From the NCBI RefSeq assembly GCF_900107415.1, contig NZ_FNPX01000001.1:62001-126000 (forward strand): 64,000 nt of DNA, in the 5' to 3' direction. This document shows positions 1-64,000 of the stretch, one piece after another (position 1 is the first letter of the stretch; the number at the start of each line of letters is the position of its first letter). This DNA is from Jannaschia faecimaris. GTDB taxonomy: Bacteria; Pseudomonadota; Alphaproteobacteria; Rhodobacterales; Rhodobacteraceae. The position numbers and the translations under genes are program-made. The notes below the pieces were generated by a model. It saw only the letters and a list, made by a program, of their open reading frames with translations. It made no database searches and had not been told where the DNA came from.

Positions 1-1
1 T

Positions 2-943
2 CTGCTGGGCGTCTGCGGAGGCGGAGGTGCCATGGTGTTCGCGGCCGCGACGCAAGGGTGGCATATCGACTTGGCGATGGGGCTGATTGGTGCCGGCTGC
101 GCACCCGTGCTGATGGCCAGCTACTTCATCTTCGCGCGCGTCTTCTCGGCCCGCGTCTTCGCCACGCTTGCGGGCGTGCTGGTCGGCGTCGGCAGCCTTG
201 GCAATATCGCCGCAAGCGTTCCGATGGGCTGGGCGGCGGAGATCCTAGGCTGGCGCGGTGCGATGCAGGCACTGGCTGCATTGACGGTGGCGACGGCGGT
301 CGGGTGCTGGCTGATGGTGCGCGACCCCGATGGGATCACTGGCGGCAAGCGCGGATCGCTTCTGGATGTGCTGCGGATCCGGGCGCTTTGGCTGATCCTG
401 CCGATCCTGCTGGTGAACTATGCGCCTGCCGCCGGGCTGCGTGGACTTTGGGTCGGGCCTTACGTCGCGGATGTATATGGCGCGGCCCATGTGGGTACGG
501 TCACGCTGGTGATGGCGGCAGCGATGATCGTGGGCAACTTCGCCTATGCGCCGGCCGACCGCATCTTCGGCACGCGCAAGTGGATCGTGCTGACCGGCAA
601 TCTGTTGGGCGCGGCAATGCTGGGTATTCTATGGTGGGTGCCGGTGCCCGGATTGGTCGCCAGCACGCTGCTGCTGGCCGCGATCGGGGCTCTGGGAGCA
701 AGCTATGCGCTATGTATTGCGCACGGGCGCGCGTTCTTCCCGCCGCATCTGACCGGGCGTGGCGTGACGCTTCTGAACCTGTTCTCGATCGGGGGCGTCG
801 GCATCGCGCAGTTCGCCACCGGTCCGATTTTCCGCGCGGCGGGCGGCGGGCTGGCCGGATACCAAACCTTGTTCGGCGTGTTCGCACTGGTCCTGCTGGC
901 CGGTTGCGCGATCTATGCGTTCTCGCCGGATTCGCGGGACTGA
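2..943 (+). CDS. MFS transporter, 5'-truncated by the window edge
   Basis: C-terminal 313 residues of a major facilitator superfamily permease. The frame is open from base 2, so the true start lies upstream of the window; the ATG at 32 is internal, because the residues before it (LLGVCGGGGA) continue the same Gly/Ala-rich membrane segment. About nine hydrophobic segments are visible, split by a basic loop near residues 100-120 that would be the central cytoplasmic loop between the two six-helix halves. Substrate cannot be told from sequence. The gene ends 117 bases before asd with no obvious terminator between them. Confidence 0.8.
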   Translation: MLGVCGGGGAMVFAAATQGWHIDLAMGLIGAGCAPVLMASYFIFARVFSARVFATLAGVLVGVGSLGNIAASVPMGWAAEILGWRGAMQALAALTVATAVGCWLMVRDPDGITGGKRGSLLDVLRIRALWLILPILLVNYAPAAGLRGLWVGPYVADVYGAAHVGTVTLVMAAAMIVGNFAYAPADRIFGTRKWIVLTGNLLGAAMLGILWWVPVPGLVASTLLLAAIGALGASYALCIAHGRAFFPPHLTGRGVTLLNLFSIGGVGIAQFATGPIFRAAGGGLAGYQTLFGVFALVLLAGCAIYAFSPDSRD

Positions 944-1060
944 ATATCTCGAAGATCAATGCCTGACGGCGACGGCCCGACCTCTGTCGGCCATGACGCT
1001 TGCCCCTGCACCCCAACAGGTATAACCCCCGGCGCGCTCCCAAACCCTTCGGAGGATATG

Positions 1061-2083
1061 ATGGGCTACAAGGTCGTCGTCTGCGGCGCCACGGGCAACG
1101 TGGGTCGTGAAATGCTGAACATTCTGGCCGAGCGCCAGTTCCCCGTCGATGAAATCACGGCGCTCGCGTCGCGTCGGTCGCTGGGAACGGACGTCAGCTT
1201 CGGCGACAAGACCTTGAAAACAAAAGACCTGGAGACATTCGATTTCACCGGCTGGGACATCGCATTCTTCGCCATCGGGTCAGATGCCACCAAGAAATAT
1301 GCGCCCATCGCCGCCAAGGCGGGTTGCATCGTGATCGATAACTCCTCGCTCTATCGCTACGACGCGGATGTGCCGCTGGTCGTGCCGGAGGTGAACCCCG
1401 AAGCCGTGGACGGCTACGCCAAAAAGAACATCATCGCGAATCCCAACTGCTCCACCGCGCAGATGGTTGTGGCGCTTAAGCCTCTGCATGACCGCGCGCG
1501 CATCAAGCGGGTCGTGGTCAGCACATACCAATCCGTGTCGGGCACCGGCAAGGAGGCCATCGACGAGCTCTGGGATCAGACCAAGGGCATGTACGTCCCC
1601 GGTCAGGAGCGGGAGCCGAAGGTCTACACCAAGCAGATCGCATTCAACGTGATCCCGCACATCGATGTCTTCATGGACTCGGGTGAGACCAAGGAAGAAT
1701 GGAAGATGGTCGCCGAGACCAAGAAGATCGTGGATCCCATGATCAAGGTCACCGCGACCTGCGTGCGCGTTCCGGTGTTCGTCGGCCATTCGGAAGCGAT
1801 CAACATCGAGTTCGAGGATTTCCTGGACGAGGACGAGGCGCGCGATATCCTGCGCCAGGCCCCCGGCGTTCTGGTCGTCGACAAGCGCGAGGACGGCGGC
1901 TACGTCACGCCGGTCGAATGCGTTGGCGACTTCGCCACCTTCGTCAGCCGTATCCGGCAGGACAGCACGATCGACAACGGCCTGAACATCTGGGTTGTCA
2001 GCGACAACCTGCGCAAGGGGGCCGCCCTGAACGCCGTGCAGATCGCCGAAACGCTGGTCGAACGGGTGCTTAAGAAGCGCTGA
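1061..2083 (+). CDS. asd: Aspartate-semialdehyde dehydrogenase
   Basis: Reduces aspartyl-4-phosphate to aspartate 4-semialdehyde with NADPH, the branch point to lysine/diaminopimelate, threonine and methionine; cytosolic. The N-terminal Rossmann motif GATGNVG (about residues 9-15) binds NADP, and the active-site cysteine sits in NPNCST (Cys130). The 340-residue length is normal. Two adjacent ATGs exist (1058 and 1061); the GGAGG at 1051-1055 is 2 nt from the first and 5 nt from the second, so 1061 is preferred. A strong terminator follows at 2127-2156. Confidence 0.97.
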   Translation: MGYKVVVCGATGNVGREMLNILAERQFPVDEITALASRRSLGTDVSFGDKTLKTKDLETFDFTGWDIAFFAIGSDATKKYAPIAAKAGCIVIDNSSLYRYDADVPLVVPEVNPEAVDGYAKKNIIANPNCSTAQMVVALKPLHDRARIKRVVVSTYQSVSGTGKEAIDELWDQTKGMYVPGQEREPKVYTKQIAFNVIPHIDVFMDSGETKEEWKMVAETKKIVDPMIKVTATCVRVPVFVGHSEAINIEFEDFLDEDEARDILRQAPGVLVVDKREDGGYVTPVECVGDFATFVSRIRQDSTIDNGLNIWVVSDNLRKGAALNAVQIAETLVERVLKKR

Positions 2084-2126
2084 CCTCATTACAAGGGCTG
2101 ACACGGTCGCCCCGCCGCGCGAAACT

Positions 2127-2156
2127 GGCCCCCGGTATCAAAATCGGGGGCCTTTT
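2127..2156 (+). terminator. Rho-independent terminator of asd
   Basis: Perfect 8-bp stem GGCCCCCG (2127-2134) / CGGGGGCC (2145-2152), a 10-nt loop and TTTT at 2153-2156. The T-run ends one base before the ATG of the next gene, so hairpin and downstream start are almost fused (see findings). Confidence 0.85.
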
Positions 2157-2157
2157 C

Positions 2158-3771
2158 ATGCGCTGCAGTCTTCTTACAACGTTTCTCACGCTGCCGGGTC
2201 TGGCTTGGGCCGCTGATGTCCCGCTTCCGGCACCTGTCACCGAAGCGGAGATCTACCTGCAGGGGGCGACGTTGCACCGCTCTGGCTCGGTGGAGCTTCC
2301 GGCGGGCAGCCATCGCTTGCTTGTGCCCTATTCGGATGGCAGCGGCCTGCCTGATATCGAATTGGCCGGCGCGACGCTCGGGGCGGTCGAGGTCCTGCCA
2401 AACGCCGTGGCCGACGGTCGCATCTACCTGACGGAGACGCAGCAAGCAGCTTATGACGCGTTGCTGGCCGCGCGCGAAGCGGGGTCCATCGCCCAAGACG
2501 CCCGCCAGCGCGCCGACGCCGCAGTAACCGCGGCGGAAGATCAACTGGCCTTCCTGCGATCGGTCGGTGGCGATTCCCTGACTTCGTTGGACACCGAGGC
2601 GATGCTGAACACTTTCGAACTTCTGGGCACGCGCGTGCAAATGGCCGAAATCGCCCGCACAGATGCCAGTGTCGCCCTGCGCGAAGCGACTCGCGCGGTG
2701 GAGGAAGCGGGCCGCCGGACCGCGCAAGCGCAACTGGACCTAGAGGCAACCGGCGCACAATTGGGCAGCCTGTCGCTGATGGCGGTGGGCCTGACCATGG
2801 CCGAAGCTGGAACCGTCGACCTGAACATGGAATATTTCACGCCGGGGGCGGGCTGGGGCACGCGATATGACCTGAAGCTGGGCGCGGACGACATGGTGAC
2901 GCTGGACCGCAAGGTGGAGGTCTGGCAGCGCGCGGGCCTGCCCCTGATCAACGTGGCCATTACCCTCTCGACGGCTGATCCCTTCGCTCAAACGGCACCG
3001 CAGGAGGTCTATCCCAACCAGGCGCGGTTGCAGCAGGACGAAGAGATCATGCAAAGCGGGGCGCTAAGGCGCATCGCGCCGGGCACCATGGCCGAGGCCG
3101 ATTTCGCGGCGGCACCCGAACCGGTGGTTGTCGCACAGGCCAACTTCGACGGTCCCGTCGTCACATATGATTATCCCACGCCAGTGACTCTGCCAGTGGG
3201 CGGGCGCGTGACGCTCGCCTTGGATTCGCACAGGCTCGACGCGCGGGTGTTCAACCGCGCCAACCCCCGATTGGACGACACCGCCTTCCTGATGGCGGAA
3301 GTCACCAACTCCACCGGAGAGCCGCTGCTGCCCGGCCCCGCAGTCATCTACCGCGAGAACAGCCGCATCGGCGAGACCAACCTGCCCCTGATGCCCGCGG
3401 GCGATGAGGTGGAGCTGGCCTTTGGTCCACAGCAGCACCTTCGGCTTGAGTTCGTGCGACTGGAGAATGCGACGGGCGACAGGGGTCTTTTCTTCACCTC
3501 CGGTACGCGGCGGCAGGACATGGTGTTCCGCGTCCGCAACCTGTCGGACACGACCGAGGCCGTGGAGGCGCGTTTCGCATTGCCCTATTCGGAGGAGGAG
3601 GATCTGGAGGTCTCCGTCACCCCGCGCCCCGCCCCCGACGCGCGCGACGTGGAGGACCAACGCAGCGTCGCGCAGTGGAACCTGGAGGTTGCAGGCGGTG
3701 CCGATGTTTCCGTCGAGATCGGCGTGACGCTGGAATGGCCCGAAGGTAAGACGCTGATCTGGCAGCCGTGA
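2158..3771 (+). CDS. DUF4139 (mucoidy inhibitor MuiA-like) exported protein
   Basis: 537 residues. A Sec signal peptide is clear (hydrophobic core LLTTFLTLPGLAWA, cleavage likely after residue 18), so the mature protein is periplasmic or surface-bound. The order matches the MuiA-like family: an N-terminal beta-rich DUF4140-like part, an Ala/Glu/Gln-rich helical part at about residues 90-200 likely to form a coiled coil, and a C-terminal beta-sandwich DUF4139-like part. Biochemical role is unknown; the MuiA name comes from a mucoidy phenotype and should not be read as a function here. The start has no free Shine-Dalgarno: the only G-rich stretch lies in the asd terminator hairpin. Confidence 0.8.
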   Translation: MRCSLLTTFLTLPGLAWAADVPLPAPVTEAEIYLQGATLHRSGSVELPAGSHRLLVPYSDGSGLPDIELAGATLGAVEVLPNAVADGRIYLTETQQAAYDALLAAREAGSIAQDARQRADAAVTAAEDQLAFLRSVGGDSLTSLDTEAMLNTFELLGTRVQMAEIARTDASVALREATRAVEEAGRRTAQAQLDLEATGAQLGSLSLMAVGLTMAEAGTVDLNMEYFTPGAGWGTRYDLKLGADDMVTLDRKVEVWQRAGLPLINVAITLSTADPFAQTAPQEVYPNQARLQQDEEIMQSGALRRIAPGTMAEADFAAAPEPVVVAQANFDGPVVTYDYPTPVTLPVGGRVTLALDSHRLDARVFNRANPRLDDTAFLMAEVTNSTGEPLLPGPAVIYRENSRIGETNLPLMPAGDEVELAFGPQQHLRLEFVRLENATGDRGLFFTSGTRRQDMVFRVRNLSDTTEAVEARFALPYSEEEDLEVSVTPRPAPDARDVEDQRSVAQWNLEVAGGADVSVEIGVTLEWPEGKTLIWQP

Positions 3772-3786
3772 AAATCGGCGGATGGG

Positions 3787-4598
3787 TCAGGAACGCTCCG
3801 CCCGCAGGACTTCGCAGTCGGTCACCGTGACGACACCACAATGCGGCTCAACCACGGCAAAGGCAGCGTCGAGCAAGGTGTCCAGACGCTCGGCCCGCAC
3901 GATGCAGACAACCGAGACCATGCCCCCCGCGACCGAAAGATAGATCGCCAGCCCAAGGGTCAGGTTGAAGGGGAAAGTCACGCCCTGAAACGGCGACGCG
4001 ATGAAGCTGGCGATCCAGGTCAGGCCCTCGGTCCCGGTGATCCAGTCGATTGCAAAGCTACCGATCAACAGGACGATGGAGCCATTGAGCAGGATTTCCC
4101 GCCACAGATCGCCGTCAACCGGGCGACCCGCCCCCGACCGCGCAACCAGCCAGAGCGCCGAGAGGATGACCGGGGCCTCCATAACGGCGGCAACCGCGAC
4201 CACCCTGCCATCATAGACCAACCCCGCGCCGTCCAGCCCGGACGTGCCCGCGACGAAGGTCACGATTAAAATGACCCGTAGTGCGGGGCGACTGCAGCCG
4301 CATCCAGCGCCGACAACCGCGTCATCACCTGCAACAGGGCATAGGCCCCGAGCGGCAACGCGAACGACATGATCGCCCCTGCCGCTATGGCTCCGATCAA
4401 CGTGATCTAAAGCCCGGCCTCGTTGACAGCAACGCCACCGTTGAATCCGATCGCGAACAGCAGGTAGATCGACATGCCCTTCGCAACCGTTTCGGGAATG
4501 GAAAGGTCGGATCGGGCAAATGCCGCAAACAGCCCCAGCGCAAACGACAGAATGATGGGGAACTTCAGGTTCCCCACGGCAAGATCTACCAGATCCAT
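3787..4598 (-). pseudogene. Decayed SbtA-type sodium/bicarbonate symporter, fused to an SbtB/PII-like tail
   Basis: Reading down the minus strand from ATG 4598, the first 63 codons encode the N-terminus of a DUF897/SbtA permease (segments LSIPETVAKGMSIYLLFAIG and GFNGGVAV). A TAG at 4407-4409 stops it, but the same frame continues with family-like sequence up to LDAAAVAPHYGS. There 8 nt replace an expected multiple of three (about 4264-4271), shifting to the frame that reads VTFVAGTSGLD and onward to 3787. SPFQGV is joined directly to TFPFNLTLG, skipping the middle of the permease. After NLTLGLAIYLSVA the last ~46 residues (ending TVTDCEVLRAERS) look like the C-terminus of an SbtB/PII-like regulator. 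Family comparison is from memory; the stop and frameshift are directly visible. It lies directly downstream of carbonic anhydrase. Confidence 0.8.
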
Positions 4599-4667
4599 CG
4601 TCTCATCCTCTCACGCAGATCGCACTAACGGTCGCTTGTGGGAGTGATGACACTCGGACAGCAAGCC

Positions 4668-5318
4668 CTAGATCTGCGAAAACCTGTCGGTGGCGGCATC
4701 ATACCCCTCCAGCGTACCTTCGACGATGTCGTTCCACAGACCGTGCAGCGCCAGGTTGCCCGCCTGAACCGCGTCGACAACAAAGGGGAACGTCATCAGA
4801 TTGTCGATCGAGGTCAGGACAGCTTCCTTTTCCAACGCTTCGCGTCGTTCGGCGTCGTCGGGGATGGCCTGCACCTTTTCCCATCCGGGACGAAGCAGGT
4901 CCATCCAGCGACCGACGAAGCTGTCCTTGGCCTCCAGCGCCGGGGCATTGCCCGAACACATCTCGTCGCAACCTTTCACACCGCCGCATTGCGAGTGCCC
5001 CAGTACCATGATCTGCGACACCTTGAGCGATGTTACGGCGTATTCGATCGCCGCCGACGTCCCGTGTCGCAACCCATCAGGCTCGTAGGGCGGAACCAGG
5101 TTGGCGATGTTTCGGTGAATGAAGAACTCACCCTGTTCGGCCCCGAAGATCGAGGTGACATGCACCCGGCTGTCACAGCAGCTGATGACCATCACGCGCG
5201 GCCGTTGGCCTTCGGTCGCCAACCGGCGATACCAGGCGGCGTTGTCGGCAAAGGTCGTCGCCTTCCAGCCATGGTAGCGTTGAACCAGCGATCCGGGCAG
5301 GGGTCGGGTCGGGCGCAT
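4668..5318 (-). CDS. Beta-class carbonic anhydrase
   Basis: Interconverts CO2 and bicarbonate; cytosolic zinc enzyme. The class motifs are present: CxDxR (Cys47, Asp49, Arg51, within SCCDSR) and HxxC (His108, Cys111, within GHSQCGG), giving the zinc ligands and catalytic dyad. 216 residues is normal. The start is supported by AAGGAG about 8 nt upstream. It is followed on the same strand by the sbtA relic, so it was probably once part of a CO2/bicarbonate supply operon and now stands alone. Confidence 0.95.
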   Translation of the reverse strand: MRPTRPLPGSLVQRYHGWKATTFADNAAWYRRLATEGQRPRVMVISCCDSRVHVTSIFGAEQGEFFIHRNIANLVPPYEPDGLRHGTSAAIEYAVTSLKVSQIMVLGHSQCGGVKGCDEMCSGNAPALEAKDSFVGRWMDLLRPGWEKVQAIPDDAERREALEKEAVLTSIDNLMTFPFVVDAVQAGNLALHGLWNDIVEGTLEGYDAATDRFSQI

Positions 5319-5478
5319 GAGTCGTCTCCTTCAGGCTGGCCGCTTCTAACCGCTTACTTGAATGGAATTCGAGCGATTTCTAAGCTTGATCGCCGAAAGG
5401 TCGCCGCGGTTTCGCCCCGTTCCGACAGCACCTTGTGCCCAGAGGCCGTGGGGGCATCTGATCTGGGACTGAAAAGAC

Positions 5479-5862
5479 ATGACAAATAACATCGTTAGGC
5501 TGCGCCCGACCGAGACCGTGAAATTTGATCACGACACGCTCGCCGCTCTGTGCGCGTCCGAAGGACAGCATGCCGAAACCACTATCACCAACGCCTTGGA
5601 GGAGGTAGGGACCCTGATCTCCGTAATCGGCACGCAAGGTGGCTATTACGAAGGGTTGCACCGCAGTTGCACTCAATTGCGCCGGGTCGCCGACCGGGTC
5701 GGCATGACGACCATCCACGACGGGGCCGAGGCTGTCCTGAACTGCATCGCGCAGGGGAACCGGGTCGCCTTGGCCGCTTGCACCGCACGTCTGGTACGCC
5801 TCGGGGAACCAAAGCAGGTCGGGGATTGGACGATGCAACAGACGCCGGATACCGTTGCCTGA
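5479..5862 (+). CDS. Small conserved-looking protein of unknown function
   Basis: 127 residues, soluble, predicted largely helical, with no signal peptide or membrane segment. I do not recognise a named domain. The central part (EEVGTLISVIGTQGGYYEGL through HDGAEAVLNCIAQGN) alternates hydrophobic and polar residues like a helical bundle, vaguely HPt-like but without a recognisable HPt histidine motif. Coding is supported by length and by position upstream of the aminopeptidase on the same strand, 104 bases away. It lies divergent from carbonic anhydrase. Confidence 0.6.
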   Translation: MTNNIVRLRPTETVKFDHDTLAALCASEGQHAETTITNALEEVGTLISVIGTQGGYYEGLHRSCTQLRRVADRVGMTTIHDGAEAVLNCIAQGNRVALAACTARLVRLGEPKQVGDWTMQQTPDTVA

Positions 5863-5966
5863 CAGCGACGCCCGAGAAAGACGCCGCTGTCGCGCCGCAG
5901 ACCTTGCGGCGCAGGGTCCCTGCGTTATCCTGTCCTCCGCCGCCGCTCCGCGCTGCCGAGGATTGT

Positions 5967-7352
5967 ATGACACCCAAGTTCGCCCCCCCCGACACGCGCG
6001 CCATCCCGGTCCGGATCGTGACCTCCGCCGGCTTCGACACCTGGCTTGGCACCCAGGACGAGGTTGTCCGCGACTGGATTCAGGCCAATGGCTTTGACGG
6101 CGGCGCAGGCCAGATCCTGCGCCTGCCGGCACCCGATATGTCAGTGGCCCGCGTCCTGGTGGGATGGGGCGCTGCAAAGGATCGCGCGCGAACGCGGTTC
6201 CTCATTGCCAAGGCGGCAGAACAGCTGAAGTCGGGCACCTACACGTTGGACGGCGACCTGACCGCGAACGAGTTGGAGGAGGCCGCACTTGGCTGGCTTT
6301 TGTCGGCCTACAGCTTCACACGCTACAAGGGCGAGGCTGTTGATGGTGCGCAGCTGAAGGCACCAAAGGGCATTGATGCCTCTCGGCTGGAGGCAATTGC
6401 GGCGGGTGAGTGCCTGACGCGCGACCTGATCAACACCCCGGCCAGCGACATGGGCCCCGCCGAATTGGAGACCGCCGCACGCAATCTGGCACAGGCCCAC
6501 GGCGCGGCTATCCACGTGACCGAGGGCGACGACCTGCTGGACGCGAATTTCCCGATGATCCACGCAGTCGGCCGCGCCTCCAACCGTGCGCCACGCCTGA
6601 TCGACATGAACTGGGGTACCGAAGGCCCGCATGTCACGCTGGTCGGCAAGGGCGTCTGCTTTGATACGGGCGGCCTGAACCTGAAGCCCGGCGCGTCGAT
6701 GGGCCTTATGAAGAAGGACATGGGCGGGGCGGCTACCGTTCTGGGCTTGGCCTCGATGATCATGACAACAGGCACCAGACTGCGCCTGCGCGTCCTGATC
6801 CCCGCCGTGGAAAACGCGGTGTCCGGCAACGCATTTCGTCCAGGCGATATCCTGACCGCACGCAACGGCCTGACGGTGGAGATCAACAACACCGATGCCG
6901 AAGGACGCCTGGTGCTGGCGGATGCGCTGGCGCTGGCCGATGAGGCCCCGGCCGATCTGATGATCTGCATGGCGACGCTGACCGGGGCGGCCCGCGTGGC
7001 GGTCGGCCCGGACCTTGCGCCGTTCTACACAGACGACGACGCGCTCGCCATGGCGCTGGCGCAGGCGGGCAAGCGCGTGCGTGATCCCTTGTGGCGGATG
7101 CCTCTCCATCGTCCGTACGAAACCATGATCGAGCCGGGGATCGCCGACCTGGACAATGCGCCCAGCGGCGGGTTCGCGGGCAGCATAACCGCCGCGCTGT
7201 TCCTTGACCGGTTCGTCAAGGACACACCGCGGTTCGCGCATTTCGACATCTTCGGCTGGAACCCCACTGCCGCGCCCGCGCGGCCCAAGGGCGGCGTCGG
7301 TATGGCGGCGCGCGCCATCTTCGACGCGCTTCCCAAGGTCTTGGACACATGA
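5967..7352 (+). CDS. M17 family leucyl aminopeptidase
   Basis: Cytosolic two-metal exopeptidase that removes N-terminal residues from peptides. The family signature NTDAEGRL starts at residue 308, and the metal-binding Lys/Asp segment VGKGVCFDTGG lies at about residues 225-237. 461 residues is typical of the shorter alphaproteobacterial M17 proteins. The start at 5967 is chosen because GAGGA lies just upstream and family-like sequence begins there; the same frame is open further upstream but without protein-like composition. The stop overlaps the next start by 4 nt (ATGA at 7349-7352), so the two are translationally coupled. Confidence 0.93.
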   Translation: MTPKFAPPDTRAIPVRIVTSAGFDTWLGTQDEVVRDWIQANGFDGGAGQILRLPAPDMSVARVLVGWGAAKDRARTRFLIAKAAEQLKSGTYTLDGDLTANELEEAALGWLLSAYSFTRYKGEAVDGAQLKAPKGIDASRLEAIAAGECLTRDLINTPASDMGPAELETAARNLAQAHGAAIHVTEGDDLLDANFPMIHAVGRASNRAPRLIDMNWGTEGPHVTLVGKGVCFDTGGLNLKPGASMGLMKKDMGGAATVLGLASMIMTTGTRLRLRVLIPAVENAVSGNAFRPGDILTARNGLTVEINNTDAEGRLVLADALALADEAPADLMICMATLTGAARVAVGPDLAPFYTDDDALAMALAQAGKRVRDPLWRMPLHRPYETMIEPGIADLDNAPSGGFAGSITAALFLDRFVKDTPRFAHFDIFGWNPTAAPARPKGGVGMAARAIFDALPKVLDT

Positions 7353-8203
7353 ACGCACACGATCCAAGGATGACGCCGGCCAACGGCCACGCCGCCGCGC
7401 ACGAGCTGCGTGGCGTGGTCGAGGCGACACGCTACGTAAAAGGCACGGTCCGCACTGTGCAGCAGCCGCTAGTCAATCTTTCAGAGAGTCCACGCGGCGA
7501 GCGGTCCAGCCAGCTTCTGTTCGGAGAGGCCTTCCGGGTCATCGACGAACGTGACGGATTCGCCTTTGGCCAGAGCCTGCGGGACGGATACTGCGGCTAT
7601 GTCATCTCGGGTGCCCTGACACGGCAAGATGCCGCGACACATTGGGTCGCGGCCCCAGCGACTCATCTTTATCCCAAGGCCAGGCTCAAGGCCCCGCCCG
7701 AGGTTGCGATTTTCTTCGGCAGCCACGTACGGGTCACCTCGGACCTCGGCGATTTCAAGAAAATCTCGACCGGGCACTTCATCCCGACCGGCCACCTGCA
7801 AAATCTGCGCGCCCGGTTCTCGGACCCGGTGGGCGTCGCCGATATGTTCCTGGGGACGCCGTACCTTTGGGGGGGATCATCGCGCTGGGGCATTGATTGC
7901 TCGGGGCTGGTTCAGACGGCGCTGATCGCCTGCGGACTCGACTGCCCGCGCGATAGCGATCAGCAACGCGGCGTCGGGCGTGAATTGCACCGGGAGGAGC
8001 CGTTGCAGCGGGGTGACCTGATCTTCTGGCAGGGGCACGTGGGCATGATGTCGGACGCAACGACGTTGCTGCATGCCAACGCCCACCATATGGCCGTCGC
8101 CTATGAGCCGCTGAGCCAGGCCGCCGCCCGGATTTCCGCAGGGGCGAGTGGAACCGGATCTGGCGAGATCGCCATGCGCCGGCGACCCGAGCTCGGCCGT
8201 TGA
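7349..8203 (+). CDS. NlpC/P60 (C40) cell-wall peptidase with SH3-like region
   Basis: Cysteine peptidase family that cleaves peptidoglycan stem peptides. The C-terminal NlpC/P60 domain (about residues 160-275) shows the catalytic Cys184 in GIDCSGL and His230 in GHVGMM. The N-terminal ~150 residues contain two SH3b-like stretches (around residues 40-80 and 110-145) expected to bind wall peptides. No signal peptide is visible, so export or a cytosolic recycling role is open. The gene overlaps the M17 aminopeptidase by 4 nt; pairing two peptidases suggests joint processing of wall-derived peptides, which is inference. Confidence 0.9.
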   Translation: MNAHDPRMTPANGHAAAHELRGVVEATRYVKGTVRTVQQPLVNLSESPRGERSSQLLFGEAFRVIDERDGFAFGQSLRDGYCGYVISGALTRQDAATHWVAAPATHLYPKARLKAPPEVAIFFGSHVRVTSDLGDFKKISTGHFIPTGHLQNLRARFSDPVGVADMFLGTPYLWGGSSRWGIDCSGLVQTALIACGLDCPRDSDQQRGVGRELHREEPLQRGDLIFWQGHVGMMSDATTLLHANAHHMAVAYEPLSQAAARISAGASGTGSGEIAMRRRPELGR

Positions 8204-8276
8204 CATTGTAAGGGGGCAGAACGCCTCTCTTGACTCGCGCCGGCTGGGGGCCGTGGGTCATCGTTTTGTCACGCAA

Positions 8277-8609
8277 TCACTCGACAGACCGGATCAGTTT
8301 GCGCTCCAGAACACGCAGAACTGTCTTAAGGTCCTGCCCCCGACGCAGGATGCGACCGTCCATGCCGACAACGCAATACAGGCCGTGCTTTGCGGTCATC
8401 TTCGGGCGCTTCTCGATTCGGTACATGGGTTGTTCCGCCGTGCGCCGGAAGACCGAGAAAATCGCGACCTCCTTAAGCGAGGATATCCCGTAGTCCCGCC
8501 ATTCGCCTGCGGCCACGAACCGCCCATAAAGCGAGAGGATGATCGACAGTTCCGACCGTTGGAAATGGACATTGTCCTGGGCGTGGGGAATCGGGATGGG
8601 CGCGTTCAT
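8277..8609 (-). CDS. DUF2794 domain protein
   Basis: Small conserved alphaproteobacterial protein of unknown function. The DUF2794 core is recognisable: ILSLYGRFVAAGEWRDYGIS, then FRRTAEQPMYRIEKRP, GLYCVVGMDGRILRRG and TVLRVLERKLIR. From Met 8609 it is 110 residues, near the family's usual size as I recall it. ATG 8639 in the same frame is an alternative; neither has a well-spaced Shine-Dalgarno (AGGGA directly abuts the 8609 ATG). The frame stays open to 8741 but that extension is not family-like. Same strand as ilvE but separated by ilvE's terminator. Confidence 0.85.
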   Translation of the reverse strand: MNAPIPIPHAQDNVHFQRSELSIILSLYGRFVAAGEWRDYGISSLKEVAIFSVFRRTAEQPMYRIEKRPKMTAKHGLYCVVGMDGRILRRGQDLKTVLRVLERKLIRSVE

Positions 8610-8958
8610 TCCCTGAACGTGGCCCTGCAATTCTGCCATGACAAGGTACGGGGCAGCCCAAGTCGCAACAAATCGGCCAATTCGGCCACGATCATGTGGA
8701 AATCGGCAGTTCACCGTGCCTTGATCAGGCCATAAAAACACCCAGCGAAGACCATGGTCGTTCCCCGAATGCGCCGCGCAGCATCTGCATTCTGAACAGC
8801 GTAGGAGCGACTAGCTCACCCCCGAGGTGGCGATTCATAGCCCCCACCCGATCGTCGCTTCGGGGGGTCTACAAACCGGTCGAACCCCAGTTCCATCCGG
8901 TTCGAATAGAGAGGCCCCGTCCACCGGACGGGGCCGATCTGTTTTCCAAGGTCGGTGA
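8610..8958. other. Intergenic region between ilvE and DUF2794
   Basis: About 350 bases without a supported gene. It holds the ilvE terminator hairpin at 8913-8935 and must contain the promoter of the minus-strand DUF2794 gene, for which I see no convincing -35/-10 pair. An open frame on the plus strand (8696-8983) runs through the terminator and has no protein-like features. Confidence 0.5.
8913..8935 (-). terminator. Terminator hairpin downstream of ilvE
   Basis: Perfect 10-bp stem GGCCCCGTCC (8913-8922) / GGACGGGGCC (8926-8935) with a 3-nt loop, lying 23 nt beyond the ilvE stop. The minus-strand sequence after the hairpin (TCTCTATT) is only moderately T-rich, while the plus side has TGTTTT, so it may work in both directions. 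Confidence 0.75.
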
Positions 8959-9828
8959 TCAGCTGCGGACAAGTTTCTCGTAGTCTTCGGAGATCGAACG
9001 AGTAAGCGATCCCACCTCGAAATTATAGTCGCCGATCTGACCAACTGGTGTCACCTCGGCGGCGGTCCCGGTCAGCCAGCACTGCTCGAAGCTTTCCAGC
9101 TCCTCCGGCATGATGTGGCGCTGGTGCACCTTGATCTGACGCTCCGCCAGCATTCCCAAGACAGTCTGCCGCGTGATCCCGTTGAGGAAGCAGTCGGGAT
9201 CGGGCGTATGCACCTCCCCATCCTTGACGAAGAAGATGTTGGCCCCCGTCGCCTCGGCCACGTAGCCGCGATAGTCGAACATCATCGCATCCGAGCAGCC
9301 CTTTGCCTCGGCGGCGTGCTTGGACATGGTGCAGATCATGTAAAGGCCGGCGGCCTTGGCGGTATACGGCGCGGTTTCGGGGCTGGGCCGCTTCCACTTG
9401 GCGATATCGAGCATGGCCCCCTTCATCTTGGCGTCACCGTAGTAATTGCCCCAAGCCCAGACCGCGACGGCCATGCGCACCGGATTGCGCGAAGAGCTGA
9501 CACCCATATCCTCGCCCGCACCGCGCCAGGCCAGAACGCGGATGTAGGCATCCTCCAGCCCGTTCGCCTTCATGGTCTCGTATTTTGCGGCCTCGATCTC
9601 GTCGACCGTCCATGGGATCTCCATGTCGAGCGCGCGCCCCGAAGCGATCAAACGTTCCGAATGCTTGCGGCTCTCGAAAATCTTACCGGAATAGGCGCGT
9701 TCGCCCTCGAAGACAGCACTCGCATAGTGCATCGCATGGGTCAGCAGGTGGACATTCGCGTCCTTCCAGTCGACCAGCTTACCGTCCATCCAGATTTTGC
9801 CGTCAAGTTCGGCGTAGGACCCAGCCAT
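8959..9828 (-). CDS. ilvE: Branched-chain amino acid aminotransferase
   Basis: PLP-dependent transaminase for the last step of valine, leucine and isoleucine synthesis and the first step of their breakdown; cytosolic. Fold-type IV features: KIWMDG near the N-terminus, the PLP lysine in TAKAAGLYM, and the phosphate-cradle segment EATGANIFFV followed by GITRQTVLGM. 289 residues is normal. Met 9828 is preferred over Met 9840 because GGAGA lies 5 nt upstream of it, and it starts the family-like MAGSYAELDG. Divergent from petP, with a shared 133-bp promoter region. Confidence 0.95.
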   Translation of the reverse strand: MAGSYAELDGKIWMDGKLVDWKDANVHLLTHAMHYASAVFEGERAYSGKIFESRKHSERLIASGRALDMEIPWTVDEIEAAKYETMKANGLEDAYIRVLAWRGAGEDMGVSSSRNPVRMAVAVWAWGNYYGDAKMKGAMLDIAKWKRPSPETAPYTAKAAGLYMICTMSKHAAEAKGCSDAMMFDYRGYVAEATGANIFFVKDGEVHTPDPDCFLNGITRQTVLGMLAERQIKVHQRHIMPEELESFEQCWLTGTAAEVTPVGQIGDYNFEVGSLTRSISEDYEKLVRS

Positions 9829-9961
9829 TGTGTTCTCCATCCCATTTATTTCACCAATATGCCCGATACGGACATAATATTGCGCAAAAACTAGCCGTGG
9901 CTAACAATCCGGCCTTGGAATGTCAACAAGGCTGACGTAATTTGATCCCAAGGGGGTGCCA

Positions 9962-10456
9962 ATGGCCCAGGGACATAGCGACAACCTGCTGTTTCTCACG
10001 GATGAACAGCTGCGCCGCGCGATCGAGGCGATGTTCTTTGCCTATCGTGGGTTCACCGCCGACCCCGACCGCATCCTTGCAGACCTGAACTACGGGCGCG
10101 CGCATCATCGGGCGATCCACTTCATCCATCGCACGCCGGGAACCACGGTCAACAATCTGTTGGCGATTCTGGGCGTGACCAAGCAATCCCTGAACCGCGT
10201 GCTGCGCACCTTGGTCGAGGACGGGCTGGTCGACAGCCGCATCGGCGTACGCGACCGGCGCGAACGGCATCTTCACCTGACTGAAGCCGGCGAGGCATTG
10301 GAACGGTCGCTCTCGGATGCGCAGCGGGCGCGAATGCGCGCCGCGTTTCGCGAAGCCGGGCCTGCAGCCGTCGCTGGCTTCCGCGAGGTCCTTGAGCATA
10401 TGATGGACCCTGAACTGCGCCGCTATTTCGCGGTCGTGAAGGAAGGCGACAAATGA
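9962..10456 (+). CDS. petP: MarR-family regulator PetP
   Basis: 164-residue winged-helix regulator. The recognition-helix region reads NNLLAILGVTKQSLNRVLRT and the wing VDSRIGVRDRRERHLHLT, as in MarR proteins. In Rhodobacter capsulatus petP is co-transcribed with petR and is needed for cytochrome bc1 synthesis; the same adjacent pair here supports the name. ATG 9962 is chosen because AGGGGG (9950-9955) is well spaced; a GTG at 9956 is in frame but too close. The stop overlaps petR by 4 nt (10453-10456). Confidence 0.85.
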   Translation: MAQGHSDNLLFLTDEQLRRAIEAMFFAYRGFTADPDRILADLNYGRAHHRAIHFIHRTPGTTVNNLLAILGVTKQSLNRVLRTLVEDGLVDSRIGVRDRRERHLHLTEAGEALERSLSDAQRARMRAAFREAGPAAVAGFREVLEHMMDPELRRYFAVVKEGDK

Positions 10457-11166
10457 TCGACGAGGAGCCGAACGGCCATCAAGCCCATGTCTTGCTGGTT
10501 GACGATGATGAACGGATCCGCGGGCTTCTTCAGAAATTCCTGATGCGGAACGGCTATCTTATCACCGCCGCCCGCGACGCGGACCATGCCCGCCGCCTGC
10601 TGGCCGGATTAGACTTCGATATGGCAATCCTTGACGTCATGATGCCGGGCGACAACGGGTATATCCTGTGTGCCGAAATCCGCGAAGCCCGTGACATGCC
10701 GATCCTGATGCTTACCGCCAAAGGGGAAACCTCGGACCGGATCACCGGCCTCGAAGCGGGAGCGGATGATTACCTGTCCAAGCCGTTCGAGCCGAAAGAA
10801 CTGCTTCTGCGGCTGAAAGCGATCCTTCGCCGCGCGCCTGCGGGCAGCGGCGGCGCAGTGCCCAAGACCCTGCACCTGGGAACGGCACGCTATGACCTTG
10901 ACCGGGGCGAACTCCACCGCGGGCAGCACCCGGTCCGCCTGACGGCGACCGAAACAACACTGATGAGCGTGCTGGCGGCGACACCGCATGAGCCGGTAAG
11001 CCGCGCGGACCTTGTGGAAAAGCTTGGCCGCGACGGCGACATCTCGGGCGAGCGCGCGGTTGACGTGCAAATCACCCGATTGCGTCGAAAGCTCGAACAC
11101 GACCCGAAACAGCCCCGCTATCTTCAGACGGTGCGCGGGGCCGGGTACATGCTTGTCCCCGATTGA
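10453..11166 (+). CDS. petR: OmpR-family response regulator PetR
   Basis: 237-residue two-domain response regulator: receiver domain (about residues 10-130; acidic cluster VDDDE, phospho-acceptor Asp61 in AILDVMMPG, conserved Lys in YLSKPF) followed by an OmpR/PhoB winged helix (about 140-235; RAVDVQITRLRRKLE). Together with PetP it controls respiratory genes in Rhodobacter; PetR is reported to act without a known partner kinase, and none is adjacent here. Translationally coupled to petP. Confidence 0.9.
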   Translation: MIDEEPNGHQAHVLLVDDDERIRGLLQKFLMRNGYLITAARDADHARRLLAGLDFDMAILDVMMPGDNGYILCAEIREARDMPILMLTAKGETSDRITGLEAGADDYLSKPFEPKELLLRLKAILRRAPAGSGGAVPKTLHLGTARYDLDRGELHRGQHPVRLTATETTLMSVLAATPHEPVSRADLVEKLGRDGDISGERAVDVQITRLRRKLEHDPKQPRYLQTVRGAGYMLVPD

Positions 11167-11226
11167 CGGCTCCTGCCGGACGCCGCCCCCGCCCCACGTA
11201 TATTTCCTGAAACAGGGAGAGCCGCG

Positions 11227-12153
11227 ATGACGCTTTTGTTGACACATCCCGACGCCGACTTGCATGAAAACCCACCGGGCCATGCCGAACAGGTGGCGCG
11301 GTTGGCATCGATCCGCCGAGCGCTGGCCGACATGGACCTCGCGCGGGAGGAGCCGGTGGAGGCGACCGACGTCGACCTGACCCGCTGTCACCCGCAGGAC
11401 TATATCGACAGGCTGACGGCGGCCTCTCCGTCGGATGGCTGGGCGCAGCTTGATCCTGATACCTACCTTTGCCCGGGCACGGTGCGCGCTGCGCGTCTGG
11501 GTGCCGGGGCCGCGATCGGTGCCGTGGATTCGGTTCTGGGCGGTGCGCACAAGACCGCCTTCACAGCCATGCGCCCGCCCGGACATCATGCGGAAACGGC
11601 GAAGCCCATGGGCTTTTGCCTATTCGGCAACGTCGCCATCGCCGCGAAGCACGCACTGGATGTGCACGGGCTGGATCGGGTCGCTGTCGTCGATTTCGAT
11701 GTGCACCACGGCAACGGAACCCAGGACCTGCTCTGGGACGAGCCCCGTACCCTGTTCGTGACCTCGCATCAGTCGCCCCTGTGGCCCGGCACAGGTGAGG
11801 TCGGCGACACCGGAGCCCACGACAACGTGATCAACGTGCCCCTACCGCCAGGATCGGACGGCAGTGTCTTTCGCGCCCGCATTCAACCCGCGCTGGACCG
11901 CCTCGATGCTTTCGCGCCGCAGTTTGTCATCATCTCCGCTGGATTCGACGCCCACCGCGAGGACCCGTTGGCCCAACTCAACTGGGACGAGGATGACTTC
12001 ATCTGGATCACCGAGCGCCTCTACGATCTGGCCGATGCCCATGCCGGGGGCCGGGTGGTGTCCTGCCTGGAAGGCGGCTATGACCTCACCGCGCTTGCAT
12101 CTTCGGTCGCAGCGCATGTGGATGTTCTGCGGAGGCGGGAAAATGGCGAATGA
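11227..12153 (+). CDS. Histone deacetylase/acetoin utilisation-type amidohydrolase
   Basis: Zinc-dependent deacetylase-fold enzyme of 308 residues, class II HDAC-like. The catalytic His-His pair is in MRPPGHHAE, and the zinc-binding Asp/His segment in VDFDVHHGNGTQ; a later Asp ligand is in SAGFDAHREDP. The natural substrate is likely an acetylated small amine or protein lysine, but not decidable from sequence. GGAGAG lies just upstream of ATG 11227. Its 3' end overlaps xseB by 11 nt, so it heads the xseB-ispA-dxs cluster, an arrangement common in Rhodobacterales. Confidence 0.9.
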   Translation: MTLLLTHPDADLHENPPGHAEQVARLASIRRALADMDLAREEPVEATDVDLTRCHPQDYIDRLTAASPSDGWAQLDPDTYLCPGTVRAARLGAGAAIGAVDSVLGGAHKTAFTAMRPPGHHAETAKPMGFCLFGNVAIAAKHALDVHGLDRVAVVDFDVHHGNGTQDLLWDEPRTLFVTSHQSPLWPGTGEVGDTGAHDNVINVPLPPGSDGSVFRARIQPALDRLDAFAPQFVIISAGFDAHREDPLAQLNWDEDDFIWITERLYDLADAHAGGRVVSCLEGGYDLTALASSVAAHVDVLRRRENGE

Positions 12154-12382
12154 CATCAACAACCTGAGCTTCGAGGAAGCCTTGGCCCAATTGGAGCAGG
12201 TCGTAACCCAGCTGGATTCGGGCGACGTCCCGCTTGAAAAATCGATCGAACTCTACGAACGCGGTGCCAAGCTGAAGGATCATTGCGACGCCAAGCTCAA
12301 AGCAGCCGAGGAGAAAGTCGCGCAGATCACGCTGGACGCAAAAGGCCAGCCGACCGGGGCCAAACCCGTCGAGGACATGTGA
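12143..12382 (+). CDS. xseB: Exodeoxyribonuclease VII small subunit
   Basis: 79 residues. Helical hairpin subunit that, with XseA, forms the single-strand-specific exonuclease VII. The family pattern LSFEEALAQLEQVVTQLDSG followed by PLEKSIELYERG is clear. The ATG at 12143 has GGAGG at 12131-12135, 7 nt upstream, and lies inside the 3' end of the HDAC-like gene. The stop TGA (12380-12382) overlaps the GTG start of ispA. No xseA is in the window. Confidence 0.95.
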   Translation: MANDINNLSFEEALAQLEQVVTQLDSGDVPLEKSIELYERGAKLKDHCDAKLKAAEEKVAQITLDAKGQPTGAKPVEDM

Positions 12383-13248
12383 GCTTCGAGACCGCGCTCA
12401 AGACTGCGCAAGACGATATTCAGGCGACCCTGACCGACCTCCTGGTCGCGTTCGACGGTCCGGTAGGCGACGCAATGCGCTATGCCACCGGCGGCGGCAA
12501 GCGGCTGCGCGGGTTCCTTGTGCTTGAAACCTCGGCCCTGCTCGATGTCCCACGTGAACGTGCATTGCGCGCGGCGGCGGCGATTGAGGCCGTCCACGCC
12601 TATTCTCTGATTCACGATGACCTGCCGTGCATGGACGACGATAATCTGCGCAGGGGCCAACCGACCGTGCACCGCAAATGGAACGAAGCGACCGCCGTTC
12701 TGGCCGGTGACGCGCTTCAATCCGCTGCATTCGAATGGCTGGCCGCCCCCCTGACCCATCCCGACGCGAGTGTTCGCGCGGAACTCGTGCTGACACTGGC
12801 GCGCGATGCGGGGGCGACGGGTATGGTGTGGGGACAGGCCTTGGACATGGCCGCCGAAAGCGCCGAAGACCCCCTGACGCTGGAACAGATCACCGAGTTG
12901 CAGCGTCTGAAGACCGGTCGCTTGCTGGAATGGCCCTGCCGCGCCGGTGCCATTCTGGGTCAGGCCGACCCGGTCCACCTGCTGCGCTATGCCGCCGACA
13001 TCGGCTTGGCGTTCCAGATTGCGGACGACCTGCTGGACGTGGAGGGCGAGGCGGCCACCGTGGGCAAGGCCGTGGGCAAGGATGCCGATGCCGGCAAGGC
13101 CACTTTCGTGTCGCTCATGGGGGCTGACGCCGCCCGCGACCGCGCCCATGCACTTGTGAAATCCGCACAAGACGTCCTTTTGCCCTTCGGGACCCGCGCT
13201 GCTACCCTTGCCGCCGTTGCCCGCTATGTGGTGACCCGCGATAAGTAG
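12379..13248 (+). CDS. ispA: Polyprenyl synthetase (geranyl/farnesyl diphosphate synthase)
   Basis: Condenses isopentenyl and allylic diphosphates to farnesyl diphosphate, precursor for quinones, undecaprenol and carotenoids. Both aspartate-rich motifs are visible: [10 protein letters not shown] (about residues 79-88) and FQIADDLLD (about 210-218), plus GGGKRLR near residue 38. GTG 12379 is chosen because the family N-terminus [10 protein letters not shown] starts there and GAGG (12371-12374) precedes it; it overlaps the xseB stop by 4 nt. 289 residues is typical. dxs follows after 10 bases. Confidence 0.95.
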
Positions 13249-13258
13249 AGGCCCCGAA

Positions 13259-15175
13259 ATGTCCGACGCCCCAAAGACACCGCTGCTGGACCGGATCGCT
13301 GGTCCCGCCGATCTGCGCCACCTGTCCGACCGCGATCTGCGGCAGGTCGCGGATGAACTGCGTTCGGAAACCATCCACGCGGTATCGCGCACCGGTGGGC
13401 ACCTTGGGGCCGGACTGGGCGTGGTAGAGTTAACGGTCGCCCTGCACGCCGTGTTCGACACCCCGCGCGACAAGCTGATCTGGGACGTGTCGCACCAGTG
13501 CTATCCACACAAGATCCTGACTGGACGGCGCGCCCGGATGGACAGCCTTCGCCAGAAAGACGGGCTGTCGGGCTTCACCAAGCGGACCGAGAGCGATTAC
13601 GACCCCTTCGGTGCGGCCCATGCATCTACGTCGATCTCCGCCGCCCTGGGTTTTGCCATAGGGCGAGAACTGGGCGCGCCGGGCAATGGGGATGCCATCG
13701 CCGTGATTGGGGATGGTGCCTTGACCGGGGGCATGGCGTTCGAGGCGCTGAACCACGCGGGCCACCTGAAAAAACGCTTGATCGTCATCCTGAACGACAA
13801 TGAGATGTCCATCGCCCCGCCCGTCGGCGCGCTCTCCGGCTACCTGTCACGGCTTTACGCGGGCAAACCGTTTCACGAGTTGAAGGCCGCCGCCAAGGGG
13901 GCCATCGGCTTCCTTCCCCCGCCGTTTCAGGAAGGGGCTCGGCGCGCCAAGGAGATGCTCAAGGGCATGACCGTCGGCGGAACCCTGTTCGAGGAGTTGG
14001 GCTTCAGCTACGTCGGCCCAATCGACGGGCACGACATGGAGACACTTCTGGGCGTGCTGCGCGCGGTCAAATCGCGGGCTGACGGCCCAATTCTGATCCA
14101 CGCGATAACCAAGAAGGGCAAAGGCTTCCGCCCCGCCGAAAGCGCCCGCGACGGCGGTCATGCGACAGCCCGGTTCGACGTGGCAACCGGCGCACAATCC
14201 AAGACCCTGTCGAACGCGCCAAGCTATACCAAGGTCTTCGCCGAAAGCCTGCTGCAGGAAGCGGCGGCAGATGACCGTATCTGTGCCGTGACGGCGGCGA
14301 TGCCCGACGGAACCGGCCTGAACCTGTTTGCCGAACGCTTTCCGGCACGGTGCTTCGACGTGGGCATCGCCGAGCAGCACGGCGTGACCTTCTGCGCGGG
14401 CCTTGCCGCGTCGGGGATGAAGCCATTCTGCACCATCTATTCGACCTTTCTGCAACGCGGCTATGACCAGATCGTCCACGACGTCGCCTTGCAAAAGCTC
14501 CCTGTGCGCTTCGCGATCGACCGCGCAGGGCTGGTGGGGGCCGATGGCCCGACACATGCAGGATCTTTCGACATCGCGTTTCTGTCCAACCTGCCCGGCA
14601 TGGTGGTCATGGCCGCCGCCGACGAGGCGGAGTTACGGCACATGGTGGCGACGGCCGCTGCCCATGACGACGGCCCCATCGCGTTCCGCTTTCCCCGCGG
14701 CGAAGGTGTGGGCGTGGAGATGCCGGAGCGTGGTAAGCCACTGGAGATCGGTAAGGGGCGCATGATCCACGAGGGCAAAGGCGTCGCGCTTTTGTCATTC
14801 GGCGCGCGCCTCGCCGAAGTGGAGGCCGCGCGTGAAAGGCTGATGGCGCGGGGCATTACGCCGACCGTCGCCGATGCCCGTTTCTCCAAGCCGCTGGACC
14901 GCGACCTCATACTGGGCCTTGCCCTTAGGCACGACGCACTGATCACCATCGAGGAGGGTGCGGTCGGCGGTTTCGGCAGCCAGGTCGCGCAATTGTTGTC
15001 GGACGAGGGCGCATTCGACACCGGGCTCAAATTTCGGTCGATGACCCTGCCGGACGCATTCATCGATCAAGCCGGACCTGCCCAAATGTACGCGGATGCC
15101 AAGCTCAACGCAGGAGACATCGAGGCGAAGGTGCTCGACGTTCTGGGAATCGACGTCCTCGAAAAGCGCGCCTGA
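13259..15175 (+). CDS. dxs: 1-deoxy-D-xylulose-5-phosphate synthase
   Basis: Thiamine-diphosphate enzyme making DXP from pyruvate and glyceraldehyde 3-phosphate, the entry step of the MEP isoprenoid route. The ThDP/Mg motif starts at [18 protein letters not shown] and runs to NDNEMSI; the pyrimidine-domain glutamate lies in [12 protein letters not shown]. 638 residues is standard. Only 10 bases follow ispA, so supply of C5 units and their condensation are expressed together. The bidirectional terminator at 15270-15295 ends the operon. Confidence 0.97.
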
Positions 15176-15269
15176 CCGGCCCCGACGTCCCAAGAAACCG
15201 ATCCGCCCGTCCGGCTACGAAGACCGTCGTGCATTGAAGGTGTTGCACTGAGGACTGTGCGCCAACGAC

Positions 15270-15295
15270 AAAGGGCAGACCGAGGCCTGCCCTTT
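15270..15295. terminator. Bidirectional terminator between dxs and the yjbE-like gene
   Basis: Perfect 9-bp stem AAAGGGCAG (15270-15278) / CTGCCCTTT (15287-15295) with an 8-nt loop, between two convergent genes. The A/T ends of the stem give a short T-run on each strand. Confidence 0.75.
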
Positions 15296-15315
15296 GAATT
15301 GGGAGGTCGTACCGT

Positions 15316-15543
15316 TTAGCCCGGAACGCGGACCAGCGTCGTCGAGGACGACGAGGAGTCAGAGACAACCGCGAAGAGAACGCCGCCGATCAAGACAGTC
15401 ATGCCGACGGTCAGGGGCGTTGCACCGGCGAGAATGGCCTGCGTCGACTTTTCGGTCTCCAGGCGAACGGCCTGATCGGCGGTGGCAGCCAGCGGCACGG
15501 CGACCATGACGGCGGCGGCGGACAGCGCGAAAATTTTGCTCAT
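15316..15543 (-). CDS. Small exported YjbE-like protein of an exopolysaccharide locus
   Basis: 75 residues: signal peptide (MSKIFALSAAAVMVAVPLAA, cleaved near ATA/DQ), a polar stretch, one hydrophobic segment (LTVGMTVLIGGVLFAVV) and a Ser/Thr-rich tail (SDSSSSSTTLV). AAGGAG sits about 6 nt before the ATG. Size, export signal and Ser/Thr-rich tail recall Escherichia coli YjbE, and the genes upstream on the same strand are yjbF and yjbH homologues; the relation is by context, since such small proteins show little similarity. It is separated from yjbF by 172 AT-rich bases and probably has its own promoter. Confidence 0.65.
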   Translation of the reverse strand: MSKIFALSAAAVMVAVPLAATADQAVRLETEKSTQAILAGATPLTVGMTVLIGGVLFAVVSDSSSSSTTLVRVPG

Positions 15544-15715
15544 GAGAAACTCCTTTGGTGCAATATAACTTCGCTATTCCACCTGATCTCCCCGATCAAG
15601 CAATTGATGCGATATTGATATATTAGAGCGGCTTATGAGCAACGCAAACTCACATCTGTCTCAACCATGAGCGATCAGAAAACGGAAATTACAATCCCGC
15701 ATCGCAACCTGTTTG

Positions 15716-16387
15716 TCATTCCGTCAGGCGTGTAATTTCGAACGTGCCGATTTCAGGGCTGATGCGCTCATTGCTTTTGCGAACCCTACCATCACGCTCC
15801 ACCCAGTACCGGTTGACGAAATCGCCGCCGCCGTCACGGCAATCCTCTTCGAAAACGCGGGTCTGCTTGATCTTGCCATAGATATTCAGGGGCTCCTGCC
15901 CGACAAGGCGGACCGTGCAGATCATCTCGCGCACTTCGATGATACCCTCGGCCGTGAGATAACGGTTTACCCGAAGCGCATCAGTCGCGCCATTCGACTC
16001 GAATGCTGCATCGAGCGCATCGACGTCGGCCGTGTAAAGATCGTGGCCAAACCCGCGCGTGCCGACGACAATGCCGTCCCGCCGCAGAATGCCGCGATAA
16101 TCCCCCGCCCGCCATTGCACAGTGCCGCGGTTTGCCGTCTGCGGGATCACGGTGAACCCCTGATCCTGATCAAGGGACACCACCAGAAGCGCGGAGGTGT
16201 CGGACCGTTCAATCAGCGCCGGAGTCAGGATGTCACGGGCATCGGACGGCTCCGCCCGTGCGCCGGGCTTGAAGGTCTGGACGGCGGCCTTGGAGACCAG
16301 CAACAGCGGGTTCTTGTCAGCCTGATTTCCGCAGGCCGCGAGGGCCAGAAGGAGTGTAAACGCCCCCGCGATGCGTCCGAATTTCAT
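15716..16387 (-). CDS. yjbF: YjbF/GfcB-family lipoprotein
   Basis: 223-residue outer-membrane lipoprotein of the YjbF (group 4 capsule GfcB) family. Lipobox LALAAC with Cys19 after a short signal peptide. The mature domain carries the family pattern around WRAGDYRGILRRDGIVVGTR followed by FGHDL. Start 16387 is chosen over ATG 16393 because the upstream TCTGGAG gives a 6-nt spacing only to the second ATG. The gene follows yjbH immediately, so they form a unit. Expected role: helping export or assembly of an extracellular polysaccharide. Confidence 0.85.
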   Translation of the reverse strand: MKFGRIAGAFTLLLALAACGNQADKNPLLLVSKAAVQTFKPGARAEPSDARDILTPALIERSDTSALLVVSLDQDQGFTVIPQTANRGTVQWRAGDYRGILRRDGIVVGTRGFGHDLYTADVDALDAAFESNGATDALRVNRYLTAEGIIEVREMICTVRLVGQEPLNIYGKIKQTRVFEEDCRDGGGDFVNRYWVERDGRVRKSNERISPEIGTFEITRLTE

Positions 16388-16389
16388 GG

Positions 16390-18528
16390 TCATCTCCAGA
16401 ATCGCCCCCAGTTTTCGGTCAGCTTGGGCGAGGACTGATCGCGCACCATCGGATAAAGCCGGTTGCCGAGGTTCAACCGTGCCCCGCCATCCCGCAGAAT
16501 CGGCTGGATCAGCAGCTTTGAAGAGGCCTGTGTCTGGGTGCCCAATATCCAGCTGAAAGGGACCCCGATCCGGATACCGCGGTCGAAGCTGCCTTCGCCG
16601 AACTGCTCGGAAGTGATGTTCGTCTTGGTTGCGTAGGCGCTGACGGACCAGCCGTTGGAAAACTCGCGCGTCAGTTCATACGTGGCCCCCTTGTCGCCCG
16701 CCAGGTACTGGCCGACATCAAGCTTGCTGTGAAAACCGTTGCCGTGGTTCAAATAGCCGGTCACGAAGGCCGTCGTCGCGTCCAGATCCTGAAATCCGAA
16801 CCGCATGTCGAAGTCGCGCTGGCGCACGCGGTTGACCTCAAGGCCGATGGCCAACGGTGCGCGCTCCCGCTTCCAGAGCAATTCTCCCGAAACGCCGCCG
16901 TATTGCTGCTCCAACAGGCCGCCAGACACGCGCGCGTAAAGGTTGCGACCGGGACGCCAGAGATAGTTCGCGGTGGCATGGGAAATGAAGGGGCCGTCGG
17001 TCTTGGCGAAAAGGTTTGAATCCGTCCGAACGCGTGCCAGTTGCGAAATGGAAGTCCGGGTGGATTCGTCACGGTTGCCGACAAGGCGTCGTCGGACGGC
17101 CCCTTCAAAGAGCAGGCCTTGAACCGGTTCGTACGCTGCATACGCCTGCGCGCCGAGATCGAACCGGGCCGGATTGTCGGGGTCGAAAGCGCTCAGCGAG
17201 ACATAGGGCCCCAGGCTCCAACGGAATCGCGGGAACGCGTCTGGTTCGGTGAACAGGCCGGTCCGGTCCAGCGTTGCCGCATCGATCATGCCGGCCACGG
17301 CCAGAACTTCATCGGTGCCGTCAGGCGCATTTTCCAGCGCCTCAAGGTCGCTGCGCCGCAGAACGACGGCGGTGCCGGCAATCCCCAGGTCGTTAAGCGG
17401 GACCAGGACGATCGTCTCGACCGACGCGGGCAGGGCTGCGGTCGCATGCCGGGCGGCCCGCCCGATCGCCTGCGCACTGGTGGTGAAGCGACCATTGCGG
17501 AAATGGATTTCGGCGCGGTCGCCCTCGATCTTGGTGGCGACGACTTCCAGATCCTCACCGCCCAGATCGGCAACCAAATTGGCACGCGCCACAGGCGCGG
17601 TGATCCCATCCTGCGTCCATGCCGTGTCCCAGACCCGCGGGTTCAGGTCGCGGGCGGGGCGCAGGGTCACGGGGCGGGCCTGCGGATCGATACCCGAGCC
17701 AAAGGCTCCTTTCTTGAGGTTTAGCGCGAATTGCAGCGTCAGCCCGACCTCGCTGCCGTGCAGCAGATGGCCGCCGACCCGCAAGCCTGGGCGCAGCGCG
17801 TAGTCCAGACCGAAGTTCAAGGGCGTCTTGATGTCGATGACGCCCTTCTGGACCTCCTCGACATAGGCGTCAGAGGAATATTCCGCCTTGAGGGTCAGGC
17901 GGTCAGACCATTCGTACTGCACCCCGCCGAATAGCGCGGCATCGCCCCGGAACAGCTGGCTGGACTGCAATGTCCCCCCCGTGCCGATCACAAGGTTCGG
18001 TCGGGAATCGAACCGATCGCTGATAGCACTCAGCGGATTGCTGAACCCGCCGCGCGTGCCCAACCGGCCCCAGCCGATGCCGCCAGTGACGGTGAAATCC
18101 CCGAAGCTCTTGGTGGCCACGATGTATTCCGCGGCGTAGATGCTTGTGCCGCCGAGGTCCTGAAGGCCGAGAACAACCGACGGCAGGTTGTGCCTTTCCT
18201 TCAGGAGCTGGAGCCGCAAGTCGAAGCTTCGATCATAGGTTCGGGAAAGCTGCGGACTGCCGTCAGGCAAAAAATTTGGAAGCGTCGCATAGCGGAACAC
18301 GGCCTGAACCCGCGGCAACAGCTGAAACGCGATCTGTCCCCGGCCCGACCGGTTCGACAAGATTGTCACCGATGTCGTCAATTCGGCATCGGGCTGCATC
18401 TGCGCGCTTGGCAGATCGATAAGACCAGAAACTCCGTAAGAGTTTATCGACCTGACTTGCTGAGCCGATACGCCGGTGGCAACCAGCACGGCGGAGACGA
18501 ATGCGGCTGCTGCGATCCGGAACGTCAT
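16390..18528 (-). CDS. yjbH: YjbH-domain outer-membrane protein
   Basis: 712 residues with a signal peptide (cleavage near VSAQQ). The YjbH (GfcD) family forms a large beta-barrel at the outer membrane linked to exopolysaccharide export. Sequence features fit: an N-terminal part with alternating amphipathic strands (SINSYGVSGLIDLPSAQM), a middle periplasmic domain (about residues 280-420), and a C-terminal strand-rich region with many aromatic/Arg turns ending in an aromatic residue. GAGGAGA precedes the ATG. Divergent from an epimerase/sugar transferase pair, consistent with one polysaccharide locus. Confidence 0.87.
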   Translation of the reverse strand: MTFRIAAAAFVSAVLVATGVSAQQVRSINSYGVSGLIDLPSAQMQPDAELTTSVTILSNRSGRGQIAFQLLPRVQAVFRYATLPNFLPDGSPQLSRTYDRSFDLRLQLLKERHNLPSVVLGLQDLGGTSIYAAEYIVATKSFGDFTVTGGIGWGRLGTRGGFSNPLSAISDRFDSRPNLVIGTGGTLQSSQLFRGDAALFGGVQYEWSDRLTLKAEYSSDAYVEEVQKGVIDIKTPLNFGLDYALRPGLRVGGHLLHGSEVGLTLQFALNLKKGAFGSGIDPQARPVTLRPARDLNPRVWDTAWTQDGITAPVARANLVADLGGEDLEVVATKIEGDRAEIHFRNGRFTTSAQAIGRAARHATAALPASVETIVLVPLNDLGIAGTAVVLRRSDLEALENAPDGTDEVLAVAGMIDAATLDRTGLFTEPDAFPRFRWSLGPYVSLSAFDPDNPARFDLGAQAYAAYEPVQGLLFEGAVRRRLVGNRDESTRTSISQLARVRTDSNLFAKTDGPFISHATANYLWRPGRNLYARVSGGLLEQQYGGVSGELLWKRERAPLAIGLEVNRVRQRDFDMRFGFQDLDATTAFVTGYLNHGNGFHSKLDVGQYLAGDKGATYELTREFSNGWSVSAYATKTNITSEQFGEGSFDRGIRIGVPFSWILGTQTQASSKLLIQPILRDGGARLNLGNRLYPMVRDQSSPKLTENWGRFWR

Positions 18529-18631
18529 CTTGTCTCCTCGCGTGGATCTACGGAGCGGTACATGCCCTCAAAGCCGTTATTCAAGAAAGGGATGCATCAA
18601 ATTTTACCCGTTCCCGGATCAACCGTCTTGG

Positions 18632-18641
18632 AGTTGCAACT
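18632..18641. promoter_or_regulatory. Perfect 10-bp palindrome in the divergent exopolysaccharide promoter region
   Basis: AGTTGCAACT is self-complementary and lies midway in the 161-bp region between yjbH (minus) and the epimerase (plus). It could be an operator controlling both directions; no flanking -35/-10 is clear enough to place it relative to a promoter. Confidence 0.3.
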
Positions 18642-18689
18642 TCGGCGGGCTACCTCGCTCGGACGGGACGCCCGGACCGGACTTCCTGA

Positions 18690-19496
18690 ATGAATACCGC
18701 CGCCACCCTACCCTCGGGTCTTGCCGTGACCGGATCGACCGGGCGGATCGGGCGGATGCTCGGGCGGGTCTGGCAGGGAAGTGATACGGCTTGGCTGAAA
18801 CGCTCAGATCGGATCGCCGACCGTTTAGACGATCGGCGCTGTCTTGTCGCGCTGGCCGGGGTGACGCGCGGGGACGACACGGCTTTGGCAGGAAATTCGG
18901 ACAGCGCACTTCGGGCACTGTCCGCTGCCGAACAAGCGGGCGTGGCGCGCGTGCTCATCTTCTCCTCGGCTGCCATTTACGGACGCGCCGACGGCCCGCT
19001 GACCGAGGCGCAGGCCCCGACGCCCATCTCTGCGTATGGTATGGCAAAGGCACGAATGGAAGATACCGTTCGGGCCTGGGCCGACGCCCGCCCAGCGGGA
19101 CCGGAGGTGGTGATTCTGCGCCTTGGAAATGTGGCCGGGGCCGACGCCCTATTGTCCAGGACGGACGCGACGGCACCCGCTCTGGACATCTTCGCCGACG
19201 GGCGCAGTTGCCGGCGTAGCTATATGGGTCCGGCCACGTTGGCCCAGACGTTGGCGGCCCTCGGGCGGCACCCGGACCGCCTGCCCCCAATCCTGAACAT
19301 CTCCACGCCACGGACCGTGGAGATGGCTGCGCTCCTCAATACCGAAGGTCGCGCGTGGGTTGCAAGGCGACCGCGTCCCGATGCGATCCCCGAAGTCCGG
19401 CTGAACACATCGCTTTTGCAGGATATCATCCCCTTGGACCAAGGATCAGCAGACCCGGCCCGGATCGTCCGCGAATGGCGGGAGGTTTGCGGATGA
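18690..19496 (+). CDS. NAD-dependent epimerase/dehydratase family protein
   Basis: 268-residue extended-SDR protein acting on a nucleotide sugar. N-terminal Rossmann glycines in VTGSTGRIGRML, the catalytic-type serine region IFSSAAIYG and the YxxxK pair in SAYGMAKARME are present. It is somewhat shorter than classical GalE-type enzymes (about 310-340). No Shine-Dalgarno precedes ATG 18690; a GTG inside LAVTGSTG would also keep the whole fold, so the start is uncertain. Overlaps the sugar transferase by 4 nt, so the two probably prepare and load the first sugar of a polysaccharide. Confidence 0.8.
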   Translation: MNTAATLPSGLAVTGSTGRIGRMLGRVWQGSDTAWLKRSDRIADRLDDRRCLVALAGVTRGDDTALAGNSDSALRALSAAEQAGVARVLIFSSAAIYGRADGPLTEAQAPTPISAYGMAKARMEDTVRAWADARPAGPEVVILRLGNVAGADALLSRTDATAPALDIFADGRSCRRSYMGPATLAQTLAALGRHPDRLPPILNISTPRTVEMAALLNTEGRAWVARRPRPDAIPEVRLNTSLLQDIIPLDQGSADPARIVREWREVCG

Positions 19497-20134
19497 CGCG
19501 CGGAAAGCGTCTGTTCGATATTCTCTTCTCGATCTACCTGATGATCTTCCTCACCCCGGTCATCCTGGTCATCACGTGGAAGATCTGGCGACAGGGCGAC
19601 GGGCCGATCTTCTATGGGTCCGAACGGATGAAGACGCCGACCAAGGCGTTCACCCTGTGGAAGTTCCGCACGATGGCCAGCGACCCTGACGACACAGGCG
19701 TAACCGGCGGCGACAAGGCGAACCGCATCACGCCACTGGGACATGCCCTGCGCCGCCGCCGGCTGGACGAGTTGCCTCAGCTTTGGAACATCCTGAGGGG
19801 CGACGTCAGCTTCGTCGGCCCACGCCCACCCCTGCGGCGCTATGTCGAGATGTTTCCCGACCTTTACGCCGACATTCTGAAATCGCGGCCAGGTGTCACC
19901 GGTTTGGCCAGCCTGATCTACGCCCCGCATGAAGGCCGCATTCTGGCCAAAGCACGCACCCCCAAGAAAACGGAGGAGGTCTACGCCGGTGTCTGCATTC
20001 CGCGCAAAGCCACGCTGGATCTGCTCTATCAGCGGCATCGCACCTTCTGGATGGACGTGAAGCTGATCAGCTGGACAACGGCCAAGTTCTTCCCGAAACG
20101 CATCCGCCCAAGGCGTAAGGGCCGTTGGGTCTGA
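19493..20134 (+). CDS. Sugar-phosphate transferase (short WcaJ/PglC type)
   Basis: 213-residue phosphoglycosyl transferase that loads a sugar-1-phosphate on undecaprenyl phosphate at the inner membrane. Features in order: Arg/Lys start, one membrane-associated helix (IYLMIFLTPVILVITWK), KFRTM, DELPQLWNILRGD and GPRPP. The N-terminal multi-helix and CoA-binding-like region of WcaJ/WbaP is missing, so this is the monotopic minimal form. Start ATG 19493 overlaps the epimerase stop. With yjbF/yjbH opposite, it likely primes exopolysaccharide synthesis. Confidence 0.9.
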   Translation: MTRGKRLFDILFSIYLMIFLTPVILVITWKIWRQGDGPIFYGSERMKTPTKAFTLWKFRTMASDPDDTGVTGGDKANRITPLGHALRRRRLDELPQLWNILRGDVSFVGPRPPLRRYVEMFPDLYADILKSRPGVTGLASLIYAPHEGRILAKARTPKKTEEVYAGVCIPRKATLDLLYQRHRTFWMDVKLISWTTAKFFPKRIRPRRKGRWV

Positions 20135-20182
20135 TTGGTGATTGGCAAGTCCCGGCACCCGCCGGACACTGCATGCAGTTCA

Positions 20183-20959
20183 TTACTTGATGTCTTCCAG
20201 TCGCTTCTCGATCGCAGCCAGCTTGGCCAGAACGTCATCCCGATAGGCGTCGGTCGCGGCATTGGTTTCCTCGGCATGGGCATCCTGCATTGAGTTCACG
20301 ACCAAGCCCACCAACAGGTTCACCACCGCGAAGGTCGTCACCAGGATGAACGGCAGGAAGAACGCCCAAGCGTAGGGGTAAACCTCCATCACCGGGCGGA
20401 CGATGCCCATGGACCAGGATTCCAGAGTCATGATCTGAAACAGCGTGTAACCTGAATTGGGCAGCGTGCCGAACCATTCCGGGAAAGCATGGCCGAACAA
20501 CGTCGTCGCCATGACCGCCCCGATGTAGAAGATGATACCCATCAAAACGAACACGCTCGCCATTCCGGGCAACGCGGTGATCAGCCCCTCGACCACGCGG
20601 CGCAGGCGCGGAAACACCGACACGATCCGCAGAACACGCAGAATCCGCAGCGCGCGAAGCACGCTGAAGCTGCCGGAACCCGGGATGAGCGCGACACCGA
20701 CGATCACCGTGTCAAAAAGGTTCCAGCCATCGCGCCAGAACCGCCGGCCCTTTGCGACCATCTTGGCCAGCAACTCGGCCACGAAAACCATGAGGCAGGC
20801 CGCATCGAGTATCAGGATCAGCGGACCGGCGGCCTCCATCGCGGCGGGCACTGTCTCCAGCCCCAGAAGGACCGCGTTGAACAGGATCACAGCGGTGATC
20901 GCCTGCATTACGATGGGGCGTTCGAGAAACGCCCCGAGGCGGGCACGGAATGTGGTCAT
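20183..20959 (-). CDS. Single-domain voltage-gated sodium channel (BacNav type)
   Basis: 258-residue six-helix ion channel subunit that forms tetramers in the inner membrane. S1-S3 span about residues 15-95; S4 carries four arginines at three-residue spacing (102, 105, 108, 111); the pore loop contains TLESWSM (residues 178-184), the selectivity filter seen in sodium-selective NaChBac/NavAb-type channels; S6 is followed by an Ala/Glu/Lys-rich C-terminal helix (DDVLAKLAAIEKRLEDIK) typical of the tetramerising coiled coil. It lies 3 bases after the rRNA methyltransferase on the same strand. Confidence 0.93.
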   Translation of the reverse strand: MTTFRARLGAFLERPIVMQAITAVILFNAVLLGLETVPAAMEAAGPLILILDAACLMVFVAELLAKMVAKGRRFWRDGWNLFDTVIVGVALIPGSGSFSVLRALRILRVLRIVSVFPRLRRVVEGLITALPGMASVFVLMGIIFYIGAVMATTLFGHAFPEWFGTLPNSGYTLFQIMTLESWSMGIVRPVMEVYPYAWAFFLPFILVTTFAVVNLLVGLVVNSMQDAHAEETNAATDAYRDDVLAKLAAIEKRLEDIK

Positions 20960-20962
20960 GGT

Positions 20963-22189
20963 TCAGGTCCGATGAAAAGCTGCGACAAGTTCCACATGGG
21001 GGGACCAGCGGAACTGATCAACGATTGTCACCGGCCCCATTTTCCACCCTGCCTGCCTGAGCGTCGCGGCATCGCGGGCAAAGGTACCCGGGTTGCAGCT
21101 GACGAAGGCGATGGTGCGCAGGCTCGGGGCATTGACCAACTGCTCCACCTGCGCCTGCGCTCCGGCACGGGGCGGGTCGATCACGACGGCGTCGAATTTG
21201 GTCAGATCCTCGGGCAGTATCGGGTTGCGGAACAGGTCGCGCACCTCGGTCGTGATCGCCTTGAGTCCGGTGGCGTATCGGATGCCCTGATCCAGCGCCT
21301 CAATCAGCGGACGGTCGCCTTCCACCGCGTGTACGGGCGCAAATTCCGCCACCGGAAAGGTAAAGGTGCCGCAGCCCGCGAACAGGTCGACCACCCTGGT
21401 TGCCCCTTTCAGGATGTCGGTGACGCGCGCGGTTAGCGCAGCCTGCCCAGCCTCGGTCGCTTGCAGGAAGGCACCCGGCGGGGGGGTGACGCGGGCTGCT
21501 CCCATGGCGATATGCGGCGGCGTCTGTTGCAGCGCCGCCTCTCCATTCCAGGTGATGCGCGCGAAATGTTGCCCCAGCGAGGCCAGACCCAGCATCGCCT
21601 GTCGATCGAAAGGTTTGGCCCCCTCGATCGACAGGTCGATACCGGTCAGGGTGTTCGTGACATGCAGCGTCACCTCGGCCCCACGGGTCGCGGCCAAACG
21701 CGTGATCTGCTCCAGCACCGGAATCGCGGCGATCAGCGCCGGGTTCAGCAGTTTGCAGTCGGGAATCTCCACCACATCAGAGCCATGCGCGACGTGAAAC
21801 CCGACCTGCGCCCCCTTCTTTGTCTTCAGCCCGGCCAATGCGGCGCGACGGCGGGAATTCGGAGGGGAGGTTTCGACCCCGGTGATTTCCGGCTCAATCC
21901 CGGCACGGCCCAGCGTGTCGCGAACAATCCCCGCTTTCCAGTCGGCCACAAACGCGTCTGATGCATGTTGCAGATTGCATCCACCGCAACGCTTGTAATG
22001 GCGACAGGGAGCCGCGACCCGGTCAGTAGAAGGCGTAACGATCCGCGGCGACAGGATACGGTCGCCCGAGACGTCGCCCGACACCTCCTCCCCTGGCAAG
22101 GTCCGCGCCGCGAAGAGCGGGCCATTCGGCCCCTGGGCCATGCCGTCGCCGTGGTGGCCGAGGCGAGTGATCTGGTGTGTTTCGGTCAT
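20963..22189 (-). CDS. RlmD/RumA-family 23S rRNA (uracil-C5) methyltransferase
   Basis: 408-residue class I SAM-dependent RNA methyltransferase of the TrmA/RlmD family. Four Fe-S cysteines: Cys62, Cys68 and Cys71 (CRHYKRCGGC) and Cys145 (IPDCKLL). SAM motif VVDLFAGCGTFTFPVA, then the IDPPRAGA motif and the catalytic cysteine in FVSCNPGTFARD. The N-terminal TRAM domain of RlmD is reduced to about the first 50 residues. Which uridine it methylates cannot be decided from sequence. Confidence 0.92.
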   Translation of the reverse strand: MTETHQITRLGHHGDGMAQGPNGPLFAARTLPGEEVSGDVSGDRILSPRIVTPSTDRVAAPCRHYKRCGGCNLQHASDAFVADWKAGIVRDTLGRAGIEPEITGVETSPPNSRRRAALAGLKTKKGAQVGFHVAHGSDVVEIPDCKLLNPALIAAIPVLEQITRLAATRGAEVTLHVTNTLTGIDLSIEGAKPFDRQAMLGLASLGQHFARITWNGEAALQQTPPHIAMGAARVTPPPGAFLQATEAGQAALTARVTDILKGATRVVDLFAGCGTFTFPVAEFAPVHAVEGDRPLIEALDQGIRYATGLKAITTEVRDLFRNPILPEDLTKFDAVVIDPPRAGAQAQVEQLVNAPSLRTIAFVSCNPGTFARDAATLRQAGWKMGPVTIVDQFRWSPHVELVAAFHRT

Positions 22190-22809
22190 ATTGGGGCCTT
22201 ATCACTGCCCTTCGATCTCGAACAGACAGCGTGGCCCTGTCATTCGTCAATTTGTCCCGGGGCAGCGAAGCAGGATGCTACGGCCTTTGATCGCCTACGG
22301 ATTCACCCTTGCCGCATGGATGCTTATCGGTCCCGCTGCCCGGACCCCGGCCAGTCCGCGGGCGTGGTACATAGCCTTTCGCTGCTCCGGATCTGACCGC
22401 GCCGGTGCAGGTGCCCGAAATTTCTGGGCTGCGTTATCTCTTTTTGCGTTGAACATGATGCTGGTGGCGCTCGTCCCTCACGTCGAGGAGAGCCCTCGCC
22501 TGATCGTTTCGCTGCGGATCTATACGCCGGGGGACGTTGCGTCCTTCGCGATGGGGGGCGCTACCCTGACACGGGGGTGCCGCGCAGTGTTTCCCAGGAC
22601 TCATTCCAGACGCTTCGGTCGTTTTAATAAACGCGTAGCCGAAGGGATGGAGGCGATTTGCGCGAGACATCGTCACTGGCCCGATCTCGGCCGGGAAATC
22701 GATGACTGCCATGGCGTAGGCCCCCGGCGGACGTCTTTGTCCCGTTCGGGCCGCTGTTTACGATCGACGGGGCCCACCTGATCTCCGGGATCTCCACCCA
22801 TGCGCCGAC
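22190..22809. other. 620-base stretch without a supported gene
   Basis: The longest gap in the window. A plus-strand frame from ATG 22275 to 22781 would give 168 residues with hydrophobic segments (MLRPLIAYGFTLAAWMLIG and FWAALSLFALNMMLVALVP), but it then turns into Arg/Gly/Cys-rich sequence unlike a real protein and has no Shine-Dalgarno. A third frame just before 22810 reads ADVFVPFGPLFTIDG and GAHLISGISTHAP, which looks protein-like but has no start. The pattern suggests a decayed gene rather than a working one; I cannot name it. Confidence 0.35.
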
Positions 22810-24660
22810 CTACTCGGCCGCCACATCCTCGACCCCGATGAACCCGCCCGACTGACGGTCCCAGTATCGGGCGTAGGTGCCTTTGCCGGCCAGCAGCTCC
22901 GCGTGTGTCCCCTGCTCCACGATGCGACCGTCCTCCAGCACGATGATCCGGTCCATGCGCGCGATGGTGGACAGACGGTGCGCGATGGCGATGACGGTCT
23001 TGTTCTCCATCACGCGGTCGAGGGCGGCCTGAATCGCAGCCTCCACTTCCGAATCCAGCGCCGACGTCGCCTCGTCTAGTACCAGCACCGGCGCGTCCTT
23101 GAGGATGGCGCGGGCCAGCGCGATGCGTTGCCTTTGTCCGCCCGACAGTTTCACGCCGCGCTCGCCCAAGTAGGCATCGTAGCCCGTATTGCCACGATGG
23201 TCGCGCAGCCCCAGGATGAAGTCATGCGCCTCCGCCCGGCGGGCGGCGTCCTCCACCTCGGCCTGCGTGGCGTCGGGGCGACCATACAGGATGTTGTCCC
23301 GTGCGGTGCGGTTGAACATTGCCGTTTCCTGCGTGACCATGCCGATCTGCTTGCGCAGACTGTCTTGCGTGATGTCACGGATGTCGCGTCCGTCCAGCAG
23401 CACGCGCCCCGTGTCCGCATCGTAGAGCCTTAGGATCAGGGCAACCAGTGTCGACTTGCCAGCACCCGAAGCGCCGACGACGCCCAACTTCTCACCCGGA
23501 TTCAGCGTTAGCGTCAGGTCCCGGATTCCGCCCTCTTCCCGCCCATAGGCGAAGGTCACATCCTCCACCGACAGCGCCCCTTCGGCGCGCCCGACATCCA
23601 CGGCACCCGGCCTATCAGTCAGGGTCCAACGCGGGGTCAACGTATTCATGCCGTCTTCGACCTCGCCCACGTTGGCGTACATCCCCATAAGGGTGAAACT
23701 GACCCAGCCCGACATCTGCGACAGCCGGATGGCGATTGCCCCGGCCGTGGCAATCTCGCCCGGCGTGGCCTGTCCGCTGCGCCACAGCAGGATCGCCCCA
23801 CCGATCAGCAAGACCGGCAGCAAACCGGCCAGCGCCATAAGCGTGAAGCGGAAGCCGGTGGACATGCGCCCGAAACCGATGGCCTTGCCGCGCAGGTTGC
23901 CCATCGCGTCCAGCGCCGCGCGATCCTCGTGATCGCCATGACCGAAGAGCTTGACCGTCTTGATATTGGTGATCGTATCCACAACTTGACCGGTGACCAT
24001 GGCACGGGCGGCGGCGCGCTCCTTGGATCGTGCGCGGATGCGCGGCATGAACCAGCGGAACATGAACGCATAGCCGACGATCCATAGCGTCAGCGCAAGC
24101 GCGATGCGCCAGTCGATCGCGATCAGCAGGACGGCCGAGCCGATGACCGACGACAAGGTGAAGGCTACGACGTTGATCGTCTCGGACGTCACTTCGGTGA
24201 CGGCCCGTGCGGTCTGCATCTGCTTGGTGGCGATGCGGCCCGCGAAATCGTTGTCGAAGAAAGTGACCGCCTGTCCCATGGTCCAGCGGTGTAGGCGTGA
24301 CTGTACAAGCGGGTAGACCGAGGGCGTGACCGTCAGCCCGTTCATCGCCGCCGAAGCCCCGAAGATCACGGGTCGCAGGACAAGGTAGAACCCGACGAAC
24401 AGCACCAGCAGGACAGCGTTGCGTGTGAAATATTCATCCGTCCCCGCGACCGCGCTGTCGATGACCGCCCCCAGCAGGAACGCCGTGATGATCTCGGTCA
24501 CTCCGGCCAGGGCCGATATGGCGAAAGCCAACCCAATCACTGGCCAGGCCCCCGCAAGGCACCAACGAAAGAACGGCCAAAGGTCGGTCGGCGGAGGGCC
24601 GTCGGCATGGGCAAAGGGTTCGATCCGGTCGCCGAACCATGTCAGAATACGATTGATCAT
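22810..24660 (-). CDS. ABC exporter half-transporter (membrane + ATPase), second of a pair
   Basis: 616 residues: an N-terminal six-helix ABC exporter membrane domain (about residues 40-340) and a C-terminal ATPase with Walker A GASGAGKST, signature LSGGQRQR, Walker B VLVLDEATSALD and the switch histidine in IAHRLST. All ATPase motifs are intact. ATG 24660 overlaps the stop of the upstream paralogue by 4 nt, so the two halves are translated together and likely form a heterodimer in the inner membrane. Substrate unknown (lipid, drug or peptide exporter families share this layout). Confidence 0.92.
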   Translation of the reverse strand: MINRILTWFGDRIEPFAHADGPPPTDLWPFFRWCLAGAWPVIGLAFAISALAGVTEIITAFLLGAVIDSAVAGTDEYFTRNAVLLVLFVGFYLVLRPVIFGASAAMNGLTVTPSVYPLVQSRLHRWTMGQAVTFFDNDFAGRIATKQMQTARAVTEVTSETINVVAFTLSSVIGSAVLLIAIDWRIALALTLWIVGYAFMFRWFMPRIRARSKERAAARAMVTGQVVDTITNIKTVKLFGHGDHEDRAALDAMGNLRGKAIGFGRMSTGFRFTLMALAGLLPVLLIGGAILLWRSGQATPGEIATAGAIAIRLSQMSGWVSFTLMGMYANVGEVEDGMNTLTPRWTLTDRPGAVDVGRAEGALSVEDVTFAYGREEGGIRDLTLTLNPGEKLGVVGASGAGKSTLVALILRLYDADTGRVLLDGRDIRDITQDSLRKQIGMVTQETAMFNRTARDNILYGRPDATQAEVEDAARRAEAHDFILGLRDHRGNTGYDAYLGERGVKLSGGQRQRIALARAILKDAPVLVLDEATSALDSEVEAAIQAALDRVMENKTVIAIAHRLSTIARMDRIIVLEDGRIVEQGTHAELLAGKGTYARYWDRQSGGFIGVEDVAAE

Positions 24661-26513
24661 TCCGCCGCCGCCCCATCGGCAACATCCGTGTTGATGAAGC
24701 CGCCGGATTGCCGCGCCCAAAACTGGGCGTAAAGCCCCCCTTGGGCAAGCAATTCGTCGTGCGTCGCCTCCTCGATGATCGTCCCCTCGTCGATGACGAG
24801 GATACGATCCATCGCCGCGATGGTGGACAGGCGATGCGCGATGGCAATGACGGTCTTGCCCTCCATCATGCCATACAAGGTGTCCTGTATTGCCGCCTCC
24901 ACCTCCGAGTCGAGGGCCGAGGTCGCCTCGTCCAGCACCAGGACAGGTGCGTCCTTGAGGATGACGCGGGCCAGCGCGATACGCTGTCTTTGTCCGCCGG
25001 ACAGCTTCACGCCCCGTTCGCCCACATGCGCGTCATAGCCGGCGCGTCCCTCGGGGTCGGCAAGATCCAGGATGAAATCATGCGCCTGCGCCTTCTCGGC
25101 CGCCGCGCGCACCTGACTATCCGTGGCATCGGCGCGCCCATACCGGATATTGTCAGCAACCGAGCGATGCAGCAGCGAACTGTCCTGCTGCACCATTCCG
25201 ATGGCATGGCGAAGCGAATCCTGCGTGATGCCGGTGATATCCTGCCCGTCGATGGCGATGTGTCCCTGCTCCGGGTCGTAGAACCGCAAAAGCAGTTTGA
25301 CCAAGGTCGACTTGCCCGCGCCGGAACGCCCGATCAGACCGACCTTTTCGCCCGGTTTGATATGCACGGTCAGGTCGGTCACGCCCCCCTTGCCCCCGCC
25401 GTAGTGATGCGTGACGTGATCGAAGGAAATCGCGCCGTCCTTCAGGGAAAGCGCCCGCGCGTCCGGCGCGTCGGTCAGGTGGATGGGCTGGGCGATCGTC
25501 TCCATCCCCTCCTCCACCACGCCCAGATTGCGGAAGAACGACGTCAGCGCCCACATGATCCAGCCGGTCATCCCGTTCAATCGCAGGACCAGCGCCGTTG
25601 CCGCAGCGACCACGCCCACGGTCGAAACGCCCGACACCCAAAGCCAGATACCCCAGCCGACCACGCCGACGATGAGCAGCCCGTTCAACGTGACCAGCGC
25701 GATGTCCATGATCGAGAAGATCCGCATCTCCCGCTGGAAGGTGGTGCGGGTCTGTTCGATGGCATCGCGGGCATAGTCCAACTCCTTGCCCTCATGGGCG
25801 AAGAGCTTGACCGAATGAATGTTGGAATAGGCATCGACCACGCGCCCCGTCGTCATGGAACGCGCGTCGCTGCTTGCCTTGGACGCGGGACCGACGCGCT
25901 GGACCGTCCAGCGTACAAGGAAGCCGTAAAGCACGAACCACCCAAGAAGTGGCAGGACCAGCCGCGGATCAGCACCCCAGAGGAGGACAGCCGCACCGAT
26001 CAGATATGCCAGTGCGAACGCGATGGCATCGAAGACCTGGAACACGGCTTCGCCTGCGGCGGGCGGGGCCTGCATAATTCGATTGGCGATGCGGCCCGCG
26101 AAATCGTTTTCGAACCAGCCGACGGATTGGCGCAGCACATGGTTGTGCGCCCGCCACCGCATCAACGTGCCGTAGTTCGGCAAGATCGCCTGATTGAGAA
26201 GAAGGGTGTTGATGGCCTGCAACGCGGGACGAAGGAACAGGATGAACACCGCAACAAAGGTCAGTTCCAGCCCATGTTCGGCCAGGAACGTCGCGGGCGT
26301 GCTGTCCGACAGAATGTCGACCAGGCGGCCCATATAATAGATCAGCCATACCTCCACGATCGCCACGACCACGGCCACGACGCCGGTCACGCCGAAAACC
26401 CGCGCGAAAGGGCGGGAATAGTCCTTGAGGAACGGCCAGAGCCGGGAGGGGGGCGTGTCGGCCCCCGCGTGCGGCACGTAGGGGTCGACCAGGTTTTCGA
26501 AGAAGCGAAACAT
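24657..26513 (-). CDS. ABC exporter half-transporter (membrane + ATPase), first of a pair
   Basis: 618 residues, same architecture as its downstream partner: membrane domain with six predicted helices, then ATPase with Walker A GRSGAGKST, signature LSGGQRQR, Walker B VLVLDEATSALD and IAHRLST. The ATPase regions of the two proteins share long identical runs, pointing to tandem duplication. Both have complete nucleotide-binding sites, unlike many heterodimeric exporters in which one site is degenerate. A LysE-type exporter lies 36 bases upstream on the same strand. Confidence 0.92.
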   Translation of the reverse strand: MFRFFENLVDPYVPHAGADTPPSRLWPFLKDYSRPFARVFGVTGVVAVVVAIVEVWLIYYMGRLVDILSDSTPATFLAEHGLELTFVAVFILFLRPALQAINTLLLNQAILPNYGTLMRWRAHNHVLRQSVGWFENDFAGRIANRIMQAPPAAGEAVFQVFDAIAFALAYLIGAAVLLWGADPRLVLPLLGWFVLYGFLVRWTVQRVGPASKASSDARSMTTGRVVDAYSNIHSVKLFAHEGKELDYARDAIEQTRTTFQREMRIFSIMDIALVTLNGLLIVGVVGWGIWLWVSGVSTVGVVAAATALVLRLNGMTGWIMWALTSFFRNLGVVEEGMETIAQPIHLTDAPDARALSLKDGAISFDHVTHHYGGGKGGVTDLTVHIKPGEKVGLIGRSGAGKSTLVKLLLRFYDPEQGHIAIDGQDITGITQDSLRHAIGMVQQDSSLLHRSVADNIRYGRADATDSQVRAAAEKAQAHDFILDLADPEGRAGYDAHVGERGVKLSGGQRQRIALARVILKDAPVLVLDEATSALDSEVEAAIQDTLYGMMEGKTVIAIAHRLSTIAAMDRILVIDEGTIIEEATHDELLAQGGLYAQFWARQSGGFINTDVADGAAAE

Positions 26514-26549
26514 GTCAGGGGCTTTCGTCTATCCCCCCAACATAGTCCC

Positions 26550-27134
26550 CTAGGCGGCGAAAACCATAAGGCCGGAGCCTGCAAGCGCAATTGCCATCAC
26601 GGTGGTAAAGATCCGCCACGCCAGCGGAGTCTTCAAAAGATAGGCCAAAAGCGTGCCCGCGAAGGTCCAGAACAGGCAGACGAACAAGTTGATGCCGCTG
26701 AAGGCCGACCCGATCCGCAGTGCCTCGAAATGCGCGGGCAGCGCGCTGGCGTAGCCCGAGGAGGCGGCAAGCGCTATGATCCATATCTTGGGGTTCACCC
26801 ACTGGAACAGCACGGCCTCGATCAAGGTGAACGGCCGGTCCCGCCCCTGCGCTTGCGGACCGCTGGCCGAACGGAAGAGTTTCCATGCCATCCAGAGAAT
26901 CCAGGCAACCGCGATGATCTGAAGCGCCAGCTTCAGCGCCGGAATCGCCAGCAGGAGGGCACCGATTCCCAGCGCCGTCAGCCCTGCGGTGATGCCCACG
27001 CCAACCGCCACGCCCACCACATGCGGCAAGGTCGGGCGAAACCCGAAACGCGCACCCGAAGCCGTAAGCAGGATGACATTCGGGCCGGGTGTGAACAGGC
27101 CAAAAAACACGAAAAGGTAGAGAGGATCGATCAA
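26550..27134 (-). CDS. LysE/RhtB-family amino acid exporter
   Basis: 194-residue inner-membrane protein with about six hydrophobic helices. The family hallmark FGLFTPGPNVILL lies near the N-terminus and FQWVNPKIWI in the middle. The reading frame is open to 27191, but homologous-looking sequence begins at LIDPLYLF, where a TTG at 27134 overlaps the CCA-gene stop (TTGA), so I use that start. Expected role: efflux of an amino acid or related small metabolite. Co-transcribed with the CCA-adding enzyme upstream. Confidence 0.85.
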   Translation of the reverse strand: MIDPLYLFVFFGLFTPGPNVILLTASGARFGFRPTLPHVVGVAVGVGITAGLTALGIGALLLAIPALKLALQIIAVAWILWMAWKLFRSASGPQAQGRDRPFTLIEAVLFQWVNPKIWIIALAASSGYASALPAHFEALRIGSAFSGINLFVCLFWTFAGTLLAYLLKTPLAWRIFTTVMAIALAGSGLMVFAA

Positions 27135-28270
27135 GTTCGGGCCGCCGCGATGAGGTCGGGTTTGGATATATCGCCTTTGCGGTCGCGCCAAAGAACGCGC
27201 GCGCGTGCCAGCCCTTGCCCCAAGGCGGGACCTTCAAGCTCGGGCATCAGATCTGCCGCCACAAGCGGAAAGGCTTGGTCCGCGCCGCGCCGCGCCTCGG
27301 CCAGATCAACCTCGGACGCTGGCTGGCCGAGCAATGCCGCGCGGATGTGCAGCGCGTCGATCGCACGCGCGCCCAGCATGTCGCCAAGCGCAAAGGGCGC
27401 GGTGGCGTCACGGGCGGATCGGGTCAGGGCCTCCAACGTTCTTGTTTCTGCCTTCGACAGGCGCAGACCCGTCGCATTGCCCCCCAGCAGGGCCAGCCGC
27501 GCAATCCAGTCTGCATCGGGGGCAAGATGGATCAGCACCGCAAGGGTCTTGGCATCACTGCCCGGAAGAACACGGGCCAATATGCCGGTCTGCGCCATCG
27601 CAGACACGACCGGGGCCGGGTCGGGGGCGGCCAACAGCTTGCGCAACTCGGTTCCGATGCGTTCGGCGCTGATCCTGTCGAGGCCTTCGGCATGCTCGGC
27701 GCAGGCCGCCAGCCCCTCCGCATCCAGGCCCAGTTCGGGATCGCCGTACCACGCCGTGAAGCGGAAAAAGCGCAGGATGCGCAGATAGTCCTCAATGATA
27801 CGCTCGGCCGGATCGCGAATGAAGCGCACATGACCCGCCCTCAGGTCGGACAGGCCATCGAGGGGGTCGACGACCGTGCCGTCAGCCTTGGCATAAAGCG
27901 CATTCATCGTGAAATCACGCCGCGACGCGTCCTCGGCGATGTCGGTCGAAAAGGCGACGGTGGCGCGCCGTCCATCGGTATCGACGTCACGGCGAAAGGT
28001 CGTGATTTCATGGGGGAGCCCGCCCGAAATCACGGTGACAGTGCCATGATCGATACCAGTTGGGACGACCTTCAGGCCCGCGGCCTGCGCCAACTCAACC
28101 ACACGTTCGGGAATCGCATCGCTGGCAATGTCGATGTCGCTGACCGGCGCGCCGATCAATGCGTTGCGCACGCAGCCGCCGACCGCCAGCGCCCTCTGGC
28201 CCCCACCGCTCAGCATCGAAAAGACCGCCTGTGTCTCGGGCGCGGTCAGCCAGTCATCCGTCAGTCGCAT
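27131..28270 (-). CDS. cca: CCA tRNA nucleotidyltransferase
   Basis: 379-residue class II nucleotidyltransferase that adds or repairs the 3' CCA end of tRNAs. The head domain has GGCVRNALIG and the metal-binding DxD in VSDIDIASDA; the neck RRDFTMNALYA and the Arg/Asp nucleotide-selecting segment (IIEDYLRILRFFRF) follow. Start ATG 28270 gives the family-like MRLTDDWL; the frame continues upstream into the CoA pyrophosphatase gene, which it overlaps by 17 nt. Poly(A) polymerase of the same fold is the alternative, less likely at this length. Confidence 0.9.
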   Translation of the reverse strand: MRLTDDWLTAPETQAVFSMLSGGGQRALAVGGCVRNALIGAPVSDIDIASDAIPERVVELAQAAGLKVVPTGIDHGTVTVISGGLPHEITTFRRDVDTDGRRATVAFSTDIAEDASRRDFTMNALYAKADGTVVDPLDGLSDLRAGHVRFIRDPAERIIEDYLRILRFFRFTAWYGDPELGLDAEGLAACAEHAEGLDRISAERIGTELRKLLAAPDPAPVVSAMAQTGILARVLPGSDAKTLAVLIHLAPDADWIARLALLGGNATGLRLSKAETRTLEALTRSARDATAPFALGDMLGARAIDALHIRAALLGQPASEVDLAEARRGADQAFPLVAADLMPELEGPALGQGLARARVLWRDRKGDISKPDLIAAART

Positions 28271-28847
28271 CGATCCGGTCCGCCAATCCCCGCAAAATCC
28301 GGGCCGTCGCGCCCCAGATATAATATGGACCATAGGGCACCGCGTAATACCTACGCCACTCCCCCCGCCAGCGCCGCTTCTCGATCACGAAATTCGCGGG
28401 CGACAGGACGTGCGACAAAGGTACGGTGAAGACCTCCTCGACCTCGCCCGGCTCGGGCACGGGATCGAAGGCGGCGACATGCGCGAGGACGGGCGTGACG
28501 GTGAAACCGGTCACGGTCTCGTGGCTGGGCAACGGTCCGATGATGCAAGCCGCGGCACGTGGCAGCCCGACTTCCTCGTGCGCTTCACGCAAGGCGGCGT
28601 CGGTCGCGGTCTCCCCCGGTTCATGTTTGCCCCCAGGAAAGGCGATCTGGCCGGGATGATGGCGCAGCCGACTGCTTCGCTTGGTCAGCATCAGGCGCAG
28701 ACCCTTCGGCGTTTCGACAAAAGGCACCAGAACGGCCGCATCGCGTAAAACGCGCCGGCCGGGCAGGATCACGTCCGGATTGAGGTCGAAATCCGAGGAG
28801 GCCGCGCCGGGTTTTTCCAGCGCGGCCCTGAGATGGTCAGGCGTCAT
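28254..28847 (-). CDS. NUDIX hydrolase, CoA pyrophosphatase type
   Basis: 197-residue NUDIX enzyme that cleaves the diphosphate of CoA derivatives. The NUDIX box starts at GGKHEPGETATDAALREAHE and continues EVGL; just before it LTKRSSRLRHHPGQIAFPGG matches the CoA-specific UPF0035 pattern LLTxRxxxLxxHxGQIxFPGG. ATG 28847 is used; it overlaps the hslO stop by 11 nt and lacks a strong Shine-Dalgarno, in keeping with translational coupling. Overlaps cca by 17 nt downstream. Confidence 0.92.
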   Translation of the reverse strand: MTPDHLRAALEKPGAASSDFDLNPDVILPGRRVLRDAAVLVPFVETPKGLRLMLTKRSSRLRHHPGQIAFPGGKHEPGETATDAALREAHEEVGLPRAAACIIGPLPSHETVTGFTVTPVLAHVAAFDPVPEPGEVEEVFTVPLSHVLSPANFVIEKRRWRGEWRRYYAVPYGPYYIWGATARILRGLADRIDATDG

Positions 28848-29847
28848 CGGGTTCTTTCGTCGCTTCGAACCCCAATGTCTGGGGGTCGAAAACGTAATGC
28901 GCACTGCAGAACTGGCAGTCGGCGGTCACCGTGCCTTTCTCGGTCGTCATATGGGCGATGTCCTTTGCCGAGTATATCGACAGAGATTGGCGCACCTTGT
29001 CCGCCGAACACGAGCAGCCGAACCGGATCGGCTGACTCTCGAAGACGCGGGGGCCTTCTTCGTGGAACAGCCGTACCAAAAGGTCGGCCGGCGACAAAGT
29101 CGGCCCGATCAACTCCATCTCGTCCGTCGTATCCAGCAAGATGTTCGCGCGGTTCCAGTGTTCTTCGGCGTCATCGTCCAGAATGTCCGAGGCCGTCAAC
29201 AAGCCACCGTCGCCCGACCCGCCCTCGCCTTTCGCGAAAGGGCTGGCCTTGGGCATGTGTTGCAGCATCACGCCACCGGCGCGCCATTGCTCCTCCTGCC
29301 CAGGCAGGGTGGAACGACCATAGGCCAGTGCGAACCGCGTCGGTATCTGCTCCGACTGGGCGAAATAGGTCTGCGCACATGTCGACAGGCTGCCCCCCGC
29401 GAGAGGGGTGATCCCCTGATAGGGGGCCATGTCCGGCCCCTGATCGATCAGGATGGCGAAATATCCACTTCCCACCAATTCGAACGGATTCGTGTTGGCC
29501 AATGTCATCTCGTCCAGACGGTCAGGGTCAAAACTTGCCCAGGCACGGATGCGCGCGGGCTGCCCATCATCAGTCGGTCCGTAGTAATCGGTCGCCAGCA
29601 ATCGCGCAGGACCATCACCACGCACCTGCAACGACAGCTTCCAGCGCAGTTTGATCGTCTGACCGATCAGCGCCGTCAAAAGCGCCATCTCAGCCACCAG
29701 CGCTTCGATCGCGGGCGGGTAGTCGTGCTGACGCAGAACATCCTCCAACACGCCATCCAGACGCGCGATACGGCCCCGGATGTCCGAGGTATCAAGCTGA
29801 AAGGGCAGGACGGTATCGTCCCACAAAAGAGTGGTGGCGTCGGTCAT
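28837..29847 (-). CDS. hslO: Redox-regulated chaperone Hsp33
   Basis: 336-residue cytosolic holdase activated by oxidative unfolding. The C-terminal zinc switch is present as CSC (in FGCSCSADKVRQSL) and CQFC (in VTADCQFCSAH), the CxC...CxxC arrangement. ATG 29847 has GAGGAGG about 6 nt upstream; the frame beyond it is not family-like. Heads an hslO, CoA pyrophosphatase, cca, lysE-type gene run with overlapping ends. Confidence 0.95.
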   Translation of the reverse strand: MTDATTLLWDDTVLPFQLDTSDIRGRIARLDGVLEDVLRQHDYPPAIEALVAEMALLTALIGQTIKLRWKLSLQVRGDGPARLLATDYYGPTDDGQPARIRAWASFDPDRLDEMTLANTNPFELVGSGYFAILIDQGPDMAPYQGITPLAGGSLSTCAQTYFAQSEQIPTRFALAYGRSTLPGQEEQWRAGGVMLQHMPKASPFAKGEGGSGDGGLLTASDILDDDAEEHWNRANILLDTTDEMELIGPTLSPADLLVRLFHEEGPRVFESQPIRFGCSCSADKVRQSLSIYSAKDIAHMTTEKGTVTADCQFCSAHYVFDPQTLGFEATKEPDDA

Positions 29848-29956
29848 GGCGGACCTCCTCGGATATGTCCGGGCATACAAAAGGCGGCTTTCCCCGCTGA
29901 CCCGGCGCTGGCATTGAAGCGTGTCATATAGGGACAGCAACGGCAGGACCAACCCC

Positions 29957-30418
29957 ATGCGCAACATAGCCGGCCTTCCGCGAACAGGCCGCCCCGCGAA
30001 GCCCGACGTGGCCTACAGGATGCGGCCCGGAGCCTATGCAGTGCTGATTCGGGGACGCGACATTTTGTTGACGCGGCAGATCACCGACGACATCGACGAG
30101 CTGCAACTTCCGGGCGGAGGGATCGATCCGGGCGAATCGCCCCTCCCCGCCCTGATCCGGGAGCTGCGCGAGGAGACCGGTTACACCGCAACGATTCGGC
30201 GGCGTATTGGGGGGTATCGCGACTTCACCTACATGTTGGAGTACGGATTCCACGCCCAAAAAATCTGTCACGTCTACCTTGGTCAGCCTGGCCTGCGTCT
30301 TGGTGCACCCAAGGAGTCCGGGCATTGCGCCGTCTGGATGCCGATAACCGAAGCCGCACAGGCCCTCGCCAGTTGCGGCAGCCGCCAGATCCTGAAGGCC
30401 CTTCTGCGCCGGGCCTAG
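29957..30418 (+). CDS. NUDIX hydrolase
   Basis: 153-residue NUDIX protein. The box reads GGGIDPGESPLPALIREL followed by REETGY, with all metal-binding glutamates. The N-terminal ~35 residues (RPAKPDVAYRMRPGAYAVLI) are basic. Substrate unknown (nucleoside diphosphate derivative). ATG 29957 is preferred because GGCAGGA lies 8 nt upstream; the frame is open to 29921 without features. It converges with the receiver/PP2C gene: both stops lie within the same CTAG at 30415-30418. Confidence 0.88.
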   Translation: MRNIAGLPRTGRPAKPDVAYRMRPGAYAVLIRGRDILLTRQITDDIDELQLPGGGIDPGESPLPALIRELREETGYTATIRRRIGGYRDFTYMLEYGFHAQKICHVYLGQPGLRLGAPKESGHCAVWMPITEAAQALASCGSRQILKALLRRA

Positions 30419-31701
30419 GCGGCGGCCATTCCCCGCGCGGGGGCACATGCACCACCGTAGCGGAACAACAGCATGGAGATATCGTCCTCGAATTCGGCAA
30501 TGCCGGAGTGCGCACGAAGGGCGGCCTCGATCGCGGTGACGGCCTGATCGGTGTCTGCGGGTATCTTGGCAAGCAGGTCCATCAGACCCTCCTCCTCCAA
30601 CATGTCGCCCCATGTGTTGGCACATTCGGTCAGACCATCGGAATAGGTCAGCAAAGCATCGCCGGGCTTCAATTGAATGGTGCTGCAATCGAAGGTCATG
30701 TCGGGCAGCAATCCGACAGGTGGCCCCCCTTGGCCCAGACGCTCGACCGACCCATCAATCCGTCGCACCAGCGGATGCGGGTGACCGGCCTGGCAGAACA
30801 GAACCTCACCCGTGCTGGTATCGACATAGGCCAGCACGGCCGTGAAATAGATGTCGGTTTCCATCTCGCTCAGCATCAAATCGTTAAGGCGCTTCATGAC
30901 CTGGTCAGGACGATGTACGTCTTTCTGATTGGACCGGAACGCGATGTTCGCGCGTCGCGACTTCCACGAGAAGAGCGCGGACAATCGCCCCGTCAGCAGC
31001 GCGGATGCCACCCCGTGCCCCGATACATCGATGGAATAGAGCCCGATGCGTGTCGCCGAAATCTGAAAGTACCCGACCAGATCGCCGCCGATATGCCCTG
31101 ACGTCACCAACCGGAGCGACAGGTCCGAGTCGCCGAAGCGGTGGGTACCGGGCGGGATGAATGCCCGCTGCAGCTTGCGCGCCTCGACCAGATCCTGGTC
31201 CATCTCGTCATGGAGAGCGCGAAGTTCACTCAGGGTCGAATGAACCTCGTGATTGCGGTGCTGCAACGCCTCCTGCATGCCAAGGATGCGCCGCCCGGTG
31301 TTGATACGTGCCCGCAATTCAGCCAAATCCAGTGGTCGGGCGACGAAATCGTCGGCCCCCGCCTCCAGCCCGACGGCTTTTCGAGTGCGGTCCGTCTCGG
31401 ACGCCATCAGGATCACATAGGCATAGTCATCGCGAGCCAACTGTCGAAACGCGCGGCAGAAATCGGGGCCGTCCATCCCTGGCATCTGCCAGTCAGTCAG
31501 GATCATTCCGATCGGATTTTCCGTGTCCGACATGCACAGGAACAGCGCCTGCGCCGCATCGGGTACAGTCACCACGTCCAAATCCATGCGTGACAGCAGC
31601 GAGCAGAGCAGCTGACGCTGCGTAGCACTGTCATCGACGACCAGAACACGCAGTTTATCCTGCGAGGGCGGCGGCGCGGTGGGAGCGTTCGGAAACGTCA
31701 T
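30415..31701 (-). CDS. Response regulator with PP2C/SpoIIE-type phosphatase output
   Basis: 428 residues. N-terminal receiver domain (about 15-135; VVDDSATQR, phospho-acceptor Asp70 in ILTDWQMPG), a short helical linker (about 140-185, heptad-like HSTLSELRALHDEMDQDLVE), then an RsbU/SpoIIE-type serine/threonine phosphatase domain (about 200-425; GGDLVGYF, IDVSGHGVASALLT, DALLTYSDGLTE). Proteins of this design dephosphorylate an anti-sigma-antagonist in partner-switching stress pathways; no STAS or RsbW gene is nearby. GTG 31737 is an alternative start. Divergent from an HPt gene. Confidence 0.88.
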   Translation of the reverse strand: MTFPNAPTAPPPSQDKLRVLVVDDSATQRQLLCSLLSRMDLDVVTVPDAAQALFLCMSDTENPIGMILTDWQMPGMDGPDFCRAFRQLARDDYAYVILMASETDRTRKAVGLEAGADDFVARPLDLAELRARINTGRRILGMQEALQHRNHEVHSTLSELRALHDEMDQDLVEARKLQRAFIPPGTHRFGDSDLSLRLVTSGHIGGDLVGYFQISATRIGLYSIDVSGHGVASALLTGRLSALFSWKSRRANIAFRSNQKDVHRPDQVMKRLNDLMLSEMETDIYFTAVLAYVDTSTGEVLFCQAGHPHPLVRRIDGSVERLGQGGPPVGLLPDMTFDCSTIQLKPGDALLTYSDGLTECANTWGDMLEEEGLMDLLAKIPADTDQAVTAIEAALRAHSGIAEFEDDISMLLFRYGGACAPARGMAAA

Positions 31702-31831
31702 CAGTCCTTGGGCGTCTGCTTCACCCCGATGTTGCACGGCCAGACCTTAAAAATAGATGAAGCGGAAAATTGAACGGTTCTGCGTTGGCTGCATAAAGTG
31801 ATGGTTAGGTTATGCCGGTCAAAATAGCCTG

Positions 31832-32161
31832 ATGATCGACAGATCCCGCATTGAAGAGCTTCAACAAGAAATCGGCACCGATGACTTGTCGTTCATCGTA
31901 TCCGTCTATCTGGACGAGGCGCGCACCACGCTCGACCAAATGGCTCAGGGTCTGTCTGCTGAAGACTATGCGCGGGCCGCCCACTTTCTACGCAGCGGCG
32001 CGCTCAATATTGGATTAAGCGGAATCGCCGTTCTGGCAGCCCAGATGGTGAGCGAAATCGCAGCGAATCTTTACATCGCCCAGCCAATAAGCGCGGTACG
32101 GCTGGGCGAGGTATTGGACCAGACAATGGCGGAGCTAGAGGCCATCTCGGCGGTCGCATGA
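31832..32161 (+). CDS. HPt (histidine phosphotransfer) domain protein
   Basis: 109-residue single-domain protein, predicted all-helical. His51 in ARAAHFLRSGALNIG sits where the phospho-accepting histidine of HPt domains lies (usual pattern HxLKGSxxxxG; here Arg replaces the usual Lys). It faces the receiver/PP2C gene across 130 bases, so His-to-Asp phosphotransfer between the two products is a reasonable guess. No hybrid kinase is in the window. Confidence 0.8.
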   Translation: MIDRSRIEELQQEIGTDDLSFIVSVYLDEARTTLDQMAQGLSAEDYARAAHFLRSGALNIGLSGIAVLAAQMVSEIAANLYIAQPISAVRLGEVLDQTMAELEAISAVA

Positions 32162-32186
32162 TCCAATCGCCGGCCCGCCCCTGCGG

Positions 32187-33419
32187 TCAGATGACGAGTT
32201 CACCCAGAAGCGGATCTTCCGTCAGGTCGCGCGCGGCCAGGCCCTCGGCGGCCATTCGATGCTCCAGACGGGCGAAAGAATCGGGCGTCGTGCTTTCGAT
32301 CCCGATCAGGACACTGCCGAAATTGCGTGCGGATTTCTTGAGATATTCAAACCGCGCGATGTCGTCGTCCGGCCCCAGAATATCAAGAAAATCGCGCAAG
32401 GCACCGGGTCGCTGAGGCATCCGAATGACGTAATACTTCTTCAGCCCCGCAAAACGCATCGCGCGTTCCTTCACGTCCGGCAGGCGCTCGAAATCGAAAT
32501 TGCCGCCGGTGGCAACACAAACGACGCGCCGCCCCTCGATCTCGGGGCCAAGGTCGCGCAGGGCATCAATGGACATGGCACCCGCAGGCTCCAGCACAAT
32601 ACCCTCGACGTTCAGCAACTCCTGAATTGTGATACAGATCCGGTTCTCGGGCACCCGCAGTACATGCTGAGGGGGCACCTGCCGCAGGACGTCGAAATTC
32701 CGCTGCCCGATGCGTGCGACCGCCGCGCCATCGACAAAACTGTCCAGCTTGTCGATGGTCACCGGCCGGCCCGCCGCCAGCGCGGCCGTCAGGCTCGCCC
32801 CACCGACCGGCTCGACATATCGAATATCGGGCACAACGCCCTTGGCACGAAAGTACGCCAGCATTCCCGACGACAATCCCCCGCCGCCGACGGGCATCAC
32901 GATCAGGTCCGGCGGCGCGCCCATCTGTTCGAGGATTTCCACCGCGACGGAGCCTTGCCCCTCGATCACGTCATCGTCGTCGAAGGGCGACAGAAAATGC
33001 GCGTCCGTTTCGGCGCAGAACTCCTGCGCGGCAGAGAGCGTCGCGTCAAAGAAGTCACCGGTCAGACGAACCTCCACCCGATCACCACCAAAAAGCTTGG
33101 TCTTCTCGATCTTCTGGCCCGGCGTCGTGACCGGCATGAAGATCACACCATCGACCCCAAGGTGCCGGCACATCCAGGCGACGCCCTGCGCGTGGTTGCC
33201 CGCGCTGGCACAGGCGACGCGCCCACCGGACAGCTTGCGCATGGAATTGAATGCACCGCGCAGCTTGTAGGAGCGCACGGGTGTCAGGTCTTCGCGCTTG
33301 AGCCAGATATCGGCGTTGAACCGGTCCGACAGGTAGTCGTTGCGCGCCAACGGCGTCGGCGGGAAGACATCACGCATCGCGACCGCCGCCGCCTCGGCGC
33401 GGGAGGCGAAATCAGTCAA
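32187..33419 (-). CDS. ilvA: Threonine ammonia-lyase (biosynthetic type)
   Basis: Deaminates threonine to 2-oxobutanoate, the committed step of isoleucine synthesis. PLP lysine is Lys52 in VRSYKLRGAF; the glycine-rich phosphate loop is in VGGGGLSSG; a single C-terminal ACT-like region follows (YYVIRMPQRPGALRDFL). 410 residues from TTG 33419, which has GAGGGA 7 nt upstream and gives the family-like N-terminus [14 protein letters not shown] 33446 is possible but has no Shine-Dalgarno. The start overlaps the upstream membrane-protein stop by 8 nt. Feedback control by isoleucine via the ACT-like domain is expected. Confidence 0.92.
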   Translation of the reverse strand: MTDFASRAEAAAVAMRDVFPPTPLARNDYLSDRFNADIWLKREDLTPVRSYKLRGAFNSMRKLSGGRVACASAGNHAQGVAWMCRHLGVDGVIFMPVTTPGQKIEKTKLFGGDRVEVRLTGDFFDATLSAAQEFCAETDAHFLSPFDDDDVIEGQGSVAVEILEQMGAPPDLIVMPVGGGGLSSGMLAYFRAKGVVPDIRYVEPVGGASLTAALAAGRPVTIDKLDSFVDGAAVARIGQRNFDVLRQVPPQHVLRVPENRICITIQELLNVEGIVLEPAGAMSIDALRDLGPEIEGRRVVCVATGGNFDFERLPDVKERAMRFAGLKKYYVIRMPQRPGALRDFLDILGPDDDIARFEYLKKSARNFGSVLIGIESTTPDSFARLEHRMAAEGLAARDLTEDPLLGELVI

Positions 33420-34167
33420 GGGGACGTCCCTCAACCAAATGGCCATAAAGCGCAGTCAGCGTGCCGACGCCCAACATCAGGCCGATCCAGCCGGTGACGA
33501 ACTGATAGAGGGTCGAGATGATCACGTTCGTCTCCTCGATCAGCAGCGGCAGGCGCAGCAGCAGGGTGACACCCACCGTCAGCAGGGCCAGCACGATGAT
33601 CGTCTGTGCCTGTCCCTTGGTGGCAATCAGCGCCTCGCCCATCTTCATCGGCTTACCGGCTGCCCCCGCCGGCAAGATTACACCAATGCGGTAGAACACC
33701 AAGCAAGCGGCAAAGAATCCGCCAACGGCCGGAATGGCCTGAACCGACTCGCCAAAAAGCGGCACCAAAAGAACGACCAGCATGGTGATGACCGCGATCG
33801 CCGCCAGAAGCGCCATCAGAAAGGTCAGCAGCGTCCGCCCGAAATACCCCAGCATCAAGTTCCCGTTCAGACGCGGAACCCAGCCGCCGCTTTGCTCACC
33901 CAGCAGGGCGAAGCGATGCCAGCCGACGGAAATCCACAAGCTTGCGAGAACACCGACCAGAAGCGACCCCATAGTGCCCAGCACGAAACCGGGCGGCGGC
34001 GGATTTTCCGGATCGAGGGGAACGCCGACCCATTCGGGGTAACTCAACGCGACCCACAACCCAGCCCCAACGGCGAGGGCATAGGGTACCAGCGACACTT
34101 TCATCGCCGCCATCAGGTTGTCGGTAATCAGCGTTAGCGCGCGGACAAACAGCTTCCAGCCCAGCAT
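33412..34167 (-). CDS. Multi-spanning membrane protein of unknown function
   Basis: 251 residues with about six strongly hydrophobic segments (for example [50 protein letters not shown] and [18 protein letters not shown]) and few charges. I do not recognise the family; general layout resembles small YIP1/DUF-type inner-membrane proteins common in Rhodobacterales. It shares an operon with ilvA (8-nt overlap) and is divergent from argG. No function is proposed. Confidence 0.75.
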
Positions 34168-34298
34168 TTCATCCTCCGGGATTAGGTCCGGATAGCCCTA
34201 TGCTCCCGGCGGTTGCCCCGTCAATGACCCCACCCTGCGGCTTGCGGGCGCGCGGGCTTTGTCCTACCCCGCTGACAACCAAAGACGCGGAGACACCG

Positions 34299-35519
34299 AT
34301 GGACGCCCCCAAGAAAGTCGTGCTGGCCTATTCCGGCGGCCTCGATACTTCGATCATCCTTAAATGGCTGCAAACCGAATACGGTTGCGAGGTGGTGACG
34401 TTCACCGCCGACCTCGGTCAGGGCGAGGAGCTGGAGCCGGCCCGCGCGAAGGCCGAGATGATGGGGGCCTCCTCGATCCACATCGAAGACCTGCGTGAGG
34501 AGTTCGTACGCGACTTCGTATTCCCGATGTTCCGCGCCAACGCGCTGTACGAAGGGTTGTACCTGCTGGGTACGTCGATTGCGCGGCCGCTGATCTCTAA
34601 GCGATTGGTCGAAATCGCCGCCGCCGAAGGAGCCGACGCCGTTGCCCACGGTGCAACCGGCAAAGGCAACGACCAGGTCCGGTTCGAATTGGCCGCCTAT
34701 GCCCTCAACCCCGACATCAAGGTGATCGCACCCTGGCGGGAATGGGATCTGACCAGCCGGACGAAGCTGCTGGAATTTGCGGAGAAGAACCAGATTCCCG
34801 TCGCCAAGGACAAACGTGGCGAGGCCCCGTTCAGCGTCGACGCGAACCTTCTTCACACCTCGTCGGAAGGCAAGGTTCTGGAAGATCCGTCGCAGGAGGC
34901 ACCCGATTACGTGTTGCAGCGCACCACCAAACCCGAAGACGCGCCGGACACACCCGAGATGGTCGAGGTCACCTTCGAAAGGGGTGACGCCGTGGCGATC
35001 AACGGCGAAGCCATGTCGCCCGCCGCGATCCTGACCAAGCTGAACGAGCTGGGCGGCAAGCACGGATGCGGCATTCTCGACCTGGTGGAAAACCGCTTCG
35101 TCGGCATGAAGTCCCGCGGCATCTATGAGACACCCGGCGGCGCGCTCCTGTTGGAAGCGCATCGCGGGATCGAGCAGATTACGCTGGATTCCGGCGCGGG
35201 GCACCTCAAGGACAGCATCATGCCGCGCTATGCGGAGCTGATCTACAATGGCTTCTGGTTCTCGCCCGAGCGGGAAATGATGCAGGCCCTCATCGACAAG
35301 AGCCAGGAGCATGTGACGGGCACCGTGCGCCTGAAGCTGTACAAGGGCAGCGCACGCACCGTTGCCCGCTGGTCGGACCATTCGCTCTATTCCGAAGCCC
35401 ACGTCACCTTCGAAGACGACGCCGGTGCCTACGATCAGCGTGACGCCAAAGGTTTCATTCACCTAAACGCACTGCGCCTGAAGCTGGTGGCGAACCGGAA
35501 CAAGAGGGTGAAGGGCTGA
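34299..35519 (+). CDS. argG: Argininosuccinate synthase
   Basis: Joins citrulline and aspartate with ATP, penultimate step of arginine synthesis; cytosolic tetramer. ATP-binding P-loop [11 protein letters not shown] at residues 9-19; the citrulline/aspartate segment [13 protein letters not shown] is intact. 406 residues is standard. ATG 34299 is chosen because family sequence [14 protein letters not shown] begins there with GCGGAGA upstream; the frame is open to 34200 but unrelated. The stop TGA overlaps a CTG that probably starts the next gene. Confidence 0.97.
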
Positions 35520-36535
35520 ACATCGGCCGGATCCTTCTGACCGGTGCGATCGGCATCGGCGGCGTGATCATATTCAGGGCAGCGGGTCTTCCGCTGCCCT
35601 TTCTCTTGGGACCGATGATCGCGTGCCTGGTCTGCGCCCTGGCCGGGGTCAAATTGGCCAGTTGGTCCCCGCTGACGAACACGATGCGCACGATCCTGGG
35701 CGTCGCCGTGGGGGCAAGTTTCACCCCCGCCATCGTCAGCCAGATGGGTGAAATGCTGGCGTCGCTCGCGCTGGTGCCGGTGTTCCTGCTGATCTGCGGG
35801 GTGCTGGGTTATCCTTTCTTGCGACGGGTGGCGGGCTTTGACAAGGCGACGGCTTTCTATGCCGCCATGCCCGGCGGATTGCAGGACATGCTGCTGTTCG
35901 GCGAGGAGTCGGGCGGCGACCCACGGGCCCTGTCCCTGCTGCATGCAACGCGTATTCTTCTGATCGTCTCGATCCTTCCGGTATTGCTCTGGCTTGTCTG
36001 GGATATCGACCTGACCCTGCCGCCCGGTGCCCCGCTTTCCGGCGTGCCCGTGTTGGAATTAGCGGCCATGGCCGTCGCTGGCCTTGCCGGCTGGGGGATC
36101 GCCAAGCGCGTGGGTCTGATCGGTGCGTCCTTGCTGGGGCCCCTTATCCTGTCGGCGGTGCTGGCGTTTTCCGGTGTCATCACCCAGCGTCCGCCGGCCG
36201 AGGCGATCCAGTTGGCGCAGTTCTTCATCGGGCTGGTGGTCGGCGTGAAATACACAGGCATCACCCTGACCGAAATCCGCCGCATCCTGACCGCCGGGCT
36301 GGGCCACGGACTGGTCCTTGGAGCGGTGACATTCGTGTTCGCGGAACTGGCACTGCACCTGGGCCTTGCTCCGCCATTGGAGGCAATCCTGGCCTTCGCA
36401 CCGGGCGGCCAGGCCGAAATGGCAGTCCTGGCGATCGTTGCGGGGGCCGACGTGGCCTATGTGATCGCGCACCATGTGCTGCGCATTGTCCTCGTCATCA
36501 CCTGCGCGCCACTGGTGTTCCGCATCCTGCGCTGA
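35516..36535 (+). CDS. AbrB-family (AbrB/DUF439-type) membrane protein
   Basis: About 339 residues, ten or so hydrophobic segments, of the family named after E. coli AbrB (ammonia monooxygenase-like regulator; not the Bacillus transcription factor). The repeated half motif is visible: [19 protein letters not shown] in the first half and [20 protein letters not shown] in the second, plus the [12 protein letters not shown] and [15 protein letters not shown] segments. The first canonical start is GTG 35564, but it would cut into the first helix ([17 protein letters not shown]). CTG 35516, overlapping the argG stop and 7 nt after GAGGG, fits better. Function in this family is not settled. Confidence 0.8.
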
Positions 36536-36606
36536 CGCACATGACGACATCGTGACGGAACCCTTCCGCGACCTCTCGGTTTCATCCAGTGAAACAGGAG
36601 ACTCCG

Positions 36607-37221
36607 ATGAAGTACCTTTCCATTGCTGCAGCCCTGACGATGCTTGCCCTGCCCGCCCACGCCGATACCGCGCTGGTCGCGGGCGGCTGTTTCTGGTGTG
36701 TGGAAGCCGACTTCGAAAGCGTGGAGGGCGTAGGCGACGTAGTTTCCGGCTTCACTGGCGGCACAACAACCACCCCACAATACCGCGCTTCGGGCGACCA
36801 TATCGAAGCCGTGCGCATTCCCTTCGACGAAAGCGCCATCAGCTATGCCGAAATTCTGGACCTGTATTTCCGCTCTATCGATCCGCTTGATGCAGGTGGT
36901 CAGTTTTGCGACCGGGGTTTGGAATACACCACCGCCATCTGGGTCGACGGCCCCGAACAACGCGCAACCGCCGAGGCCGCAAAGGCACGGGCCGAAGCGG
37001 AGCTGGGGCAACAGATCGTCACACCCATCCTGAACGCGGACACGTTCTATCCAGTGGGCGACTATCACCAAGACTATTACAAATCTGACGACCGCTTGGC
37101 CTTCAGCAGCGTCGGCATCGCCGTTCCCAAGAGGGAGGCCTACAAACGCTACCGCGCAGGCTGCGGTCGCGACGCGCGAGTCCGGGCAATCTGGGGGGAC
37201 GCCGCGCCATTCGCCAAGTGA
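36607..37221 (+). CDS. msrA: Exported peptide-methionine (S)-S-oxide reductase
   Basis: Repairs methionine-S-sulfoxide in proteins. The catalytic motif GGCFWC (residues 26-31, Cys28) follows directly after a Sec signal peptide (MKYLSIAAALTMLALPAHA), so the mature enzyme begins almost at the active site and works in the periplasm. AGGAG lies 6 nt before ATG 36607. 204 residues; C-terminal region YHQDYYKSDDR is typical. No msrB or electron donor gene is adjacent. Confidence 0.93.
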   Translation: MKYLSIAAALTMLALPAHADTALVAGGCFWCVEADFESVEGVGDVVSGFTGGTTTTPQYRASGDHIEAVRIPFDESAISYAEILDLYFRSIDPLDAGGQFCDRGLEYTTAIWVDGPEQRATAEAAKARAEAELGQQIVTPILNADTFYPVGDYHQDYYKSDDRLAFSSVGIAVPKREAYKRYRAGCGRDARVRAIWGDAAPFAK

Positions 37222-37224
37222 ACC

Positions 37225-37257
37225 GGCGGCCCCCATTGTGGGTCGTCCGCCGCTTTT
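37225..37257 (+). terminator. Likely terminator after msrA
   Basis: Interrupted inverted repeat with ends GGCGG (37225-37229) and CCGCC (37247-37251), an internal CCC/GGG pairing, and GCTTTTC following at once. Placed a few bases after the msrA stop. The stem is imperfect, hence moderate confidence. Confidence 0.5.
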
Positions 37258-37401
37258 CATCCAAGCCAAGGACTTGGACATCGGCGATGTCGACCTGCCA
37301 CGCCAGTTCTAGGCCGCGCCACATTGGCCAGCTGGTCAAAGACGGTAACGGTGGTGATTGCCAGTGACCTCCGTCTTTGAGTTCTGGCGTTGTTGCGACC
37401 G

Positions 37402-37794
37402 CTACGCGCCCTGTGCCTGACGGGCATAGTCGTCAGCATCGAACCAACCCCGAGAAGAGATCACCTTAAGGTTGTCGCCAACATCCCACTCTTCCCAGCC
37501 GCGGATATTGAGAGGGTTTCCAGTCGACGCATCGTGACCGGTAAAGGTCCAAACAAAAATCACATGGTTCCCGGCGCAGCGCACATCGTCACACGAGAGT
37601 GTCAGATCCGGGACATCCGCGTAAAAGCCGGCAGCCATATCTTTGACACGCGACCGTCCGCTCCAAGGGTCGCCGCTGTTGATCGTGATTTCCCCGTCTT
37701 CAGCGTAATAAGAGGCAACCGCCTCGGCTGACTTGGAATTCCAGGCGGCGGTGTAATCGGCGGCCATTCTGGCCACGGCTTCCGGGTCAATCAT
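37402..37794 (-). CDS. SnoaL-like (NTF2-fold) protein
   Basis: 130-residue small alpha+beta barrel protein of the SnoaL/NTF2 type: an N-terminal helix (VARMAADYTAAWNSKSAEAV), then ASYYAEDGEITINSG and a closing strand around FVWTFTGHDASTGNPLNIRG. Such folds serve as isomerases, hydrolases or binding domains, and the function is not deducible. Met 37794 is favoured by GGGAG 8 nt upstream; Met 37809 and Met 37830 are alternatives. The much longer open frame upstream (to 38100) is antisense to the HNH gene region and not protein-like. Confidence 0.75.
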   Translation of the reverse strand: MIDPEAVARMAADYTAAWNSKSAEAVASYYAEDGEITINSGDPWSGRSRVKDMAAGFYADVPDLTLSCDDVRCAGNHVIFVWTFTGHDASTGNPLNIRGWEEWDVGDNLKVISSRGWFDADDYARQAQGA

Positions 37795-37973
37795 TTCATA
37801 GTCTCCCATGTTTCCGTCCACCGAAACCATGTCACATCGTCCCTGTTCTGCAAAAATGATTTGAGAGAGCAATGACCTCCGGTCGGGCAGTGTCGGTGAA
37901 AGCCGCGCTGAAAGCCGCGCTCGACCTATCGGAGCCATGTCAGGCGGGTCGCGGCGATCCGGGCGCTGGCACG

Positions 37974-38309
37974 CTAACGACGTTTCCAGCCGCGTCGCGC
38001 GCCCGGCGTCTTGGAATGAAAATCGGCCGGCCGCTTGCGAACCCATTTCACAAATTTCGCAAGTCGCGGGTTGGACCGCAATGCTTCGGGCGTATTCCAC
38101 AGACGGGCCAGATCCGCCTCGGACGCGGTGGCGTGGATCTCGTTATGGCAGATCTGATGCAACAGAACGGTTGGGCCCCCCTTTCCGCCGCGTAGCTTGG
38201 GGATCAGGTGATGCAGGCTTTGCGGTGTGCCCGGCAGGATCGGGCGCTCGCACAGGGCGCAGACGGGCGCGGCGTTATTGGTCTGGTCTGGAACGGGTTC
38301 GTCTGACAT
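37974..38309 (-). CDS. HNH-domain protein
   Basis: 111 residues. Zinc-type CxxC (CALC) followed by the HNH core LHHLIPKLRGG, then TVLLHQICHNEIHA; a basic Arg/Lys-rich tail (FVKWVRKRPADF, ARRGWKRR) suits nucleic-acid binding. Small stand-alone HNH proteins of this kind are presumed nucleases, but no partner is adjacent. The chosen ATG (38309) has no clear Shine-Dalgarno and shares the palindrome CATG with the start of the divergent flavoprotein gene. Confidence 0.8.
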   Translation of the reverse strand: MSDEPVPDQTNNAAPVCALCERPILPGTPQSLHHLIPKLRGGKGGPTVLLHQICHNEIHATASEADLARLWNTPEALRSNPRLAKFVKWVRKRPADFHSKTPGARRGWKRR

Positions 38310-39474
38310 GCCCGCAAGGATGGAGCGGAAAACGGACAAGGCAAACATCGCTGTGATCGGCGCGGGTCCCGCCGGTTTGATGGCGGCGGAAGCGGCTGCG
38401 CGGGCGGGCTGCGCCGTTGAGGTGTTCGACCGGATGCCCAGTCCGGCGCGCAAATTCCTGATGGCGGGCAAGTCCGGGCTGAATATCACCAAGATCGAGG
38501 AGCGGTTCGCCGACGTCTACGGCTGCCCCCCGCTTAGGCCGATGATCAATGCCTTCGGACCAAGCGATGTACGCGGCTGGATGGATGGGCTGGGGCAGAC
38601 GTCCTTCGTTGGCTCAACCGGCCGGGTGTTTCCCGACGCGATGAAGGCCTCGCCTCTGCTGCGCGCCTGGCTGGCGCGGCTGGACGGGCTGGGCGTGACC
38701 CTGCACCGGCGCGCGTGTTGGGCCGGATGGGACGGACAAGCTCTCGTCTTCGAAGACGGTAGTGCCGTCACGCCGGATGCGACCGTTCTTGCCATGGGCG
38801 GCGCGTCTTGGCGAAGGCTGGGGTCGGACGGCGTATGGGCCGCGAGGATGCCCGACCTGGTCGCGCCCTTCGCGCCGTCGAACGTGGGCTTCGTGGTGGA
38901 TTGGTCCCCACATATGACCAAGCACCTCGGTGCGCCGGTCAAGAACACCGGGTTGATCATAGAGGGCGTGACCCACCGGGGCGAATTCACCCTCTCGGCG
39001 CGCGGGTTGGAGGGTGGCGGTCTCTATCCGCTGACGCCCACGCTCCGGGCGGGCGCGGCGCTGGCACTCGACCTGAAGCCGGACCTGACGCTGGCCCAGA
39101 TACGCGACAGACTGGGTGATCGCGGCAAGACAAGCCTGACCACCCACCTGCGCAAGACCCTGCGCCTTACGCCCGTTCAGATTGCCCTTCTGCAAGAGTT
39201 TGCGCGACCCCTTCCCATTGATCTGGCCCCGACGATCAAGCATCTCGACGTCCCCCTGCGCGGCCCCCGCCCTATGGACGAGGCGATCAGCACGGCCGGC
39301 GGACTGCGGTGGGACACGATCGACGACGCGCTGATGTTGCGCGCCCGTCCGGGCACCTTCGCGGCCGGGGAAATGCTGGATTGGGAGGCACCGACGGGCG
39401 GCTATCTTCTGACCGCCTGCCTGGCAACTGGCCTATGGGCCGGCCGGAAGGCAGCCAAATGGGCTCAGCGATAG
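38308..39474 (+). CDS. HI0933/BaiN-type FAD flavoprotein
   Basis: 388-residue NAD(P)/FAD-dependent oxidoreductase-fold protein. The FAD dinucleotide motif is VIGAGPAGLMAAEAAARAG, followed by the family-specific RKFLMAGKSGLNITK (conserved GxSGxGRCNxTN-like segment) and a closing FAGEMLDWEAPTGGYLL. Family members have poorly defined substrates. ATG 38308 shares CATG with the start of the divergent HNH gene; ATG 38320 is an equally plausible start. Ends convergent with otnI, overlapping by 10 nt. Confidence 0.85.
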   Translation: MPARMERKTDKANIAVIGAGPAGLMAAEAAARAGCAVEVFDRMPSPARKFLMAGKSGLNITKIEERFADVYGCPPLRPMINAFGPSDVRGWMDGLGQTSFVGSTGRVFPDAMKASPLLRAWLARLDGLGVTLHRRACWAGWDGQALVFEDGSAVTPDATVLAMGGASWRRLGSDGVWAARMPDLVAPFAPSNVGFVVDWSPHMTKHLGAPVKNTGLIIEGVTHRGEFTLSARGLEGGGLYPLTPTLRAGAALALDLKPDLTLAQIRDRLGDRGKTSLTTHLRKTLRLTPVQIALLQEFARPLPIDLAPTIKHLDVPLRGPRPMDEAISTAGGLRWDTIDDALMLRARPGTFAAGEMLDWEAPTGGYLLTACLATGLWAGRKAAKWAQR

Positions 39475-40208
39475 CGCGCCATCCACCCCAGCGACGCATC
39501 CGTGTCACCACCCGGTTTGTATTCCGCGCCCAACGGCATGTCCCAGCCCATCAGGTCGATTACCGCGAACACGTGGTCGTATGACAACTCCCCGGCATCA
39601 GGGCGACCGCGGTCGGGCACGCTGGCGAACTGGATGTGTCCGATCACCCCGGCGCAAGCCTTCAATTGCCGGGTCAGGTCACCGCCCATGATCTGCAAAT
39701 GGTAGCAGTCGAACATCAGCTTGCAGTTGTCGCGTCCGACGGCTGCGATGATCTCCCGCGCCTGCGCAGACGTGTTCAGGAAGTATCCGGGGGCATCATG
39801 GTGGTTCAGCGGCTCGATCAGGATGGTCAGGTCAGGCGCGCGGTCGCAGGCGTATTGCAGGTTGCCGACAAAGGTCGCGCGGGCGGCCTCGCCTTGGGCG
39901 AAACCGGCCATGACATGCACGGCCTCGGCCTCGATCGCGCGCGCGTAGTCGATGGCCTGATCAATGGCCACGCGGGCACCCACTTCCTCTCCGGGCAGAG
40001 CGGACAAGCCGCTGCCGCTGCCTTTGATCGTATTCACCCCAAGCGCGGGCAGCCCCGTCTCCTCCAACGCGGCCAGCACCTCTGCGGCGGGGGTGTCGTA
40101 GGGCCAGTGAAACTCGACCGCATCGAAGCCCGCGGCCTTGGCCGCGCGAATGGCGTCGGGCAGCGGCAGTTCCGTCCATAGGAACCCGAGGTTGGCGGAA
40201 AATCTCAT
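39465..40208 (-). CDS. otnI: 2-oxo-tetronate isomerase (hydroxypyruvate isomerase family)
   Basis: 247-residue TIM-barrel sugar isomerase. Metal-site residues lie in ILIEPLNHHDAPGYFL, LMFDCYHLQIMGGDL and HIQFASVPDRGRPD, as in the Hyi/OtnI family. Hydroxypyruvate isomerase (hyi) is the older name; OtnI is chosen because the gene sits downstream of otnC and ltnD with ATGA overlaps, matching the L-threonate/D-erythronate route in which it converts 2-oxo- to 3-oxo-tetronate. ATG 40208 overlaps the otnC stop. Confidence 0.85.
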   Translation of the reverse strand: MRFSANLGFLWTELPLPDAIRAAKAAGFDAVEFHWPYDTPAAEVLAALEETGLPALGVNTIKGSGSGLSALPGEEVGARVAIDQAIDYARAIEAEAVHVMAGFAQGEAARATFVGNLQYACDRAPDLTILIEPLNHHDAPGYFLNTSAQAREIIAAVGRDNCKLMFDCYHLQIMGGDLTRQLKACAGVIGHIQFASVPDRGRPDAGELSYDHVFAVIDLMGWDMPLGAEYKPGGDTDASLGWMARYR

Positions 40209-40849
40209 GCGTCCCACTCCAAATCGAATGTCTTGACCAAATCCGTGACCTGCCCCTCCGTGAGGGTGCGCGCCCCAAGGCCGCGCGTCATCAGCGTCAA
40301 CTGCGCCGTGGCTTCAAGCTCCTCTATGGCGTTGCAGGCGGCCTCCACGTCCTTGCCCGCAACGACCGGCCCGTGATTGGCCAGCATCACCGCAGTGCGT
40401 TTGCCGGCGAGCCCGCGTACTGCCTGCCCCATCGCCGGATCGCCGGGCATGAAGTACGGCAGAAGCGTCACGCGGCCCAGTTGCATCACGGAATAGGGCG
40501 TCAGCGGGGGCAGGAAATCATCTGTCGGTTTCTTCAGAAGCGACAGCGCGACGGAGTGGCAGGAATGCAGATGCACCACCGCCCCCGCCGTACTGCGCGT
40601 GTCGTAAAACGCCGCGTGCAAGGGCATTTCCTTGGTCGGCCGATCGCCCCCCACATGGTCGCCAGTCGCGTCGAACCGCGCCAGGCGGGCCGGGTCGAGA
40701 CGACCGAAGCTGGTGCCCGTCGGACTGACCAGCAGGCCGCCGTCTTCCGTCCGGGCCGAGATGTTGCCCGTCGATCCATGGGTCAGCCCCCGGTCAAAAA
40801 GGGACTTCGCCAACGTGCAAAGCTGTTCGCGCAGGCGGCTGTCGCTCAT
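40205..40849 (-). CDS. otnC: 3-oxo-tetronate 4-phosphate decarboxylase (class II aldolase fold)
   Basis: 214-residue class II aldolase/adducin-family enzyme. Zinc ligands are in VVHLHSCHS and LANHGPVV, the catalytic acid in TKEMPLHAAFY and the phosphate-binding segment in HGSTGNISAR. In the four-carbon acid pathway it decarboxylates 3-oxo-tetronate 4-phosphate to dihydroxyacetone phosphate. The usual kinase partner otnK is absent between otnC and ltnD, which instead overlap by 4 nt. Without that kinase the exact substrate is inferred from context only. Confidence 0.85.
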   Translation of the reverse strand: MSDSRLREQLCTLAKSLFDRGLTHGSTGNISARTEDGGLLVSPTGTSFGRLDPARLARFDATGDHVGGDRPTKEMPLHAAFYDTRSTAGAVVHLHSCHSVALSLLKKPTDDFLPPLTPYSVMQLGRVTLLPYFMPGDPAMGQAVRGLAGKRTAVMLANHGPVVAGKDVEAACNAIEELEATAQLTLMTRGLGARTLTEGQVTDLVKTFDLEWDA

Positions 40850-41706
40850 GCGTCGCCCTTGGGCAGATCGATGCCGGCCTGTGCGGCATAGACCTTGGCG
40901 ACCGCGGCATCGTCCTCCCCCCCGAGGCCAGCCCCGGAGGCTGCCATGAATTGCGCCAGCGCCGCCTGCGCGATGGGCATGTCAATGCCCGCGTCCTTTG
41001 CTATGCCCGCAACGATGCCCAGATCCTTGGGCCAGATATCTACGCTGGAGCGAGGCGCATAGTCGGCGTCCCGTACATGGGGCCCGCGGTTTTCAAGCAT
41101 CCAGGACGTGCCCGCGCATTGCGGGATCACATCCATGAAACGGGCGGGGTCGATCCCCTGGGTGATGCCAAAGACCATCGCTTCAGCCATCGACGCGATA
41201 TGGATGCCAGCCAACACCTGGTTGACGGCCTTCATCGCACTGCCGGCCCCCGCCGCGTCGCCCATGCGAAACACGGATGTCGCGGTCGCGGCCAGGATCG
41301 GATCGGCGGCTGTAAATGCCTCGGGTGTCCCGCTGGCCATTATCGCAAGATCCCCGGCGGCCGCGCGGGCAGCCCCGCCCGAGATCGGCGCATCGAGATA
41401 GAGCAGTCCGGCCTCGGCGCAGCGTGCCTCCATCGCGCGGGCGAAGTCCGGCGGGACGGTCGCGCAGGCCATGACAAGCGCGCCAGGCTTCATGTCACCG
41501 ACCAATCCGGAGATGACGCTTTCCGTCTGCGCCGCGTTCAGAACCACGATCACAGCCGCGTCCAGCGCATTGTTCGCCAGGGCCACACCGCCATCGAGCG
41601 CGACGCCCCTTGGATCGTGCCCGCAAACGGCATGCCCCGCGCGCACAAGGCTTTGCGCCATACCGAGGCCCATCGACCCCAGCCCCCATACCCCAAATTC
41701 AGCCAT
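40846..41706 (-). CDS. ltnD: L-threonate dehydrogenase-type NAD-binding oxidoreductase
   Basis: 286-residue beta-hydroxyacid dehydrogenase. N-terminal GLGSMGLGMA binds NAD; the substrate loop DAPISGGAARAAAGDLAIMASG and the catalytic lysine helix (AMKAVNQVLAG) are the family hallmarks. Placement before otnC/otnI with 4-nt overlap supports LtnD (L-threonate to 2-oxo-tetronate) over 3-hydroxyisobutyrate or tartronate semialdehyde dehydrogenase, which share the fold. Overlaps the upstream GST stop by 8 nt. Confidence 0.85.
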   Translation of the reverse strand: MAEFGVWGLGSMGLGMAQSLVRAGHAVCGHDPRGVALDGGVALANNALDAAVIVVLNAAQTESVISGLVGDMKPGALVMACATVPPDFARAMEARCAEAGLLYLDAPISGGAARAAAGDLAIMASGTPEAFTAADPILAATATSVFRMGDAAGAGSAMKAVNQVLAGIHIASMAEAMVFGITQGIDPARFMDVIPQCAGTSWMLENRGPHVRDADYAPRSSVDIWPKDLGIVAGIAKDAGIDMPIAQAALAQFMAASGAGLGGEDDAAVAKVYAAQAGIDLPKGDA

Positions 41707-42316
41707 GTGCGCTCGCCCTCCTGAAAGCAGGACGCGCCCGCATTGTGTTCATATGTTTCCGTACGGTAGCATCCACTTCGAATTTGCGGCCAAGCGCCCA
41801 TCCACAGCAATGCGCCAGCAGAATATCGGGCACGACGGGCTCATCCCCCATCAGGAAAGGCCGGTCGCCTAAAATCTCGCCCATGACTTCCGAGTAGCGG
41901 GTAAACTGCCACATCAGGCTGGGCTTCACGGCCTCGACGCGGTGTTCCTCGGGTAGAATTAAGCTGTGCTTGGCATAGGCCCAGAGAACGGCGTCGAACG
42001 TCTCGTTGATCGTGTTGGTCAGCGCATCCTGCTTGCCGCGCAAGAATGTCCCGGCGCGATGCGTAAAGCCGCCGTGCTTATCCGCCAGATAGGTCATCTG
42101 AGCCACCGAATCGAAGATGTGCCCCTCATCCGTTTCAAGCACGGGCACCTTGCCCCGCGGCGAGGCGGCCATCGCTTCGGGCGAGCGGGGACCGGCGGAA
42201 ATCAATTCGTAGGGCAACTCCAACTCCTCCAGAAGCCAGAGCGGGCGCATCGCGCGGGTCTTGGTTGTGCCAATGAGTTTGTACATTCCGAGCATTTCGT
42301 ATTGCGAAGGTTGCAT
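41699..42316 (-). CDS. Glutathione S-transferase family protein
   Basis: 205 residues, N-terminal thioredoxin-like GSH-binding domain (YKLIGTTKTRAMRPLWLLEE, then GKVPVLETDEGHIFDSVAQM with the cis-Pro and Glu/Ser binding pair) and an all-helical C-terminal domain (DRPFLMGDEPVVPDILLAHC). Probably uses glutathione, substrate unknown. Start uncertain: Met 42316 follows GGAAGG closely; Met 42286 begins exactly at the domain but has no Shine-Dalgarno. The stop overlaps ltnD, so the gene may be co-transcribed with the sugar-acid genes. Confidence 0.85.
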   Translation of the reverse strand: MQPSQYEMLGMYKLIGTTKTRAMRPLWLLEELELPYELISAGPRSPEAMAASPRGKVPVLETDEGHIFDSVAQMTYLADKHGGFTHRAGTFLRGKQDALTNTINETFDAVLWAYAKHSLILPEEHRVEAVKPSLMWQFTRYSEVMGEILGDRPFLMGDEPVVPDILLAHCCGWALGRKFEVDATVRKHMNTMRARPAFRRASAHG

Positions 42317-42398
42317 CACCTTCCGCCATTTCCACCCATCAGGCCAGCCCCGCAAAACAGACTGTGCACAGGGCGGATGACGGCCTAGGGTCTAGGTG

Positions 42399-43469
42399 AT
42401 GTCAAACGCCTACACCCTGTCTGCCGAAGCCGACCGCCGCGTCGAGGCCGAAGGTATGAGCGGGCCGAACTGGTTCCGCCCCCCGGTGGACTCGCATGCG
42501 ATCCGTGCGCTGATGGAGAAACGCGATGCACCGGCGATACGGGATACAGTGATATGGATCGGCGTGATGATCGTGACGGCGGGCATGGCAATCGCGCTCT
42601 GGCCATCTTGGTGGTCGGCCCCGTTCTGGGCGATCTACGGGGTGATGTACGGCTCCGCGTCGGATGCGCGCTGGCACGAATGCGGGCACCGGACGGCGTT
42701 CAAGACGAAATGGATGAACGAAGTCGTCTACCATATCGCGGCCTTCATGCTGATGCGCTCGCCCACCGTGTGGCGGGCAAGCCATGTGCGCCACCATACC
42801 GATACCGTTATTGTGGGGCGCGACCCCGAGATCGTCGCAATGCGCCCGCCAGACCTGTTGCGCGTCGTGCTTAATCTGTTCGGCCTGCTGGATGTCCCGC
42901 ATCTAGTGCGGCGGATGGTGCTGCACGCGTCCGGGCAGGTCCATCCGGAGGAGGCGATGTACCTGCGCCCGGCCGACTATCCGCGCGTCTTCCTAGTTGC
43001 GCGGATATGGGTCGCGATCTATGCGGTGGTGATCGGTCTCGCGCTCTGGATGGGGTCGATCCTGCCTTTCATGCTGGCGGGTCTGCCGCGGATGTACGGC
43101 GCGTGGCATCATGTGCTGACCGGTCTGTTGCAACATCTTGGCTTGGCCGAGAACGTGACGGACCACCGGCTGAACACGCGAACGGTCCTGATGAACCCGG
43201 TCAGCCGGTTCATCTACCTCAACATGAACTACCACCTCGAACATCACATGTTCACGATGGTGCCCTATTATAATCTGCCGAAACTGCACGGTCTGATCGC
43301 GGATCAGGTTCCCGCGCCGGAGCCGTCGGTCTGGGCTGCGTTCCAGCGGCTGTTACCCGTTCTGGTCAAGCAGCTCACCTATCGCGAGGCCGTGATCATA
43401 CCCGAGTTGCCGCCCGGTGCCGCGCCCTACCGCGCAGAGGTCGAGCGGTTGCGCCCGTTCGCCGCCTGA
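42399..43469 (+). CDS. Membrane fatty acid desaturase
   Basis: 356-residue di-iron membrane desaturase/hydroxylase. The three histidine boxes are HECGH (93-97), HVRHH (129-133) and HLEHH (279-283), with hydrophobic segments at about residues 50-90 and 195-225. It introduces a double bond or hydroxyl in an acyl chain; lipid-linked or free substrate is not decidable. ATG 42399 is used (AGGG 8 nt upstream); GTG 42396 is in frame. It is divergent from the GST gene. Confidence 0.92.
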   Translation: MSNAYTLSAEADRRVEAEGMSGPNWFRPPVDSHAIRALMEKRDAPAIRDTVIWIGVMIVTAGMAIALWPSWWSAPFWAIYGVMYGSASDARWHECGHRTAFKTKWMNEVVYHIAAFMLMRSPTVWRASHVRHHTDTVIVGRDPEIVAMRPPDLLRVVLNLFGLLDVPHLVRRMVLHASGQVHPEEAMYLRPADYPRVFLVARIWVAIYAVVIGLALWMGSILPFMLAGLPRMYGAWHHVLTGLLQHLGLAENVTDHRLNTRTVLMNPVSRFIYLNMNYHLEHHMFTMVPYYNLPKLHGLIADQVPAPEPSVWAAFQRLLPVLVKQLTYREAVIIPELPPGAAPYRAEVERLRPFAA

Positions 43470-43473
43470 CCGG

Positions 43474-44454
43474 TCAACTGCGCGCCATCATCGCCAGCCG
43501 GATCAGTGCCCGTTCCATCACCGCCATCGCCGGTGCGCGGGACGACGACCGCAGCGTCAGGTCGGTATCCATCATCAGCGCAAGCGCCTGTTCCGCCTTC
43601 GCGACGCCCCATGCGCGGGCCTGTCGTTGCAACGCGTCGCGGTTCGGCCCCCAGGCCTGCCCCGTGCCAAGCGCCAGACCCATCAGTTGTTGAAAATGGC
43701 GCGTCGCGAAGATGGCCAGCGTCACAGGGGCTACGCCTTGTCCAGACAGGCGCTGCATCAGAGGTCCGATCTGCGCCGCGCGTCCGTCAGCGGCCGCAAG
43801 GATCACCTCGTCCATGTCGGCATCCACCGTGGCCGGGGCCATCGCGGCGACGGCGGTGGGCGTGACTTCTTCGCCATTGGAATAGAGCGCGATCTTGGTC
43901 AGCGTCTGCCGGAAGTCACCAGGATCGAGCGCAGCGGCCAAGGCGTCGATATCGCGGCGCGCCTCCGGCGTGCAGGTCAGGGCCTCCGCTGCGATCAGGG
44001 CCTCAATCTCATCGCGGCCCATCGGGTCGTCGTAAAGTCCGATCGACGCCGTGTTTGGATGTGATTCGAACGCTTTTCGCAACTTCGACGTCTTCTTGAG
44101 CGCGCCTGCCGTGACGACCAACGCCGCATCGCCCTTGGCCCAGTCCTGAAGCGCATTCAGGATCGGCCCGGCCTGCAACTCGGTCGCGCCATCAACGAAC
44201 ACGACCCGAGCGCCCGGAAACATGCCAACTGCCTTTAGCGCGTCGATCACTGCAGTCGGGTCCGACTTGGCCTCCTGCCCGGTCATGCGGGTCAGGCGCA
44301 TGTCACCCTCGGCGTCCGGTCCCGCAAGGTTCAGGATCAATTCCTGGCGTTTGAGGGCCACGCGCATCGCGTCCGCCCCATAAATCAGCACACCGGTCGT
44401 GCCGGGATCGGGCTTGGCGAAGAACTTCGTCGCCTGGGCACCCTTCAGGTTCAT
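43474..44454 (-). CDS. holA: DNA polymerase III delta subunit
   Basis: 326-residue clamp-loader subunit that opens the beta sliding clamp. The N-terminal half is a RecA-like non-ATPase domain (TTGVLIYGADAMRVALKRQE; VVFVDGATELQAG) and the C-terminal half a helical collar. The start ATG 44454 overlaps the lptE stop by 4 nt. The longer open frame (to 44886) is a shadow of lptE. The leuS-lptE-holA order is common in alphaproteobacteria. Converges closely with the desaturase gene (4 bases between stops). Confidence 0.92.
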   Translation of the reverse strand: MNLKGAQATKFFAKPDPGTTGVLIYGADAMRVALKRQELILNLAGPDAEGDMRLTRMTGQEAKSDPTAVIDALKAVGMFPGARVVFVDGATELQAGPILNALQDWAKGDAALVVTAGALKKTSKLRKAFESHPNTASIGLYDDPMGRDEIEALIAAEALTCTPEARRDIDALAAALDPGDFRQTLTKIALYSNGEEVTPTAVAAMAPATVDADMDEVILAAADGRAAQIGPLMQRLSGQGVAPVTLAIFATRHFQQLMGLALGTGQAWGPNRDALQRQARAWGVAKAEQALALMMDTDLTLRSSSRAPAMAVMERALIRLAMMARS

Positions 44455-44948
44455 TGTGCCAGCGTGGCCGCCTCGGCCAGCAGGCGCGTGACCACCTTGT
44501 CTGCCAAGATGCGGGCCAGACGCCGCTGTGCGTCCCGCTCGGATTCCAGGGTCGAGATGGTGGAGCCCGTCGCCGAATACGAGGTGAAGGTGCTGTCGCG
44601 TCCCGAAAGCATGACGGATGACGACCCAACGGGCGTCACGGTCCAGTCGATCCAGCCTTCGATGTTGTAACGGGTGATGTTGTTCGATCCGTCGATGGCC
44701 AACGCCTCGTCCGAAGTGACGATGGTGTAGTCCAGTTCCCACATCGGCACGACTGCGCGGCCCAGCCGTTCCTCGAACTGACGCACGAAAGCGAATGTCA
44801 GGTCGGTGTCCGGCTCCGTTGGCCGGATCGCCGCACGCAGTGCCGCGCCGCCCCCCCCCGGACCGTAGACCGGGGTAAACCCGCATCCAGCAAGTGCGAC
44901 TAGCGCGACCGTCAGCAAAGCGCGGCGAGGTATATCAGACGACGACAT
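44451..44948 (-). CDS. lptE: LPS-assembly lipoprotein LptE
   Basis: 165-residue outer-membrane lipoprotein that plugs LptD and helps insert lipopolysaccharide. Twin-arginine-like start ([12 protein letters not shown]) with lipobox ALAGC, Cys22, followed by [12 protein letters not shown], the hallmark N-terminus of alphaproteobacterial LptE. The start overlaps the leuS 3' end by 14 nt and the stop overlaps holA by 4 nt. Confidence 0.92.
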
Positions 44949-47490
44949 TCACGATCCGTCCCGGAACGACGATCAACTTCTTGGGCTGACCGCCTTCAAG
45001 AATGCGCTGCACGGCCTCATCCTGCAAGACCAGCGCTTCGATCTCTGCCTTGGGCATGTCCTTGGGCACCACGATTTCGGAGCGCTTCTTGCCGTTAATC
45101 TGAATCGGCAGCGTCACCGAATCGTCGACCAGCAGCGCGGGATCGGCCACCGGCCAGGGCGCGCTCAGCACGAAGCCTTCCCCGCCCATCATCGACCAGA
45201 TCTCTTCGGCCAAGTGGGGCGTCATCGGCGACATCAGTTGCGCAAGGACCTTGATCGCGCCGCGCCGCGCCTCGGCTCCGGCGTCCGATTTGTGCAGCGT
45301 ATTGGTAAACTCGTAGAGTTTGGCGACGGATTTGTTAAAGGCGAATCCTTCGATTCCGTCGGTCACTTCCTGAATGGCCCGCGCGGTGGCTTTTGCCAGA
45401 TCGGCATCGGCGGCATTCGCGGGGCGGTCGGCCCGTGCCACGTCGGTCGCCAGACGGTGCACGCGGCGCAGGTGCTTGTGCGTCGCCTCGGCCCCGGAAG
45501 CCGTCCACTCCACGTCCCGCTCAGGCGGGCTGTCTGACAGGACGAACCAGCGTGCGGTGTCGGCCCCATAGCTGGCGATGATGTCCTGCGGGTCCACGAC
45601 GTTCTTCTTGGACTTGGACATCTTGGCCGAGGGGATGATCTCGATCGTCTCGCCGGTAGCCTTGACGGTTCTGGTGTCCAGATCGACATCTTCAGGCAGA
45701 TGATAGACCGCGCGCCCCTTGTCGTCGCGCGTCTGGAAGATCGCGTGCGTTACCATCCCTTGCGTGAACAGCGCGTTGAACGGCTCCCGCGCGGAGGCGG
45801 GAAGGTGCCCCGTCTCGTTCATCGCACGGGCGAAGAAGCGACTGTAGAGCAGGTGCAGGATCGCGTGTTCCACCCCGCCAATGTACTGGTCGACGTTCAT
45901 CCAGTAGGTGGCGTCGTCCATATTCGTCGGCGTCTGGGCGTGGGGTGCTGTGAAGCGGGCGTAGTACCAGCTTGAGTCGACGAAGGTATCCATCGTGTCG
46001 GTTTCCCGCCGGGCGGGCTTGCCGCAGGACGGGCAGTTCACGTCCCGCCAGGTCGGATGCCGGTCCAGCGGGTTGCCGGGCACGTCGAAGGTCACGTCAT
46101 CGGGCAATTCGACCGGCAGATTTTCCTTCTTTTCGGGCACGACACCGCAGGCGTCGCAATGCACCACCGGAATCGGGCAGCCCCAGTAGCGTTGCCGTGA
46201 CAGGCCCCAGTCACGCAGGCGGTACTGGGTCTTGCCGGTGCCCAGTCCCCTGGCCTCGGCCCAGTCTATGGTCGCGTCGATGGCCTCTTGGCCCGTGGCC
46301 TCCTCCACACCCGCGGGCTGGTCGATCCAAAGGACCTTCTCGGTCTTGGGTGGAACGAAGGCGGTGCCAGCGACCGGTGTCCCATCATTGAGCGCGACAA
46401 AAGTATCAGTGACCGACAGGTCATACTTCCGCGCAAAGTCCAGGTCACGCTGGTCGTGCGCCGGGCAACCGAAGATCGCGCCGGTCCCGTAATCCATTAA
46501 CACAAAGTTCGCGACCCAGATCGGCAGCGTGCCGCCCAACGGATTCTCAACCGTCAGACCGGTATCGAAGCCGCGCTTCTCGGCCTTTTCCAACGCTTCC
46601 TCGGTCGTGCCCCCTTTGCGAACGTCGGCATTGAAGGCGGCAAGGTCGGCATTCTCGCTTGCCAGCGCCTTTGCAAGCGGATGTTCGGGCGCGAGCGCGA
46701 TGAACGACGCGCCGCGCAGGGTGTCGGGGCGGGTGGTGTAGATTTCGATGCCGTCATGACCGTGTGCGGGTTGAGACAGGGCGAAGGTCATCTGAAGCCC
46801 GCGCGATTTGCCGATCCAGTTTTCCTGCATCAGGCGGACCTTCTCGGGCCAATCCTTCAGGTCGCCCAGGCTGTCCAGCAGGTCCTCGGCCATGGAGGAG
46901 ATCGCGAAGGCCCACTGCGTCAGCTCCTTGCGCTCCACCTCCGCGCCCGACCGCCAGCCCTTGCCGTCGATCACCTGTTCGTTGGCCAGAACGGTCATGT
47001 CGACCGGATCCCAGTTCACGATGGCCGGCTTGCGGTACACCAACCCCTTGTCCAGCATGTCGAGGAACAAGGCCTGTTGCTGGCCATAATACTCCGGGTC
47101 GCAGGTGGCGAATTCGCGTGACCAGTCGATGGACAGGCCCAGCGGCTTCATCTGTCCGCGCATCACGTCGATATTGTTATAGGTCCATTCCTTGGGATGG
47201 CCGCCGCTTGCCATGGCGGCGTTCTCGGCTGGCATCCCAAAGGCATCCCACCCCATCGGGTGCAGCACGTTGAACCCCGACGCCATCTTGTAGCGCGCAA
47301 TGACGTCGCCCATCGTGTAGTTTCGCACATGGCCGATGTGGATGCGCCCCGAAGGATAGGGGAACATCTCCAGCACGTAATACTTGGGGGCGTCCGACCG
47401 CTCGGCACGGAACAACTCGGCCTCGTCCCAGGCCTTCTGCCATTTCGCTTCGATGTTAGCGGTGTCGTATCCGGTCGGCGCGTCGGTCAT
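44935..47490 (-). CDS. leuS: Leucyl-tRNA synthetase
   Basis: 851-residue class I synthetase. The HIGH motif reads HIGHVRNY in the N-terminal catalytic core; the CP1 editing domain (about 220-400) contains the [12 protein letters not shown]-type threonine-rich segment; KMSKS is intact in [14 protein letters not shown]; an anticodon-binding helical bundle and C-terminal [14 protein letters not shown] follow. Two zinc-type CxxC pairs (HCDACG, CPSCG) lie near residues 450-495. Lies 86 bases after the DUF3576 lipoprotein on the same strand and heads lptE-holA. Confidence 0.97.
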
Positions 47491-47576
47491 GCAAACGGTC
47501 CCTGGTGGTCGCCCGGACCATCGGGCCAGGGCGTCAGTGATGTAGTGGAATGGCGTGCCCGGCGGACACGTCTGGA

Positions 47577-48083
47577 TCAGAGATTGCTGTCGCGGATCCG
47601 AAGCTGCCGCGCGCGGGTCAGGATCGCATCTTCGATGGCACGCTGGGTTTCCCGGCTGGCAGCGCCGCCCCGCGTGCGCAGCGACACGTTCAGGCTGCGG
47701 GCATCAAGCGCCGGGTCCTGGATCAGCACCGTCGCCTGGTAGGCACGGCCGCCGCCCGGCGGTGTACCATATCCGAACTGGATCACCCCCGAGAAGGGAT
47801 CGGCGTTCTGCACGGGAAGGAAATTGAGCACATCCAGCGTCGCCGCCCAGAGATAACGGTTCACCTCAAGCGTGACGTTCGGGTCGTCCTGATTGGAGAA
47901 AAGGTCGAAGACCGATGATTGCGTCGATTGCGACCGCTGTGCGCGCGCAATGGTGCGCGGATTGTCCTGTTCCGCGATACGCTCGGACCGCGATTTTCCG
48001 AATAACGCGCCGCCACCGCAGCCAGCCAGGAAAACCAATACGGTCAATGCCGCGATTCCCCGCCCCAATGTCTTGCCGCCCAT
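47577..48083 (-). CDS. DUF3576 lipoprotein
   Basis: 168 residues with a lipobox (VFLAGC, Cys22), so an envelope lipoprotein. The DUF3576 core is recognisable: [19 protein letters not shown], then [17 protein letters not shown] and a helical tail [15 protein letters not shown]. Function unknown; it is conserved in alphaproteobacteria next to leuS. Start ATG 48083 has AGGGGG 8 nt upstream. A longer open frame to 48356 reads into the porin leader and is not coding. An AT-rich TATATA just upstream (48113-48118) may be its -10 box. Confidence 0.88.
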
Positions 48084-48367
48084 GATCAGCGCCCCCTGCG
48101 TGCCGGTGTCCTTATATATGTGATGTCCTAACCCATCTGCGCGCTGGCGAACAAGGTGCCGCGGGGTATCCGGGCCACACCACCCCCCAGACTGGGGCGC
48201 GATGGGGGCAGGGGCGGCGGTACTGTGGCACGAAAGCACCATGGAACAGGCGAAAACCGGACATCCCCCCGTGCCTTTCTTGCGAGTGAGGCACCGATAG
48301 TTGAAACGACACCCACGCCCAACGCGATTCCCGTGGTGGGGACGATCCTGAAACACGAGGGAAAACT

Positions 48368-49456
48368 ATGAAAAACGTTCTCTTCGCCTCGACCGCTCTG
48401 GTTGCCTTCGCCGGCGCCGCCTCGGCCGAAATCACACTCACCGGCAACGCCGAAATGGGTATCTTTAACAACGACGCTTTGGTCGGCGATGATGTTGCCG
48501 TTGAAGTCAACGTCGTCGACGGTGAGACCAGCTTCCACACCGATCTGGACATCACGTTCACCATGTCGGGCGAGACCGACGGCGGCCTGACCTTCGGCGC
48601 GACCATCGACCTCGACGAAAGCGGCAACGGCGAAAACTTCGAATTCCCCGGTAGGCAGGGTGGCGAGACCATCTTCCTCTCGGGTGCCTTCGGCACACTG
48701 ACCGCCGGTGATACCGACGGTGCCGTCGACTGGGCCCTGACCGAGGTTGCCTTCAACTCCGGTTCGCTCGGCGATGACGAGACCGTGCACGCCGGCTTCA
48801 ACGGCAACAACGGCCTCGACGGTCTGTGGGACGGACAAGTCGTTCGCTACGACTACTCGTTCGGTGACTTCGGCGTCGCTCTGTCGGCCGAACTGGCCGA
48901 AGACAGAATTGCCAACTCCTCCGACGTTCTGGGTATCGGCTTCCGTTATAACCTCGACCTGAGCGGCACCACCGTTGGTCTTGGCCTGGGTTACCAGGGC
49001 TCGGAAATCGCTGGGACCGACGTCAGCGCGCTGGGCATGTCGGCCAACGCCTCCTTCGGCAACGGCTTCGCGGCCGGCCTGTCGTACATGAAATACGAAA
49101 ACCACATTCCGAACGCGATTGCGGACGGTGCGTTCACAGCCGCAGCCATCGCCGCTGTCCCTCTTGCAGCGAACACAGGCGGTCGTATCCTGACCCCAGG
49201 CAACGATGTCGATCACATCGGCGTCGGCGTCGGCTACACCACGGGTGCCATCTCGGCCAGCCTGAACTACGGTGAGTACGACTTCGACGCAGCCGGTGTC
49301 GACGACATCAAAGGCTACGGCCTGACCGTCGGTTACGACCTGGGTGGCGGTGCCATCGTTCAGTTCGGCTACGGCCACTCCGACTACGGCAACCTTGTCG
49401 ACTCGGCCGACGACACCGTCGATACCGTTTCGTTCGGCGTTCGCATGAACTTCTGA
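48368..49456 (+). CDS. Outer-membrane porin (Rhodobacter type)
   Basis: 362 residues: signal peptide MKNVLFASTALVAFAGAASA, then a strand-rich 16-strand general porin ending in the aromatic VSFGVRMNF (C-terminal Phe, required for outer-membrane insertion). Composition is acidic with many Asp/Gly turns, typical for marine Rhodobacterales. Strong Shine-Dalgarno GAGGG and a perfect terminator suggest high expression. It sits alone between the divergent DUF3576 gene and yggS. The 284-bp leader may carry regulatory structure, including a 6-bp stem GTGCCT/AGGCAC at 48271-48294. Confidence 0.93.
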   Translation: MKNVLFASTALVAFAGAASAEITLTGNAEMGIFNNDALVGDDVAVEVNVVDGETSFHTDLDITFTMSGETDGGLTFGATIDLDESGNGENFEFPGRQGGETIFLSGAFGTLTAGDTDGAVDWALTEVAFNSGSLGDDETVHAGFNGNNGLDGLWDGQVVRYDYSFGDFGVALSAELAEDRIANSSDVLGIGFRYNLDLSGTTVGLGLGYQGSEIAGTDVSALGMSANASFGNGFAAGLSYMKYENHIPNAIADGAFTAAAIAAVPLAANTGGRILTPGNDVDHIGVGVGYTTGAISASLNYGEYDFDAAGVDDIKGYGLTVGYDLGGGAIVQFGYGHSDYGNLVDSADDTVDTVSFGVRMNF

Positions 49457-49480
49457 TCCAACCGGATCATCAGTTGAGGG

Positions 49481-49512
49481 AAGAGCGGGCCTTGTGCCCG
49501 CTCTTTTCTTTT
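49481..49512 (+). terminator. Rho-independent terminator of the porin gene
   Basis: Perfect 10-bp stem AAGAGCGGGC (49481-49490) / GCCCGCTCTT (49496-49505), 5-nt loop CTTGT, then TTCTTTTT. One of the clearest terminators in the window. Confidence 0.93.
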
Positions 49513-49547
49513 TGGCACATGGGGTATCCCACTGCCGGAGGCCACCC

Positions 49548-50201
49548 ATGTCCCTTCCCGAAATCACCGCCCGTATCGACGCCGCCTGTGAACGCGCGGG
49601 CCGCTCCCCTGCCGAAATCGCGCTGATCGCCGTCTCCAAGGTACAGCCGAACGAGCGGGTGGAGGCCGTACTGGACGCAGGCCACCGCATCTTCGGCGAA
49701 AACCGCGTGCAGGAAGCCCAGGGCAAGTGGCCCGCCTGGAAAGAGCGTTACTCAGGTGTGGAGCTGCACCTTTTGGGCCCGCTGCAATCGAACAAGGCCC
49801 GCCCTGCGATGGAGTTGTTCGACGCCATCCATTCCATCGACCGTCTGAAACTGGCACGCCGCATCGCGGATATGGCGCAGGAAATCGGCAGCTGTCCCGA
49901 CCTGTTCCTGCAAATCAACACCGGCGAAGAAGACCAGAAGGCCGGGATCGCGCCACGCGACGCCGACGCCTTCATTCGCGATGTTCGGGCGCTGGATGTG
50001 CCGGTAAAGGGATTGATGTGCATCCCCCCGGTCGATGAGACCCCATCGCTGCATTTCGCACTTCTGGCCAAGATCGCGGCCCGCAACGGGCTCTCCGGTC
50101 TGTCGATGGGCATGTCCGCCGATTTCGAGCAGGCAATCGCCTTCGGCGCGACGCACATCCGTGTCGGCTCCGCGATCTTCGGCGCGCGGATTTCGGACTA
50201 G
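49548..50201 (+). CDS. YggS-family PLP homeostasis protein
   Basis: 217-residue PLP-binding TIM-barrel protein without known catalysis, involved in vitamin B6 and amino-acid homeostasis. PLP lysine in LIAVSKVQP; later LGPLQSNKARP, LQINTGEEDQKAG and GLSMGMSADFEQAI, with the phosphate site HIRVGSAIFG at the end. GGAGG lies 6 nt before ATG 49548. It converges with the L,D-transpeptidase gene, overlapping its 3' end by 4 nt. Confidence 0.93.
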   Translation: MSLPEITARIDAACERAGRSPAEIALIAVSKVQPNERVEAVLDAGHRIFGENRVQEAQGKWPAWKERYSGVELHLLGPLQSNKARPAMELFDAIHSIDRLKLARRIADMAQEIGSCPDLFLQINTGEEDQKAGIAPRDADAFIRDVRALDVPVKGLMCIPPVDETPSLHFALLAKIAARNGLSGLSMGMSADFEQAIAFGATHIRVGSAIFGARISD

Positions 50202-50734
50202 GCGCGCACGATCAGCCGCGTTCCAAAGGTGATGCGCCGCGCAATCCAGAGCAGATGCTCCGGCGCGAATGCCACGCACCCCTCGGTCGGATATCCCGGC
50301 CTGCGCCAGCGATGCAGAAAAATGGCCGAACCGCGTTTGTATTCCGCACGCGGCCAGTTCCAGTCGGTAAGAATCACCAGATCATACAGCGGGTCCGCCC
50401 GGCGCAGTGCCTCGGCCGAGGCTGCGAAGGGCGCGCGGACCATCAGGTTGTAATCCTCATGCGCAGGATCGTCGCACCACAGATCACCCGGCCCGATCGG
50501 CAAGGCCCAGTTCGTCGGCTTCGGCATCCTGTCGGGGCGATAGAGCATTCCGACGATGCCATGCACACCGACTGGCGTACCGCCATCACTCTCCCGCTTG
50601 TCAGCCACGATTCCGCCGCGTCCGACGGTGCAGGGAAGGACCCGACCCCTGAAGCGCGCGCCCAACGGCGTCAGGACAATATCCGTCTTCTTCGCTTTGA
50701 AAATACTCCCGCCGGAGGCTTCCGCCATCGCCAT
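50198..50734 (-). CDS. L,D-transpeptidase (YkuD-like) catalytic-domain protein
   Basis: 178 residues. The YkuD active-site segment is recognisable: a His-containing strand (SAIFLHRWRRPG) followed by PTEGCVAF, where the cysteine is the nucleophile. No signal peptide is visible, unusual for an enzyme cross-linking peptidoglycan in the periplasm; the N-terminus MAMAEASGGSIFKAKK may be mis-started. ATG 50734 overlaps the ribA stop; GTG 50737 and ATG 50728 (GGAG 8 nt upstream) are alternatives. Confidence 0.8.
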   Translation of the reverse strand: MAMAEASGGSIFKAKKTDIVLTPLGARFRGRVLPCTVGRGGIVADKRESDGGTPVGVHGIVGMLYRPDRMPKPTNWALPIGPGDLWCDDPAHEDYNLMVRAPFAASAEALRRADPLYDLVILTDWNWPRAEYKRGSAIFLHRWRRPGYPTEGCVAFAPEHLLWIARRITFGTRLIVRA

Positions 50735-51774
50735 CACTCCAGATGCCCCGACTTCGTACGTTTCACATTCAGGTAATCCGCATTCTCCGAGGTCCGTCCC
50801 ACGTGCAGCGGCACGCGTTCCGCAACCTCAATCCCCTGCCCCCGCATCATCGACAGCTTGCGCGGATTGTTCGTCATCAGCCGGATCGTGCCGATCCCCA
50901 TCCGCCGCAGAAGGCCCGCTCCCAGCCGGAAATCCCGTTCGTCATCCTCGAATCCCAACCGATGATTGGCTTCGACGGTATCGAACCCCTGATCCTGGAG
51001 GTCGTAGGCGCGCATCTTGTTCGCAAGGCCGATCCCACGCCCCTCCTGGTTGAGATAGAGGAGGATACCACCGCCTGCCTCGGCCATCGCCTGCATCGCG
51101 GCGTGGAGTTGGGGGCCGCAGTCGCACTTGAGGGACCCAAGCACATCGCCGGTAAAACAGGCCGAGTGCAGGCGCGTCAGCACAGGGGCCGCGCGGTCGA
51201 TCATGCCGATCTCGATGGCGTAGTGTTCTTCGACCCCGTCACGAAACACCTGCACACGGGACTGGCGCTCGACAGCAAGGGGCACGCGGGCTGCCGAAAT
51301 CAGCGTCGGCGGCAACGGCGGCGTCGCCGAGAGATCGACCGAAAGCCGGGTGATGCCGGAAGGAGCCTGTGCAATGACACCGACCACGGCCGGCAACAGC
51401 TGCGCCGCCTTGGCCAGGCGCACGCCGGTCCTCCAGGGGGCGCAATCGCCGCCGCGCAGCGTCGCCAACGGCCCCTTCATCGGGGCGCGCAGGTCGTTTG
51501 CCGGGTCGGCCACCGCGCGCAGCCAAGCCAGATCCACCCCTTCGGGCACCGCGATTCGTGCGACATCGCCGTCGTAGGCGCGCGCCTTCAACGTTTCCGC
51601 ACGGCGACCGGATAGCGTCAGAACCAGATCTCCGGCGCGACGCAGCCCCTCCAGACGTTCCGCAGAAAGGGTCTCGACCGAGGCCAGAACGACGTTTCCC
51701 ACGGACACCGGCAGCCCGACCCTAAGGTCGGCGCAGGCGCGCGCCAGCAGTTCGGACGGGGTGGGCGATAACAT
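50734..51774 (-). CDS. ribA: GTP cyclohydrolase II
   Basis: First step of riboflavin synthesis: opens GTP to a diaminopyrimidine, releasing formate and pyrophosphate. The zinc cysteines are in HSACFTGDVLGSLKCDCG, the catalytic segment is LYLNQEGRGIGLANK, and NNPRKL follows. 346 residues: the N-terminal ~150 residues are a RibB-like region without the DHBP synthase acidic motif, as is usual for stand-alone alphaproteobacterial RibA. Start ATG 51774; the longer open frame (to 52062) is a shadow of the divergent regulator gene. Confidence 0.93.
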   Translation of the reverse strand: MLSPTPSELLARACADLRVGLPVSVGNVVLASVETLSAERLEGLRRAGDLVLTLSGRRAETLKARAYDGDVARIAVPEGVDLAWLRAVADPANDLRAPMKGPLATLRGGDCAPWRTGVRLAKAAQLLPAVVGVIAQAPSGITRLSVDLSATPPLPPTLISAARVPLAVERQSRVQVFRDGVEEHYAIEIGMIDRAAPVLTRLHSACFTGDVLGSLKCDCGPQLHAAMQAMAEAGGGILLYLNQEGRGIGLANKMRAYDLQDQGFDTVEANHRLGFEDDERDFRLGAGLLRRMGIGTIRLMTNNPRKLSMMRGQGIEVAERVPLHVGRTSENADYLNVKRTKSGHLE

Positions 51775-51937
51775 CGCGCGTGATTTCCTGTAACATTTCG
51801 CCCGATGACGGGCCTTGCACACTGCACATATGAAACATTTGCACCTTTGGCGACACGTCGGCGTGAGCGGTGATGAGCAGACTTCCCAGACAGAGGGGCA
51901 CGAGGCACCAATAGGGAAACAGATAACGGAGGCTTCG

Positions 51938-52624
51938 ATGGCCAATCTCAAGAAGATCCTACTTGTCGATGACGACGACGACTTGCGCGATGCCCTCGCC
52001 GAACAACTTGTGATGACCGAGGATTTCGACGTCTTTGAAGCCGATTCGGGGGCCACCGGCATGAGCCGGGCAAAGGAACAACTCTACGACCTGATCGTTC
52101 TGGACGTGGGCCTGCCGGATACTGACGGGCGCGAATTATGCAGACTCATGCGCAAGCAGGGTGTCAAATGTCCCGTGGTCATGCTGACCGGCCATGATAC
52201 CGACGCCGACACGATTCTGGGGCTGGATGCAGGGGCGAACGATTACATCTCCAAACCTTTCAAGTTTCCGGTCCTGCTGGCCCGGATTCGGGCCCAATTG
52301 CGCACCCATGAGCAGTCCGAAGATGCCGTGTTCGCCCTGGGGCCATACACCTTCAAACCATCGATGAAGATGCTGCTGACCGAGGATGAGAAGAAAATCC
52401 GCCTTACAGAAAAAGAGACGAATATCCTCAAGTTTCTTTACCGGGCCGGCGACGGGACCGTCGCCCGCGACGTGCTGTTGCACGAAGTTTGGGGCTACAA
52501 TGCCGGTGTCACGACACACACGCTGGAGACACACATTTATCGCCTGCGCCAGAAGATCGAACCCGAACCGTCGAACGCCCGTTTGCTGGTCACGGAGAGC
52601 GGGGGATACCGCCTGATGGCGTGA
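51938..52624 (+). CDS. OmpR-family response regulator (orphan)
   Basis: 228 residues: receiver domain (acidic cluster VDDDDD, phospho-acceptor Asp56 in LIVLDVGLP, Lys in YISKPF) and an OmpR-type winged helix (about 130-225; TTHTLETHIYRLRQKIE). CGGAGG lies 5 nt before the ATG. No histidine kinase lies beside it. It is divergent from ribA across 163 bases. A candidate small RNA starts about 90 bases downstream and could be read from its own promoter. Confidence 0.9.
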   Translation: MANLKKILLVDDDDDLRDALAEQLVMTEDFDVFEADSGATGMSRAKEQLYDLIVLDVGLPDTDGRELCRLMRKQGVKCPVVMLTGHDTDADTILGLDAGANDYISKPFKFPVLLARIRAQLRTHEQSEDAVFALGPYTFKPSMKMLLTEDEKKIRLTEKETNILKFLYRAGDGTVARDVLLHEVWGYNAGVTTHTLETHIYRLRQKIEPEPSNARLLVTESGGYRLMA

Positions 52625-52710
52625 CGCAGGTGTCACAGCCGATTCAGAATTCCGAAATTTCCGAAAATTAACCCTAGGGAAACTTTCGTCTCGTAGTATT
52701 ATATTCATGT

Positions 52711-52787
52711 ACCGGCGCATCAGCGGAATTTCTGATGCAACCTCCCTGTTGGACTTGGCCGGACCCTCGGGTTCGGCCTCTTTTTTT
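52711..52787 (+). ncRNA. Candidate small regulatory RNA
   Basis: About 77 nt in the 365-base gap between the response regulator and DUF2461. In order: an AT-rich -10-like element (TATTAT/TATATT, 52697-52705); a perfect 7-bp hairpin GCATCAG (52717-52723) / CTGATGC (52732-52738) with an 8-nt loop; an unpaired linker containing ACCTCCCTG (52740-52748), complementary to AG-rich Shine-Dalgarno sites; then a 10-bp terminator hairpin (GGCCGGACCC/GGGTTCGGCC, one G-U pair) and a T-rich run TCTTTTTTT to 52787. No open frame of note. Not matched to a named family; the -35 box is unclear. Confidence 0.6.
52757..52787 (+). terminator. Rho-independent terminator of the candidate sRNA
   Basis: Stem GGCCGGACCC (52757-52766) / GGGTTCGGCC (52769-52778) with one G-U pair and a tight loop, followed by TCTTTTTTT. 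It lies 133 bases after the response regulator stop and could also end that transcript. Confidence 0.85.
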
Positions 52788-52989
52788 GCCGCAGGCTGAC
52801 TTTTTTCCCCCGGCCGCCCAACGGGGGCGACGCCGGCCATCATCACCATGCCCGCACGCGGCGGCGCAGAACCCGGTGCTGCCATCAGCCTAGGGCAGTT
52901 TGCGTTTTCAGGATCAAGGTCCGGGACATGCCCCACCACCTGCGCTAGATTCGGAAAGGACGCGGAAGAGCGCCACCGAGGAGCAAGCG

Positions 52990-53649
52990 ATGTCGGACGG
53001 ATTTACCCAGATGCTGGACCGGGCGCAGGCCTTCTACGGGCAACTGGCGCGGAACAACTCGAAAGACTGGTTCGAGCCGCGCAAGGATCAGTGGAAGACC
53101 GATATCGAGGGTCCGGCAAAGCTTTTCACCGAACTGATGGCCGAGGAAATCAGCCGCATCACCGGCGACGGCCACACCGGGAAGGTATTCCGAATTTACC
53201 GCGACGTTCGGTTCTCCAAGGACAAGTCGCCCCTCAAGACCCGGCTGGCAATGACATGGCGTACCGGCGACGCCGTTGACATGGCACCTGTGTTCTATTT
53301 TGCCATCGAACCCGCGGCCACGCTTGTCGCCTGTGGTGTGCCCGGTTTCGCGGGCGAGGCCCTGCGCAGGTATCGCGTGCTCGTCGATACCTGGGGTGAC
53401 CAACTGGCAGACGTGATCACGCAGACGGGTGCCGAGATCGCGGACATCGGCCCGGACCCGCTCAAGCGTGTGCCAAAACCCTACGATCAGGACCATCCGC
53501 ACGCGGATCTGATGCGGCGCAAGTCGCTCGCCCTGTCGATGCCCTTGGTCGAGGGTTGGCGTGACAGCAGCGAGGGGCTGCTGGCCGCGCTGACCGACCG
53601 GATCGAGGCGCTGGCCCCCTTCCGCCGCTTTCTGGCGGATCGGCTTTGA
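52990..53649 (+). CDS. DUF2461 (TIGR02453) family protein
   Basis: 219 residues, soluble. Family pattern: FTQMLDRAQAFYGQLARNNS, then KDWFEPRKDQW, the conserved FRIYRDVRFSKDKSPLKTR and VFYFAIEPAATLVACGV. Function unknown. GAGGAG precedes ATG 52990 by about 6 nt. The stop overlaps the TTG start of the following MFS gene (TTGA). Confidence 0.9.
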   Translation: MSDGFTQMLDRAQAFYGQLARNNSKDWFEPRKDQWKTDIEGPAKLFTELMAEEISRITGDGHTGKVFRIYRDVRFSKDKSPLKTRLAMTWRTGDAVDMAPVFYFAIEPAATLVACGVPGFAGEALRRYRVLVDTWGDQLADVITQTGAEIADIGPDPLKRVPKPYDQDHPHADLMRRKSLALSMPLVEGWRDSSEGLLAALTDRIEALAPFRRFLADRL

Positions 53650-54842
53650 GTTGTAATCTCGCTCTCTATCCCTGGTACAGGTTCCTGGCCGGATTGCTCT
53701 TCTGGCAGGCGATCTGGTTTCTGTACATCCAGGCCGAACTCTCGGCCGCCGAGGCGATCCTGATGTACGCCATCTTCGACGTGAGCACGACGGTTCTGGA
53801 GGTTCCGTCGGGCTGGCTCTCGGACCATTGGGGTCGCCGCCGCACCCTCCTCGTCGCGGCCTTCGCCGGAGTGGCGACCGCGATGATGCAAGCGATGGGC
53901 GGCCCGTTCTGGTGGTTCGCCGTTGCTCAGGTGCTTCTGGCGACGCAAGTGGCCTTCGCATCCGGAACAGACAGTTCGCTCCTCTACGAGTCCCTAGCCG
54001 CCGAAGGCCGGGAGGAGGAGATCGAGGCGCAAGAGTTGCGCGGCTGGCGGGCCGGGTTCGCGGCCCTCGCGCTCTCGGCTCTGGGGGGCGGTGCCCTGGC
54101 ACGATTCGATCTGACTTGGCCCTATATCGCGAGTGCGGCGGGCTTCGGCGTCCTCCTGGCCGTCACATGGATGTTCCGCGAGCCGCCACAGGCCACCAAC
54201 GACCCGACGGGCCCGTCGCGCCTGAACCTGTTGCGCGATGCGGTCCGGCAACCGGTGCTCCTCTGGCTTTCGGGTTTGGCGATCGTGATGTATGCCTTCA
54301 GCCACGTGCCTTTTGTCTTCGGCCAGCCCTTCATCGAACGCGCCCTTGCCAGTACTGACTTCGCCTCCGAGACACCCATCATCAGCGGTGCCATAACTGC
54401 CGCGATGATGACGGTATCGCTTGCCGTGTCACTGGTCGCACCTCGCCTTCGGGCGGCCATCGGCCTGACAGCGATGCTCCTGGGGGCTTTTGCCCTGCAA
54501 TTGGCGCTGCCGGGCGCGCTGGCCATCGCGACGGGGCCGCTGGCCGTCCTGCTGCTGATGGCGCGGATGGTGCCCGACGCGCTTGCCCGACCGTTCCTGA
54601 TCGCGCGGATTCAACCGCTCCTGCCTGACGGCAGCCGCGCGACCTACCTGTCGCTGCAAAGCCTGCTTGGCCGTCTGTTCTTCGCCGCCACTCTCTGGAT
54701 CGCGGCAAGCGGCACGACCGAAGTGGGCCAGATGCCCGAGGCCGACGTGCGCTTGATCCTTGGGGCCTATGCCGTCGGGGGCAGCGTGATCCTCATCACG
54801 CTGGCGCTGCTTTCGCGTCGCCTTAGAATCGAGAAGCCGTGA
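53646..54842 (+). CDS. MFS transporter
   Basis: 398-residue major facilitator with about twelve hydrophobic segments; motif A-like GWLSDHWGRRRTLL lies between helices 2 and 3 and marks the family. Substrate unknown. The only start at the right place is TTG 53646, which overlaps the DUF2461 stop. Followed by a 93-base gap with a hairpin before exonuclease III. Confidence 0.85.
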   Translation: MSCNLALYPWYRFLAGLLFWQAIWFLYIQAELSAAEAILMYAIFDVSTTVLEVPSGWLSDHWGRRRTLLVAAFAGVATAMMQAMGGPFWWFAVAQVLLATQVAFASGTDSSLLYESLAAEGREEEIEAQELRGWRAGFAALALSALGGGALARFDLTWPYIASAAGFGVLLAVTWMFREPPQATNDPTGPSRLNLLRDAVRQPVLLWLSGLAIVMYAFSHVPFVFGQPFIERALASTDFASETPIISGAITAAMMTVSLAVSLVAPRLRAAIGLTAMLLGAFALQLALPGALAIATGPLAVLLLMARMVPDALARPFLIARIQPLLPDGSRATYLSLQSLLGRLFFAATLWIAASGTTEVGQMPEADVRLILGAYAVGGSVILITLALLSRRLRIEKP

Positions 54843-54864
54843 CCCCCCTCATCTCGGGAACTTG

Positions 54865-54889
54865 GCGGGGGCACGGGGCTGGCCCCCGC
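54865..54889 (+). terminator. Stable hairpin between the MFS and exonuclease III genes
   Basis: Perfect 8-bp stem GCGGGGGC (54865-54872) / GCCCCCGC (54882-54889) with a 9-nt loop, but no T-run after it on the plus strand. It could be a weak terminator or mRNA-stabilising stem in the 93-base gap. Confidence 0.35.
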
Positions 54890-54935
54890 GTGTTCACCCT
54901 GCCAAAAGGCGGCACCCAAAGCCCGGAGCACAGAC

Positions 54936-55724
54936 ATGGCCTTCACCCTTGCCACCTGGAACATCAATTCAGTCCGCCTGCGAGAAGAGCTTGTGCTGCG
55001 CTTCCTGCGGGAGGAAGCGCCAGATGTGCTATGCCTGCAGGAGTGCAAGTCCCCGGTGGACAAGATTCCGACCGAAGGATTCGCATCGCTGGGCTATACC
55101 CACATGGTTGCGCGCGGACAGAAGGGATACAACGGCGTCGCCATCCTGTCGAAGCTGCCGATCGCCGAGGCCGGGGCCGAAGATCATGCGAAGCTCGGCC
55201 ACGCGCGCCACATCGCCGGACGGTTGGAGAACGGGGTCACGATCCACAACTTCTATGTCCCCGCCGGTGGCGACAAACCCGACCGGCAGATCAATGAAAA
55301 ATTCGGCCAGAAACTCGACTACCTGTCCGACATGCGCGACGCCTTCCATGCTGCCGCGCCCCAAAAGGCGATCCTTGTGGGCGATCTGAACATCGCACCC
55401 CGCGAAGATGACGTGTGGGACCACAAGAAGCTGCTCAAAGTGGTCAGCCACACACCGGTCGAAGTCGAGTCGCTGGCGCAGACTCAGGAAGCGGGCAAAT
55501 GGGTCGACGTGACGCGCGCCGACATTCCCGATGGCAATCTGTACAGCTGGTGGTCCTACCGTTCCCCGGATTGGGACACCGCCGACAAGGGCCGGCGACT
55601 GGATCACGTCTGGGCCACGCCCGACATCTCCAGCGCCGCGCATTCCAGCCGGGTGCTGCGTCACGTGCGCGGCTGGGACAAACCGTCCGACCACGCGCCG
55701 GTGCTTGCCACCTTTGACCTTTGA
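54936..55724 (+). CDS. xth: Exodeoxyribonuclease III
   Basis: 262-residue AP endonuclease/3'-exonuclease of base-excision repair. Catalytic segments: TWNINSVR, LCLQECK, VLVGDLNIAPRE (PRE replaces the more usual PxD), WWSYRSPDWD, RRLDHVWAT and the terminal catalytic His in PSDHAPV. Standard length. Starts a run xth, thioredoxin, LON-domain, Trm112-like genes on the same strand; similar gene orders are frequent in Rhodobacterales. Confidence 0.93.
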   Translation: MAFTLATWNINSVRLREELVLRFLREEAPDVLCLQECKSPVDKIPTEGFASLGYTHMVARGQKGYNGVAILSKLPIAEAGAEDHAKLGHARHIAGRLENGVTIHNFYVPAGGDKPDRQINEKFGQKLDYLSDMRDAFHAAAPQKAILVGDLNIAPREDDVWDHKKLLKVVSHTPVEVESLAQTQEAGKWVDVTRADIPDGNLYSWWSYRSPDWDTADKGRRLDHVWATPDISSAAHSSRVLRHVRGWDKPSDHAPVLATFDL

Positions 55725-55782
55725 AGGGTTGGAATATGTGGCGCTCGGTCGCATATAACCTGCCAACAGAGGAGTCCGCCCG

Positions 55783-56700
55783 ATGATCGAACTTGGCCAG
55801 TCCCAGACCGACACACCAACCGACCTGATCCGCGACGTCGACGAGAGGTCCTTCATGGTAGAGGTGGTCGAGAAATCGATGACCACCCCCGTAATCGTGG
55901 ATTTCTGGGCCCCATGGTGCGGCCCCTGCAAAACGCTGGGCCCGCAGTTGGAGCAGGCCGTTACGGGTCACAAGGGCGCGGTGATCATGGCCAAGGTCGA
56001 TGTCGACCGAAACCAGCAGATCGCGGCCCAGTTGCAGATCCAGTCTATCCCAACCGTTTACGCATTCTGGCAGGGCAAGCCGGTAGATGGTTTTCAGGGG
56101 GCCGTCAGCCAGAATGAAGTCGCCGAGTTCGTAAAGCGCACTGCCGCACTGGGTGGCGGGGCCGAGGAAGACGACGGTCTTGCCGAAGCCATTGCCGCGG
56201 CCGAGGAAATGCTCGACGCGGGCGAAGCCGTTGACGCTGCCCAGACGTTCGCCGCCGTTCTGGGCGAGGAGCCGGAAAACGCCGTCGCCTATGGCGGACT
56301 GATCCGCGCGCATCTGGCGCTTGGCGAGGTGGACGAGGCTGAAACGCTAGTCAACGACGCACCCGAAGCCTTGGAGGGCACCGCCGAAATCGATGCTGCC
56401 CGCGCCCAGATCGCATTGGCCCGCCAATCGGCGAATGCAGGCCCTGTCGCCGACCTGACCGCCGCCGTCGAGGCCGACGAGAACGACCATCAGGCGCGCC
56501 TCGACCTGGCCGCCGCCTTGCAGGCCAACGGCGACACCGAAGCCGCGGTCGATCAGCTGCTGGAATTGTTTCGCCGCGACCGGGAGTGGAATGACGGGGC
56601 AGCGCGAGCGCAGTTGTTCACGATTTTCGAGGCCATGAAGCCGACGGACCCGATTGTTCTGAAGGGACGCCGCAAGTTGTCGTCGATGATCTTTGCCTGA
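55783..56700 (+). CDS. Thioredoxin-TPR protein (CnoX/YbbN-like)
   Basis: 305 residues: a thioredoxin domain (about 25-125) with intact active site WCGPC (Cys46, Cys49), then an Ala/Glu-rich helical region (about 130-300) of tetratricopeptide type (for example AAEEMLDAGEAVDAAQTFAA and ARLDLAAALQANGDTEAAVD). This is the CnoX/YbbN chaperedoxin layout, in which many homologues lack one or both active-site cysteines; here both are kept, suggesting redox activity as well as holdase function. Begins 58 bases after xth. Confidence 0.92.
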   Translation: MIELGQSQTDTPTDLIRDVDERSFMVEVVEKSMTTPVIVDFWAPWCGPCKTLGPQLEQAVTGHKGAVIMAKVDVDRNQQIAAQLQIQSIPTVYAFWQGKPVDGFQGAVSQNEVAEFVKRTAALGGGAEEDDGLAEAIAAAEEMLDAGEAVDAAQTFAAVLGEEPENAVAYGGLIRAHLALGEVDEAETLVNDAPEALEGTAEIDAARAQIALARQSANAGPVADLTAAVEADENDHQARLDLAAALQANGDTEAAVDQLLELFRRDREWNDGAARAQLFTIFEAMKPTDPIVLKGRRKLSSMIFA

Positions 56701-56727
56701 CGCACCCCGCGCTCTAGGTTCCTGACC

Positions 56728-57372
56728 ATGTATCGATCGAATGACCTCCCCCCGACGATCCCCGTGTTTCCCCTTCCGGGGGCGCTGATGCTTCCGCGCG
56801 CCCGCTTGCCGCTGCACATCTTCGAGCCTCGTTACCTTCAGATGATTGATGACACTCTGAAGACGGACCATCGCCTGATCGGAATGGTCCAGCCGCGCGC
56901 CCAGACGACCGGCGACGGGCGGGAATTGCAGTCGATCGGCTGCGCCGGACGGCTGACCCAACTGTCCGAGACCGAGGACGGCCGCTACATGATCACGCTG
57001 GCCGGTGTGTCGCGCTATCGGATCACGCGCGAGGTGTCTGGCTTTCAGCCTTATCTTCAAGCCGACGTCAGTTGGGCCGGCTTTGAGCGGGATCTCGGCA
57101 AACCCGAAGTCGACAAGACTTTCGATCGGCCGGCCTTCCTAGACCTGTTGCACCGTTATTTCGAGGCGCAGTCCCTCTCGACCGACTGGGACAGCTTGAA
57201 AGATGCGGACGAAGAGTTGCTGATAAATTCTCTCTCGATGCTCTGTCCGTTCGAGCCGGAGGAAAAGCAGGCGCTTCTGGAAGCGCCCAGCCTTGGCACC
57301 CGTCGCGAGACAGTTGTGACCCTGATGGAATTCGCCCTGCGCGGCGGAGAAGGCGAAAGCATGCTGCAATGA
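56728..57372 (+). CDS. LON substrate-binding-domain protein
   Basis: 214 residues consisting of the Lon N-terminal (ASCH-like, PUA-fold) domain without ATPase or protease: [20 protein letters not shown], then [11 protein letters not shown] and [17 protein letters not shown]. Stand-alone members are of uncertain function; some are linked to protein quality control. Overlaps the Trm112-like gene by 4 nt (ATGA at 57369-57372). Confidence 0.92.
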
Positions 57373-57557
57373 GCGACGGCAAGGCCCCGACCCATGACCG
57401 CAAGATGCTGGAAGCGCTGGTTTGCCCCCAGACGAACAGTTCGCTGTCGTATGACGCGGATGCTCAGGAATTGGTGTCCAAGTCCGCGCGGCTGGCCTTC
57501 CCGATCCGGGGCGGCATTCCGATCATGCTGATTGACGAGGCCCGCAAGCTGGATTGA
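57369..57557 (+). CDS. Trm112-family small protein
   Basis: 62-residue UPF0434/Trm112-type protein: [16 protein letters not shown], then [21 protein letters not shown] ending in IDEARKLD. Bacterial members are short, and partners of methyltransferases are suspected but not established. Only one of the usual CxxC cysteines (VCPQT) is present. Translationally coupled to the LON-domain gene. Ends 3 bases from the convergent monooxygenase stop. Confidence 0.92.
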
Positions 57558-57560
57558 TGC

Positions 57561-58766
57561 TCAGCCGCGCATCAGGCGGGGCAGGTCGCCGGAAATCCCC
57601 GCCGCCTCGCTGATAAACTTTCGGCGCAAGACCGGCATGTTGGAAATCGCCCCCATGCCAAGGTCGCGCCCCAAGCGCAGAATAGGGTTGTCGTTAGAAA
57701 ACAGCTTGTTCACCGCGTCCGTCGCGATCCCCATGACCGAGGTATCGAACCGACGCCAGCGCTGATACCGCGCCAACACGTCCGCCGCGCCGATATCCTC
57801 CCCGCGCGCGCGGGCACGCCCGAGCACATGGGCCAGCGCGGCCACATCCTTGATACCGAGATTCAGACCCTGACCCGCGATCGGGTGGATACCATGGGCC
57901 GCATCCCCCACGAGGGCGATATGGTCCGCGACGAAAGCATTGGCCAGCGTCAGGCCGAGGGGATAGCTGTGCCGCGCGCCGAGCAATCGGATCTCCCCCA
58001 GGAAGTCGCCGAAGCGGGGCCTCAGGATCTCTAGGTAATCGTCGTCGGGCAGCGCGCTCAGGACGCCGGCCGTGTCGCCGCTTTCGGTCCAAACGATGCT
58101 GGACCGGTTGCCCCGGAGCGGCAGAATCGCCAGCGGTCCGGCGGGCATGAAGTACTGATGCGCAACGCCGTTGTGCGGCAGGTCGTGTTCAACGGCGCAG
58201 ACGAGCGCAGTCTGACCGTAATCTTTGGCGGTCCGCCCAATCCCGGCACGGCGGGCAACCCCGCTTTCGCGTCCGTCGGCCCCCAGCAACAGACGCGCCG
58301 TCAGCGTCTCGCCCGCCTCCACCTCGACGCCTGCTGCCGTGGCACGTTGATCGCTGACAATCGTGTCAAAGCGCATCTCGATCCGGTCATTCGCGTCACA
58401 GGCGGCAAGAAGTGCAGGGCGCAGAAACCGGTCCTCCACCATCTGGCCCATGAACGGCTCGCCGATCTCGGCGGCATCGAAGGCAAGGTGCAGGGGCGAG
58501 GCCCCCTGGCCTGCGCGACCGTCACTGGCGCGGATACCCGTCATCGGTTGCGCCGTCCCGGCCAGCGCATTCCACAGACCCAAGGCCCGCATCAGCCGTA
58601 CAGACCCCAACGCCATCGCGTAAGACCGTCCGTCGAATCCCGCGTCGTCGAAGGTATCGCGCGGCCGCGCGTCGAGAATAAGGGAGGTGAGGCCGGCGTC
58701 CGCCAGGGCAAGGGCCGTCAGCGGGCCGGTCAGCCCGCCGCCGACAATGATGACATCTGCATTCAT
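57561..58766 (-). CDS. UbiH/UbiF/Coq6-family FAD monooxygenase
   Basis: 401-residue flavin hydroxylase of ubiquinone synthesis. FAD motif VIIVGGGLTGPLTALALA at the N-terminus, a middle DG motif LLLGADGRESGVARRAG, and the GD motif LVGDAAHGIHPIAGQGLNLG. It hydroxylates the quinone ring at a position that cannot be fixed from sequence. ATG 58766; the longer frame (to 58937) is antisense to the amidase 5' end. Divergent from the amidase gene. Confidence 0.92.
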   Translation of the reverse strand: MNADVIIVGGGLTGPLTALALADAGLTSLILDARPRDTFDDAGFDGRSYAMALGSVRLMRALGLWNALAGTAQPMTGIRASDGRAGQGASPLHLAFDAAEIGEPFMGQMVEDRFLRPALLAACDANDRIEMRFDTIVSDQRATAAGVEVEAGETLTARLLLGADGRESGVARRAGIGRTAKDYGQTALVCAVEHDLPHNGVAHQYFMPAGPLAILPLRGNRSSIVWTESGDTAGVLSALPDDDYLEILRPRFGDFLGEIRLLGARHSYPLGLTLANAFVADHIALVGDAAHGIHPIAGQGLNLGIKDVAALAHVLGRARARGEDIGAADVLARYQRWRRFDTSVMGIATDAVNKLFSNDNPILRLGRDLGMGAISNMPVLRRKFISEAAGISGDLPRLMRG

Positions 58767-58851
58767 GACCCCAGATATGCCCGCCCGCCCGCCATTGTCC
58801 AATCCTCTGCCGCGCTCTAGCGTGACCCGCGACACTTTGACGGAGGCGGCG

Positions 58852-60177
58852 ATGCAGGAATGGTTATGGGCAAGCGCGGCGGACCTGGGCCGGGGCATCG
58901 CCAGCGGTGACATCGACGCCGAAGCGCTCTGTGACACCTACCTGTCCGCGATCGCGGGCCACGCCGCGCGCGACGACATCTATGCTAGGCTGACCGACGA
59001 CCGCGCCCGGGCCGAAGCGGCGGCAGCGGCGCGCCGTGCGGGCCTCGGCCTGCGCCGGGGGCCGCTGGACGGTGTGCCGGTCAGTTGGAAAGACCTGTTC
59101 GATACCGCCGGCGTCGCGACCGAAGCGGGCACCGCGCTGCTGAAGGGTCGTGTGCCGCAGGACGACGCGACCGTGCTGGCCAATGCGACCCACGGCGGGT
59201 CGGTCTGCCTCGGCAAGACGCATATGTCGGAATTGGCCTTTTCGGGCCTTGGCCTGAACCCGATGACCGCAACGCCCCACAATCGCAACGACACGGATCG
59301 GGTGCCCGGCGGGTCGTCGTCAGGGGCGGCGGCCTCGGTCGCCTTTGGCCTCGCCCCGGTGGGCATCGGGTCGGACACGGGCGGTTCGGTACGAAACCCG
59401 GCGGCCTGGAATGACCTCGTGGGCCTCAAGACGACATTGGGCCGGGTGAGCACCGCCGGTGTGGTCCCCCTGGTCGAGACAATGGACACCATCGGCCCGC
59501 TTTCGCGCACGGTAGAGGACGCGGCCTTGATGCTGGCACTTCTGGAAGGCGGCAAGGCGGCGGACCTGTCTGGAGCAACCCTGAAGGGTAAGCGGCTGCT
59601 TGTGCTGGCCGATTATGCGGACACCAGCCGCGACGCCCCCCGCGTCGCCTTCAAACACGCCGTGGAGCGGTTCCAAGATGCCGGGGCGGTCGTCGAGAGG
59701 GGGGAAGTCACGGCCGTCAAGGACGCGATGGACCTGACCCCCCTGCTGTTCGCGCCCGAAGGCTACGCGATCTGGCGCGACGTGATCGAGGCCAATCCCC
59801 ATCTGATGTTCGACCGCATACTGGAACGCTTTCGCCAAGGGCGCGACGTCAAGGCCGCCGATGTACTGGACGCGCATCGCAAGCGCCGCGCGGCTGAAGC
59901 CGCCTATCTGAGTGCCACTGCCGGGTACGACGCTGTGATTCTGCCAACTGCCGCGATTCTGCCCCCCGATCGGGAACGATTGATGACGGACGAGGACTAC
60001 TACGTCACCGAAAACCTTATGGCGCTGCGCAATACCCGCGTCGGCAACGTTCTGGGCCTCTGCGGTCTGACCCTGCCCACGGGCGTGCCGATGTGTGGCG
60101 TCATGGCGCTCTGCCCCCCGATGCAGGAAGAACGGTTGCTACGGCTGGGCGCGGCGATGGAGACCGCGCTTGGATGA
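58852..60177 (+). CDS. Amidase-signature family hydrolase
   Basis: 441 residues. The Ser-cisSer-Lys triad is complete: Lys80 in PVSWKDLFD, cis-Ser155 in VPGGSSSGAA and nucleophile Ser179 in GSDTGGSVRNPA. The family includes GatA, indoleacetamide and aryl-acylamide hydrolases; without gatB/gatC adjacent this is more likely a metabolic amidase. GGAGG lies 5 nt before ATG 58852. Divergent from the monooxygenase. Confidence 0.9.
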   Translation: MQEWLWASAADLGRGIASGDIDAEALCDTYLSAIAGHAARDDIYARLTDDRARAEAAAAARRAGLGLRRGPLDGVPVSWKDLFDTAGVATEAGTALLKGRVPQDDATVLANATHGGSVCLGKTHMSELAFSGLGLNPMTATPHNRNDTDRVPGGSSSGAAASVAFGLAPVGIGSDTGGSVRNPAAWNDLVGLKTTLGRVSTAGVVPLVETMDTIGPLSRTVEDAALMLALLEGGKAADLSGATLKGKRLLVLADYADTSRDAPRVAFKHAVERFQDAGAVVERGEVTAVKDAMDLTPLLFAPEGYAIWRDVIEANPHLMFDRILERFRQGRDVKAADVLDAHRKRRAAEAAYLSATAGYDAVILPTAAILPPDRERLMTDEDYYVTENLMALRNTRVGNVLGLCGLTLPTGVPMCGVMALCPPMQEERLLRLGAAMETALG

Positions 60178-60315
60178 GATCCAGGGAGACGACAGCCGCT
60201 CTGCGCATCTCAACGGCAACCAACATGGACTTTGCCTCTTGCGGAACAGGCCACTCGGCCACGGCTTAGGTGGGAACGGGGTCCATATCCGGACAGCACA
60301 GAAAGTTGAGATGCC

Positions 60316-60899
60316 TTGGACGGCCTGATCGCACTCATCATGCTGATTGGATTCATCGTCATTATCGCCAAGATCAGTCGGAAGGCATCAGGCAATGGAG
60401 CGCTGCCCAAACGCGTCGAACCGCTAACAAGACCCGTGAAAAGGGCACCGCTCCCGGTGGCCAAAGCTCCTCGCACGACCACGTCGGTGATTCTGAATGG
60501 TTCCGCCCGTATCATCGACGGAGATACGGGCGTCATCCAGCGCGCCCGATCCGTCTCTTCGGTGTGGATGCTCCAGAAATGAACCATCCCCATGGCAACA
60601 ATGCAAAATGGGCGCTTATCCACATGTGCAAGGGTCAAAAGATCCGGGCCGAAGTACCACAGAAAGACGTTCACGATCGGACGGTCGCACGATGCTACCT
60701 ACCCGATGGACGCGATCTTTCGGCGGAAATGGTGAAGGCAGGTTTTGCAATTGACTGACCGAAATACTCCGGCGGGATCTACCGCACGCTGGAGGTACCT
60801 GACGCGCGCAAGAAGATGTGGCTGGCAGACGCCCGACAGAAGGGGCGAATGGACGTGTGGGACAGGTTCGAGACGAACCAAAAGCAGCGACGGAGGTAA
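60316..60899 (+). pseudogene. Broken thermonuclease (SNase family) gene
   Basis: A TTG start (60316) opens a membrane-anchored frame (LIALIMLIGFIVIIAKI), then VILNGSARIIDGDTGVIQRA, the N-terminus of a staphylococcal-nuclease-like domain. At about 60541-60551 one base is missing, and the next frame carries IRLFGVDAPEMNHPHG, VHDRTVARCYLPDGRDL and KAGFAID. A TGA at 60756-60758 stands where a Trp codon is expected (AID-W-PKYSGG), after which the same frame continues PKYSGGIYRTLEVPDARKK to a TAA at 60897-60899. Two independent lesions make it non-functional. Confidence 0.85.
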
Positions 60900-61029
60900 T
60901 ACCGCCCTCGACCGACCCCAAAGCCACACCTGCATGACGCACCGACGTTTACCGTAGACCCCGGCCCCATGCCTTTGCTATCGTGCTAAAAATGGGGCCG
61001 TTAGAGCACCCGTATCGAGGCTACAGGCG

Positions 61030-62205
61030 ATGATTTCTCCGAAGCGGTTCTCCGAACTGCCTGAATATGCGTTTCCGCGTCTGCGGACATTGCTTGGCGA
61101 CCTGTCGCCCGGCAGCAATACGCCGATTCAGATGACCATCGGCGACCCGCGCCACGCACCGCCCGCACTGGTGGGCGAGGTGATTGCGCGGCACAACGCG
61201 GCCTTCATGTCCTATCCGCCCAACGACGGCGCGCCCGAACTTCTGGGGGCTTGTGCCGGATGGTTGAAGCGGCGCTACGGCTACGATGCCGACCCGGAGC
61301 GGGACATCCTCGTGCTCAACGGCACGCGCGAGGGCCTTTATAACGCTGCTATGGCGCTCTGCCCCGAAACCAAGAATGGTCAGCGCCCCGCGATCCTGAC
61401 GCCGAACCCGTTTTATCAGGTCTATGCCGTGGCCTCTCTCTCGGTGGGGGCGGAACCGGTCTACCTGAATGCGACCAGCGCGACCGGCCACCTGCCCGAT
61501 TATGACGCGGTTGACCCCGCTCTGCTGAACCGTACGGCCATTATGTACATCTGTTCGCCCGCGAATCCGCAGGGGGCGACGGCCTCGATGGACTACTGGG
61601 CGAACCTGCTGCGGCTGGCCGAAAAGCACGATTTCATCATCTGCGCCGACGAATGCTACGCCGAAATATATCGCGGCCAGCCACCCGTGGGCGTGCTGGA
61701 AGCGATAAAGGCCACCGGGGCCAACCCTGAGCGGGTCGTGGCGTTCCATTCACTTTCCAAGCGTTCGAACCTTGCGGGTCTGCGCTCGGGCTTCGCCGTG
61801 TCTGGTCCGAAAAACATCGCGCGCATGAAGCAATTGCGCGCCTACGCCGGAGCGCCGCTTCCGCTGCCGCTCCAAATGGCCGCCGCCGAAGTCTGGGCCG
61901 AAGAAACCCACGTCGAGGAAAACCGCACACTCTACGCGGCAAAGTTCGAGGCGGCCAAGGGCATCTTCCCGGACCTGCAAATTCCCGACGCCGGTTTCTT
62001 CCTCTGGCTGCCGGTCGAGGACGGCGAACAGGCGACGCTTAAGCTGTGGCGTGAAGCGGGGGTCAAAGTCCTGCCGGGTGCCTACCTCGCCCGGGATACC
62101 GAAGCCGGGAATCCCGGTGACACATACATTCGCGCGGCCCTTGTGGGTCCGCTTGGCGAGACGATCGACGGGCTGACGCGCCTGCGCGATTGCCTTTATT
62201 CATAA
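61030..62205 (+). CDS. Class I/II PLP aminotransferase (DapC-like)
   Basis: 391-residue fold-type I aminotransferase. The PLP lysine is in FHSLSKRSNLAGLRSGF; the substrate-carboxylate Arg is near the C-terminus; NPFYQVYAVASLSVGA is typical. Similarity to succinyldiaminopimelate transaminase DapC and its position before ftsK (a division gene) hint at a role in diaminopimelate for the cell wall, but aspartate/alanine transaminases cannot be ruled out. ftsK follows 9 bases later with AGGAGG, so co-expression is likely. Confidence 0.85.
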   Translation: MISPKRFSELPEYAFPRLRTLLGDLSPGSNTPIQMTIGDPRHAPPALVGEVIARHNAAFMSYPPNDGAPELLGACAGWLKRRYGYDADPERDILVLNGTREGLYNAAMALCPETKNGQRPAILTPNPFYQVYAVASLSVGAEPVYLNATSATGHLPDYDAVDPALLNRTAIMYICSPANPQGATASMDYWANLLRLAEKHDFIICADECYAEIYRGQPPVGVLEAIKATGANPERVVAFHSLSKRSNLAGLRSGFAVSGPKNIARMKQLRAYAGAPLPLPLQMAAAEVWAEETHVEENRTLYAAKFEAAKGIFPDLQIPDAGFFLWLPVEDGEQATLKLWREAGVKVLPGAYLARDTEAGNPGDTYIRAALVGPLGETIDGLTRLRDCLYS

Positions 62206-62214
62206 GGAGGTTTC

Positions 62215-64000
62215 ATGGCCTATCAGGTGCGGCAACGCGATCCCCTTCTGGACTCAAGCATGCAGATCAGCCTGGCCCGTCGCGGGCGGGAGGGTCTGGG
62301 CGTCCTGATGATGCTGTTCGGGCTGGCGCTAGCCGTCCTGTTGCTCAGCTATCATCCTGACGATCCGAATTGGCTGGCGGCGACAGACGCGGCCCCGCGC
62401 AATTGGCTGGGCCTGTTCGGCGCGTCACTGGCCGCACCGCTTTACCTGGTTCTGGGCTATGGCTCTTTGGGGTTGGCCGCGGGGTTGATGATCTGGGGAC
62501 TGCGCTTTGCTGTCCACGCAGGATCCGAGCGTGCCTTGCCGCGCGGATTGTTCGTTCCGGGTTGGGTGCTGCTCCTGTCGCTTTATTCGGCATCGATGGT
62601 CCCGGGGGTCGGCTGGACGCATGATTTCGGCCTCGGCGGGTTGTTCGGTGATACGGCTCTTGGGGCGCTGCTCCAGATCCTGCCAATCACGGCATCGATC
62701 GGGCTCAAGATCCTTTCACTGGCGATTGCCGGTGCAACGGTCCTCGGCGGTGCCTGGGTGCTGGGATGCACGCGCGACGACCTGCGCCGGGCCTGGGTCT
62801 TCTTCCTGACCGGCCTCGGCAATGCCGTGCATATGATAAAGCTGGCGACCGGATCGGCCGCGCGTGGAGCCGCAGTCGGCACGATGAAAAGCGCCGCCGC
62901 CATCCGCGAGGCCCGCGCCTCGCGCGAGGAAGAAGCCTTCGAAGACGACGTGTTCGAGCAGGAAGAGACACCGACCCGGCGCAACCTGATGTCCTGGCTG
63001 CCACAGCGCACAATGACCGAGCCCTTGGCCGATGACAGTCTGTCAGACGACGGCGAAGACCGGGTCAGCGCCCGCATCGCCAGTGCCGTGCGCACCCGCG
63101 TACGCCGCGCAAATATTGCACAGGCCCTGACCCCTGCCCCCGGCGCGCCCATGGCCCCGACAGCGCGGGTCGAACCGACGCTTGCCGTCGCACCGCGCCC
63201 CGAGTCGACCTTGCAAACCGCGCCGACAGCCGACACCAACGCCAGCATACGCCCCCCCGGCCTGGACGAAGACACGCTGATCGAAACAGCCGATCCCACT
63301 CCGCAGCCGACAACGCGCCAAGCCCTGTCGCGCAAAGTGGTGCAACCCGCAGCCAAGCCCGCGCAGCCGTCAAGGCAGGCCCGCGCGGAAGCGCAGCCCG
63401 CGCTCCAGTTCGAGGCGAAGGCCAACGACTACGAGATGCCGCCTCTTGGCTTGCTGGCCGACCCCTCAACGGTCGAACGGCACGTCTTGTCCGACGAAGC
63501 GCTGGAAGAGAATGCCCGCATGCTGGAGACAGTGCTGGATGACTACGGCGTCAAAGGCGAGATCGTCAGCGTCCGTCCCGGTCCCGTCGTCACCATGTAC
63601 GAGCTGGAGCCGGCCGCCGGCCTCAAGGCAAGCCGCGTCATCGGACTGGCTGACGATATCGCGCGATCCATGTCGGCCCTGTCGGCACGTGTCTCGACTG
63701 TACCGGGCCGCACTGTCATCGGCATCGAACTCCCGAACGAACGGCGCGAGAAAGTCGTTCTGCGCGAAATCCTGTCCGCCCGCGACTTCGGCGACTCGAG
63801 CCAGGAACTGCCGCTGGCACTGGGCAAGGACATCGGCGGCGCGCCCATCGTCGCGAACCTGGCCAAGATGCCCCACCTGCTGATCGCCGGTACCACGGGT
63901 TCGGGCAAGTCGGTCGCAATCAACACCATGATCCTGTCGCTGCTCTACAAGCTTCCGCCGGAAGACTGCCGGATGATCATGATCGACCCGAAGATGCTGG
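62215..64000 (+). CDS. ftsK: DNA translocase FtsK, 3' end outside the window
   Basis: First 595 residues in one open frame to the window edge. The N-terminal membrane domain has about four hydrophobic segments (residues about 25-185), followed by a charged Pro/Ala-rich linker (about 215-400) and the start of the RecA-like motor (about 400 onward), with Walker A GTTGSGKS at residues 559-566 and the Walker B beginning at MIMIDPKML. It pumps DNA and coordinates chromosome dimer resolution with cell division. ATG 62215 has AGGAGG 4 nt upstream, which overlaps the previous stop. Confidence 0.95.
   Translation, partial: MAYQVRQRDPLLDSSMQISLARRGREGLGVLMMLFGLALAVLLLSYHPDDPNWLAATDAAPRNWLGLFGASLAAPLYLVLGYGSLGLAAGLMIWGLRFAVHAGSERALPRGLFVPGWVLLLSLYSASMVPGVGWTHDFGLGGLFGDTALGALLQILPITASIGLKILSLAIAGATVLGGAWVLGCTRDDLRRAWVFFLTGLGNAVHMIKLATGSAARGAAVGTMKSAAAIREARASREEEAFEDDVFEQEETPTRRNLMSWLPQRTMTEPLADDSLSDDGEDRVSARIASAVRTRVRRANIAQALTPAPGAPMAPTARVEPTLAVAPRPESTLQTAPTADTNASIRPPGLDEDTLIETADPTPQPTTRQALSRKVVQPAAKPAQPSRQARAEAQPALQFEAKANDYEMPPLGLLADPSTVERHVLSDEALEENARMLETVLDDYGVKGEIVSVRPGPVVTMYELEPAAGLKASRVIGLADDIARSMSALSARVSTVPGRTVIGIELPNERREKVVLREILSARDFGDSSQELPLALGKDIGGAPIVANLAKMPHLLIAGTTGSGKSVAINTMILSLLYKLPPEDCRMIMIDPKML

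Follow-up and report, generated by a model that had tools for sequence, protein, structure and literature searches.

The RNA encoded at positions 52710-52784 on the forward strand of the window (the whole 64,000-nucleotide stretch of DNA that was analyzed) is very probably the SorX small RNA (sRNA) of Jannaschia faecimaris, a local copy of a described RNA that blocks mRNA ribosome-binding sites. SorX itself is already known, and the copy in the window is an additional, ordinary member; what is new is the kinship that the comparisons indicate among SorX, SorY, and RNAs linked to vtlR throughout the class, together with the distinct upstream sites that would separate their control. On balance, we favor the view that SorX and SorY form the Rhodobacterales branch of alphaproteobacteria-wide anti-Shine-Dalgarno (anti-SD) sRNAs that lie behind trxB-vtlR and are switched by VtlR through the site ATGC-N7-GCAT, and that in Rhizobiaceae, AbcR1 holds the same locus, site, and task. 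SorX would then be a copy freed from VtlR behind ompR, under new control that varies by lineage (release from the ompR mRNA by processing, FNR-type boxes spaced as in class II promoters, or, in the genus of the window, a TTWACC box plus a -10 element), and a 5' pseudoknot may guard its end.

Identity and conservation of the window RNA

The segment matches the Rfam family SorX (RF02784) along the entire model (positions 1-73 of 73) with 56.7 bits against a gathering score of 46.6 (E = 3.9e-11, 64-kb window searched), and it sits in the 3' UTR of an OmpR-type regulator gene, as in R. sphaeroides. With the SorX of that species (RSs2461, RF02784), it has in common the full-length Rfam match, the OmpR-type host gene, the linker, and the terminator. 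The features of the RNA and its host are the following:

52710-52784, + strand: SorX RNA (RF02784, 56.7 bits); the U-run extends to 52787
52717-52738, + strand: 5' hairpin of 7 bp with loop 52724-52731; 7/7 pairs with two-sided changes in 68 sequences
52740-52748, + strand: anti-SD linker ACCTCCCTG; CTCCCTG invariant in 68/68
52757-52787, + strand: intrinsic terminator and U-run, from fold and comparison
52712-52726, + strand: possible pseudoknot of CCG 52712-52714 with CGG 52724-52726, a weak lead
51938-52624, + strand: OmpR-type response regulator gene, the SorX host (Response_reg and Trans_reg_C above cut-off); orthologues adjoin SorX in 69 loci

The hairpin arms are GCATCAG (52717-52723) and CTGATGC (52732-52738), the terminator stem-loop occupies 52757-52778 and is followed by seven T at 52781-52787, and the gene-free stretch around the RNA measures 365 bases (52625-52989), with the ompR-type gene on its 5' side and a DUF2461 gene (from 52990) on its 3' side. 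The first-pass annotation had described the perfect 7-bp hairpin, the CCUCCC linker between hairpins, the strong terminator, and the exact length of the gene-free stretch just as they are found here, and it had read the whole as an sRNA with an exposed CU-rich anti-SD linker; both the structure and this reading stood, whereas its statement that the RNA matches no described family fell with the RF02784 match above the gathering score. The SorX strand folds stably (z = -3.41; 0/200 shuffles equally stable). Another, weak SorX match in the window (49456-49509, 22.8 bits) was rejected as a terminator without the CCUCCC linker.

An RF02784 match (E ≤ 0.001) was found in 291 of the 292 Rhodobacterales genomes sampled, all listed under one family, and the cut-off was passed in 247. 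The ompR-linked SorX copies extracted numbered 69, of which 68 were distinct; CTCCCTG is invariant in each of these 68 sequences, and RNAalifold returned the terminator together with the 7-pair 5' hairpin, all of whose pairs show two-sided changes. Compensating changes in the hairpin and an invariant linker are what the first-pass annotation had named as support for its sRNA. Among the 50 sequences from outside the window's genus, the structure including the pseudoknot pairs is paired in 89.4% of cells versus 76.7% in shuffles and in at most 47.0% when the structure is slid.

As for the pseudoknot, the 5' CCCG of SorX can pair in most relatives with CGGG in the hairpin loop (H-type); the window offers only CCG and CGG. 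Tested on all 50 non-genus rows (the 18 genus rows were excluded, many being one base out of register in the 5' segment), the pseudoknot cells are paired in 87.4% versus 80.8% in shuffles, and the two-sided changes number 12, of which 11 go from G-C to U-G; slid by -1, the pseudoknot is paired in 74.4% of cells, and the covariation score is 0.147 versus 0.156. An alignment-free test, from which 2/68 sequences without a recognized hairpin were dropped, gave 0/1000 swaps that reach the observed mean helix length. A 5' pseudoknot in SorX is possible on these data, with the balance leaning against it.

One of the 30 best loci of the order, L017, carries SorX without an ompR relative nearby (about 1501-1573, minus strand, 92.3 bits; no ompR inside the locus, ATCAAAG upstream). 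Two tandem SorX-type RNAs are present in L105 (1499-1566 and 1652-1718, minus strand) and likewise in G001 and G093. L117 and L118 have a second CCTCCCTG between ompR and SorX, directly 5' of SorX, where GATTGGCGG and CCGCCAATC may form a hairpin that carries it in the loop, and G294, G080, G060, and G302 have weak RF02784 matches about 3.2 kb away from SorX.

Upstream elements and the origin of the SorX 5' end

The SorX of R. sphaeroides has been described as originating from the 3' UTR of ompR-1, RSP_0847 (PMC8625941), with which it is reported to be cotranscribed from an RpoHI/RpoHII promoter (PMC3320616); the 5' end of the 75-nt form is attributed to RNase E, and the 116-nt precursor is seemingly the product of other enzymes (PMC6238624). 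Unlike in this account, a conserved -10-like element precedes the RNA in the window's genus, where SorX likely has its own promoter, alongside any 3'-UTR processing, because TAnnnT stands at one distance in 17/18 sequences. The transcript would probably start just 3' of the AT-rich element. The candidate elements are:

52694-52705, + strand: -10-like element (overlapping TAGTAT, TATTAT, and TATATT); TAnnnT here in 17/18 genus members
52668-52683, + strand: -35-region box TTAACCCTAGGGAAAC; TT[AT]ACC 41-44 nt before the anchor in 11/18 genus members
51882-51912, + strand: candidate ompR promoter, CTTCCC plus CACCAAT; partial conservation before ompR in 17 members of the genus

The AT-rich TATTATATTCAT lies at 52697-52708, upstream of the RNA, and the AT-rich -10-like element noticed by the first-pass annotation recurs at the same place across the genus. 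TAnnnT begins 12-15 nt 5' of the RNA's CCG in the 17 of 18 genus sequences (18 occurrences), and the maximum in any of 300 shuffles was 7 occurrences; TT[AT]ACC, 41-44 nt 5' of the same CCG, is found in 11/18 versus 0.7 in shuffles (single-letter shuffles served for the promoters and for the VtlR-type site below). TTAA-N7-TTAAC, which we take to be the CtrA consensus, occurs in 5/18 genus members, the window's TTAACCCTAGGGAAAC not being an exact match. An FNR-type box, TTGA-N6-TCAA, precedes SorX in 12 of 50 relatives from outside the genus (0.06 in shuffles) and in 0/18 SorX sequences of the window's genus. Nine of these 12 boxes end 35-37 nt 5' of the approximate RNA start, which we assume to be the spacing of class II FNR promoters. 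For R. sphaeroides, ChIP-seq has located an FnrL site where the promoter of SorX, formerly called RSs2461, is presumed to lie (PMC4263372). SorX thus appears, from these comparisons, to have lineage-specific promoters of its own beside the 3'-UTR route.

The reading that SorX has no promoter of its own, arising solely by processing of the ompR mRNA 3' UTR with the AT-rich element as an RNase E site, was reversed for the window's genus by the comparison of TAnnnT and TT[AT]ACC, and we now regard it as an unlikely rival. It is in line with the published origin in R. sphaeroides and with the spacing of the two genes: the SorX start lies 1-292 nt (median 72, 68 sequences) past the ompR stop, and at most 24 nt past it in 6/68, so that an intergenic promoter is hardly possible in those six. 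A sigma-70 consensus scan before SorX likewise found no promoter (0 found, 0.2 expected), and the 20 nt upstream of the RNA have a mean AT content of 0.53 versus 0.50 in the remaining spacer (68 sequences), which means that AT richness per se is not general before SorX. Processing as the only source agrees poorly, however, with one position of TAnnnT in nearly the whole genus, with the box 41-44 nt upstream in 11 of its 18 members, with the FNR-type boxes of the 12 other relatives, with the FnrL site at RSs2461, and with L017, which has SorX but no ompR. We therefore retain an own promoter beside processing as the preferred reading for the genus; under the 3'-UTR reading, 52694-52705 could possibly also be an RNase E site.

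Upstream of the host gene, the candidate at 51882-51912 presumably resembles an RpoH-type promoter. The block GCACATATGAAACATT...TTGGCGACACGTCGGCGTGA (51824-51866), between a divergent GTP-cyclohydrolase-II-like gene and ompR, is largely conserved in 17 genus members and is likely a promoter or operator.

SorY and the RNAs located behind vtlR

The genome to which the window belongs contains a second RF02784 match (51.3 bits, locus L002), which has the SorY position behind a LysR gene. At least two matches are present in 20/20 genus genomes searched, and of the 30 genus loci examined, 18 follow ompR and the other 12 follow a single LysR gene. The Rfam SorY consensus pattern retrieved 35 records, 32 of them with the same LysR (66-78% identical) upstream, and the RNA behind this LysR passes the SorY cut-off of 111 bits in Cereibacter johrii (115) and Luteovulum azotoformans (111.4). 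Given the LysR position and these passes in relatives, we take the second copy to be the SorY orthologue, SorX and SorY being paralogues. The window RNA itself is not SorY (RSs1543, RF02651): the two have the ACCUCCCUGUUGGACUU linker and the terminator in common, but the SorY model scores the window at 42.0 versus 111 bits, and the host is a response regulator gene, whereas SorY lies behind a LysR gene and has another 5' hairpin and a VtlR-type site upstream. At 111 bits, the gathering score of RF02651 conceals SorY in species less close to R. sphaeroides; C. ovatus (96.6 bits) and C. changlensis (82.3 bits) both score below it.

Across the class, RF02784 matches were obtained in 31 of 96 genomes drawn, and the cut-off was passed only by two Rhodobacterales. 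The other 29 genomes hold 33 matches, 16 of which lie 150-281 nt behind a VtlR-like LysR gene on the same strand, and a seventeenth (G372) lies behind the end of a VtlR-like LysR gene on a split contig; an ompR relative was nearby in 0/32 places examined (32 of the 33, G330:C55 being left out). VtlR relatives at E ≤ 1e-75 are present in 47/96 genomes, and CCTCCCTG occurs within 532 nt downstream of vtlR in 23 of the 30 best loci, in 12 of these 23 as CGTCTCCCAGACGTGAAGCCTCCCTGT. The LysR gene is preceded by trxB in L178 (TIGR01292), S. meliloti, R. leguminosarum, and apparently L183. The S. meliloti record CP090106.1 (3.7 Mb), labeled pSymB, carries trxB-lysR-arsR, a locus described as chromosomal, and is probably mislabeled.

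Two covariance models were compared across the groups. R1, built from 23 vtlR-linked RNAs outside Rhodobacterales only, with a 5-bp hairpin chosen by hand (RNAalifold gave no structure on the vtlR-linked alignment A2), finds 40/40 SorX/SorY sources given, a chosen part of those available, and 0/30 control loci of the same order; the window RNA reaches 37.4 bits with this model (E = 1.8e-9). The SorX-only model, R2, detects 27/49 VtlR loci at E < 0.01, with no match at this threshold in the other 22, and 0/28 controls at E ≤ 1. Because models from one group find the other group and not the controls, the evidence suggests that one old, widespread family comprises SorX, SorY, and the RNAs that follow trxB-vtlR in further alphaproteobacterial families. 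Some vtlR-linked RNAs, e.g., L208 2619-2687 (plus strand), have a 5' hairpin ACGTC-TCCCA-GACGT with a second CUCCC in the loop, which gives them two anti-SD motifs, as in AbcR.

The site ATGC-N7-GCAT lies between the LysR gene and the RNA in 36/46 SorY intervals as an exact match and in 46/46 with one mismatch; the vtlR intervals contain it exactly in 19/29 and with one mismatch in 26/29, compared with about 0.1 exact in shuffles (these 29 intervals were chosen by C[CT]CCCTG and include L217 and L231, both without CCTCCCTG). Half-site spacings other than N7 are rare, except for 11 SorY intervals at spacing 10. Exact sites are present behind vtlR in S. meliloti and R. leguminosarum, in 4/15 VtlR loci without the core motif (three of which, L238, L242, and L248, have an RNA found by both R1 and R2), in 1/69 regions upstream of ompR, and in 1/29 regions upstream of vtlR. 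Before SorX, 0/69 intervals have an exact site; one-mismatch sites occur in 19/69 versus 4.6 in shuffles and divide into 2/69 SorX spacers (shuffles 1.25) and 17/69 ompR coding ends (shuffles 3.25), the latter being taken as coding conservation. The right half of the site is the start of the LsrB consensus GCAT-N3-TG-N3-T reported for PabcR1 (PMC8844928), and we infer that VtlR would bind ATGC-N7-GCAT before SorY.

Convergence on an anti-SD sequence would account for CCUCCCUG and the terminator in SorX, SorY, and the vtlR-linked RNAs without common descent, and it fits 5' hairpins that differ between the groups and a linker that mimics the ribosomal anti-SD sequence. We hold it to be very improbable, since each group's model detects the other group but not the controls, since VtlR stands 150-281 nt ahead of 16 of the 33 class-level SorX matches, and since SorY and the vtlR-linked RNAs have the site in common too. 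Under common descent, which we prefer, the widespread form behind trxB-vtlR with its VtlR-type site would be older than SorX and would persist in Rhodobacterales as SorY, and SorX would be a copy placed behind ompR, without the VtlR-type site and with other, lineage-specific upstream boxes; that copying ran from the vtlR locus to ompR is deduced from how the forms are distributed rather than from a tree. Rfam keeps SorX and SorY as separate families, and an Rfam scan named one weak SorX match among 18 vtlR loci. The kinship would join the separate literatures on SorX and SorY of R. sphaeroides, on rhizobial AbcR, and on the regulator VtlR/LsrB. It predicts control of SorY by the adjoining LysR regulator and would allow a change of regulator to be traced among the copies of one sRNA family.

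Targets and relation to other anti-Shine-Dalgarno RNAs

SorX of R. sphaeroides is described as Hfq-dependent and as a translational inhibitor of potA, which encodes one component of a polyamine transporter (PMC9438474). By analogy, we infer a stress response, Hfq binding, RNase E processing, and repression for the window SorX. The RNA would start at about 52710, most likely from its own promoter, could in addition be released from the ompR mRNA 3' end by cleavage, and would have its 3' end set by the intrinsic terminator. Its exposed CCUCCC is complementary to GGGAGG, and in trans ACCUCCCUG would pair with GGGAGG-type ribosome-binding sites and lower translation, probably of transport and metabolic genes. 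The 10-mer AACAGGGAGG has four sites in the own genome, namely SorX itself, one inside an ORF known from a mechanical listing, and two that are ribosome-binding sites, 6 and 7 nt ahead of an ATG, of a Peripla_BP_6 periplasmic binding protein and a carboxyl transferase; the reversed control pattern has two sites, so that the count is no evidence and the sites are a lead. Orthologues of the binding protein keep GGGAGG in 30/30 and the longer ACAGGGAGG in 5/30, so the core is kept and the extension mostly is not; as background, GGGAGG makes up 41/109 of the GGAGG ribosome-binding sites, a count that includes copies of the binding-protein gene.

Among known RNAs with similar motifs, CcsR/cuckoo RNA was rejected as an assignment: the cuckoo motif is, we presume, CCUCCUCCC, and the window has the linker ACCUCCCUG and a response regulator as host. 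The host of CcsR is described as the ccaF1 3' UTR (PMC8625941). Assignment to the alpha-r8 family (MmgR, SisA-D; RF00519) was rejected as well, the window scoring 24.5 versus 41 bits, and the alpha-r8 core 5'-UUUCCUCCCU-3' is absent, the window having GCAACCUCCCU. That SorX might nevertheless be a distant alpha-r8 member seems quite unlikely to us. The plan is the same (hairpin, CCUCCCU linker, GACUU, terminator), as are Hfq and anti-SD action; RF00519 scores the own SorY at 30.1 bits, above the window; and 11 places in the class, all from beyond the order, are hit by RF00519 as well as by RF02784, with one (G360) passing the RF00519 cut-off. MmgR and SisA-D differ, however, in their core and in lying at another locus; RF00519 matches in Rhodobacterales stay below the cut-off (passed by 0/39 order genomes), R1 gives alpha-r8 loci low scores (no more than 27.1 bits in L075-L104), and in several genomes that have both (e.g., G303, G343, and G358), the vtlR-linked RNA does not coincide with the strong alpha-r8 match.

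The comparison with AbcR concerns the vtlR-linked family as a whole, to which we assign SorX. No paper among those searched names AbcR with SorX or SorY, beyond a word match in a text of 1821, or SorX with mmgR; among the papers listed in a wider search, judged by titles and abstract starts, none links VtlR or AbcR with Rhodobacterales. A two-seed AbcR search of 289 genomes returned 18 places in 17 genomes, none recognized as AbcR. AbcR1 and AbcR2 of Rhizobiaceae are described at the vtlR locus with the anti-SD seeds CUCCUCCC and UUCCCCUC (PMC8844928), and both seeds were seen in L275. The window SorX, being placed after ompR, does not have the AbcR position behind trxB-vtlR; the paralogue SorY is the copy that follows the VtlR-like LysR gene. 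AbcR1/AbcR2 (alpha-r15) differ from the family in length (114-121 nt), in having three hairpins, and in sequence, with no significant R1 or R2 match (nothing at E ≤ 1 for L275 or L276, and E = 0.95 and 0.15 for L280), and resemble it in the locus trxB-vtlR-RNA, in ATGC-N7-GCAT, and in anti-SD seeds placed in a hairpin loop and a linker. Locus, site, and design agree, and AbcR and the RNAs of this family likely correspond in task.
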